Source: Rhizobiales bacterium Ga0077556
Lineage (GTDB): Bacteria > Pseudomonadota > Alphaproteobacteria > Rhizobiales > Phreatobacteraceae
Assembly: GCA_001464235.1 (NCBI GenBank)
Contig: LNFH01000189.1
Span: 1-37,342 of the forward strand
Length of the DNA: 37,342 nt
Reading direction: 5' to 3'
How positions within the stretch are numbered: position 1 is the stretch's first letter; each line of letters opens with the position of its first letter. This document shows, one piece after another, positions 1-37,342 of this stretch. The notes under the pieces are model-generated. The model was not told where the DNA came from. It worked only from the letters and a program-made list of their open reading frames with translations, and did not search any database. The position numbers and the translations under genes were made by a program.

Positions 1-849
1 ATCGCCTTCGACTCGCTCTTCGCCGTCGACCAGGTCGCCAAGGTCCGCGCCGCCCGCGGCGTGCCGCCCTTCGACTGCTTCGTGCTGGATCCGGGCCCGG
101 CCGCCGCCGCCCAGGCCGCCGGTCTCTTCGAGCCGATCGATCCCTCCAAGCTGACCAATGCCGCCAAGGTCCCCGCCGGCCTCATCAAGTCGCACGGCGT
201 CACCTGCAACGCCCAGGTCGTCGGCATCGCCTACAATCCGAAGAAGTTCCCGACGCCGCCGAAGGCCTGGACCGACCTCTTCACCGCGCCCTACGTCGAG
301 CGCCTCGGCCTCACCGGCTTCCAGACCACCTTCGGCACCGTCTCGCTCATCGAGATGTGCAAGGCCTTCGGTGGTTCCGAGGCCAACATGGAGCCGATCT
401 TCGCCGAGCTGAAGAAGGCGGTGTCCAAGGCCGCCGCCGTCGCCGCGCCCGCCGCCATGCCCGGCCTGTTCCAGCAGGGCCAGATCGACGTGATGTACAC
501 CAACACCAACACGGTCGCGATCCTGAAGGGCCGCGGCGTCGACATCGCCTTCGCGACCCCCGCCTCCGGCGCCATTACCTTCCAGACGACGCTGCACATC
601 GTGAAGGGCGCCGAGAACGTCGCCAACGCCTACAAGTACATCGACACGGCGATCTCCGCCGAAGTGCAGAACCTGCTGCAGCGCAGCCCCTACAACATGA
701 TCCCGATCAACAAGGACGTGACCTTCGTCGACACGCTGGACGTCAAGTCCATCGACGACCTCTCCAAGATGGTCACGCACGACTGGACCAAGATCAATCC
801 GCAGCGCGCCGCCTGGATCGAGCGGTTCAACAAGGAGATCACGAAGTAA
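1..849 (+). CDS. ABC transporter substrate-binding protein, PotD-like (5' end outside window)
   Basis: This is the C-terminal 282 residues of a periplasmic solute-binding protein; the reading frame is open from base 1, so the start and signal peptide lie upstream of the window. It has the layout of family 1 (spermidine/putrescine-type) binding proteins: a lobe with the NPKKFPTPPKAWTDLF segment, where PotD-like proteins read 'P.sW.dL', then a second lobe ending in a typical '.inP..a.w..rfn.ei' tail (residues 260-282 of the visible part). It is followed 12 bases later by two permease genes, so it should deliver ligand to that transporter. The ligand cannot be read from the sequence. The neighbouring PuuE-type gene hints at a nitrogen-rich compound such as a ureide or amine, which is inference only. 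The ATPase gene is not in view and is probably upstream. Confidence 0.9.
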   Translation: MAFDSLFAVDQVAKVRAARGVPPFDCFVLDPGPAAAAQAAGLFEPIDPSKLTNAAKVPAGLIKSHGVTCNAQVVGIAYNPKKFPTPPKAWTDLFTAPYVERLGLTGFQTTFGTVSLIEMCKAFGGSEANMEPIFAELKKAVSKAAAVAAPAAMPGLFQQGQIDVMYTNTNTVAILKGRGVDIAFATPASGAITFQTTLHIVKGAENVANAYKYIDTAISAEVQNLLQRSPYNMIPINKDVTFVDTLDVKSIDDLSKMVTHDWTKINPQRAAWIERFNKEITK

Positions 850-861
850 GGCGCGCTCCCC

Positions 862-1728
862 GTGTCCGCAGCCGCAGCCGCACCCGGAGCCTCCCCGGTC
901 CGTGACGCTGTCGAGTGGCGCCTCGCGGCGCCGCTCGGCCTCACCTATGCGGTGTTCTTCGCGGCACCCTTCCTCATCCTGCTCGGCATCAGCTTCTATG
1001 CCGATGCCGAGCAGACGCGCCTCGGTTTCGATAGCTGGCTCAAGTTCTACACCGACGCCTTCTATCTCAAGGTCATCTTCGACACGCTGAAGCTCGGCGT
1101 CCTCGCCGTGGTGGCGACGACGATCCTCGCCTATCCGCTGGCGCTGGTGTTCCGCACCGCCTCGCCGCGCATGCAGCGGGTACTGATCTTCATCATCCTG
1201 ATGCCGCTGCTGACCTCGGTCGTCATCCGCACCTTCGCCTGGATCGTCATCCTCGCCCGCGAGGGGGTGGTGAACCAGACGCTGATGGCGCTCGGCCTCA
1301 CCGCGACCCCGCTCAACCTCTTGCAGACCGAACTCGGCCTCGTCATCGCCCTGACGCAGATCGAGATGCCGCTGATGCTGCTGCCGCTGCTGACCATCAT
1401 GAACCAGATGGACCAGAACCTCGTCGACGCCTCCCGGGCGCTCGGCGCCTCGAAGTGGCGCACCTTCTTCCGGGTGATCCTGCCCTTGACCCTTCCCGGT
1501 TGGATCGCCGGCGCGACCCTGGTCTTCGCCTCGGCCACCACCGCCTTCATCTCCCAGTCGGTGATCGGCGGGGCGCGGCTCGTCTACCTGCCCTCGCTGA
1601 TCTGGCAGCAGTCCATGGTGGTCTACAACTGGCCCTTCGCGGCGGTGGCCTCCCTCACCCTCCTCTTCACGGTGCTCACCGGCATCATGGCGCTGAGCTG
1701 GCTCGGCCGCTTCGCGAAGACCAGCTAG
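862..1728 (+). CDS. ABC transporter permease, PotB-like
   Basis: This 288-residue inner-membrane permease has about six hydrophobic segments. A typical EAA loop near residues 189-213 (DASRALGASKWRTFF, then the conserved LP and a Gly) is the contact point for the ATPase subunit. Length and order match the PotB/PotH-type family. The start is GTG at 862, chosen because it precedes the first membrane segment by a normal polar N-terminus and lies 12 bases after the binding-protein stop; TAAGG sits about 11 bases upstream, so the ribosome site is weak. It should pair with the second permease at 1738 to form the channel of the same importer. Confidence 0.9.
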   Translation: MSAAAAAPGASPVRDAVEWRLAAPLGLTYAVFFAAPFLILLGISFYADAEQTRLGFDSWLKFYTDAFYLKVIFDTLKLGVLAVVATTILAYPLALVFRTASPRMQRVLIFIILMPLLTSVVIRTFAWIVILAREGVVNQTLMALGLTATPLNLLQTELGLVIALTQIEMPLMLLPLLTIMNQMDQNLVDASRALGASKWRTFFRVILPLTLPGWIAGATLVFASATTAFISQSVIGGARLVYLPSLIWQQSMVVYNWPFAAVASLTLLFTVLTGIMALSWLGRFAKTS

Positions 1729-1737
1729 AGGCCGCCC

Positions 1738-2536
1738 ATGTCGCAGCGCTCCACGCCGGCCGACGTCTCCTTCAACCTGGTGGTCGGGATCATCGCCGCC
1801 GTCGCCATCCTCATCCTGGTGGCGCCGGTCCTCATCGTCATCGCAACCTCCTTCACCACGACGCAGGCGCTGCGCTTCCCGCCGCCGGGCCTGTCGCTGC
1901 GCTGGTACGGCGAGCTCTTCGACCCCGTCCGCTCCGCCCCCATCCACAACGCCGCGCTGAACAGCGTCTGGGTCGCCGGCTGGGCCACCGCCATCGGCTC
2001 GGTCCTCTCCGTCCTCGCGGCGCTCGCCATCACCCGCGTCAGCCGCCCCTCGGCGCGGGCGCTGGAGGCGAGCTTCCTCTCGCCGCTCGTGCTGCCGACC
2101 CTCTCCTACGGCCTCGCGGCGCTGATGTTCTTCTCCGTGCTCGGCATCCGGCCCTCGCTGAACCTGCTCAGCGCCCTTCGTGTTCCGCACCACGCTGGCG
2201 AGCCTCACCCAGCTCGACCCGGCGCTGCTGGAGGCCTCGGCCAACCTCGGCGCCAGCCGCCTCTATTCCTTCCGTCGCATCACCCTGCCGCTCATCGCCC
2301 CGGGCATCGCGGCCGGCGCCTTCCTCGCCTTCATCGCCTCCATGGACAACGTGCCGGTCTCGCTCTTCCTCTCGACCGCGCGCACCTCCATGCTGCCCAT
2401 CCGCATGTGGGGCATGATGGAATCGACCCTCGACGTCCGCATCGCCGCCATCGCCGGCGTGCTCATCGTCGCCATCCTCCTCCTCATGGTGGTGATGGAC
2501 CGGTTCACCGGCCTCACCCGCCGCATGAGCGCCTGA
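1738..2536 (+). pseudogene. ABC transporter permease, PotC-like, frame broken near 2173
   Basis: This is the second permease of the importer, read from ATG 1738 with AGAGG six bases before it. The first part (to about base 2172) carries the N-terminal membrane segments. The second part, one frame over from about 2174, begins PFVFRTTLASL and holds the EAA loop (EASANLGASRLYSFRR) and the last membrane segments, ending at TGA 2534-2536. Related permeases have roughly eight or nine more residues between the LNLL segment and PFVFRT, a membrane-helix stretch with a conserved His. So the break is not a simple one-base slip: about 23-29 bases seem to be missing. Without repair the protein would lack its ATPase-contact loop and the importer would not work. 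The rest of the operon looks intact, so a sequence or assembly error is at least as likely as a true pseudogene. Confidence 0.8.
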
Positions 2537-2552
2537 TCCGCTGGAGCCCTCC

Positions 2553-3464
2553 ATGACCGTGCCCTACGACCGCGATCTCATCGGCTACGGCGCCAATCCG
2601 CCCAACCCGCAATGGCCGGGCGGCGCCCGCATCGCCATCAACTTCGTCATGAACTACGAGGAGGGCTCCGAGCCCTCGGTGCAGGACGGCGAGGGCTATA
2701 CCGAGACGGCGCTGACCGAATCCAGCAGCCTCAACATGCCAGTGAAGGGCCGCGACCTCGCCGGCGAGGGCATGTTCGCCTATGGCAGCCGCGTCGGCTT
2801 CTGGCGGCTCATGCGCCTGTTCCAGGAGCGCGGCCTGCCGATGACCGTCTTCGGCTGCGCCCTCGCCCTCGAGCGCAATCCGGAGGCCGCCGCCGCTGTT
2901 CGCGCCTCGGGCTTCGACGTCTGCTGCCACGGCTGGCGCTGGATCAAGCACTACGAGCTCGACGAGGCCGAGGAGCGCGAGCACATCCGGAAGGCCGTCG
3001 CCTCCCTCAAGGCCACCGTCGGCGACCGCCCGCTCGGCTGGTACTGCCGCTATGGACCCAGCGTGAACACCCGCAAGCTCGTCGTCGAGGAGGGCGGCTT
3101 CCTCTACGACTCCGACGCCTATGACGACGAACTCCCGTACTGGACCAAGGTCGACGGCAAGCCGCACCTCGTCGTGCCCTATTCGCTCGTCAACAACGAC
3201 GGCAAGTTCGGCACCGGCTTCTTCGCCACCTCCGGCGACTATTTCGAATGGCACAAGGACGCCTTCGACATGCTCTATGCCGAGGGCCGCACCACGCCGA
3301 AGATGATGTCGGTCGGCCTGCACATGCGCCTCATCGGCCACCCGGCGCGGGCGGCGGGCCTCGCCCGTTTCCTCGACTACGTGCAGTCCCACGAGGGTGT
3401 CTGGGTGACAAGACGCCTCGACATCGCGCAGCATTGGGCGAAGACCCATCCCTTCCAGGGCTGA
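2553..3464 (+). CDS. puuE: PuuE-type allantoinase / polysaccharide deacetylase family protein
   Basis: This 303-residue protein is of the metal-independent allantoinase (PuuE) branch of the polysaccharide deacetylase superfamily, which opens the allantoin ring to allantoate. It starts DRDLIGYGANPPNPQWPGGA, continues with INFVMNYEEGSE (about residues 28-40), YGSRVGFWRL, CCHGWRWI, and GFLYDSDAYDDELPYW (about 182-197), and ends HWAKTHPFQG. These landmarks occur in the same order in characterised PuuE proteins, and the length is full. The ATG at 2553 follows GGAG by seven bases. It sits between a transporter and an NHL protein in one operon. The segment TESSSLNMPVKGRDLAGEG before YGSR is less like classical PuuE, so a related ureide or amide substrate is possible. 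The symbol marks family membership, not proven activity. Confidence 0.8.
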   Translation: MTVPYDRDLIGYGANPPNPQWPGGARIAINFVMNYEEGSEPSVQDGEGYTETALTESSSLNMPVKGRDLAGEGMFAYGSRVGFWRLMRLFQERGLPMTVFGCALALERNPEAAAAVRASGFDVCCHGWRWIKHYELDEAEEREHIRKAVASLKATVGDRPLGWYCRYGPSVNTRKLVVEEGGFLYDSDAYDDELPYWTKVDGKPHLVVPYSLVNNDGKFGTGFFATSGDYFEWHKDAFDMLYAEGRTTPKMMSVGLHMRLIGHPARAAGLARFLDYVQSHEGVWVTRRLDIAQHWAKTHPFQG

Positions 3465-3486
3465 GCCCGCGCGCCGAGGACCGTCC

Positions 3487-4322
3487 ATGCCCCATGAGCT
3501 CATCGTCGCCCTCGGCGACAGGCACTACCGCGTCGAGCGGCCCTTCGGCTCCTGGCCGCAGAACACCGGCTTCGTCACCGACGTGACGGTGGACGGCCGC
3601 GGCCATGTCTTCGTCATGCTGCGCCATGACCCGCTCGTCCACCCGGCCGATCCCCGGGTGATCGAGCTCGATCCGGAGGGCCGCTACATCGCGGGGTGGG
3701 GCGGCGAGGCCATCGCCGATTCGCACATGCTGACCGCGACGCCCTCGGGCCATCTCATCGCGGTGGACCGCGACATGCACGAGGTCATCTGGTTCACCAC
3801 CGCGGGCGAGCGCGTCGGCCAGCTCGGGACCCGCGGCCGGCCCTTCTCGCCCTTCAACCACCCGACCGACGTCTCCGTCGCCCCCTGGGGCGACATCTAC
3901 GTCTCCGACGGCTACGGCGCGGCGCTCGTCCACCGCTTCTCGCCCAACGGCCAGCACGTGCAGAGCTGGGGCGGGCAGGGGTCCCAGGACGGGGAGTTCG
4001 TCTGGCCCCATTCGCTCTGGACCTTCGCCGACGGCCGGACCGCACCTGGAACCGCGTCCAGGTCTTCGACGGGGCGGGCCAGCACCTCGACACCTGGCAC
4101 GACTTCTACCAGCCGGTGGGCATCTGGGGCGACGGCGAGGGCTGCGCCTACATCACCGACATGGTGCCGAGCCTGACCAAGATCGCCCCGGACGGCACCC
4201 GCATCGGCCGCTGCCGCCCCATGCTCAACGGTGCCCACGGCCTCTACGGCACGCCCACCGGCGACATTCTCCTCGCGGAGGGCAATCCGAGCCGCATCAC
4301 GCGCCTGAAACTCTTGGGCTGA
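3487..4322 (+). pseudogene. NHL-repeat (peptidylglycine monooxygenase-like) protein, frame broken near 4037
   Basis: The ATG at 3487 has GAGGA six bases upstream. The product is a beta-propeller built of NHL-type repeats: TDVTVDGRGHVFVM, SHMLTATPSGHLIAV, NHPTDVSVAPWGDIYVSDGYG, HSLWTFADGR, and, after the break, NRVQVFDGAGQHLDTW and NGAHGLYGTPTGDILLAEG. Such proteins often bind ligands or hydrolyse small molecules, but no function can be assigned here. The frame changes within GACGGCCG/GACCGC (about 4033-4040). Repeats of this kind normally read 'DGR-V-h-V-x-D-R-x-x-NR', so about four or five residues (roughly 13 bases) are absent as well as the frame. The second part runs to TGA 4320-4322. It is the last gene of the operon. 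Confidence 0.72.
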
Positions 4323-4335
4323 GGCGCCTTGCCTG

Positions 4336-4364
4336 TTGCCAACCGGCCCTCCTGCGGCTAAAAG
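4336..4364 (+). promoter_or_regulatory. sigma-70-type promoter of tRNA-Thr
   Basis: TTGCCA (4336-4341), a 17-base spacer and TAAAAG (4359-4364) form a good housekeeping promoter. The expected start at about 4371 lies just ahead of the mature tRNA 5' end at 4376. Confidence 0.5.
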
Positions 4365-4375
4365 CCAGCGCGATT

Positions 4376-4451
4376 GCCGCCTTAGCTCAGCTGGTAGAGC
4401 ACCTCATTCGTAATGAGGGGGTCGTAGGTTCGAATCCTATAGGCGGCACCA
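4376..4451 (+). tRNA. tRNA-Thr (anticodon CGT)
   Basis: The sequence folds into a full cloverleaf. The acceptor stem pairs GCCGCCT (4376-4382) with AGGCGGC (4441-4447). The anticodon stem CCTCA/TGAGG holds the loop TTCGTAA, with anticodon CGT at 4409-4411 reading the ACG codon. The T arm carries the standard GGTTCGAATCC. A is the discriminator (4448) and CCA is encoded (4449-4451). No direct repeat or integrase marks it as an attachment site. Confidence 0.97.
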
Positions 4452-4504
4452 GTCCTTCCCGCACAATTCGGAACACGCTGTCCGCGCGCTCCCGGCGATT
4501 CGCA

Positions 4505-5389
4505 TCACCTGTTGAAGCGGATCGGAACCGCGAGGGTGACGCTGGCGCCGCCGGACCCGATGGTCGGGGGCGGGGCGGGAACCGGGCTCGCGCGGCGGAT
4601 CATCGCCACCGCCTCGGCGTCGATGGCGCCGTCTCCCGACGAGCCCGACAGCCGCGCGGCCATGACCCGGCCCGACCGGTCGATGGTGAAGACGACCTGC
4701 GCCGTGCCGCCGCCGGCGCCCGCGGGAAACCGCTTGAACCGGTTGAGATGGGCATAGAGCGCGCCGCGCCAGGTGGCGGGCGAGACGCTGGGCGCCGAGG
4801 CGGCGCCCGCCGCCGGGGCGGCGGCGCTGTCGGACCGCTGCGCCTGGGCGGTCGGTGGCGCGGTGGTGCGCGGCGCCTGGCGGTCGTTGGGCCGCGTCCG
4901 GCGCGGCGGTTCGGGGCGGCGCGGCCGCGGCCGTTCCACCCGTGGCGGCGGTCTCTCGGTGCGCGGCGGCGGCCGCTCCACCTTCGGCGGCAGGAACAGC
5001 TCGGCGCGGGGCGGCGGCGGCAGGTCGGGAAGGGGGATCTCGACCTCCGGCCGCGGCGGCTCCGGTTCGGTCTCCGGCTCGGGGGGACGCTCCTCCGGCG
5101 GCACCTCCTCCGGCACGGGTTGAGGGCTCGCCTGCGCCTCCACCATCTGGGGTCCAGGCGCGACGTCCTGGGCCGGTGCCTCCGGCGCGACCGCCATCGG
5201 GGCGAGCTCGATCATTACCGCCGGCGGCGGATCGCCGGCCGCCGACGGCGCGGGAGCCGCCTGCAGGGCCGCCCAGAGCGCGGCGCCGTGGGTAGCCGTC
5301 ACGGCCGCGCCCGCGAGGCCCCAGCGCAGGCCGGCCATCCAGGCGCCCGGGAGCCCGCGGCCCGCGCCGACTGACGGCGGCGCCGTCAT
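4505..5389 (-). CDS. tonB: Energy transducer TonB
   Basis: TonB (294 residues) couples the inner-membrane proton gradient to outer-membrane receptors. One membrane anchor lies near residues 20-45 (GLAGAAVTATHGAALWAAL, with the Thr/Ser-x-x-His type motif TonB uses to contact ExbB/ExbD). A long spacer rich in Pro, Glu and Arg spans about 55-180. The globular C-terminal domain holds RFKRFPAGAGGGTAQVVFTIDRSGRV, where related proteins have the 'YP' and 'G.v.v.f.id..G.v' motifs, and DAEAVAMIRRASPVPAPP. The start ATG overlaps the exbD stop by four bases (ATGA), so the two are translationally coupled. It is the last gene of the exbB-exbD-tonB unit and presumably serves the receptor encoded just upstream. 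Confidence 0.92.
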   Translation of the reverse strand: MTAPPSVGAGRGLPGAWMAGLRWGLAGAAVTATHGAALWAALQAAPAPSAAGDPPPAVMIELAPMAVAPEAPAQDVAPGPQMVEAQASPQPVPEEVPPEERPPEPETEPEPPRPEVEIPLPDLPPPPRAELFLPPKVERPPPRTERPPPRVERPRPRRPEPPRRTRPNDRQAPRTTAPPTAQAQRSDSAAAPAAGAASAPSVSPATWRGALYAHLNRFKRFPAGAGGGTAQVVFTIDRSGRVMAARLSGSSGDGAIDAEAVAMIRRASPVPAPPPTIGSGGASVTLAVPIRFNR

Positions 5390-5832
5390 CGCGCCGCGGC
5401 GCCCGCCGCCTGGCCCGTATCCTCGAGGCCGACGAGCGCGATCTTCAGGTATCCGGCCTGGCGCAGCAGGTTCATCACCCCCATCAGCTCGCGATAGGCC
5501 ACGGCCCCGTCGGCGCGCAGGAACACCCGCTGCTCGCGGTCGCCGCCGGTCTGCGCGTCGAGCCGCGCCTGCAGCGCCGCGCGCGGCACGTCGTCGTTGC
5601 CGAGGGCGAGCGAAAGGTCGGGCCTGACCGTCAGGAACACGGGCTTCTCCGGCCGGGGCTGCACCGCGGCGTTGGACACGGGCAGGTCCACCGCCACGTC
5701 GACGGTCGACAGCGGTGCCGCCACCATGAAGATGATCAGGAGCACCAGGATCACGTCGATGAAGGGCGTGACGTTGATGTCGGAGACCTCCGCGAGGTCA
5801 CCGTCCGCGGGGTCCTTCAGCGACACGCCCAT
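5386..5832 (-). CDS. exbD: Biopolymer transport protein ExbD
   Basis: This 148-residue ExbD/TolR family protein is one part of the proton-driven ExbB-ExbD motor that energises TonB. A short cytoplasmic N-terminus (SDINVTPFIDVIL) leads into the single membrane helix, which carries the essential Asp in PFIDVILVLLIIFM (about residues 25-38). A periplasmic domain with the family pattern VFLTVRPDLSLALGN and VFLRADGAVAYRELMGVMNLLRQAGY follows. Its ATG overlaps the exbB stop by one base (TGATG), and its own stop overlaps the tonB start. Confidence 0.95.
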   Translation of the reverse strand: MGVSLKDPADGDLAEVSDINVTPFIDVILVLLIIFMVAAPLSTVDVAVDLPVSNAAVQPRPEKPVFLTVRPDLSLALGNDDVPRAALQARLDAQTGGDREQRVFLRADGAVAYRELMGVMNLLRQAGYLKIALVGLEDTGQAAGAAAR

Positions 5833-6785
5833 CAGTGCGGACCCTGTGCCTGGCCGCCGGCGACGGCCCGCAGCGCCACCGGCAGAGGTGCGCCGCGGGC
5901 GAGGGTGCGGCGGTCGATGTCGCGCGAGACATGGCTCAGGACCTCGGCGGATGCGTCGGACAGGAGCGCGCGGTAGCCGGCGACCGACCGGGCGAAGACG
6001 TTGTAGACGATCACCGCGGGGATCGCCGCGACGAGACCGATGGCGGTGGCGAGCAGCGCCTCGGCGATACCCGGCGCCACCACCGCGAGATTGGTGGTCT
6101 TCGCCTGGCTGATGCCGATGAAGGAATTCATGATCCCCCAGACCGTGCCGAACAGGCCGACGAAGGGGGCGGTGGAGCCGATCGTGGCGAGGAGGCCCGT
6201 GCCGCGTGCGGCCTCGCGCCCGGCGCGCGCCTCGATCCGCGACAGGGCGATGGCGACGCGCTCCTTCGTCCCCTCCGCCGGAAGGTCCGCCGAGCGGGCG
6301 TCCTCGACCATGGCGGCGCGCACGAGGTCCGCGACCGCGCCGCGCCGGGTGCGGTGGGCGGCGACCATGGCCGCGGCGCTGGCGAGATCCGCCGCCTCGC
6401 GCAGCAGGCGGGTGGCGAAGACGGCCCGCCGGCGGGCGCGGAAGAGCTCCAGCGCCTTCACCAGCCAGATCGTCCAGGTCACCACCGAGGCGAAGGCGAG
6501 CCCCACCATCACCGCCTTCACCACCACGTCGGCGGCCATGAACATGCCCCAGGGGGACAGGTCGTGCGGAAGGGCGGCGGACGGGGCGGCGGCCGGCGCA
6601 GAGGGGGGAGCTGCGGCCTGCGCGGTCGCACTGTCCGGCGTGGATGCCGGCGCCGGGGCCGCGGCGGCCGGAACTGGGCTCACGGCCCGCGGCGCGTCGG
6701 CCGCAGGCAGTCCCTGGGCGACGGCGCCGGCCGCCGCGCAGGCGAGGGCCGCCGTCAGGCCGAGGATGAGGAGCCGGTCACGCAT
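5832..6785 (-). CDS. exbB: TonB-system energizer ExbB (MotA/TolQ/ExbB family)
   Basis: ExbB (317 residues) forms the proton-channel scaffold around ExbD and TonB. The ATG at 6785 was chosen because the product then starts with a clear signal peptide ([25 protein letters not shown]). An Ala/Pro-rich periplasmic stretch (about 26-75) follows, then three membrane segments: [43 protein letters not shown], and [22 protein letters not shown]. The last two carry the classic TolQ/ExbB motifs. The open frame extends upstream to 7904, but that part is antiparallel shadow of the receptor gene. The site ahead of ATG (AAGGA, ten bases away) is weak. It lies 161 bases downstream of the receptor gene. Confidence 0.93.
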
Positions 6786-6946
6786 GGGCCACGTCCTTGA
6801 GGCGAGGGGCTGCCGCCCCGGCGGCGGCGCAGGAGAAAAAGAGTGGCTGGCTTGCCCCGTGTCGGGGGCTGGCTGGCTAGGAGGTCGCCTCGGGGCTTGC
6901 GATCGTGTTCGAGGCGAAGGGATGGGCCGGGCGTGTCTCCGGCCGA
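6786..6946. other. Intergenic gap between receptor and exbB
   Basis: I see no RNA gene, no convincing terminator and no iron-box palindrome in these 161 bases. The exbB-exbD-tonB unit may be read through from the receptor gene or have a promoter I cannot recognise. Confidence 0.4.
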
Positions 6947-9508
6947 TCAGAACCTCGCCGTCAGCGCGGCGCGGGCGCTGCGGCCGGGGGCCGGCAGGTT
7001 CGCGTTGGAGAGCGGGTCGAGGTAGTAGCGGTCGAACAGGTTGTTGATGTTCACCGTCAGCGTCATGTGCTGGTCGATCTTCCACTCGGCGAAGAGGTCC
7101 ACCACGTGGAAGGCCGGCCAGGGGATCTGGGTGCCCGCGCTGAAGTCGTTCGGGTCGAGGCCGCCGACGCCCGCGACGCTGCCGCTGACGTAGCGATGCC
7201 GCGCCCCCACCGTCAGCGCCTCGTCGAAGAAGCGGGCGCCGACCGTCGTCGTGATCGTGAAGCGCGGCGGCGCCTGGTTGATCATGTAGTCGGTCTGGTA
7301 GGGCGCGTCGGTGCACGGCACGCCGACCCGGCAATAGGCGTAGTTGGTGTAGTAGTTCAGGGCGAGATCGACGAAGTAGCGCCGGGCGTCGTAGCCGCCG
7401 GAGAGCTCGATGCCCTTCATCACCACCTTGTCGATGTTGACCACCTGGTAGGCGTAGTTCCAGGTGGTGCCGACCCGGCCATAGGCCCGTCCCAGATAGT
7501 CGCGGTAGAAGTTGTCGAAATAGGCGAGCTTCACCCTCAGCTTGTCCCCCGGCTGCCAGACGTCGCTGCGCAGATAGTTGGCGCCGATCTCCCAGGTCGA
7601 GGCACGCTCCGGCCGCAGGTTGGGATTGAACAGGAATCCCGAGGAGTTCCAGGTCGATTCCCGGATGCTCGGCGGACGATAGCCGTTGGCGTAGCGGGCG
7701 AAGAGCTGCACGCCCTCCATCGGCGTCAGCGTGATGCCGGCGTTCGGGCTCACCGCATCGCCGCGATAGCCGGTCGAGGCGGGGCGCAGCGTCGTGCCCG
7801 CATAGTTGCTGGTGTCGTCCACCGAGAACCGCATGTACTGGACGCCGGCATGCACCTTCACCCAGGAGAGCGGCGAGAGCTCCGTCTTGCCGAAGGCGCT
7901 CCACTGGTCACGAACACCGGACATCGGAATGTAGCTGCCGTTCGTGCTGGGGAGCCGCGGCGCCACGGCCTCGCGGGCATAGGTGCCGCCGTAGGTCACG
8001 GCGAGGCCGCCGAGCGGGGTCGCGAAGCGGGAGGTGTTGGAGCCGGACAGCCCGACATTGACCGAGCGTGTCGGCCGCTGGATCACCTGGATGCTGTCCG
8101 ACTGCAGCGAGTTCTCGTTGATCGAGACGTAGGAGGAGTTCAGCGACAGGTCGATCAGGTCGTTGCCGCTGGGCTTCCAGTTGTACCGGGCGCTGAGCGT
8201 GTTGGTCTCGATCTCGCTGAGCGGCAGCTGGCGATAGCCGCTGCGGATCGTGTTCGGCATGATCTCGCCGAACTCGTTGGTGTGGCGGATGTAGCTCAGC
8301 CGCAGCTGGTGGCCGTCGCCGAAGCGGACCGTTCCCTTGAGCAGCAGGGTGAGGGCGTTCTCGGAGGTGTTCAGCACCTCCTGCCCCGGCCCGGCGGGCG
8401 ACAGCGCCACCGCCCCGGAGGTCGTGTTGTAGGTCCGTGGACCGTTTGAGCCGGCAAAATAGTTGCCGGACTGGCGCCGCGCGATGGCGCCGACCAGCTC
8501 GAAATTCTCCACCTGATAGGCCGCGGCGAGGCTAGCAGAGCGCGTGCCGCCGATGCCGCCGCCGTCGGTGCGGCCGGTGGTCTGGCCGGGGAGAACGCGG
8601 CTGGTGGAGGACAGGAGGCCGTTCAGCGGATCGAGCGCGTTGGTGCCGAGGCTCCCCTTGAGCTGCACGCCGTAGCTGCGCCCGGGCCGCAGGATGTCGC
8701 TGGCGTTCAGCGTCTCCATGTAGACCGAGCCGCCGATGGCGGTCGGGCCGGCGGTGCCGCCGCCCGGGCCCTTGTTGATGGCGACCCCGGACAGGAGGTC
8801 CGGATCCACATAGACGCGGTTGTCGACGCCGTAATAGCCGCGATAGGTCGAGGTCGACTGCTCCGCGCCGTCGATGGCGGTGGCGACGCGGTTCATGCCC
8901 TGCATGCCGCGGATGTTGACGTCCATGGCCGCGCCGTTGCGGCTGCTGCCGGCGATGACGCCCGGTGTCGAATCGAAGATCTCGCCGCTCGACGTGCCGC
9001 GGAAGCGCTGGATCGTCTCGCCGCCGATGAAGGCGCTGGTCCCCGGCGTCCGGTAGGGCTCGTCGGCGGCGGCGCTGCGGGCACCGGAGACGTCGATCGT
9101 GTCGAGGGCGATGGCGCCCTCCGGCGCCGCTCCCGTCGCCGCGGCGCCGGCGGCCTGCACGGTGACGGTGGTCGCGCCGGCGAAGCGATGGGTCAGCCCG
9201 CTGCCCTGGAGGAGGCGGGCGAGGGCGACGCTCGCGGTCATCGCACCCGAGACGCCGGCCGAGCGCTTGCCCGCCACCACGGCGGGCACATAGGTCACCT
9301 GCAGGCCCGACTGCCGGCCGAAGGCGGCGAGCGCCGCCGACAGCGACCCTGCCGGGATGCTGAAGGCGATCTGCCGCGCCTCCTGGGCGGCGGCGGGGCG
9401 CACCGCCGCCGGCATGGCGAGGCCGATGGCCGTCGTCGTCATCATCATCAGGGCGAGCGCGCCCCTGCCCCGTCTTCCACCGATGACCAATGCGTTGCGC
9501 AGCCTCAT
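6947..9508 (-). CDS. TonB-dependent receptor with N-terminal signalling (STN) domain, heme/siderophore type
   Basis: This 853-residue outer-membrane receptor begins with a long signal peptide ending near AAAQ (about residue 42). Next comes an STN domain (about 48-115: [23 protein letters not shown]), the part that talks to a FecR-type regulator. The plug (about 150-270) holds [25 protein letters not shown], and the barrel ends in the outer-membrane motif LTARF. The barrel contains YRPPSIRES...FNPNLRPE, which resembles the FRAP/NPNL signature of heme receptors, and short HasR-like segments. The His that usually lies between FRAP and NPNL is absent, so a siderophore or another metal complex is also possible. 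The gene lies directly downstream of FecI- and FecR-type genes and upstream of exbB-exbD-tonB. The 115-base gap before it (9509-9623) shows no clear promoter. Confidence 0.9.
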
Positions 9509-9623
9509 GGCCGACCACTCCAGACAGATTGTGGGATGTGGCGATCGATTGGCTGCGGCTAGCGACCCCCGAGGGTGAGACGGGTGGGGCGGCGCGTTTT
9601 TCTCATGGGCGCGCGAAAAAAAA

Positions 9624-10571
9624 TCAGAGGGTCGAGACCACGGTCAGCCACGCGGAAACGTGCCGCACCCGGGCGTCGAAGGGATGGACCACCGCCTCGA
9701 GCGCGGCGAGGGGGCTGCGCAGGTCGAAGACGCCGCTGATCCGCCGCTGCCCGAGCTCGGACCCCGCGAGGATGATGCGGCCCGTGTGCCACCGGCGGAT
9801 CTGGGCGATCACCGCCGCCACCGTCTCGTCCTCGGCCAGCAGCTGGCCGCTGCGCCAGGCGGCGAACTGTCCCGGCAGGAGCCTGCCGCGCTCCACGCGC
9901 CCCGAGCCCTCGTCGAGGCGCAGCCAGTCGCCGGCGGCCAGCCGTCCCGCGCCTGCGGGGAGGCCGGCCCGCGTCGCGGCGAGGGTGCCGCGCTCGACGC
10001 CGACCGAGACGATGCCCGACTCGCGGGAGAGACTGAACGTCGCCTCGCCGCCGCTCACCACGACGTCGCCGACGGCGGCCTCGAAGGGGCGCCCGGGCGC
10101 CCCGGCGCGATCGCAGCAGACGGCGCCGTCCAGCAGGTCGAGCCGTCCCCCGCCCGCCGCCAGGCGGATCGCGCTGGCAGGCCCCAGGGTGACGGACGTG
10201 CCGTCGGGCATCTGGAAGCGCGTCACCTCCGCCGCCGCCGTCATGCGGTCGGCGGTGAGGCGCAGCCAGGCGCCCGGACCGTGCAGTGCCGCTCCGGTGG
10301 CCACCACCAGGCCGGCCATGCCGCCGAGGATCGCCCGTCGCGACGCTCCGCCCTCGCCCGTGAGGGATGAGGACTGGTCGGTCAGCACCTGTCCCGCCAT
10401 GCCGTGCAGCTCCGCCGCCTCCCGCCAGGCCGCATCGTGGGCGGGGCTGCGGGCGCGCCAGTGGCGGATGAGGTCCAGCGTGACCGGATTGGCCGGCGCG
10501 TTCTGCAGCCGGATGACGATGTCGAGCGCCTCCTCGAAGAGCACGTCCTCCGGCGTCGTGTCAGCCGTCAT
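9624..10571 (-). CDS. FecR-type transmembrane regulator (anti-sigma factor)
   Basis: This 315-residue protein would carry the signal from the receptor's STN domain to the ECF sigma factor. The N-terminal cytoplasmic domain (about 8-65, FEEALDIVIRLQ...LDLIRHWRARSPAHDAAW) is the DUF4880 type that binds sigma. A single membrane span follows (ILGGMAGLVVATGAALHG, about 82-99), immediately preceded by twin arginine (ASRRAILGG). FecR proteins of other species are exported by the Tat system, so this placement fits. The periplasmic FecR domain runs from about 125 to 220 (MPDGTSVTLGPASAIRL, LLDGAVCCD), and the C-terminal part holds the receptor-contact region. It sits between the sigma factor and receptor genes, the usual order. 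Confidence 0.9.
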   Translation of the reverse strand: MTADTTPEDVLFEEALDIVIRLQNAPANPVTLDLIRHWRARSPAHDAAWREAAELHGMAGQVLTDQSSSLTGEGGASRRAILGGMAGLVVATGAALHGPGAWLRLTADRMTAAAEVTRFQMPDGTSVTLGPASAIRLAAGGGRLDLLDGAVCCDRAGAPGRPFEAAVGDVVVSGGEATFSLSRESGIVSVGVERGTLAATRAGLPAGAGRLAAGDWLRLDEGSGRVERGRLLPGQFAAWRSGQLLAEDETVAAVIAQIRRWHTGRIILAGSELGQRRISGVFDLRSPLAALEAVVHPFDARVRHVSAWLTVVSTL

Positions 10572-10649
10572 CCGCTTCCCGCCTTGTCGCGACGCATCCT
10601 CTGGGCCATGGGCCTATGACGAACGGCGGGTCTCAACATTCACCCGGCC

Positions 10650-11150
10650 TCAGACCGCGGTCTCGTTGAGGCGCCGGCGCAGGTGCCGGTAGGCGTCGCG
10701 CACCAGCACCCAGGTCCGCGTCGTCGACAGCCCGATCTCCTGGCCGACCTCGGCGATGGTCATCTCCGCCAGCCGGTGAAGCTCGAAGGCCCGGCGCGTC
10801 CTGTCGGGGAGTTCCGCGATGGCCGCCTCGACGATGGCGAGCCGCTGCCGGTCGTAGACCACCACCTCCGGCGTCGGCGCGGGATCGGCGACGGCCATCA
10901 TGTGCTCGTCGCAGCCGGTGACGAAGGGAACCGTCCGTTCCCGCCGCCGGAGATCCACCGACAGGTTCCGCGCGATCATGTGGAGATAGGCGCGCGGATT
11001 GGCGTAGTCCTCGCCGGGGGCGAGGGTGAGCGCGCGCACGAAGGTGTCCTGCGTCAGGTCGGCGGCGGCGTCGGGGCTGTGGCCACGGCGTCTCAGATAG
11101 CGCTGGATCTCCCGCGCGTGCCGCATGAAGAGTTGCCTGATGTCCAGCAT
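10650..11150 (-). CDS. FecI-type ECF RNA polymerase sigma factor
   Basis: This 166-residue sigma-70 family member has only regions 2 and 4. Region 2 is about residues 5-75 (LFMRHAREIQRYLRRRG, AADLTQDTFVRAL, YLHMIARNLSVDLRRR). Region 4 is about 105-160 (ELPDRTRRAFELHRLAEMTIAEVGQEIGLSTTRTWVLVRDAYRHLRRRL). These match the iron-starvation (FecI/PvdS) group, and the downstream FecR-like and receptor genes confirm the assignment. It is expected to direct RNA polymerase to the receptor promoter when the receptor is loaded. It follows the ialB-like gene by 28 bases, so both are probably on one transcript. Confidence 0.92.
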   Translation of the reverse strand: MLDIRQLFMRHAREIQRYLRRRGHSPDAAADLTQDTFVRALTLAPGEDYANPRAYLHMIARNLSVDLRRRERTVPFVTGCDEHMMAVADPAPTPEVVVYDRQRLAIVEAAIAELPDRTRRAFELHRLAEMTIAEVGQEIGLSTTRTWVLVRDAYRHLRRRLNETAV

Positions 11151-11178
11151 CGCCCCGGCCCCCGTCGCGCGCGCCCGG

Positions 11179-11781
11179 TCAGTCGGACAGCTGGGCGGCG
11201 CGTGCCAGCGCCGCCGGGAACCCGGTGAGCGTCACGTTGAAGGTGACGGCCTCGCCGGAGGACAGGCTGAGGGCGGCGACCGTGAGCCTGGTCGCCGACG
11301 TCATGGCGTCGGTCGCGACCTTCGGGAAGGAGACCGGCAACAGACAGCCCGCCGGGACGCAGGTGGAGAACCTGACGCCCTGCCCGAGGTCCTTGTCGTC
11401 CAGCTTGAGAATGGCGCCGTTCTCCAGCTTCAGGCCGAAGGGCATGAGGATCGTCCCGTCGCTGCGGCCTTCGCGCGGCGCCCTGAGCTCGATGGCGAAG
11501 ACCCGCTGCCCCGAGCGGGTGTCGCCCTGCGACTGCGCCAGCAGGCAGACCTTGCGGCCTTCGGTCGCCCGGCAATCCACCGTCCAGTCGCCGAAGGTCT
11601 CGACGATGCTGCTGGCGCCGTTGGGGAAGAGAGGGGCGGGGGGCGGGGCGACGCTGGTGCCCGCCGGCAGGGGCGTCGCCGGGCGCGCGAGGGGCGCCTG
11701 CTGGGCGACGAGCGGCGACGCCGTCAGCGTCGCGGAAAGGAGGAGGAGGGCCGAGCGGAAGAAGAGGCCAGCGCGCCGCAT
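11179..11781 (-). CDS. Invasion-associated locus B (IalB) family protein
   Basis: This 200-residue secreted protein has a signal peptide (about 1-26, FFRSALLLLSATLTASPLVAQ), a Pro-rich stretch, then the IalB domain (about 60-195). The domain opens with VETFGDWTVDCRATEGRKVCLLAQSQ, the family's signature 'W.v.C' and 'C.m.Q', and continues with ILMPFGLKLENGAILKLDD and STCVPAGCLLPVSF, where paired cysteines probably form disulfides. The biochemical role of the family is not settled; it is named after a Bartonella erythrocyte-invasion gene. Here it is first in an operon with FecI, FecR and the receptor and lies under an Irr-like box, which suggests a periplasmic role linked to iron or heme. Confidence 0.88.
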   Translation of the reverse strand: MRRAGLFFRSALLLLSATLTASPLVAQQAPLARPATPLPAGTSVAPPPAPLFPNGASSIVETFGDWTVDCRATEGRKVCLLAQSQGDTRSGQRVFAIELRAPREGRSDGTILMPFGLKLENGAILKLDDKDLGQGVRFSTCVPAGCLLPVSFPKVATDAMTSATRLTVAALSLSSGEAVTFNVTLTGFPAALARAAQLSD

Positions 11782-11869
11782 GGGGGAATCCTGTCAGGCT
11801 GTCGTGCGGTCACCGGCGGACCGCGCCTGCGTTCATACGGCGTCGGATATTTCCTCGCAATTACAATGT

Positions 11870-11886
11870 TTTAGATCGAATCTAAA
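11870..11886. promoter_or_regulatory. Irr-type iron-control palindrome (ICE-like)
   Basis: TTTAGATCGAATCTAAA is a perfect inverted repeat with seven-base arms and a three-base centre. It closely resembles the Irr box/iron-control element of Rhizobiales, as I recall it about TTAGAA-N3-TTCTAA. It lies 89 bases upstream of the ialB-like start inside a locally AT-rich stretch, so it is well placed to control the whole iron operon. It differs from the remembered consensus at the innermost arm base. Confidence 0.62.
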
Positions 11887-11962
11887 GAACGGGCTACCGC
11901 CATGCGGTCTTTTCTCCCGGGGCGATGGGTCCTGTATCGCGCCACCACGGGCCCGCAGGGTG

Positions 11963-11987
11963 GGAACGGTCGGGCCCTTCGCTGGTT
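11963..11987 (+). promoter_or_regulatory. EcfG-type general-stress promoter (near-consensus)
   Basis: GGAAC (11963-11967), a 16-base spacer and GGTT (11984-11987) match the alphaproteobacterial EcfG consensus except for the first base of the -10 element. The next gene on this strand starts at 12126, which implies a leader of about 130 bases. Confidence 0.5.
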
Positions 11988-12125
11988 TTCCTTTGGGAGG
12001 CCGGGTTCGCCGAGCCGGCCCGAAGGGTCTCGATCCCGCCGTCCCCCGGCGCCGGGAGAGACCGGGCGCCGCCGCAGACCTGGGCGGCGCACCTGCGGCC
12101 CACCTCGAACCATGGAGGCGCGATC

Positions 12126-12347
12126 ATGCCCACCGATCTGCCCGACACCCATCCCGACGACCCCAAGGGTCCCGCCACGCCGGCCGTGGACGGCGGTCCG
12201 GTCCGGCTGCCGAACCGGCACGTCCAGATCGACCACGACGTCATTCTTCCCGAACCGCGTCCGGCGGACGAGCCCGATGCGATCCTTCCCGGCGACCGCG
12301 AGGGGGACGGCCGCGGGCCGCCCATTCCCATGCCCGCTTTGCCTTGA
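12126..12347 (+). CDS. Small Pro/Asp-rich protein of unknown function
   Basis: This 73-residue product (MPTDLPDTHPDDPKGP...) starts at ATG 12126, which is preceded by GGAGG at 12114-12118, a good ribosome site. It is acidic and rich in Pro, Asp and Gly, with no membrane segment or signal peptide, and looks disordered. A strong hairpin terminator follows 13 bases after the stop. I recognise no family. Ribosome site, terminator and an upstream EcfG-like promoter together support a real gene, and it heads a run of stress-type genes. Confidence 0.6.
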   Translation: MPTDLPDTHPDDPKGPATPAVDGGPVRLPNRHVQIDHDVILPEPRPADEPDAILPGDREGDGRGPPIPMPALP

Positions 12348-12359
12348 GCCCGAACGGGA

Positions 12360-12384
12360 GGGGCCGCGACACCGTCGCGGCCCC
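12360..12384. terminator. Bidirectional hairpin terminator
   Basis: GGGGCCGCGAC (12360-12370), loop ACC and GTCGCGGCCCC (12374-12384) form a perfect 11-base-pair stem between two convergent genes. The T tract after it is short (TTCT), so termination may be moderate. Confidence 0.65.
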
Positions 12385-12396
12385 TTCTGCATGGAC

Positions 12397-12888
12397 TCAG
12401 CCCATCTTCACCTTGGCGTTCTCCCCGAGGTCGGGACGCGCGCCGGTCGCAGCGGCGGCCGCCATCTTGATCATCGACACGATGCGGCCCGGACCCTTCC
12501 AGATCTCGGCCTCGGTCGGCGTCACGCGCACCAGACGGATCGACGGATCGTCCGGGCTGTCCCACCAGGCCTTGGCGGCCATGGAGAACAGCTCGCGGAT
12601 CTTCGCCCGGTCGTTGGATACGCTGGCGCGGCCGGAGACCGAGGCGTAGCGCTCGCTCTTCGGATCGGAGAAGGCGAGGCAGACGTGGTGGTCCTGCTGC
12701 ACCTCGTCGTCCTTGCGGCCCTCGACGTCGGTGAGGAAATAGATCGCGCCCTCCTCCGCCTTGACGTGGGCGGCCATCGGGCGCGCGCGCATGCCTTCCG
12801 AATCCTCGCGGACCGTGACGAGCATCCCGATGCGGACGGCCTCGATCAGTTCGTAGACATCCTGCGGGCGGGCATGGGTATGGGACAT
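12397..12888 (-). CDS. Pyridoxamine 5'-phosphate oxidase-like flavin protein (general stress protein 26 type)
   Basis: This 163-residue split-barrel protein is of the FMN-binding PNPOx-like superfamily. It starts at ATG 12888 with GAGGAG seven bases before it; an earlier in-frame start at 12972 lacks such a site and would add an unrelated leader. Landmarks are VRIGMLVTVREDSEGMRARPMAAHV (about 18-42), IYFLTDVEGRKDDEVQQDHHVCLAFSDP, and ASVSGRASVSNDRAKIRELFSMAAKAWW, with IVSMIKMAAAAATG near the C-terminus. The family includes stress-induced flavin or heme binders; the substrate is unknown. It is divergent from the HWE kinase and may share its promoter region (12997-13023). Confidence 0.85.
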   Translation of the reverse strand: MSHTHARPQDVYELIEAVRIGMLVTVREDSEGMRARPMAAHVKAEEGAIYFLTDVEGRKDDEVQQDHHVCLAFSDPKSERYASVSGRASVSNDRAKIRELFSMAAKAWWDSPDDPSIRLVRVTPTEAEIWKGPGRIVSMIKMAAAAATGARPDLGENAKVKMG

Positions 12889-12996
12889 CGGCAACTCCTC
12901 TTCTGGCCGGACGGTAGGGTGGGAAGCGCCGGAAGCGCCGAAGGTTCCCGGCTCGCCTGTTCCGGCCCGCATTCGCCCTTTTTCACCGTCATCAAT

Positions 12997-13021
12997 GGAA
13001 CGAGCCGGCGCCCGCGGCGTT
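12997..13021 (+). promoter_or_regulatory. EcfG-type promoter of the HWE kinase gene
   Basis: GGAAC (12997-13001), a 16-base spacer and CGTT (13018-13021) match the EcfG consensus exactly, about 37 bases ahead of the ATG at 13059. Read on the other strand, bases 13023 to 12999 give GTAAC, 16 bases, CGTT. That is one mismatch from the same consensus and points toward the PNPOx-like gene. Confidence 0.75.
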
Positions 13022-13058
13022 ACCCGAGGTCCACCCGCGTGTTGCGCGAAGGAACTCC

Positions 13059-14102
13059 ATGCTCGAGACCATCCTGCCGCCTCCCCACGACGAGGACATC
13101 GCCGAACGGCTGCGGCGTCGCGAGGCCGAGCTCGCGCGTGTCCAGCGCATCGGCCAGGTGGGCGGCCTCGAGGTCGACCTCACGGGCGGCGCGTTCCGGA
13201 ACCGGCGCTCGCCGGAATATCTCAGGCTGCACGGCCTCCCCCCGACCCACGCCCACGAGACCCACGAGGCCTGGGTCGCGCGCATCCATCCCGAGGATCG
13301 CGAGCGGGTGGTGGATCATTTCCGCGCCTCGGTCGCGGGCCGCGACATGGAATACTCGGCGGAATATCGCATCATCCGCCCCTCGGACGGGGCGACGCGC
13401 TGGATCCTCGCCAAGGCGGAGATCGAGCGGGCGCCGGACGGCTCGCCCCTCCGTCTCGTCGGCGCCCATATCGACGTGACGGCGCGCCGGGTGGCGGAAG
13501 AGGAGAAGGAACTCCTCGCCCGCGAACTCGCCCACCGCATCAAGAACGTCTTCGCCGTGGTCCAGGGCCTGATCATGCTCTCGGCCCGCAGCAGGCCCGA
13601 GCATCTCGCCTTCGCGCGGGAGGTGGCCGACCGGGTGACGGCCCTCGCCCAGGCGACCCAGTTCGTCGCCCCCGGCGGCATGGCGCGGACCGAGAACGTC
13701 GATCTCCTCGCCTTCCTGCGCTCGCTGCTGGCGGCCTATCGCAACGGCAATGCCGATACCGTGGTCTGCGAGGGGGAGAGCGTGCAGATCGGGCCGCGTG
13801 CCGCGACCACCATCGCGCTCGTCGTTCACGAGCTCGCCACCAATGCGGTCAAGTACGGCGCCCTGTCGAACCCCGCAGGGCGGCTCACCGTCACCCTGAT
13901 GCGGGGCACCGACGGCTATGTCATCGTCTGGCACGAGATGGCGGGTCGCATGCTCAGCGGCCAGCCGGGCCATGCCGGCTTCGGCACCGACCTCATCCAG
14001 AAGGTCCTGGCGGCGCAGTTCCGCACGGCGCTCGAACTCACCTGGCTCCCCACCGGCCTCGACGCCCGCCTCGCCATCATGAACGAGCACCTGGCGCGTT
14101 GA
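13059..14102 (+). CDS. PAS-domain HWE-family sensor histidine kinase
   Basis: This 347-residue soluble kinase has no membrane segment. A PAS fold (about 25-145) includes EYLRLHGLPPTHAHETHEAWVARIHPEDRERV and ends in the PAC-like WILAKAEIERAPDGSPLRLVGAHIDVTAR. The kinase core follows: the phospho-acceptor His in ELAHRIKNVFAVVQGL (about 157-172), the N-box in VVHELATNAVKYGALS, the WHE motif in VIVWHEMAG that gives HWE kinases their name, and the G box GFGTDLI. The ATG at 13059 has AAGGA five bases upstream. HWE and related kinases commonly feed the PhyR-EcfG general stress pathway. An EcfG promoter ahead of this gene makes that role plausible, but its response regulator is not encoded nearby. 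Confidence 0.93.
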   Translation: MLETILPPPHDEDIAERLRRREAELARVQRIGQVGGLEVDLTGGAFRNRRSPEYLRLHGLPPTHAHETHEAWVARIHPEDRERVVDHFRASVAGRDMEYSAEYRIIRPSDGATRWILAKAEIERAPDGSPLRLVGAHIDVTARRVAEEEKELLARELAHRIKNVFAVVQGLIMLSARSRPEHLAFAREVADRVTALAQATQFVAPGGMARTENVDLLAFLRSLLAAYRNGNADTVVCEGESVQIGPRAATTIALVVHELATNAVKYGALSNPAGRLTVTLMRGTDGYVIVWHEMAGRMLSGQPGHAGFGTDLIQKVLAAQFRTALELTWLPTGLDARLAIMNEHLAR

Positions 14103-14159
14103 GGCGGCGAAACGCCGGGCCGCCTCGGCGGCCCGGCTTGTCCGTCAGGCGGGCCTGGC

Positions 14160-14666
14160 TCAGGCGGCCTTCTTGCCCTTGGCGCGCTCGTTGACGCCGG
14201 CATCCGCCAGCTTCGTCAGGTCCGCGTCGGTCTTCTCCTCCTCCGCGAGGGTCTTGGCGAAGAGGTCGGCGGCTTCCTTCATGCCGAGTTCCTCGGCCCA
14301 GCGCTTCAGCGTGCCGTAGCGGGTCATCTCGTAGTGCTCGACCGCCTGGGCCGACGAGATCAGGCCGGCGTCGAGAGCGGCGGTGCCCTTGAACTCGTCC
14401 ATGATCTCCTCGCCCTCGGCGACGATGCCCTCGATGGCGTCGCAGGTCTTGCCGCGGGCCGGCTTGCCGAGAAGCTCGAACACCTGCTGCAGGCGCTCGA
14501 TCTGGCCCTCGGTCTCGTCGCGGTGCTTGCCGAAGGCCTCCTTGAGCTTGTCGGACTGCGCCGCCCGCTGCATCTTCGGCAGCGTCTTCAGGATCTTGCG
14601 CTCGGCGTAGTAGATGTCCTTGAGCGTATCCAGGAACAGGTCGTCCAGGGTCTTTTCCTTGGCCAT
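14160..14666 (-). CDS. DUF892 (YciE/YciF) ferritin-like protein
   Basis: This 168-residue four-helix-bundle protein of the YciF family starts at ATG 14666 with GAGGAGG eight bases before it. It shows the family pattern: LDDLFLDTLKDIYYAERKILKTLPKM (about 7-33), EAFGKHRDETEGQIERLQQVFELLG (about 43-68), and VEHYEMTRYGTLKRWAEELG (about 109-128). The Glu and His residues in these helices could form a di-metal site. Members are induced by osmotic or other stress; their reaction is unknown. The Lys-rich C-terminus (KGKKAA) is usual. An EcfG promoter lies upstream. Confidence 0.93.
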   Translation of the reverse strand: MAKEKTLDDLFLDTLKDIYYAERKILKTLPKMQRAAQSDKLKEAFGKHRDETEGQIERLQQVFELLGKPARGKTCDAIEGIVAEGEEIMDEFKGTAALDAGLISSAQAVEHYEMTRYGTLKRWAEELGMKEAADLFAKTLAEEEKTDADLTKLADAGVNERAKGKKAA

Positions 14667-14750
14667 GTGTCGTGCCTCCTCGCAATGTCGGGATCAGCGG
14701 TCGGCGGTGCTCCAGCCGGATCGCGCCGCGGCGGAATGCCGTATGCAGCC

Positions 14751-14775
14751 AACGTCACGGCGGGCGGGTCGTTCC
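14751..14775 (-). promoter_or_regulatory. EcfG-type promoter of the DUF892 gene
   Basis: Read on the - strand, GGAAC (14775-14771), 16 bases and CGTT (14754-14751) give an exact EcfG match, about 85 bases upstream of the ATG at 14666. Confidence 0.75.
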
Positions 14776-14817
14776 TAGGCAAAAGACGCGGAGCCGCGGT
14801 CCCACGCCCTTTCGGGC

Positions 14818-14842
14818 GGAACCGCGCGCGTGCCCGCTGGTT
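14818..14842 (+). promoter_or_regulatory. EcfG-type promoter of the 114-residue membrane-anchored protein
   Basis: GGAAC (14818-14822), 16 bases and GGTT (14839-14842) are one base off consensus. The expected start near 14850 leaves room for the GGAGG site and the ATG at 14871, and argues against the ATG at 14856. Confidence 0.6.
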
Positions 14843-14870
14843 GTTGCCATGACCAATGGAGGCTTCCCGC

Positions 14871-15215
14871 ATGTTCTCGTTCTTCGACAACCGTTCGCCC
14901 ACCCAGCGCTTCGCCGACGAGGCCATGGAACAGCTGTCCTCCCTCGCGCGCCGGATCGGTCGTGAGGGGAGCCACGTCCAGGCGGCCATGGAATCGGCGC
15001 CGGACCACATCCGCTCCGCCGCACGCAGCCTCGACCGCATGGGCATCAACCCCCACGCCGCCGCCGTTGCCGGCCACCAGGCCCTTCGGCACGTCGGCCG
15101 CCACCCCTCGGTGCTGGCGCCCCTGGTGATCGTCGGTGCGGCGGTCGCCCTCGGCTACTGGCTCGCCCAGCCGAGCCAGACCGTCGCCGCGCCGCACGTG
15201 AAGCGCCAGAGCTGA
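14871..15215 (+). CDS. Small protein with C-terminal membrane segment, unknown function
   Basis: This product is 114 residues from ATG 14871, which has GGAGG eight bases upstream (14858-14862). An earlier in-frame ATG at 14856 would itself overlap that ribosome site. The N-terminal two thirds are helical and polar (FADEAMEQLSSLARRIGREGSHVQAAM, APDHIRSAARSLDRMG). One membrane segment lies near residues 82-98 (SVLAPLVIVGAAVALGYWLA), followed by a short basic tail. The layout resembles small stress-induced membrane anchors, but I recognise no family. It is driven by an EcfG-like promoter and closed by a strong terminator. Confidence 0.75.
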   Translation: MFSFFDNRSPTQRFADEAMEQLSSLARRIGREGSHVQAAMESAPDHIRSAARSLDRMGINPHAAAVAGHQALRHVGRHPSVLAPLVIVGAAVALGYWLAQPSQTVAAPHVKRQS

Positions 15216-15229
15216 TCGATCCATCCACG

Positions 15230-15269
15230 CATGAAAAAGCCGCCGGGCCTGCCCGGCGGCTTTTTCATG
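15230..15269. terminator. Strong bidirectional Rho-independent terminator
   Basis: CATGAAAAAGCCGCCGGGC (15230-15248), CT and GCCCGGCGGCTTTTTCATG (15251-15269) form a perfect 19-base inverted repeat with a GC stem flanked by A and T tracts, so it can work in both directions. Confidence 0.9.
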
Positions 15270-15292
15270 TCGTCACATCCACTCAGGCACGA

Positions 15293-15322
15293 AAAAAGGC
15301 GGCCCCGGAGGGCCGCCTTTTT
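15293..15322. terminator. Second bidirectional terminator
   Basis: AAAAAGGCGGCCC (15293-15305), loop CGGA and GGGCCGCCTTTTT (15310-15322) form a perfect 13-base stem with A and T tracts. It sits only 23 bases after the first terminator and just beyond the 3' end of the convergent DUF883-like gene. Confidence 0.88.
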
Positions 15323-15343
15323 CCAGCGATGACCGGACGTCGG

Positions 15344-15559
15344 TCAGCGGCGCATGCCGTAGAGAAAACCGACGAAGGCGGCGATGGCGAGCGCCTGGAA
15401 GGGCCGCGACGTGATCTCGTCGCGCAGCATCTTCTGCAGGTCGCCGGCGCGGTTCGCCATCACCTCGGTATCGACGCCCGCGGCCTTCAGCTGGGTCTGC
15501 GCCGCACTGGCGAAATCCGTGACGCTCGCGCCGGGGTTCATCGTCTTGCCGTCAGCCAT
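15344..15559 (-). CDS. Small DUF883/ElaB-like membrane-anchored protein
   Basis: This 71-residue protein starts at ATG 15559 with GAGGAGG about five bases upstream; the ATG at 15580 lacks one. A polar helical part (VTDFASAAQTQLKAAGVDTEVMANRAGDLQKMLRDEI) is followed by SRPFQALAIAAFVGFLYGMRR. That is the glycine-containing C-terminal membrane tail with terminal arginines typical of DUF883 (YqjD/ElaB) proteins, which in E. coli are stress-induced and associate with ribosomes. The protein is shorter than E. coli YqjD. An exact EcfG promoter lies just upstream. Confidence 0.8.
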   Translation of the reverse strand: MADGKTMNPGASVTDFASAAQTQLKAAGVDTEVMANRAGDLQKMLRDEITSRPFQALAIAAFVGFLYGMRR

Positions 15560-15589
15560 GGAGGCCTCCTCGTGTTGCACTGACTGCGC

Positions 15590-15615
15590 AACGCACGGCG
15601 ACGGCCCTTCGTTCC
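15590..15615 (-). promoter_or_regulatory. EcfG-type promoter of the DUF883-like gene
   Basis: Read on the - strand, GGAAC (15615-15611), 17 bases and CGTT (15593-15590) form an exact EcfG match. The likely start near 15582 gives a leader of about 23 bases containing the ribosome site. Confidence 0.78.
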
Positions 15616-15617
15616 GC

Positions 15618-17090
15618 TCAGAGGGCCGTGACGTGATGGGCCGGCAGAGCGCCGCCGTTCCACTGGCCGCCGAGCGCCCGCTCCACCTGCGCCGCCACCT
15701 GCAGCAGCAGGCCGTCGCCGCCCTGCCGCGTCTGCAGCTGGATGCCCATGGGCAGGCCGCCGGGCAGGCGGCCGAACGGCATGGACAGGCCGGGGATGCC
15801 GCACAGGTTCGACAGCGGCGTATAGGCGAAGATCGCCCACAGGTTGGCGAACCAGTCGTGGACGGAGGGATTGTCGCTCACCGTCAGGTATTCCCGCGTG
15901 CCGATCGGCGGCGTCGGTTTCGCCATGGTCGGCGTCAGGATCAGGTCGTAGGTCTCGAAGAAGGCGCCGAAGCCGCGCGACGCCGTGTTGAAGGCGAGCT
16001 GCATGCGGGTGCGCTCGGAATAGGTCGCGTCGATCCCCGCCGCCCAGAGCCTGACGTTCATCGGCTCGACCTTGTCCTCCGGCGGCTTGGTCAGGCCGCG
16101 CGGCTCGAGGAGGAGGGCGATGGTCTGGGCGAAATTGGTGATGTAGCAGGTCGTCTGCGCCTGGTAGGCGGCGGCGAAGTCGATGGGGGGCAGCGCCCAC
16201 TCGACATGGTGGCCGAGGTCTTCGAGGAAGCGGCCCGCCCGCTCCAGCTCGGCGACGATCTCGGGGTTTGCGCGGTACGGCCCCCATTCATGCGACATGG
16301 CGATGCGCAGCCTGGCCGGATCGCGGGCGACGAGCGCCGTATAGGGCTCGTCGGCCGTCCAGTAGGGCATGAACTCGCCCGGCGCGCCGCCGCGGCAGGC
16401 GTCGACGAAGGCGGCGGTGTCGCGCACGCTCCGGCTGAGGCACCCCTGGGAGGAGACGACGCTCGACAGGTCCGATCCGCCCGGCGCGATGGAGAAGACG
16501 CCGCGCGAGGGCTTGAGCCCGACGAGGCCGTTGACGCCCGCGGGGATGCGGATGGAGCCGCCGCCGTCGGTGCCGTGCGAGATCGGCGTGGCGCCGGCCG
16601 CCACCATGGCCGCCGAGCCGGCCGATGAGCCGCAGGTCGTGTAGTCCGTGTCCCAGGGGTTGCGGGTGACGCAGAGCGTGTTCTCGGCCGAGCTGCAGAC
16701 GCCGAATTCCGGCGTCGTCGACCGGCCGATGATGTTGAGCCCGGCCTTGCGGATCTTGGCCGTCAGGTGGCTGTCGGCGGCCGCCACGTTTCCCTGCATC
16801 AGCAGCGAGCCCATCTCCTGCAGGCGCCCCTTCAGCGTCGGGCCGAGGTCCTTCATCAGGTAGGGTACGCCGGCGAAGACGCCGCCGGGGTCCATGCCGT
16901 CCTTCGTCGGGTCGGCGACCACGTCGTCGAAGATCTCCACCACCGCGTCGAGCGCGGGGTTGAGGGCGGCGACCGCCTCGCGCGTCTGCGCCGCGAGCTC
17001 GGCCGCGGTGAGCTCCCCCGCCCGCACCCGCTCGGCGAGCGCGGTGGCATCGTGACGGGCCCATTCGCTCCAGCTCATCGCGCGTGTCAT
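15618..17090 (-). CDS. Amidase signature (AS) family hydrolase
   Basis: This 490-residue cytoplasmic amidase starts at ATG 17090; a longer open frame to 17153 has no ribosome site and no conserved content. The Ser-cisSer-Lys triad is visible: Lys about 80 in GVPYLMKDLG, cis-Ser about 155 in TCGSSAGSAAMVAAG, and nucleophile Ser about 179 in HGTDGGGSIRIPAG. The first Gly of the usual GGSS is Cys here. It cleaves amide bonds, but the substrate cannot be told; AS enzymes range from GatA to aryl-amidases and ureide enzymes. There is no GatB or GatC nearby, so it is not obviously the tRNA amidotransferase. It ends two bases beyond the DUF883 promoter. Confidence 0.9.
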   Translation of the reverse strand: MTRAMSWSEWARHDATALAERVRAGELTAAELAAQTREAVAALNPALDAVVEIFDDVVADPTKDGMDPGGVFAGVPYLMKDLGPTLKGRLQEMGSLLMQGNVAAADSHLTAKIRKAGLNIIGRSTTPEFGVCSSAENTLCVTRNPWDTDYTTCGSSAGSAAMVAAGATPISHGTDGGGSIRIPAGVNGLVGLKPSRGVFSIAPGGSDLSSVVSSQGCLSRSVRDTAAFVDACRGGAPGEFMPYWTADEPYTALVARDPARLRIAMSHEWGPYRANPEIVAELERAGRFLEDLGHHVEWALPPIDFAAAYQAQTTCYITNFAQTIALLLEPRGLTKPPEDKVEPMNVRLWAAGIDATYSERTRMQLAFNTASRGFGAFFETYDLILTPTMAKPTPPIGTREYLTVSDNPSVHDWFANLWAIFAYTPLSNLCGIPGLSMPFGRLPGGLPMGIQLQTRQGGDGLLLQVAAQVERALGGQWNGGALPAHHVTAL

Positions 17091-17369
17091 GTCGGTCGTT
17101 CTCGTCCTTGGGAGGGATGTCCCTGCATCGGCGCTCCGCGGCGGCAGGACCACCGCGCCGTCCGCATGGGCGCAATGCGTTTCGCGCGGGAATGCGGTTT
17201 TGCGGGGCCGCCCGGGCCGGTATCGTCATGTTTCCGGTCGCTTCGGACGCGGCAACGCCGAACGCCGCCACGAGGCGCCGGCCCCGGTTCCGCTCCCCCA
17301 GCGTCAGGCCCTCTTGCCTTGCCGCCCGCGAGCCCGAAGGATGGCAAAAAAATCCGGGGAGGAAGCCTG
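17091..17369. other. Divergent intergenic region, amidase / GMC oxidoreductase
   Basis: These 279 bases hold only the ribosome site GGGGAGGA (17356-17363) of the GMC gene and a run of A at 17345-17351. I could not identify a consensus sigma-70 or EcfG promoter, and the short open frames here lack ribosome sites. Confidence 0.45.
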
Positions 17370-18950
17370 TTGTCCGTCAAGCGTCTCGAGCCTGTCGACG
17401 TCGTCGTGGTCGGAGCCGGCCTCGGCGCCGCGGCCTTCACCCGGCACCTCGTCGAGGAAGCCCCGTCCCTGTCCGTCGTCGTGCTGGAGCGCGGCGGCTG
17501 GGTGGACCGCGCGGCGCTGCCGGCCTTCCGCGCCGATTTCCAGCGCGATGTCCTCGGCCCCTACGCCACCTCGCCCAACGTGCGTCTCGCGGCGGGCGGC
17601 ATCGCCCCCTCCGCCGACTATGCCGTCGACGACAGCCAGTCCGACTTCAAGCCGCTGATGTGGAGCGGCGTCGGCGGCTCCACCATCAACTGGGCGGCGC
17701 ATTTCCCCCGCTTCCACCCCTCCGACTTCCGCACCCGCAGCCTCGACGGCGTCGGCGACGACTGGCCCTTCACCTACCGGGACCTCGAGCCCTTCTACGA
17801 CCTGAACGACGCGCGCTTCGGCATCGCGGGGCTGCCCGGCGACCCCGCCTATCCGCCGAAGCCGGCGCGCCCCATGCCGCCCATCGCCCTCGGGCGGCTC
17901 GGCATGACGGCGGCGCGCGGCTTCGACCGTCTCGGCTGGCACTGGTGGCCGGTCGATTCGGCCATCAACAGCCGCGCGCATGCCGGCCGTCCCGGCTGCA
18001 ACCATTGCGGCCCCTGCCAGCAGGGATGCGTCACCGGCGCCAAGGCCTCCACCGACATGACCCACTGGCCCGAGGCCATCGCCCGCGGCGTCGAGATGCG
18101 CACGGGCGCGGTGGTTCTGCAGGTGGAGATCGAGGCCGGCCGCGTGACCGGCGTCACCTACCGCACGGCGGAGGGCGACCTCTTCCAGCCGGCGGCGACG
18201 GTGGTGGTCGCCGGCAACGGCATCGGCACCGCGCGCCTCCTGCTCGCCTCCGGCGTCTCCTCGCCGGCCCTCGGGTGCAACCTCATGTATCACGGCGCCG
18301 GCTATGTCCGCGGCTTCTTCGCCGAGGATCTCGACGGTCCCGTCGGGCCCACCGGCTGCGCCATCTACAGCCACGAATTCTACGAGACCGACCGCTCCCG
18401 AGGCTTCGTCCGCGGCGTCCACCTGCAGGCGACGCGCGAGAACCCGCTCGCCGTGCAGGCCGCCCGCCTGCCGCGGCCCTGGGGTGAGGAAGCCCATGCG
18501 GCCCTGCTGCGCGAGTTCCGGCATTCCATGGCCATCCTCGTCGTCAACGAGGATCTGCCCGAGCACGAGAACCACGTCGGCCTCACCGGCGAGACGGCGC
18601 CCGACGGACTTCCCGGCGTGAAGGTGGTCTACCGCCTTTCGGATCATTCCCGCCGCGCCCTCGACTTCGGCCTCGACCGCGCCGAGGAGATGCTGCGCGC
18701 CGCCGGCGCCGTCGAGACGGTGCGCGTGCCGCTCGCCCCCTTCACCGGCTGGCACCTTCTCGGCACCGCCCGCATGGGTACCGATCCCTTGACCTCCGTC
18801 ACCGACGGCAGCGGCCGCGTCCACGGCGTGAGCGGGCTTCTCGTCGCCGACGGCAGCCTCTTCACCACCTCGGCGGCGGTCAATCCCGGCTCCACCATCG
18901 GCGCGCTGGCGACCAAGGTCGCCGACGATTTCGCGAGGCTCGTCGCATGA
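17370..18950 (+). CDS. GMC-family FAD oxidoreductase with iron-sulfur cysteine motif
   Basis: This 526-residue protein is like the large subunits of FAD sugar or gluconate dehydrogenases. The start is TTG 17370, with GGGGAGGA six bases upstream; no ATG or GTG lies between the ribosome site and the FAD-binding motif VVVVGAGLGAAAF (about 11-23). The substrate half contains CNHCGPCQQGC, with Cys at 210, 213, 216 and 220. Related dehydrogenases have an iron-sulfur cluster at such a motif that passes electrons onward. The C-terminal GMC signature includes the catalytic His about 462 (TGWHLLGTARMG) and Asn about 505 (AVNPGSTIG). There is no Tat or Sec signal, so it appears cytoplasmic. It overlaps the small-subunit gene by four bases (ATGA). 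Confidence 0.9.
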   Translation: MSVKRLEPVDVVVVGAGLGAAAFTRHLVEEAPSLSVVVLERGGWVDRAALPAFRADFQRDVLGPYATSPNVRLAAGGIAPSADYAVDDSQSDFKPLMWSGVGGSTINWAAHFPRFHPSDFRTRSLDGVGDDWPFTYRDLEPFYDLNDARFGIAGLPGDPAYPPKPARPMPPIALGRLGMTAARGFDRLGWHWWPVDSAINSRAHAGRPGCNHCGPCQQGCVTGAKASTDMTHWPEAIARGVEMRTGAVVLQVEIEAGRVTGVTYRTAEGDLFQPAATVVVAGNGIGTARLLLASGVSSPALGCNLMYHGAGYVRGFFAEDLDGPVGPTGCAIYSHEFYETDRSRGFVRGVHLQATRENPLAVQAARLPRPWGEEAHAALLREFRHSMAILVVNEDLPEHENHVGLTGETAPDGLPGVKVVYRLSDHSRRALDFGLDRAEEMLRAAGAVETVRVPLAPFTGWHLLGTARMGTDPLTSVTDGSGRVHGVSGLLVADGSLFTTSAAVNPGSTIGALATKVADDFARLVA

Positions 18951-19360
18951 CCACGACCTTCGAAGACGCCGTTCTCGACACGCTCTTCCCCGGTCTCGGG
19001 GCGATCCCGCCGGCGAGCCGCGCCGGCCTCGACGTCGCCTCCGTGCTGGCGCGCCACGGCGGCGTGCTGGACGCGATCGCCGCCACTGCCGGCGGACGCG
19101 AGGCCTTCGCCGCGGCGGATCCCGCGCGGCGCGCGCATCTCCTGGCCGAGACGGAGCGCGGGACGCCCGCGCCCGTCCAGGCCCTCGTCCTCGCCGTCTC
19201 CGCGCTCTATCACGCCAGCGCCCCCGTGGTGGAAGCCTATGGCTGGCCGTCCCGTCCGCCGCAGCCGCAGGGCTTCGCGGTCGGCGCGCCCGGCGACGAG
19301 GCCGAGGCGGACGGGATGCTGGAGCGCGTCAGGGCGCGGCGGCAGATCTGGCGGGGCTGA
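18947..19360 (+). CDS. Gluconate-dehydrogenase subunit-3-like small protein
   Basis: This 137-residue protein is coupled to the GMC gene by an ATGA overlap. It starts TTFEDAVLDTLFPGLGAIPPASRAG, a segment like the N-terminal part of the small (gamma) subunits of GMC-type dehydrogenases, and contains ALVLAVSALYHASAPVVEAYGWPSRPPQPQGF, matching the family's 'lGy.G.p.P.G' ending. Such subunits usually bear a Tat signal that exports the large subunit; none is present here, in line with a cytoplasmic enzyme. The assignment rests on gene order and these short matches. Confidence 0.7.
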   Translation: MTTTFEDAVLDTLFPGLGAIPPASRAGLDVASVLARHGGVLDAIAATAGGREAFAAADPARRAHLLAETERGTPAPVQALVLAVSALYHASAPVVEAYGWPSRPPQPQGFAVGAPGDEAEADGMLERVRARRQIWRG

Positions 19361-19363
19361 GCC

Positions 19364-20476
19364 TCAGTCCCGCGCCGAGAAGCGGGCCATGAAGCTGCGG
19401 TCTAGCCAGTCCTTCCACAGCCAGACCCAGCGTCCTTCCAGGGCGAGCCAGCGGCCACGCCCGGCTATGGCGCCGCCGTCCCCCGTCGACAGGATGGCGA
19501 GGTAGTTCCGCTGGGCGCGGTAGGGCTCCAGCGGCTCGCCGCGCCCCCGCCGCCGGAGGTTCTCGACGAGCGGCGGTCCCTGTCGCACCGCGAAGACGCC
19601 GGCCTTCTCGCGCCGCTGGCCCTCGATGGCGGCGCAGTCACCGACGGCGAAGATCGCCGGGTCCGAGAGGGACACGAGCGTATCCGCCGTCAGCACCGAT
19701 CCGTCGTCGGCCTGCGCAAGGCCCGTCGTCGCCAGCCAGTCCGGCGCCCGCGCGGCGGTGGAGACGATCACCACGTCGGCGGCGATCCGCCGGCCGTCGG
19801 ATGCGGTCGCGCCGTCGGCGTCCACCGACGCGATGCGGCAGGGCTCGAGCACGGTCACTCCGCGGCGGGCCAGCGCCGCCCGGATGCGCCGGCGCATGCC
19901 GGCGTTGAGGCCGGGCGCCAGCGCCTCGCCGGCGGCGATCCCGATCCAGGGCCGCTGCTCCCGCGCCGCGAAGCGGGTGCGCAGCGCGAGGGCGAGCTCG
20001 ATGCCGGCCGGGCCGCCGCCGACCATCAGGATGCGGCGCGGCGCCTGCGGGCCGTCGAGGAGTGCGTCCAGCCGGTCGAGGAGGCCGCTGATCGGCTTCA
20101 CCGCGAGGGCGTGGACGTCGGCCCCCGCGATGCCCGTGAGGTCCGGCGTGATGCCGACGTCGAGGGAGAGCGTGTCGAAGGCGAGGCATCCGCCGTCGGC
20201 GAGCAGCAGCGCGCGGCCGTCGCGGTCGATGCCGGTGGCCGCGGCGAGGCGGAAGCCGGCGCCGCAGCGGCGGGCGAGGGCCTCGAGGTCGATGTGCATC
20301 GCCTCGCGCCGATAGTGGCCGGCGATGTGCCCGGGCAGCATGCCGGAATAGGGGGTGAGGCGGCGGTCGGTGACGAGGGTCAGCCGCACGCCCGGCTCGG
20401 GCCGGTCGCGGAAGGCGGTGAGCACCTGGACATGGGTATGGCCTCCCCCGACGAGTACGACGTGATGGTCAGCCAC
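19364..20476 (-). CDS. FAD/NAD-dependent oxidoreductase of the SelD-N-terminal family (TIGR03169-like)
   Basis: This 370-residue two-dinucleotide-fold flavoprotein has an FAD motif at the N-terminus (VVLVGGGHTHVQVL, about 6-19) and a second, NAD-type motif (RILMVGGGPAGIELALALR, about 149-167). It also has the ATG-type STAARAPDWL and the FAD-contact IFAVGDCAAIEG. The pieces GGGHTHVQVL and LTPYSGMLPGHIAGHY are typical of proteins that elsewhere are fused to the N-terminus of selenide-water dikinase (SelD). Here the gene stands alone, and no SelD is in view. Its start overlaps the transferase-1 gene by eight bases, so it is the last gene of a four-gene - strand operon. Electron donor and acceptor are unknown. 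Confidence 0.85.
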   Translation of the reverse strand: MADHHVVLVGGGHTHVQVLTAFRDRPEPGVRLTLVTDRRLTPYSGMLPGHIAGHYRREAMHIDLEALARRCGAGFRLAAATGIDRDGRALLLADGGCLAFDTLSLDVGITPDLTGIAGADVHALAVKPISGLLDRLDALLDGPQAPRRILMVGGGPAGIELALALRTRFAAREQRPWIGIAAGEALAPGLNAGMRRRIRAALARRGVTVLEPCRIASVDADGATASDGRRIAADVVIVSTAARAPDWLATTGLAQADDGSVLTADTLVSLSDPAIFAVGDCAAIEGQRREKAGVFAVRQGPPLVENLRRRGRGEPLEPYRAQRNYLAILSTGDGGAIAGRGRWLALEGRWVWLWKDWLDRSFMARFSARD

Positions 20477-21170
20477 CGGCGCCTCCGTCGAGGCGGGCCA
20501 GCGCCGCCCGCGTCGCCGGGGCGGCGCCGGGCTCCGCCGCCAGCGCCTGCCGCAGCCAGGCGAGGTCGCCCGGCTCGTCCACGTCGTGCTGCTCCGGCAG
20601 GAGATGCACGGCGAGGCCGGCGGCCTCCGCCCGGCGCAGCGTCTCTTGGAGCACTCCCGGCGTGCTCCAGGCCATGGGCGCGAAGAGCGGCGCGGCGCGC
20701 GCCGAACGGACGCCGATCAGCCCGTAGCCGCCGTCGGCGCTCGGCATGACGACCACCGTCCGTCCATCGCCGCGCCGGAGGGCCTGCGCCGCAGCGACGA
20801 GGACCTCCGCGGGGACGAGCGGCAGGTCGGCCCCCATCACCATGGCGCCCGCCGGATGACGCGCGAGGAGCCGTGACAGCACGTCCCACATGGTGGCGCC
20901 GAGCTCGCCTCGGTCGCAGAAGACCGGCGGCCAGTCCTGCCCGACGAGGGCTGCGATCTCCTCCTCCGCATCCGCCGGCCGGTAGAAGACCTGGCAGGAG
21001 AGGTCGGCCGGCCCGGCCGCCGCGGCGACGGTGGCCGCCCCGTCCGCGAGGAAGGCGGCTGCGAGCTCGGCTGCCGCCGCCGCACCGATCGCTGCCGCCA
21101 GCCGCGTCTTGGCGATGCCGGGCCGCGGCGGCTTCGCCATCAGCCCGAGGCCGATCGTCTCAGCGCCCAT
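20469..21170 (-). CDS. rSAM/selenodomain-associated transferase 1 (TIGR04282/DUF2064-like)
   Basis: This 233-residue protein has a nucleotidyl/glycosyl-transferase A fold. It begins GLGLMAKPPRPGIAKTRLAAAIG (about 8-30), the phosphate-binding 'K.P..G..KTRL' motif, and continues with AMVMGADLPLVPAEVL (about 128-143), VVVMPSADGGYGLIGV, and MAWSTPGVLQETLRRAEAAG. This family is named for genomic association with radical SAM proteins and SelD-type domains and has been linked to arsenosugar biosynthesis. The sugar and acceptor are unknown. It starts one base after the end of the TVP38 gene. Confidence 0.85.
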   Translation of the reverse strand: MGAETIGLGLMAKPPRPGIAKTRLAAAIGAAAAAELAAAFLADGAATVAAAAGPADLSCQVFYRPADAEEEIAALVGQDWPPVFCDRGELGATMWDVLSRLLARHPAGAMVMGADLPLVPAEVLVAAAQALRRGDGRTVVVMPSADGGYGLIGVRSARAAPLFAPMAWSTPGVLQETLRRAEAAGLAVHLLPEQHDVDEPGDLAWLRQALAAEPGAAPATRAALARLDGGAGG

Positions 21171-21171
21171 G

Positions 21172-21900
21172 TCACCCCGCCTCGCCGCCGTCGCGCCGCT
21201 CCAGCCAGCGCCGCAACGGGATCGCCGCCAGCGAGAGGAGGGCGAGGCCGCCGAGACCGGCGAGAATCTCCGGCGTCAGGATCGACGCCGGGCTGATGGT
21301 GCCGCCCTGGTCGAGAACCGAGCCGAGGCCCGCGCCCGCCAGCGAGAAGACCGCCGTCGCCGGGATGACCCCGACGAAGGTGGTCGCGACATAGGTGGCG
21401 AGCGGCACGCCGACGAAGGCCGGCACCAGGTTGACGAGGAAGAAGGGGAAGAGCGGCACCAGCCTGAGGACCAGCAGGTAGGAGGCGGCGTTGCGGCGGA
21501 TGCCCGCGGCGAGGCGCGCCGCCGGCTGGCCGAACCGGTCGAGGGCGTTGGCGCCGAACAGCGTGCGGGCCAGGAGGAAGACCAGCGTCGCGCCGATGGT
21601 CGCCGCCGTCACGGTCAGCGCCGTGCCGAGCACCGCCCCGAACAGGAAGCCGCCGCCCAGCGTCAGGAACACCGCGCCGGGGACGGAGAAGGCGACCGCC
21701 AGCGTGTAGACCGCGACGAAGGCCGCCGCCGAGAGGACGCCGTTGGCCGCCACCCAGGCGGTGAGGGTTCCGCGGTGGGTCCGTAGCGTCTCCAGCGACA
21801 GATAGTCCGCCACCCCCGACCAGCGCAGGCCGACGAGCACCACCACCGCCGCCAGGGCGATCCAGACGCGCCGGTCCGTTGCGAGAGCGCGGGGCGACAT
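21172..21900 (-). CDS. TVP38/TMEM64 family membrane protein
   Basis: This 242-residue inner-membrane protein of the DedA-related (SNARE-associated) superfamily has about five or six hydrophobic segments. The family core lies in FSVPGAVFLTLGGGFLFGAVLGTALTVT (about 70-97) and LLVLRLVPLFPFFLVNLVPAFVGVPLATYVATTFVGVIPAT (about 140-180), with the conserved 'R..P..P....n......' pattern. It is often encoded beside, or fused to, mercuric-reductase-like flavoproteins, as here where one lies nine bases upstream. The transported species is unknown. Confidence 0.88.
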   Translation of the reverse strand: MSPRALATDRRVWIALAAVVVLVGLRWSGVADYLSLETLRTHRGTLTAWVAANGVLSAAAFVAVYTLAVAFSVPGAVFLTLGGGFLFGAVLGTALTVTAATIGATLVFLLARTLFGANALDRFGQPAARLAAGIRRNAASYLLVLRLVPLFPFFLVNLVPAFVGVPLATYVATTFVGVIPATAVFSLAGAGLGSVLDQGGTISPASILTPEILAGLGGLALLSLAAIPLRRWLERRDGGEAG

Positions 21901-21909
21901 GGGGCCTCC

Positions 21910-23406
21910 TCAGGGGATGATGCGCTGGAGGAAGCCGACCACGGCGCGCGTCGTCGGGCCGAAGAGCTTCGCCGTGAAATGGCTCCCCGCCGCTCGCTTC
22001 GAGGCTTCCGACAGGGTCGGATAGGGCAGGACGAGGCCGGCCACGGCGCCGATCTTCGCGCCGGAGCTGATGGCGAGGGCCCAGAGGCCGATCATCTCGC
22101 CGGCATGGGGGGCGACGATGGTCGCCCCGAGGATGCGGCCCCGCGTGCCGAGGACGATGCGGACGAAGCCCTCGGTGCGCCGCTCCGCCTGCGCCCGGTC
22201 GTTCATCGACAGGGGCGAGGAGAGGACCTCCACCGCGTGGCCCGCCTTGCGCGCCTCCGCTTCGGTCAGGCCGACCTGGGCGAGTTCGGGGTCCGTATAG
22301 GTGACCCGCGGCAGGGCGGCGTAGTTCACCTTCGCCGGCAGCAGGAACAGCGCGTTGCGGATGACGATGCCCGCCTGGTAGCCCGCGACATGGGTGAACT
22401 GCGGCCCGCCGCAGACGTCGCCGATGGCGAAGACGGATCGGTTGCTGGTCCGGAGCCGCGCGTCCACGGTAATGCCCTTGTCGCCCGTGGCGATGCCGGC
22501 TGCCTCGAGGCCGAGGCCCTCGACGTTGGGCCGCCTCCCCGTCGCGACGAGCAGGTGGCTGCCGGAGACCGCCGGCCCGCCGTCGGCGAGCTCGACCGCG
22601 ACGCCGTCCGCGGTGCGCCGGACGGACGCGACCTTGCGGCCCTCCATCAGGGCGACGCCGTCGGCGAGAAGCGCCGCGCGCACCACCGCCACCGCGTCCG
22701 GCTCGTCCCGGCCGAGGATGGCCTGCTGTTCGATCACGGTGACCTGCGATCCCAGCCGGCGGAAGGCCTGCGCCATTTCGACGCCGATGGGCCCCCCGCC
22801 CATGACGACGAGGTGGTCCGGCCGCTGCCGGAGCCCGAAGATCGTCTCGTTGGTGAGAGGGCCGCTCTCCGCGAGCCCCGGCACCGGCGGCACGGATGCG
22901 CGCGAGCCCGTCGCCACCACGAAGCGGCGCGCCCGGATGCGTCGGCCGCCCGCCTCCACCGTGCGGGGGTCGAGAAAGCGTGCCGCCGCCTTGATCACCA
23001 TGACGCCGAGGCCCTCGAAGCGCTCCACGCTGTCGTGCGGTGCGATGGCCGCGATGACGCCGTGGACGTGGTCGTGGACCGTGTCGAAGCGAACCTCCGG
23101 CGCGGGCAAGGTGACGCCGAAGGCCGGGTTTGCGGACGCGGCATGGGCCTTGTGGGCGGCGGCGATCAGCGCCTTCGAGGGCACGCAGCCCGTGTTGAGG
23201 CAGTCGCCGCCCATCTCGCCCTTCTCGATGAGGACGACGGAGGCGCCCATCTGCACCGCGCCCGCCGCAACCGAGAGGCCGGCCGAGCCCGCGCCGATGA
23301 CGCAGATGTCGCAGGAGACGACGTCGCCGTTCTGGGTCGGTCGCCGGGCGGCGGAGGGGGAGGGGGCAGTGTCCATGATCCGTGTGAACCTTTCAGCGTC
23401 CGGCAT
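21910..23406 (-). CDS. Mercuric-reductase/dihydrolipoamide-dehydrogenase-like flavoprotein
   Basis: This 498-residue class I pyridine-nucleotide disulfide oxidoreductase shows the FAD motif CDICVIGAGSAGLSVAAGA (about 32-50), the redox-active pair GGDCLNTGCVPSK (about 66-78), the NAD motif LVVMGGGPIGVEMAQAF (about 202-218), and a dimerisation domain ending LPYPTLSEASKRAAG. In dihydrolipoamide dehydrogenase and glutathione reductase the last motif reads HPT..E with the catalytic His; here that position is Tyr, so the proton-relay chemistry differs. The residues expected for mercury binding at the MerA C-terminus are also absent. ATG 23406 is used because AAGGA is close upstream; ATG 23376 is possible. 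It heads the - strand operon. Confidence 0.88.
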   Translation of the reverse strand: MPDAERFTRIMDTAPSPSAARRPTQNGDVVSCDICVIGAGSAGLSVAAGAVQMGASVVLIEKGEMGGDCLNTGCVPSKALIAAAHKAHAASANPAFGVTLPAPEVRFDTVHDHVHGVIAAIAPHDSVERFEGLGVMVIKAAARFLDPRTVEAGGRRIRARRFVVATGSRASVPPVPGLAESGPLTNETIFGLRQRPDHLVVMGGGPIGVEMAQAFRRLGSQVTVIEQQAILGRDEPDAVAVVRAALLADGVALMEGRKVASVRRTADGVAVELADGGPAVSGSHLLVATGRRPNVEGLGLEAAGIATGDKGITVDARLRTSNRSVFAIGDVCGGPQFTHVAGYQAGIVIRNALFLLPAKVNYAALPRVTYTDPELAQVGLTEAEARKAGHAVEVLSSPLSMNDRAQAERRTEGFVRIVLGTRGRILGATIVAPHAGEMIGLWALAISSGAKIGAVAGLVLPYPTLSEASKRAAGSHFTAKLFGPTTRAVVGFLQRIIP

Positions 23407-23584
23407 GTTTCCTTCGGGCGTCGGGGCGGCCGCGTTTCGCGCCCCTCACACGAAGTTGTCGCCGCCGCCCACCCCGCCGCTTGAATCACCGGTCGCCATC
23501 GTGACACCAAAGGTGGCTCCCCGCGTAACGATTTGCGGCCGGGATGCGAACGGCGACGAAGCGACCCCCACGGAGTGCAGCCTG
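23407..23584. other. Divergent promoter region of the radical SAM cluster
   Basis: These 178 bases separate the two arms of the cluster. I see no ATG start on the + strand and no exact EcfG or sigma-70 pair. GGAG at 23572-23575 is the likely ribosome site of the radical SAM gene. Confidence 0.4.
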
Positions 23585-24536
23585 TTGCAGCAGACCACGC
23601 GAGAGCCCGGCGGCCGGACCATCGGCAAGTTCGAACATCCCGCCGTCACCGCGAAGGGCGAACGGCGCGCCTCCGTGGCGCTGAAGCGGCTCGAGACGGT
23701 GTGGTTCAACACCGGCACGCTCTGCAACATCACCTGCAGCAACTGCTACATCGAGAGTTCGCCGAAGAACGACAAGCTCGCCTATCTGACGCTCGCCGAC
23801 GTGCAGGCCTCGCTCGACGAGATCCGCCGCGACCGCCTGCCGGTGACGCTGATCGGCCTCACCGGCGGCGAGCCCTTCATGAACCCTCAGATCATCGCGA
23901 TCCTCGAGGCGGTGCTGGAGGCGGGCCACGAGACCCTCGTGCTCACCAATGCCATGCGCCCGATGATGCGCCATCGTGCCGCGCTGCTCCGGCTGCGCGA
24001 GGACCATGGCGCCAGGCTGCGCATCCGCGTCTCGCTCGACGACTACCGCGCCGCCGTCCACGACGCCGAGCGCGGCCCCGGCGCCTTTTCGAAGGCGATG
24101 GACGGGCTGCGCTTTCTCTCGCGCGCCGGTTTTCGCGTGGAACTCGCCGGCCGGCGCCTCGCGGCCGATGCCGAGGCGGGTTCGCGCGAGGGCTATCGCC
24201 GCACCCTCGCCGCCGAAGGCGTCACGCTCGACTGGGACGATCCCGTCAGCCTCGTCGTCTTCCCGGAGATGCGCGCCGACGCCGATCCGCCGGAGATCAC
24301 CGAGGCCTGCTGGGGCATCCTCCACAAGAGCCCGGACGACGTCATGTGCGCCTCCGCCCGCATGGTGGTGCGCCGCAAGGGCGCGGCGGGCCTGCACGCT
24401 GATCGCCTACGACCCCGCCTTCGAGCTCGGCGCGACCCTGAAGGAGGCGGCCCGGCCCGTGCCGCTGAACCATCGCTTCTGCGCCACCTTCTGCGTGCTC
24501 GGCGGTGCCGCCTGCGGCGCTGCGGCGCCGGCGTGA
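23585..24536 (+). pseudogene. Radical SAM protein of the rSAM/selenodomain cluster, frame broken near 24395
   Basis: This is a radical S-adenosylmethionine enzyme. The probable start is TTG 23585 with GGAG nine bases upstream; GTG 23501 or 23513 are longer options. The 4Fe-4S motif is C-x3-C-x2-C in NTGTLCNITCSNCYIESSP (about 40-58), followed by IGLTGGEPFMNPQII (the GGEP motif) and RIRVSLDDYRAA. A C-terminal Cys cluster (HRFCATFCVLGGAACG) lies after the break and may hold another cluster. The frame changes at about 24390-24397: upstream MVVRRKGA, downstream CTLIAYDPAFELG. Relatives have about six more residues between these (ending in a hydrophobic 'vvA'), so some 17-20 bases are absent. The stop overlaps the next gene by four bases (GTGA). 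The substrate is not known. Confidence 0.78.
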
Positions 24537-25204
24537 CCGTCGCGGTCGAACGGCGGCGGACGGCCTCCGTCGATCCGCCGGCCTTCAGCGTCGTCGTGCC
24601 GCTGGCGGCGGACGAGCCGCCGCCCGATGACCTGATCGCGCGCCTGCCGGCGGACATGGAGGTGATCCTCGCGCGCGGCGGCACCCGCGCCGAGGCCCTC
24701 AATGCCGGCGCCGCCGCGGCCCGGGGGGCATTTCTCTGGTTCGTCCATGCCGACACGCGCCTGCCCGAGGACGCGGTCGAGGCCCTGCGCGCCGCCGTGC
24801 GGCGAGAGCCCGGCGCGCTCCTCTTCTTCGACCTTTCCTTCGACGGCCCCGCCGTCATGGCGCTGAACGGCGCAGGCGCGCGCCTCCGCTCGCGCCTCCT
24901 GCGCCTGCCCTTCGGCGACCAGGCGCTGTGCATCGAGGCCGCGCTCTTCCGCCGGCTCGGCGGCTATCCCGCCGTGCCGCGCGGCGAGGATCACCTCCTC
25001 GTCTGGCGCGCCCATCGCGCCGGCGTGCCCGTCCGGCCGGTCGGGGCGCGCATCACCACCAGCAGCCGCCGCTACAGCACCCGCGGCTGGGCCCGCACCA
25101 CCGCGCTCCACCTGGCTCTGACCGTCCGCCAGGCCGCGCCGGAACTCCTCCTGAAGCCGGGTGGTATCCGGGGCCGGTTGCCGGCCCACGCGCCCGCAGC
25201 GTAA
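24533..25204 (+). CDS. rSAM/selenodomain-associated transferase 2 (TIGR04283-like glycosyltransferase)
   Basis: This 223-residue family 2-type glycosyltransferase starts at GTG 24533, overlapping the radical SAM stop in GTGA. It contains FSVVVPLAADEPPPDDLI (about 19-36), GGTRAEALNAGAAAARGAFLWFVHADTRLPEDAV (about 53-86; relatives read 'GR..QlN.GA..A.G..LlFLHaDt.lP'), and LPFGDQALCIEAALFRRLGGYPAVPRGEDHLLVWRAHRAG (about 125-164). It ends with RRYSTRGWARTTALHL. The family partners transferase 1 and radical SAM proteins in arsenosugar-type clusters. Base composition is like the neighbours. Confidence 0.88.
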   Translation: MTVAVERRRTASVDPPAFSVVVPLAADEPPPDDLIARLPADMEVILARGGTRAEALNAGAAAARGAFLWFVHADTRLPEDAVEALRAAVRREPGALLFFDLSFDGPAVMALNGAGARLRSRLLRLPFGDQALCIEAALFRRLGGYPAVPRGEDHLLVWRAHRAGVPVRPVGARITTSSRRYSTRGWARTTALHLALTVRQAAPELLLKPGGIRGRLPAHAPAA

Positions 25205-25258
25205 CGCTGTGAGAGGTCCTGGGAGGGGAATCGCCCGCGCCCGCGAGAAGGTTTCGTC

Positions 25259-27673
<2,415 letters not shown>

Positions 27674-27679
27674 GGCGCC

Positions 27680-29731
<2,052 letters not shown>

Positions 29732-29781
29732 GGGGGGTTCTTAAGGCTCTCGCGGGCAGGGATCTGCACGTTCTGGCGAGC

Positions 29782-29806
29782 AACGCGATGGTCCTGACGG
29801 GGTTCC
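29782..29806 (-). promoter_or_regulatory. EcfG-type promoter of glgX
   Basis: Read on the - strand, GGAAC (29806-29802), 16 bases and CGTT (29785-29782) are an exact EcfG match, about 50 bases upstream of the glgX ATG at 29731. Confidence 0.78.
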
Positions 29807-29848
29807 CCGATCCGGCCGGCGGGCCCGAGACTTTTTTGCAATGCAACA

Positions 29849-29874
29849 GGAACTTCGTCACTCGCCCTGTCGTT
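29849..29874 (+). promoter_or_regulatory. EcfG-type promoter of glgA
   Basis: GGAAC (29849-29853), 17 bases and CGTT (29871-29874) match the consensus exactly, 37 bases before ATG 29912. The predicted start near 29881 leaves too little leader for the alternative TTG at 29891. Confidence 0.8.
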
Positions 29875-29911
29875 GTAGCATCGACCTCCCTTGAATCTCC
29901 GCGAGCGTGCC

Positions 29912-31459
29912 ATGCAGGTCTTCGAGAGCCCTTCTGAAGAGCCTCTGATTGCTGCCGATCCCGCCGTCGTCCCGGAGGCGCCGGCCTCCCCCCAAGATAT
30001 CCCGCGGGAAAGCCCGCAGGCGCCGCCGGCCCTCGGCGGCAAACGGCCGCGCGTGCTCTTCGTCACGCCCGAGATGGGCGACTTCATCAAGGCCGGCGGC
30101 CTCGGCGAGGTCTCCGCCTCACTGCCCCGCCAGCTCACCCGCCTCTGCGACGTCCGCGTGCTCATGCCGGGCTACCGGCAGGTGCGCCGCAAGGGTGGTC
30201 ACATCGACGTGGTCCGCTCCATGCCCGCCTCGGCCGGCCTGCCGGCCTGGTCGCTCGGCCGCCTCACCCGTCCCGACGGCCTCGTCGTCTACGTCGTCCT
30301 CTGCGACGAGCTCTACGACCGCGACGGCTCGCCCTACGGCCCCTACGGCGCCGGCGACTTCGCCGACAACGACGTGCGCTTCGCCCGCCTGTCGCTGGCC
30401 GCGGCGGAGGTCGCCGCCGGCGAGGCCGACCCCAACTGGAAGGCCGACATCCTCCATGCCCACGACTGGCCGGCAGCCCTCGCGCCGCTCTACCTCGCCA
30501 CCCGCGAGGGCCGGGACAAGCCGGCCTCGATCCTGACCATCCACAACCTCGCCTATCAGGGCCTCTACGGCGCCGACCGGCTGCACAGCCTCGGCATTCC
30601 CGACGCCGCCTTCACCTCCGAGGGGGCCGAGTTCTACGGCCAGCTCTCGTTCCTCAAGGCCGGCATCGCCTTCGCCACGCACCTCACCACGGTCAGCGAG
30701 ACCTATGCGCGCGAGATCACCACGCCGGAACACGGCTGCGGGCTCGACGGCATGCTGCGCCGCCGCTACGCCGCGGGCGAGCTCACCGGCATCCTCAACG
30801 GCATCGACGACCGGATGGTCATGCCGCCCGACCAGGCCCTCGACCCGCGCGCGCTGGGCGACTGGAAGCGCGCCAACGCCCGCACGGTACGCAAGATCTT
30901 CGGCCTGACGCCCTCGCGCGGGCCGCTCTTCGCGGTCATCTCCCGCCTCGTCCACCAGAAGGGCGTCGACCTCGCGGTGGAGGCGGCCGAGACCATCATC
31001 GCCGGCGGCGGCCAGCTGGTCGTCACCGGGCGCGGCGAGCCCGATCTCGAGGCGGCGGTGGAGCGCCTCGGCGAGCGTCACCCGGACGCCGTCGGCGTCC
31101 ATATCGGCTTCGACGACGAGGAGGCGCGCCAGGTCTTCGCCGGCAGCGACTTCCTGCTCATGCCCTCCCGCTTCGAGCCCTGCGGCCTCAGCCAGATGTA
31201 TGCGCAGCGCGCCGGCAGCCTGCCCATCGCCTACCGCACCGGCGGCCTCGCCGACACGATCGACGACGGCCGCTCGGGCTTCCTCTTCTCGAGCCTGTCC
31301 TCGTCGAGCCTCGGCGGCGCGGTGAACCGGGCGCTGGGCGCCTATCGCCGCCGCGCCGACCTCATCGCCATGCGCCGCCACGCCATCGCCAAGCGCTTCG
31401 ACTGGACGGGTGCGACGGCGCGCTACGCCACCATCTACTCGCGGGCGCTGGAGGCGTGA
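29912..31459 (+). CDS. glgA: Glycogen synthase (ADP-glucose type, GT5)
   Basis: This 515-residue GT5 glucosyltransferase extends alpha-1,4 glucan from ADP-glucose. The start ATG 29912 fits the promoter position; a TTG seven codons earlier is in frame but lacks a ribosome site. A Pro-rich N-terminal extension of about 45 residues is unusual for the family. The core begins RPRVLFVTPEMGDFIKAGGLGEVSASLP, where Lys about 60 of the K-x-G-G-L motif binds ADP-glucose. Further motifs are DILHAHDWPAALAPLYL, TIHNLAYQGLY, LTGILNGID, and the GT-B C-terminal SRLVHQKGVDL and MPSRFEPCGLSQMYAQRAGSLPIAYRTGGLADTI. No glgC is in view. Confidence 0.95.
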   Translation: MQVFESPSEEPLIAADPAVVPEAPASPQDIPRESPQAPPALGGKRPRVLFVTPEMGDFIKAGGLGEVSASLPRQLTRLCDVRVLMPGYRQVRRKGGHIDVVRSMPASAGLPAWSLGRLTRPDGLVVYVVLCDELYDRDGSPYGPYGAGDFADNDVRFARLSLAAAEVAAGEADPNWKADILHAHDWPAALAPLYLATREGRDKPASILTIHNLAYQGLYGADRLHSLGIPDAAFTSEGAEFYGQLSFLKAGIAFATHLTTVSETYAREITTPEHGCGLDGMLRRRYAAGELTGILNGIDDRMVMPPDQALDPRALGDWKRANARTVRKIFGLTPSRGPLFAVISRLVHQKGVDLAVEAAETIIAGGGQLVVTGRGEPDLEAAVERLGERHPDAVGVHIGFDDEEARQVFAGSDFLLMPSRFEPCGLSQMYAQRAGSLPIAYRTGGLADTIDDGRSGFLFSSLSSSSLGGAVNRALGAYRRRADLIAMRRHAIAKRFDWTGATARYATIYSRALEA

Positions 31460-31478
31460 CGGCCCTGGCAGGTCCGGC

Positions 31479-31739
31479 TCACGGCTCCTCCCGCTTGCGC
31501 CGTCCCGCGGCCTTGCCCGGCACGGCGGGAGCCTTGTCGGTCTTGGCGGCGGCCTTCGGCGCCCGCGCCTTCGAGGCCGGCTTTGACGGCGAGGCGGGGC
31601 TCGCCGCTTCCGGGGCCAGCCCCGGCGCGGCCGTCAGCTCCCGCTCCGCCGTCGCCCAGTGGACCTCGGCCCGCCCCGACGGGCGGCCTTCCGCCTCCCA
31701 GATCTCATAGGCTCGTTTCTCGATCATCATGCGCGACAT
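31479..31739 (-). CDS. DUF2934 small protein
   Basis: This 86-residue protein starts at ATG 31739 with AGGAGG six bases upstream. The N-terminal half (MIEKRAYEIWEAEGRPSGRAEVHWATAEREL, about 5-35) is a textbook DUF2934 domain of unknown function. The second half is a low-complexity Ala/Pro/Lys-rich tail (SKPASKARAPKAAAKTDKAP) ending in basic residues, which suggests nucleic-acid or membrane contact. It lies between glgA and glgB on the opposite strand. I found no EcfG promoter in the 81 bases upstream. Confidence 0.85.
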   Translation of the reverse strand: MSRMMIEKRAYEIWEAEGRPSGRAEVHWATAERELTAAPGLAPEAASPASPSKPASKARAPKAAAKTDKAPAVPGKAAGRRKREEP

Positions 31740-31820
31740 CCGCCGCCTCCTCTTCCGTTTCGCCGCGCCGCCGCCCATGGGGGCGGCCCGGCGCTCATGT
31801 GATGACGTGGAGCGGCTCAC

Positions 31821-34017
31821 GTGGTGATCCGCCGCTCCACCCCGCGCGCCAGCGAGACCGTGTCCGCGCCCGGAACCAGCCTGCCGCCGGGCGTGGTGAA
31901 CGCCCTCATCGCCGGCACCCACGGGGATCCCTTCTCCGTCCTCGGCCCCCACCGGGAGGGGACGGGCCTGCGCATCCGCCAGGCCCTGCCCGGCGCCTAT
32001 TATGCGGAAGTCGAGCCCGCGGGCGGTGGTCCCACGACACCGCTCGCCGAAACGTCACCGGGCTTTTTCGAGGTGCTCCTGCCCGAGCCGATCGATTACC
32101 GCCTCGTCGTACACTGGGCGGGGGCGGTGCAGCGCACCGTCGATCCCTACGGGCTGCCGGCCATGCTCTCCAGCGACGACCTCCACTGGTTCGCCGAGGG
32201 CCGCCACCGCGACCTCGCCAAGCGGATGGGCGCGGTGCCCTGCCGGCATGCGGGCCACGAGGGCGTCGGCTTCGCCGTCTGGGCCCCCAATGCGCGCGCC
32301 GTCTCCGTCGTCGGGGACTTCAACGGCTGGAACCCGGCCCGCCACCCCATGCGACGGCGCTGGGAGGCGGGGGTCTGGGAGCTGTTCATCCCGGGGCTGG
32401 CGCCGGGCGCGGTCTACAAGTTCGCCATCACCGGCCCCTCCGGCGAGCGCCTGCCCTGGAAGGCCGACCCGCTGGCGCGGCGCACCGAGCTGCCGCCCCG
32501 CACCGCCTCCATCGTCGCCGCGCCGCCGCGCTTCACCTGGACCGACGGCGACTGGATGGCGGCCCGCGCCGAGGCCGACGACAGCCGCCGCCCGATGTCG
32601 ATCTACGAGGTCCATGTCGGCTCATGGCTGCGCAGCCATGACGGCCACGAGGGCAGCTGGGCCGAGGCGGCCGACCGGCTGATCCCCTATGTGCAGCATC
32701 TCGGCTTCACCCATGTCGAGCTGATGCCGATCACCGAATATCCCTTCGGCGGCTCCTGGGGCTACCAGCCCCTGTCGCTCTTCGCGCCCACCGCCCGGCT
32801 CGGCGATCCCGCCGACCTCGCCCGCTTCATCGACCGCTGCCATGCCGCCGGCATCGGCGTCATCCTCGACTGGGTGCCCTCGCATTTTCCCGGCGACGCC
32901 CATGGCCTCGCCCGCTTCGACGGCACCGCGCTCTACGAACACGAGGACCCGCGCGAGGGCTATCACCCCGACTGGAACACGATGATCTACAACCTGGGGC
33001 GCCGCGAGGTCCGCGGCTTCCTCATGGCCTCGGCGCTCTGGTGGATCCGCACCTTCCACCTCGACGGCCTGCGGCGACTACAGCCGCCAGCCCGGCGAGT
33101 GGATCCCCAACGTCCATGGCGGCCGGGAGAACCTCGAGGCCGTCTCCTTCCTGCGCGAGCTGAACGACCTCATCGACGCGGAGGGGGATGGCGCCGTCGT
33201 CATCGCCGAGGAATCGACCGCCTGGCCGGGCGTCACCGCCCCCACCGACGAGGACGGGCTCGGCTTCCACTTCAAGTGGAACATGGGCTGGATGCACGAC
33301 ACGCTGCGCTATTTCGGACGCGACCCGATCCACCGCGGCCACCACCCGAACGACCTGACCTTCGGCCTCGTCTATGCCCATTCCGAGCACTACGTGCTGC
33401 CGATCTCCCATGACGAGGTCGTCCACGGGAAGGGCTCGCTCATCGCCCGCATGCCCGGCGACGACTGGCAGCGCTTCGCCAATCTCCGCCTCCTCCTCGG
33501 CTGGATGTGGGCCCATCCGGGCAAGAAGCTCCTGTTCATGGGCTGCGAGTTCGGCGCCGAGGCCGAGTGGAACGCCGATGCGCCCTTCCCCTGGCCGGCG
33601 GAGGACGCCGTCCTGCCGCGCGGCACGATGCAGTTCCTCGCCGATCTCAACCGCGTCTATCGCGACATTCCGGCCCTCCATCGCCGCGACCGCGAGGCGG
33701 ACGGCTTCCGCTGGATCATCGCCGACGACCGGGACAACCAGGTCTTCGCCTTCTTCCGCAGCGACGGCACCGACGAGGTGCTCGTCATCGCCAACATGAC
33801 TCCCGTGCCGCGCATGGCCTATCGCGTCGGCGTCCGGCAGGCTGGCTTCTGGCGGGAGGTGGTCAACAGCGACGCGGCGGCCTATGGCGGCTCCGGCCTC
33901 GGCAATGGCGGCGGCGTCGAGGCCGGCCCCGAAGCGTCTCACGGCGAGCCCTTCTCCCTCAGCCTCACTTTGCCGCCGCTCGGCATCCTCATCCTGAAGC
34001 CGGAAGGACGCGGCTGA
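31821..34017 (+). pseudogene. glgB: 1,4-alpha-glucan branching enzyme GlgB, frame broken near 33074
   Basis: This is a GH13 branching enzyme, read from GTG 31821 with GGAG about ten bases upstream. A first N-terminal domain (about 25-120) and a CBM48 domain (VGFAVWAPNARAVSVVGDFNGWN) lead into the catalytic barrel: SIYEVHVGSW, EYPFGGSWGYQ, and DWVPSHFP (region I). After the break come [23 protein letters not shown] (acid Glu) and [14 protein letters not shown] (region IV), then the C-terminal beta domain to TGA 34015-34017. The break falls after FHLDGLR. Branching enzymes read about ten residues here (VDAVASMLYR in a typical case), so about 29 bases are missing, including the codon of the catalytic nucleophile Asp. 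As read, no active enzyme could be made. malQ follows after one base. Confidence 0.88.
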
Positions 34018-34018
34018 C

Positions 34019-36046
34019 ATGCATGACGACGACCTTCGCGACCTCGCCCGGCGTTCGGGTATCGCGCTCGACTGGCGGGACCAGCGCGGCGAGACCCGGC
34101 CCGTCTCCATCGACACGCTGAGGGCCATCCTCGCCGCCATGGACGTGTCGCCCGAACAGGCCGCCGGCGCCGGTCCCGCGGCCCGTGATTACCCACTGCT
34201 GACGACCCGCGTGGGGCGGCAGATCTTTCTCGCCGGCGCGGGTTTCTCCGGCGACGGGCTCGAGATCGAGGACGAGCAGGGCACGGCCGCGGCCGTGGCG
34301 CTCTCCTGGGACGCCTCCGGGCCCGTCATGGAGGCCCCCGCGACGCCCGGTTACTACCGGCTGCACCAGGCCGGCCGCACGGTGACCCTGGCGGTCGCGC
34401 CGGCACGCGGCCCCACCATCGCCGAGCGGCTCGGCGGCCGGGGCTGGGCCCTCGCCGCGCAGATCTACGCGCTGCGCTCGCGCCATGACGGCGGCATCGG
34501 CAATTTCGGCGGCGTCGCCGCGCTGGGAACCGCGGCCGGGGAGCGCGGCGCCGACGCGGTCGCCGTCAGCCCCACCCATGCCCTGTTCGGCGCGGCGCCG
34601 GGGCACTTCAGCCCCTATTCGCCCTCCACCCGCCTCTTCGCCAACCCGCTCCATGCCGATCCGATCCTCGTCCTCGGCGCCGAGGCGGTCGAGGCGGCTA
34701 TCCGCGAGGCGGGCATCGCCGCCGCCATGGAGACGCTGGAACGGGCTCCCGCCGTGTCGTGGGAGGCGGCGACGCCGGTCCGGCAGGTCCTCCTCGACCA
34801 CCTGCACCGGCGGCTCGTCGCATCGGGCGGTCCGCTCGCCGCCGACTTCGCCGCCTATCGTGCCGCCGCGCCGCAGGCCCTGATCGACCACGCCACCTTC
34901 GAGGTGCTGCACGGCGCCATGCTGCGCCAGGACCCCGGCCGCTGGCACTGGCGCACCTGGCCCGAGGCTTTCGCCGACGCCGCCTCCCCGGGGGTCCAGG
35001 CGTTCCGGCAGGAGCATGCCGAGGCCGTCGACCGGCAGGTCTTCGCGCAATGGCTCGCCGAGCGCTCGCAGCAGGCGGCCCAGGCCCGCTGCCGCGAGGC
35101 CGGCATGCGCATCGGCATCATCGCCGACCTCGCCATCGGCGTGGAGGGCGCGGGCAGCCAGTGCTGGAGCCGCCCGGCCGACATGCTCACCGGGCTCGGC
35201 ATCGGCGCGCCGCCGGACTACTACGCCGCCGAGGGGCAGAACTGGGGCCTGACCACCTTCTCGCCGACGGGCCTCGCCCGCAGCGGCTTTGCCGGCTTCA
35301 TCGCCATGCTCCGGGCGAGCCTCGCCCATGTCGGCGGCCTGCGCATCGACCACGTCATGGGCTTCGACCGCCTCTGGATGGTGCCCGAAGGGGCCTCCGC
35401 CACCGAGGGCGCCTATCTCGCCATGCCGTCGGAGGACCTGTTCTGCCTCACCGCGCTCGAGGCCCTGCGCCACCGGGCGGTGGTCATCGGCGAGGATCTC
35501 GGCACGCTGCCCCACGGCTATCGCGAGAAGCTGCAGGCGGAGGGCATCGCCGGCATGCGCGTGCTGCGCTTCGAGCGTGACGACCATGGCCATCGCCACC
35601 CGTCCAACTGGGATGCCGACGCCATCGCCATGACCTCCACCCACGACATGATCGCCACCGCCGGTTGGTGGCGCGGCGCCGACCTCGACCCCGGCGACAC
35701 GGCGGGGCAGGGCGCGCGCGCCTGGGACCGCGGTCTCTTCTGGGGATCGGCGCAGGAGGCGGGTCTCGTCTCGGGCGAACGCCCGGCACCCGACGCGCCG
35801 GACGCCGTCGTCGATGCCGCCGTCGCCTATGTGGGCGGAACGCCCTCGGCCCTCGCGGTCATCGCGGTTGAGGACGTCCTCGGCCTCGACGTCCAGCCGA
35901 ACGTGCCGGGCACCACCGCCGAGAAACCGAACTGGCGCCACCGCCTTCCGGGCCCGGCGGCGAGACTGCTCGACGATCCCGGCGCCGGACGGCGCATCCG
36001 GCTCCTCAGGGAGCGGCGCGGGTCACGCCCGCTCGATGCTCCATAG
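34019..36046 (+). CDS. malQ: 4-alpha-glucanotransferase (amylomaltase)
   Basis: This 675-residue GH77 enzyme moves maltodextrin segments between chains and recycles short oligosaccharides from debranching. ATG 34019 is one base after the glgB stop, so it is probably co-translated. The N-terminal 120 residues are a beta domain typical of the longer MalQ forms. The barrel shows YALRSRHDGGIGNFG, SPYSPSTRLFANPLHADP, IIADLAIGVEGAGSQCWS, GLRIDHVMGFDRLWMVP (nucleophile Asp about 444), VVIGEDLGTLPHGYREKL (acid Glu) and TSTHDMIATAGWWRG. Its last 24 bases overlap the convergent treZ gene. Confidence 0.95.
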   Translation: MHDDDLRDLARRSGIALDWRDQRGETRPVSIDTLRAILAAMDVSPEQAAGAGPAARDYPLLTTRVGRQIFLAGAGFSGDGLEIEDEQGTAAAVALSWDASGPVMEAPATPGYYRLHQAGRTVTLAVAPARGPTIAERLGGRGWALAAQIYALRSRHDGGIGNFGGVAALGTAAGERGADAVAVSPTHALFGAAPGHFSPYSPSTRLFANPLHADPILVLGAEAVEAAIREAGIAAAMETLERAPAVSWEAATPVRQVLLDHLHRRLVASGGPLAADFAAYRAAAPQALIDHATFEVLHGAMLRQDPGRWHWRTWPEAFADAASPGVQAFRQEHAEAVDRQVFAQWLAERSQQAAQARCREAGMRIGIIADLAIGVEGAGSQCWSRPADMLTGLGIGAPPDYYAAEGQNWGLTTFSPTGLARSGFAGFIAMLRASLAHVGGLRIDHVMGFDRLWMVPEGASATEGAYLAMPSEDLFCLTALEALRHRAVVIGEDLGTLPHGYREKLQAEGIAGMRVLRFERDDHGHRHPSNWDADAIAMTSTHDMIATAGWWRGADLDPGDTAGQGARAWDRGLFWGSAQEAGLVSGERPAPDAPDAVVDAAVAYVGGTPSALAVIAVEDVLGLDVQPNVPGTTAEKPNWRHRLPGPAARLLDDPGAGRRIRLLRERRGSRPLDAP

Positions 36047-37342
36047 CGCCGTCCAGGGCCCGAGCCGCCCGTCGGACCAGCCCGGCCCTTCCGACCACAG
36101 CACCTCGCCGGCCGGAGCGGCGCCATGACGCCGCGCCTCCGGCGACAGGTTGAGGAGAAGCGAGAGACGGCTATCGCCGCTGCGCCAGGTGACCGTGATC
36201 ACCCCCGTTTCCGTCACTGCCCCCTCGCCCGCGGCCATGGCTGCGAGCAGCGGCACGATCCGCTCGCGCCGGACCGCGAGGATGCGGCGATACCAGGCGA
36301 GTGTCTCCGCATGGGGCGGGCGGGTCCGCTCCGACCAGTCGAGCTTGGAGGCGAGGAAGGTCTCCCGCGCCGTGGGGTCGGGGATGGCGGCCCGCCGCTC
36401 CGGATCGGCGAAGGCGGAAAAGCGCTGGAACTCGGCACGCCGGCCGTCCCGCACCGCATCCTTCAGGTCGTCGCCGAGGTCGCAGAAGAACTGGAACGGC
36501 GCGCTCGCGCCCCATTCCTCGCCCTGGAAGAGGAGCGGGATCTGCGGCGAAAGCAGGAAGGCGGCCGTTGCCGCCCGCACCGCCGCGGGGTCGGCGCCGT
36601 GGGCGATGCGGTCGCCGAAGGCGCGGTTGCCGATCTGGTCGTGGTTCTGCAGGAAGGCGACGAAGGCCGTCGGCGACAGGTCGTGGCAGGGCGCCCCGCG
36701 CTCCGATCCGCGATAGGGCATCGGCTCGCCCTGGAAGGCGAAGCCCTCGGCGAGAGCGCGGGCGAGGCGGTCGGCCCGGCCGGCATAGTCGCCGTAATAG
36801 CCCTCGTCCTCCCCCGTCACCGCCACGTGCAGGGCGTGATGGACGTCGTCGTTCCACTGGGCCCGGTAGTCGCGGCGCAGCCAGGCGGGTTCGTTGTCCT
36901 CGTTCTCGACGATGAGGTGCAGCGGGCGCCCCGCCGGCAGCCGCGCCACGGCCGCGGCGATCTCGGCGAGGATGTGGTTGGCGCTGTCGTCGCGGATCTC
37001 GTGCACGGCATCGAGGCGCAGGCCGTCGAAGCCGTAGTGCTCCAGCCAGAACAGCGCGTTCTCCACCGCGAAGGCGCGGACCTCGTCGCGGCCCTCGGCG
37101 TCGAAATTGACCGCCGCGCCCCAGGGCGTCTCGTGCGCCTCGTTGAACAGCGGCGCATAGAGCGGGAGGTAGTTCCCCTCCGGTCCGAAGTGGTTGTAGA
37201 CGACGTCCAGCAGCACGGACATGCCGTGCCCGTGGGCCGCATCGACCAGCGCCTTCAGGTCCTCGGGCCGCCCGTAGGGCATGGCCGGCGCGAACAGCAG
37301 CACCCCGTCATAGCCCCAGTTCCGCTCGCCCGGGAACGCCGC
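36023..37342 (-). CDS. treZ: Malto-oligosyltrehalose trehalohydrolase TreZ (5' end outside window)
   Basis: The visible 439 residues are the C-terminal three quarters of a GH13 enzyme that releases trehalose from maltooligosyl-trehalose; the frame stays open to the window edge. Motifs in order are NWGYDGVLLFAP, YGRPEDLKALVDAAHGHGMSVLLDVVYNHFGPEGNYL (region I), GFDGLRLDAVHEI (nucleophile Asp), LIVENEDNEP (acid Glu), QNHDQIGNRAFGDRI (region IV), and PLLFQGEEWGASAPFQFFCD. The GPEGNYL and ENEDN forms are typical of TreZ rather than GlgB. Its partner TreY is not in view and is expected upstream. It converges on malQ with a 24-base overlap of coding ends. Confidence 0.95.
   Translation of the reverse strand, partial: AAFPGERNWGYDGVLLFAPAMPYGRPEDLKALVDAAHGHGMSVLLDVVYNHFGPEGNYLPLYAPLFNEAHETPWGAAVNFDAEGRDEVRAFAVENALFWLEHYGFDGLRLDAVHEIRDDSANHILAEIAAAVARLPAGRPLHLIVENEDNEPAWLRRDYRAQWNDDVHHALHVAVTGEDEGYYGDYAGRADRLARALAEGFAFQGEPMPYRGSERGAPCHDLSPTAFVAFLQNHDQIGNRAFGDRIAHGADPAAVRAATAAFLLSPQIPLLFQGEEWGASAPFQFFCDLGDDLKDAVRDGRRAEFQRFSAFADPERRAAIPDPTARETFLASKLDWSERTRPPHAETLAWYRRILAVRRERIVPLLAAMAAGEGAVTETGVITVTWRSGDSRLSLLLNLSPEARRHGAAPAGEVLWSEGPGWSDGRLGPWTALWSIERA

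Follow-up and report, generated by a model that had tools for sequence, protein, structure and literature searches.

The radical SAM (rSAM) enzyme ArsS adenosylates arsenic and acts together with ArsM (PMC8552651, PMC12159101). A comparable succession, adenosylation followed by removal of adenine, is described for HpnH and HpnG (PMC12583986). Genomes without ArsS are usually taken as incapable of arsenosugar synthesis, and a search of open-licence literature, with most subscription papers outside its coverage, found no alternative to ArsS. If the rSAM protein considered here is an ArsS counterpart, that inference fails for many Alphaproteobacteria and the origins of arsenosugars need rethinking.

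Layout of the locus and the interrupted rSAM gene

Open reading frames and profile searches in the window, the whole stretch of 37,342 nucleotides that was analysed, bear out the gene positions and the two divergent arms first described (Table 1). The announced overlaps of 4-8 bases are also present: the TIGR03169 and TIGR04282 genes share 8 bases, and the start of GT2 overlaps the rSAM stop codon by 4. Of the six named genes five are intact, but the original prediction had overlooked that the rSAM gene is not one open frame in the assembly. The 5′ frame extends to about position 24389 while the C-terminus lies in another frame. Compared with the same-genus copy of G019, which is on one contig, the window gene has a single 14-base gap with otherwise similar flanks. 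Since the genome is a draft (483 contigs, 89% complete), mutation and assembly error are indistinguishable here, and this copy of the gene may be dead or misassembled.

Table 1. Features of the locus, with positions and strands in the window
Feature	Positions	Strand	Basis
TIGR03169 flavoprotein, SelD-N-terminal type, stand-alone without SelD part	19364..20476	-	394.4 bits, cut-off 310
GT1, TIGR04282 CofC-like transferase	20469..21170	-	138.7 bits, cut-off 134
TVP38/TMEM64 (VTT domain) membrane protein	21172..21900	-	PF09335, 64.5 bits
MerA-like NAD(P)H/FAD disulfide oxidoreductase	21910..23406	-	MerA model 393.6 bits, cut-off 454
Intergenic region from which the arms diverge; rSAM start codon not certain	23407..23524	.	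Reading frames
rSAM 5′ part: CX3CX2C and first two of six further invariant Cys	23525..24389	+	PF04055, 57 bits; 53 relatives
rSAM C-terminal part, different frame, last four of six invariant Cys	24390..24536	+	Frames; alignment with G019
GT2, TIGR04283-like transferase, short form	24533..25204	+	140.7 bits, cut-off 182; alignment

The rSAM protein belongs to the radical SAM superfamily by its CX3CX2C motif and its PF04055 match (gathering score 29.5). In an alignment of 53 of the 76 collected sequences this motif and six further cysteines are invariant; the full-length intact protein is found in relatives only and not in the window copy. The window protein is not ArsS (68.3 bits with TIGR04167, cut-off 300). 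Its best NCBIfam match is NF049973, the Rv1681 family (93.4 bits, cut-off 380), and the HpnH model gives 32.7 bits (cut-off 225). The family C-terminus reads HxxC..FCVLGG..C and the ArsS profile match ends upstream of it. Sequence searches against solved structures returned weak matches confined to the core. A Foldseek search with the predicted fold ranked BlsE, SkfB, SuiB and EpeE highest (E 5.9e-11 to 6.5e-8), all as partial matches with a TM score of about 0.5 and 10-20% identity. In the tree, ArsS is cleanly set apart (100/100 support), while a sister group and a pair of Rv1681 sequences meet the alphaproteobacterial rSAM proteins at an unresolved fork; no branch divides the latter from all other sequences (3 changes, 0% of bootstrap trees).

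The family names proposed earlier hold for TIGR03169 and GT1, both above their cut-offs, but GT2 falls below that of TIGR04283, its sole NCBIfam match. GT1 has a PDB relative in 3cgx, a putative nucleotide-diphospho-sugar transferase (E 1.1e-14). GT2 is some 20 residues shorter, the missing segment following the GG[ST] loop, and it matched no solved structure at E<=1.

Inheritance of the rSAM gene and its partners

Two partly overlapping sets of genomes were compared, an order sample of 150 (62 rSAM carriers, 88 others) and a phylum sample of 299 (22 carriers). In the order sample TIGR04282 occurs in 57 of the 62 carriers against 7 of the 88 non-carriers (64 of 65 genomes used, a weak 44-bit match in G021 being omitted and those in G074 and G114 being fragments), so that it is missing in five carriers and present without this rSAM in seven genomes. 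TIGR04283, counted only above its cut-off (60 of 136 genomes, excluding the window's own genus), is found in 55/62 carriers and 5/88 non-carriers. Shuffling labels within families equalled the TIGR04282 link in 5 and the TIGR04283 link in 0 of 20,000 trials. All 22 carriers of the phylum sample have TIGR04282 and none has ArsS, which is present in 102 other TIGR04282 genomes of that sample; no genome among the 150 of the order has ArsS (TIGR04167) above cut-off. It is thus well supported that this rSAM protein holds the position of ArsS, the same radical-enzyme swap being found in many related bacteria, although the two divide by class and their exclusion may therefore be partly history.

The co-inherited core consists of rSAM, TIGR04282 and TIGR04283, and the MerA-like and TVP38 genes (with TIGR03169) are separable from it. 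Among four other sampled genomes of the genus, G019 has all six families and G101 has four, with no MerA-like or TVP38 gene found in its 19-kb stretch. The rSAM/TIGR04282/TIGR04283 trio is missing from the remaining two, G132 retaining MerA-like-TVP38-TIGR03169 only and G065 the TIGR03169 gene only. The predicted cluster of six does recur, by similarity, in Caulobacter sp. HMWF025 (L147) and on plasmid p546-1 of Roseomonas haemaphysalidis (L178), but as an obligate unit it was rejected, its modules being separate in G101 and G132.

The mercuric-reductase-like flavoprotein of the original prediction is indeed a MerA-like oxidoreductase but not MerA by the model. Mercuric reductase MerA carries a C-terminal Cys pair. 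The 498 residues of the protein contain Cys only at 32, 35, 69, 74 and 332; with a score below cut-off and no Cys beyond 332, a mercury reading was discarded. A selenium reading fared no better, since TIGR03169 is not clearly coupled to rSAM (Fisher p = 0.064, order sample) and the proposed genome-wide search for SelD gave nothing above the cut-off of 125 (best profile match 66.7 bits). A link to selenium or to a modified nucleoside is accordingly unsupported.

Physical linkage is looser than co-inheritance. Wide stretches around rSAM were taken from 21 of the 62 carrier genomes, hand-picked to cover a spread of identities and for the length of their contigs, and loci were counted by tblastn; ORF picking sometimes took antisense frames. 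At 20 loci of the order GT1 lies near rSAM in 4 and GT2 in 3, and neither ArsM nor MTAP was detected (0/20 each), so the conservation of the neighbourhood asked for earlier holds in part: it is complete in L147 and L178 but mostly unlinked here. A second set, of 80 named loci, was taken from the top of a similarity ranking of at least 561; it is non-random and includes near-copies. It has GT1 in 17 and a TIGR04283-type GT2 in 16, where simple arithmetic, assuming one copy of the gene per 3.5 Mb, predicts about 0.4; three matches of 48-54 bits (L120, L125, L143) are dolichol-phosphate-type and stand outside the 16. In L124, L126, L132 and L147 the order is rSAM-GT2-GT1 with ends touching or overlapping.

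A PA0069-type rSAM gene adjoining GT2-GT1 is common to 14 of 20 loci examined (one of the 20 being a locus of the present rSAM). We read this as inherited order because the surrounding genes resemble housekeeping genes by eye. In Aromatoleum, a TIGR04282 gene shares a predicted mobile island with a gene annotated as moaA (PMC8801600).

ArsM, at a threshold of E<=1e-30 (27 of the 38 genomes matching at 1e-20), is present in 26/62 rSAM carriers of the order sample and 1/88 non-carriers, the exception, G049, having both TIGR04282 and TIGR04283. The link is weak within families (equalled in 458 of 20,000 shuffles), and 36 of the 62 carriers lack ArsM. Its reported absence from the window extends to the window genome, 89% complete, where neither NF008823 at E<=1e-20 nor an arsenosugar-type query at 1e-15 found a match, and to the four other sampled genomes of the genus. 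In G053 an arsenosugar-type ArsM (536 bits, cut-off 400) lies directly upstream of rSAM, a locus selected for its nearby ArsM match; ArsM is inside the stretch at 7 of the best 80 loci. MTAP is a common housekeeping family. Nucleoside phosphorylases occur at 4 of the same 80, and also adjoin the sister rSAM (L152) and GT1 (L168/L169) and appear in 2 of the 7 ArsS stretches examined (L160, L164). The copy in L085 exceeds an ordinary MTAP cut-off.

A candidate arsenosugar-type pathway and its alternatives

We give an even chance to the proposal that rSAM, TIGR04282 and TIGR04283 form an alphaproteobacterial pathway of the arsenosugar type, with an uncharacterised rSAM family standing in for ArsS. 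We infer the adenosylation chemistry and arsenic as the substrate. The rSAM protein would 5′-deoxyadenosylate an acceptor X, which would most likely be a trivalent (methyl)arsenical provided by ArsM or by uptake, and an MTAP/PNP-type phosphorylase would strip the adenine to leave 5-X-5-deoxyribose 1-phosphate. This could be converted to a nucleotide sugar by the CofC-like TIGR04282 enzyme, and TIGR04283 might then hand the ribosyl unit on, for instance to glycerol. Thiols or X may be kept reduced by the MerA-like flavoprotein (with TIGR03169), and TVP38 would have a role at the membrane. The incompletely described sugar-metalloid pathway suspected earlier is supported by co-inheritance and by the ArsM and phosphorylase links in relatives, but of the known partners neither ArsM nor an above-cut-off SelD was found in the window genome, where the broken rSAM frame and the lack of an ArsM match make present activity doubtful. 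The pairing of phosphorylase and TIGR04282 suggests assayable roles for both transferase families.

The same three families could instead serve one pathway whose acceptor is a phosphorus, sulfur or selenium species or a carbon acceptor, with ArsM just a frequent companion. We consider this somewhat unlikely. It would accommodate the carriers without ArsM, the window's genus included, and a PhnD-type binding protein (phosphate/phosphite/phosphonate) near rSAM at 6 of the 80 top-ranked loci (from at least 561) and 2 of the 20 order loci; however, ArsM is nearly confined to rSAM genomes (26/27) and adjoins rSAM in G053. That the rSAM protein makes no adduct and acts, perhaps by dehydrogenation, decarboxylation or epimerisation, on a sugar, lipid or peptide that is built with the help of both transferases seems improbable. 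For such a modification speak the closest folds, BlsE, SkfB, SuiB and EpeE, which act on a sugar nucleoside or peptides, and polyprenol-sugar-type glycosyltransferases at some of the best 80 loci (GTC 5, DPM-like 4). The fold matches are partial, however, and the position of the protein, its exclusion with ArsS and the recurring phosphorylases suit adenosylation better.

For the window genome only, and compatibly with an arsenosugar-type pathway elsewhere, the rSAM gene is possibly a fresh pseudogene and the locus the remnant of a decaying pathway. The frame-breaking gap and the loss of the trio from G065 and G132 fit this, but assembly error in a draft genome suits the gap equally well. Any decay should be very recent, since the flanks of the gap remain similar to G019 and the C-terminal frame has stayed open.

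Extending the arsenosugar-type proposal, we tentatively suggest that across Alphaproteobacteria the bond joining carbon to arsenic, or to a metalloid, in ribosides may be formed by a second rSAM family, not orthologous to ArsS. A general adenosyl-to-ribosyl route, made up of adenosylation, phosphorolysis, TIGR04282 nucleotidylation and TIGR04283 transfer, might then serve at least three rSAM families (ArsS, the present one and Rv1681).

Comparison with known systems

ArsS clusters and the loci described here have the TIGR04282 and TIGR04283 families in common, and both repeatedly include ArsM, MerA-like and MTAP-like genes. The radical enzymes themselves can be aligned over the core only (columns 43-227), and the ArsS C-terminus, with MCR, DCDFNQ and HCxGC...GSxCGG in six members, differs from that of this rSAM. 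True members of the Rv1681 family adjoin Rv1679- and Rv1680-like genes and in G334 and G351 have TIGR04282 and a PF01048 phosphorylase nearby, while the window protein is far under the family cut-off. BlsE, SkfB, SuiB and EpeE, the nearest predicted folds, have other substrates. HpnH and HpnG of hopanoid side-chain synthesis use another acceptor, and the HpnH model scores far below its cut-off on the window protein, but their proposed logic of rSAM adenosylation followed by adenine removal by a phosphorylase is like the one proposed here, by analogy and not by membership.

The window cluster

The gene association is real and recurrent, and an uncharacterised radical SAM family (rSAM) occupies in it the position of ArsS, the known arsenosugar radical SAM enzyme (TIGR04167). 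As assembled, the window genome's own rSAM copy has a broken reading frame, and its substrate is still unproven. The original prediction of six genes in two divergent arms was borne out by the reading frames in the window. In the family scan TIGR03169 and the CofC-like transferase TIGR04282 scored above their cut-offs, a VTT domain (TVP38) protein and a radical SAM core were identified, the MerA-like oxidoreductase scored under the MerA cut-off, and the second transferase had TIGR04283 as its sole hit, under its cut-off. The genome is a draft (4.4 Mb, 483 contigs, 89% complete) in which the window is contig 189, and the rSAM frame break displaces the last four invariant cysteines into another frame. 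The short TIGR04283 form seen here is common to the window's genus, Rhabdaerophilum and a Methylobacterium MAG.

Coordinates of the features discussed
Location	Feature	Remarks
window near 24389	rSAM frame break	one 14-base gap against same-genus genome G019
window 24533-25204	short TIGR04283 form	~20 residues missing after GG[ST] loop
L072 14383-15159	short TIGR04283 form	as in window
L074 13313	short TIGR04283 form	as in window
window 25259-36046	glycogen run downstream of cluster	glycogen phosphorylase, GlgX, 4-alpha-glucanotransferase identified
G142:C1:512049-514133	TIGR03169 and SelD in one open frame	fits the family name; window's TIGR03169 gene stand-alone
L155 8074-10272	TVP38 (VTT)-MerA-like fusion	one 733-residue protein beside a sister rSAM; L153 same by eye
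L178 12595-13974	second rSAM directly before rSAM on plasmid p546-1	closest TrsS, 100 bits (cut-off 490)
L038 7926-9857	calcineurin-like phosphoesterase-rSAM fusion	one 644-residue frame; L039, L106 similar by BLAST
L168 7125-12182	cluster in G334 with an Rv1681-family rSAM, a third rSAM beside TIGR04282	497 bits (cut-off 380); L169 (G351) likewise

Co-inheritance and linkage

Among 150 genomes of the order, rSAM was matched in 62 at E<=1e-10 (one, G141, being a fragment), the main matches with at least 47% identity. TIGR04282 occurs in 57 of these carriers versus 7 of the 88 other genomes (Fisher 2e-27), and TIGR04283 above its cut-off in 55 versus 5 (Fisher 4e-27); seven of the 12 mismatches between rSAM and TIGR04282 fall in genomes less than 90% complete. 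Label shuffles within families equalled the observed overlap in only 5 of 20,000 trials for TIGR04282 and in none of 20,000 for TIGR04283, and family membership alone is therefore an insufficient explanation. In the window's genus the trio is wholly present in three of five genomes and wholly absent from two. The trio is mostly unlinked in the order (TIGR04282 in 4/20 and TIGR04283 in 3/20 wide rSAM stretches). In many order-mates the two transferases adjoin a PA0069-family radical SAM gene (NF033668, 535 bits in L052; 14/20 loci, L052-L071).

A scan of genome contigs gave at least 561 rSAM relatives among 596 matched stretches, among the matches listed. Near rSAM in the best 80 of these lie TIGR04282 (17 loci), TIGR04283-type transferases (16), MerA-like (15), TVP38 (14), metallophosphatase (13), DUF547 (10), PhnD-type binding protein (6), the nucleoside phosphorylase MTAP (4) and TIGR03169 (2), where simple arithmetic, not matched control loci, leads one to expect ~0.4 loci for a gene present once in 3.5 Mb of genome. 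Four loci (L124, L126, L132, L147) have the order rSAM-TIGR04283-TIGR04282 on one strand with ends touching or overlapping, and the rSAM-TIGR04283 overlap is present in the window too. Judged by similarity, Caulobacter sp. HMWF025 has all six window families in one locus (L147), as has plasmid p546-1 of Roseomonas haemaphysalidis (L178). In L178 TIGR04282 passes its cut-off, and TIGR03169 and TIGR04283 are the top hits for their genes at 214 and 165 bits, under their cut-offs. The rSAM there is annotated simply as a radical SAM protein, and genes of PhnD, PhnE and ATPase type and one for a metallophosphoesterase follow it. Modules also come apart within the window's genus: all six genes are present in G019 and four in G101, G132 has MerA-like-TVP38-TIGR03169 but lacks the trio, and G065 has TIGR03169 only.

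The best 80 relatives are nearly all labelled Alphaproteobacteria, Nitrococcus mobilis being one exception. L146 (a MAG labelled Klebsiella pneumoniae) and L148 (labelled Enemella evansiae) are likely mislabelled or contaminated, because their rSAM genes look alphaproteobacterial.

An rSAM family in the place of ArsS

We rejected ArsS as the identity of the window rSAM, which reaches 68 of the 300 bits required on TIGR04167; on the Rv1681 family model it has 93 bits (cut-off 380), and the full-length relative in L178 passed none of the NCBIfam cut-offs for the hits listed. CX3CX2C and six further cysteines are invariant in the rSAM alignment (n=53). The predicted fold (pLDDT 89.6, pTM 0.89) partially matches BlsE, SkfB, SuiB and EpeE at TM ~0.5. 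A sister group of 180-198 bits, from five genomes outside the window's class, can be aligned with rSAM over its full length (E 1.3e-58), whereas alignment with ArsS is limited to the core, columns 43-227 of 333. A 36-sequence tree sets ArsS apart with 100/100 support and leaves the other groups unresolved from one another.

Among 299 phylum genomes TIGR04282 occurs in 146 (E<=1e-15), ArsS in 114 (E<=1e-30), and 22 carry rSAM, its sister group included (E<=1e-40). Every one of these 22 carriers has TIGR04282 and none has ArsS; of the TIGR04282 genomes, 102 have ArsS and 22 neither, two of the latter (G334, G351) with an Rv1681-type rSAM near TIGR04282. None of the 114 ArsS genomes belongs to the window's class, and the independence of this exclusion is limited because both kinds of rSAM follow taxonomy.

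Arsenic and a possible route

ArsM, the arsenic methylase, occurs at E<=1e-30 in 26 of the 62 rSAM carriers of the order versus 1 of 88 others (Fisher 4e-11), a signal weaker within families (458/20,000 label shuffles). The gene directly upstream of rSAM in G053 is an ArsM of arsenosugar type (536 bits, cut-off 400), in a stretch chosen since an ArsM match had already been located there. Seven of the 80 loci have ArsM within the stretch, L073/L076 and L100/L128 looking like near-copies, and these do not overlap with the six PhnD-type loci, at counts too low for any conclusion. ArsM was found in none of the 20 wide order stretches, not in 36 of the 62 carriers and in none of the five genomes sampled from the window's genus; carriers without ArsM would be accounted for if methylated arsenicals are taken up.

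Nucleoside phosphorylases recur near rSAM (L085, L090, L144, L147), beside a sister rSAM (L152) and, for ArsS, in L160 and L164 out of seven stretches, and a PF01048 phosphorylase adjoins TIGR04282 in G334 and G351. In L168 and L169 the Rv1681-family rSAM is accompanied by Rv1679- and Rv1680-like genes (under cut-offs), TIGR04282 and the PF01048 phosphorylase. Because of the recurring phosphorylases and the ArsS and hopanoid precedents we propose a route in which rSAM would adenosylate the substrate, the nucleoside phosphorylase would carry out phosphorolysis, the CofC-like TIGR04282 would nucleotidylate the product and TIGR04283 would perform the transfer. What we observe is the gene association; all chemical steps are ones we infer. 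SsArsS partners SsArsM early in arsenosugar formation (PMC8552651), and arsenic adenosylation by a radical SAM enzyme is reported (PMC12159101). Hopanoid synthesis, described in PMC12583986 as radical SAM adenosylation followed by adenine removal, offers a parallel for the first two proposed steps.
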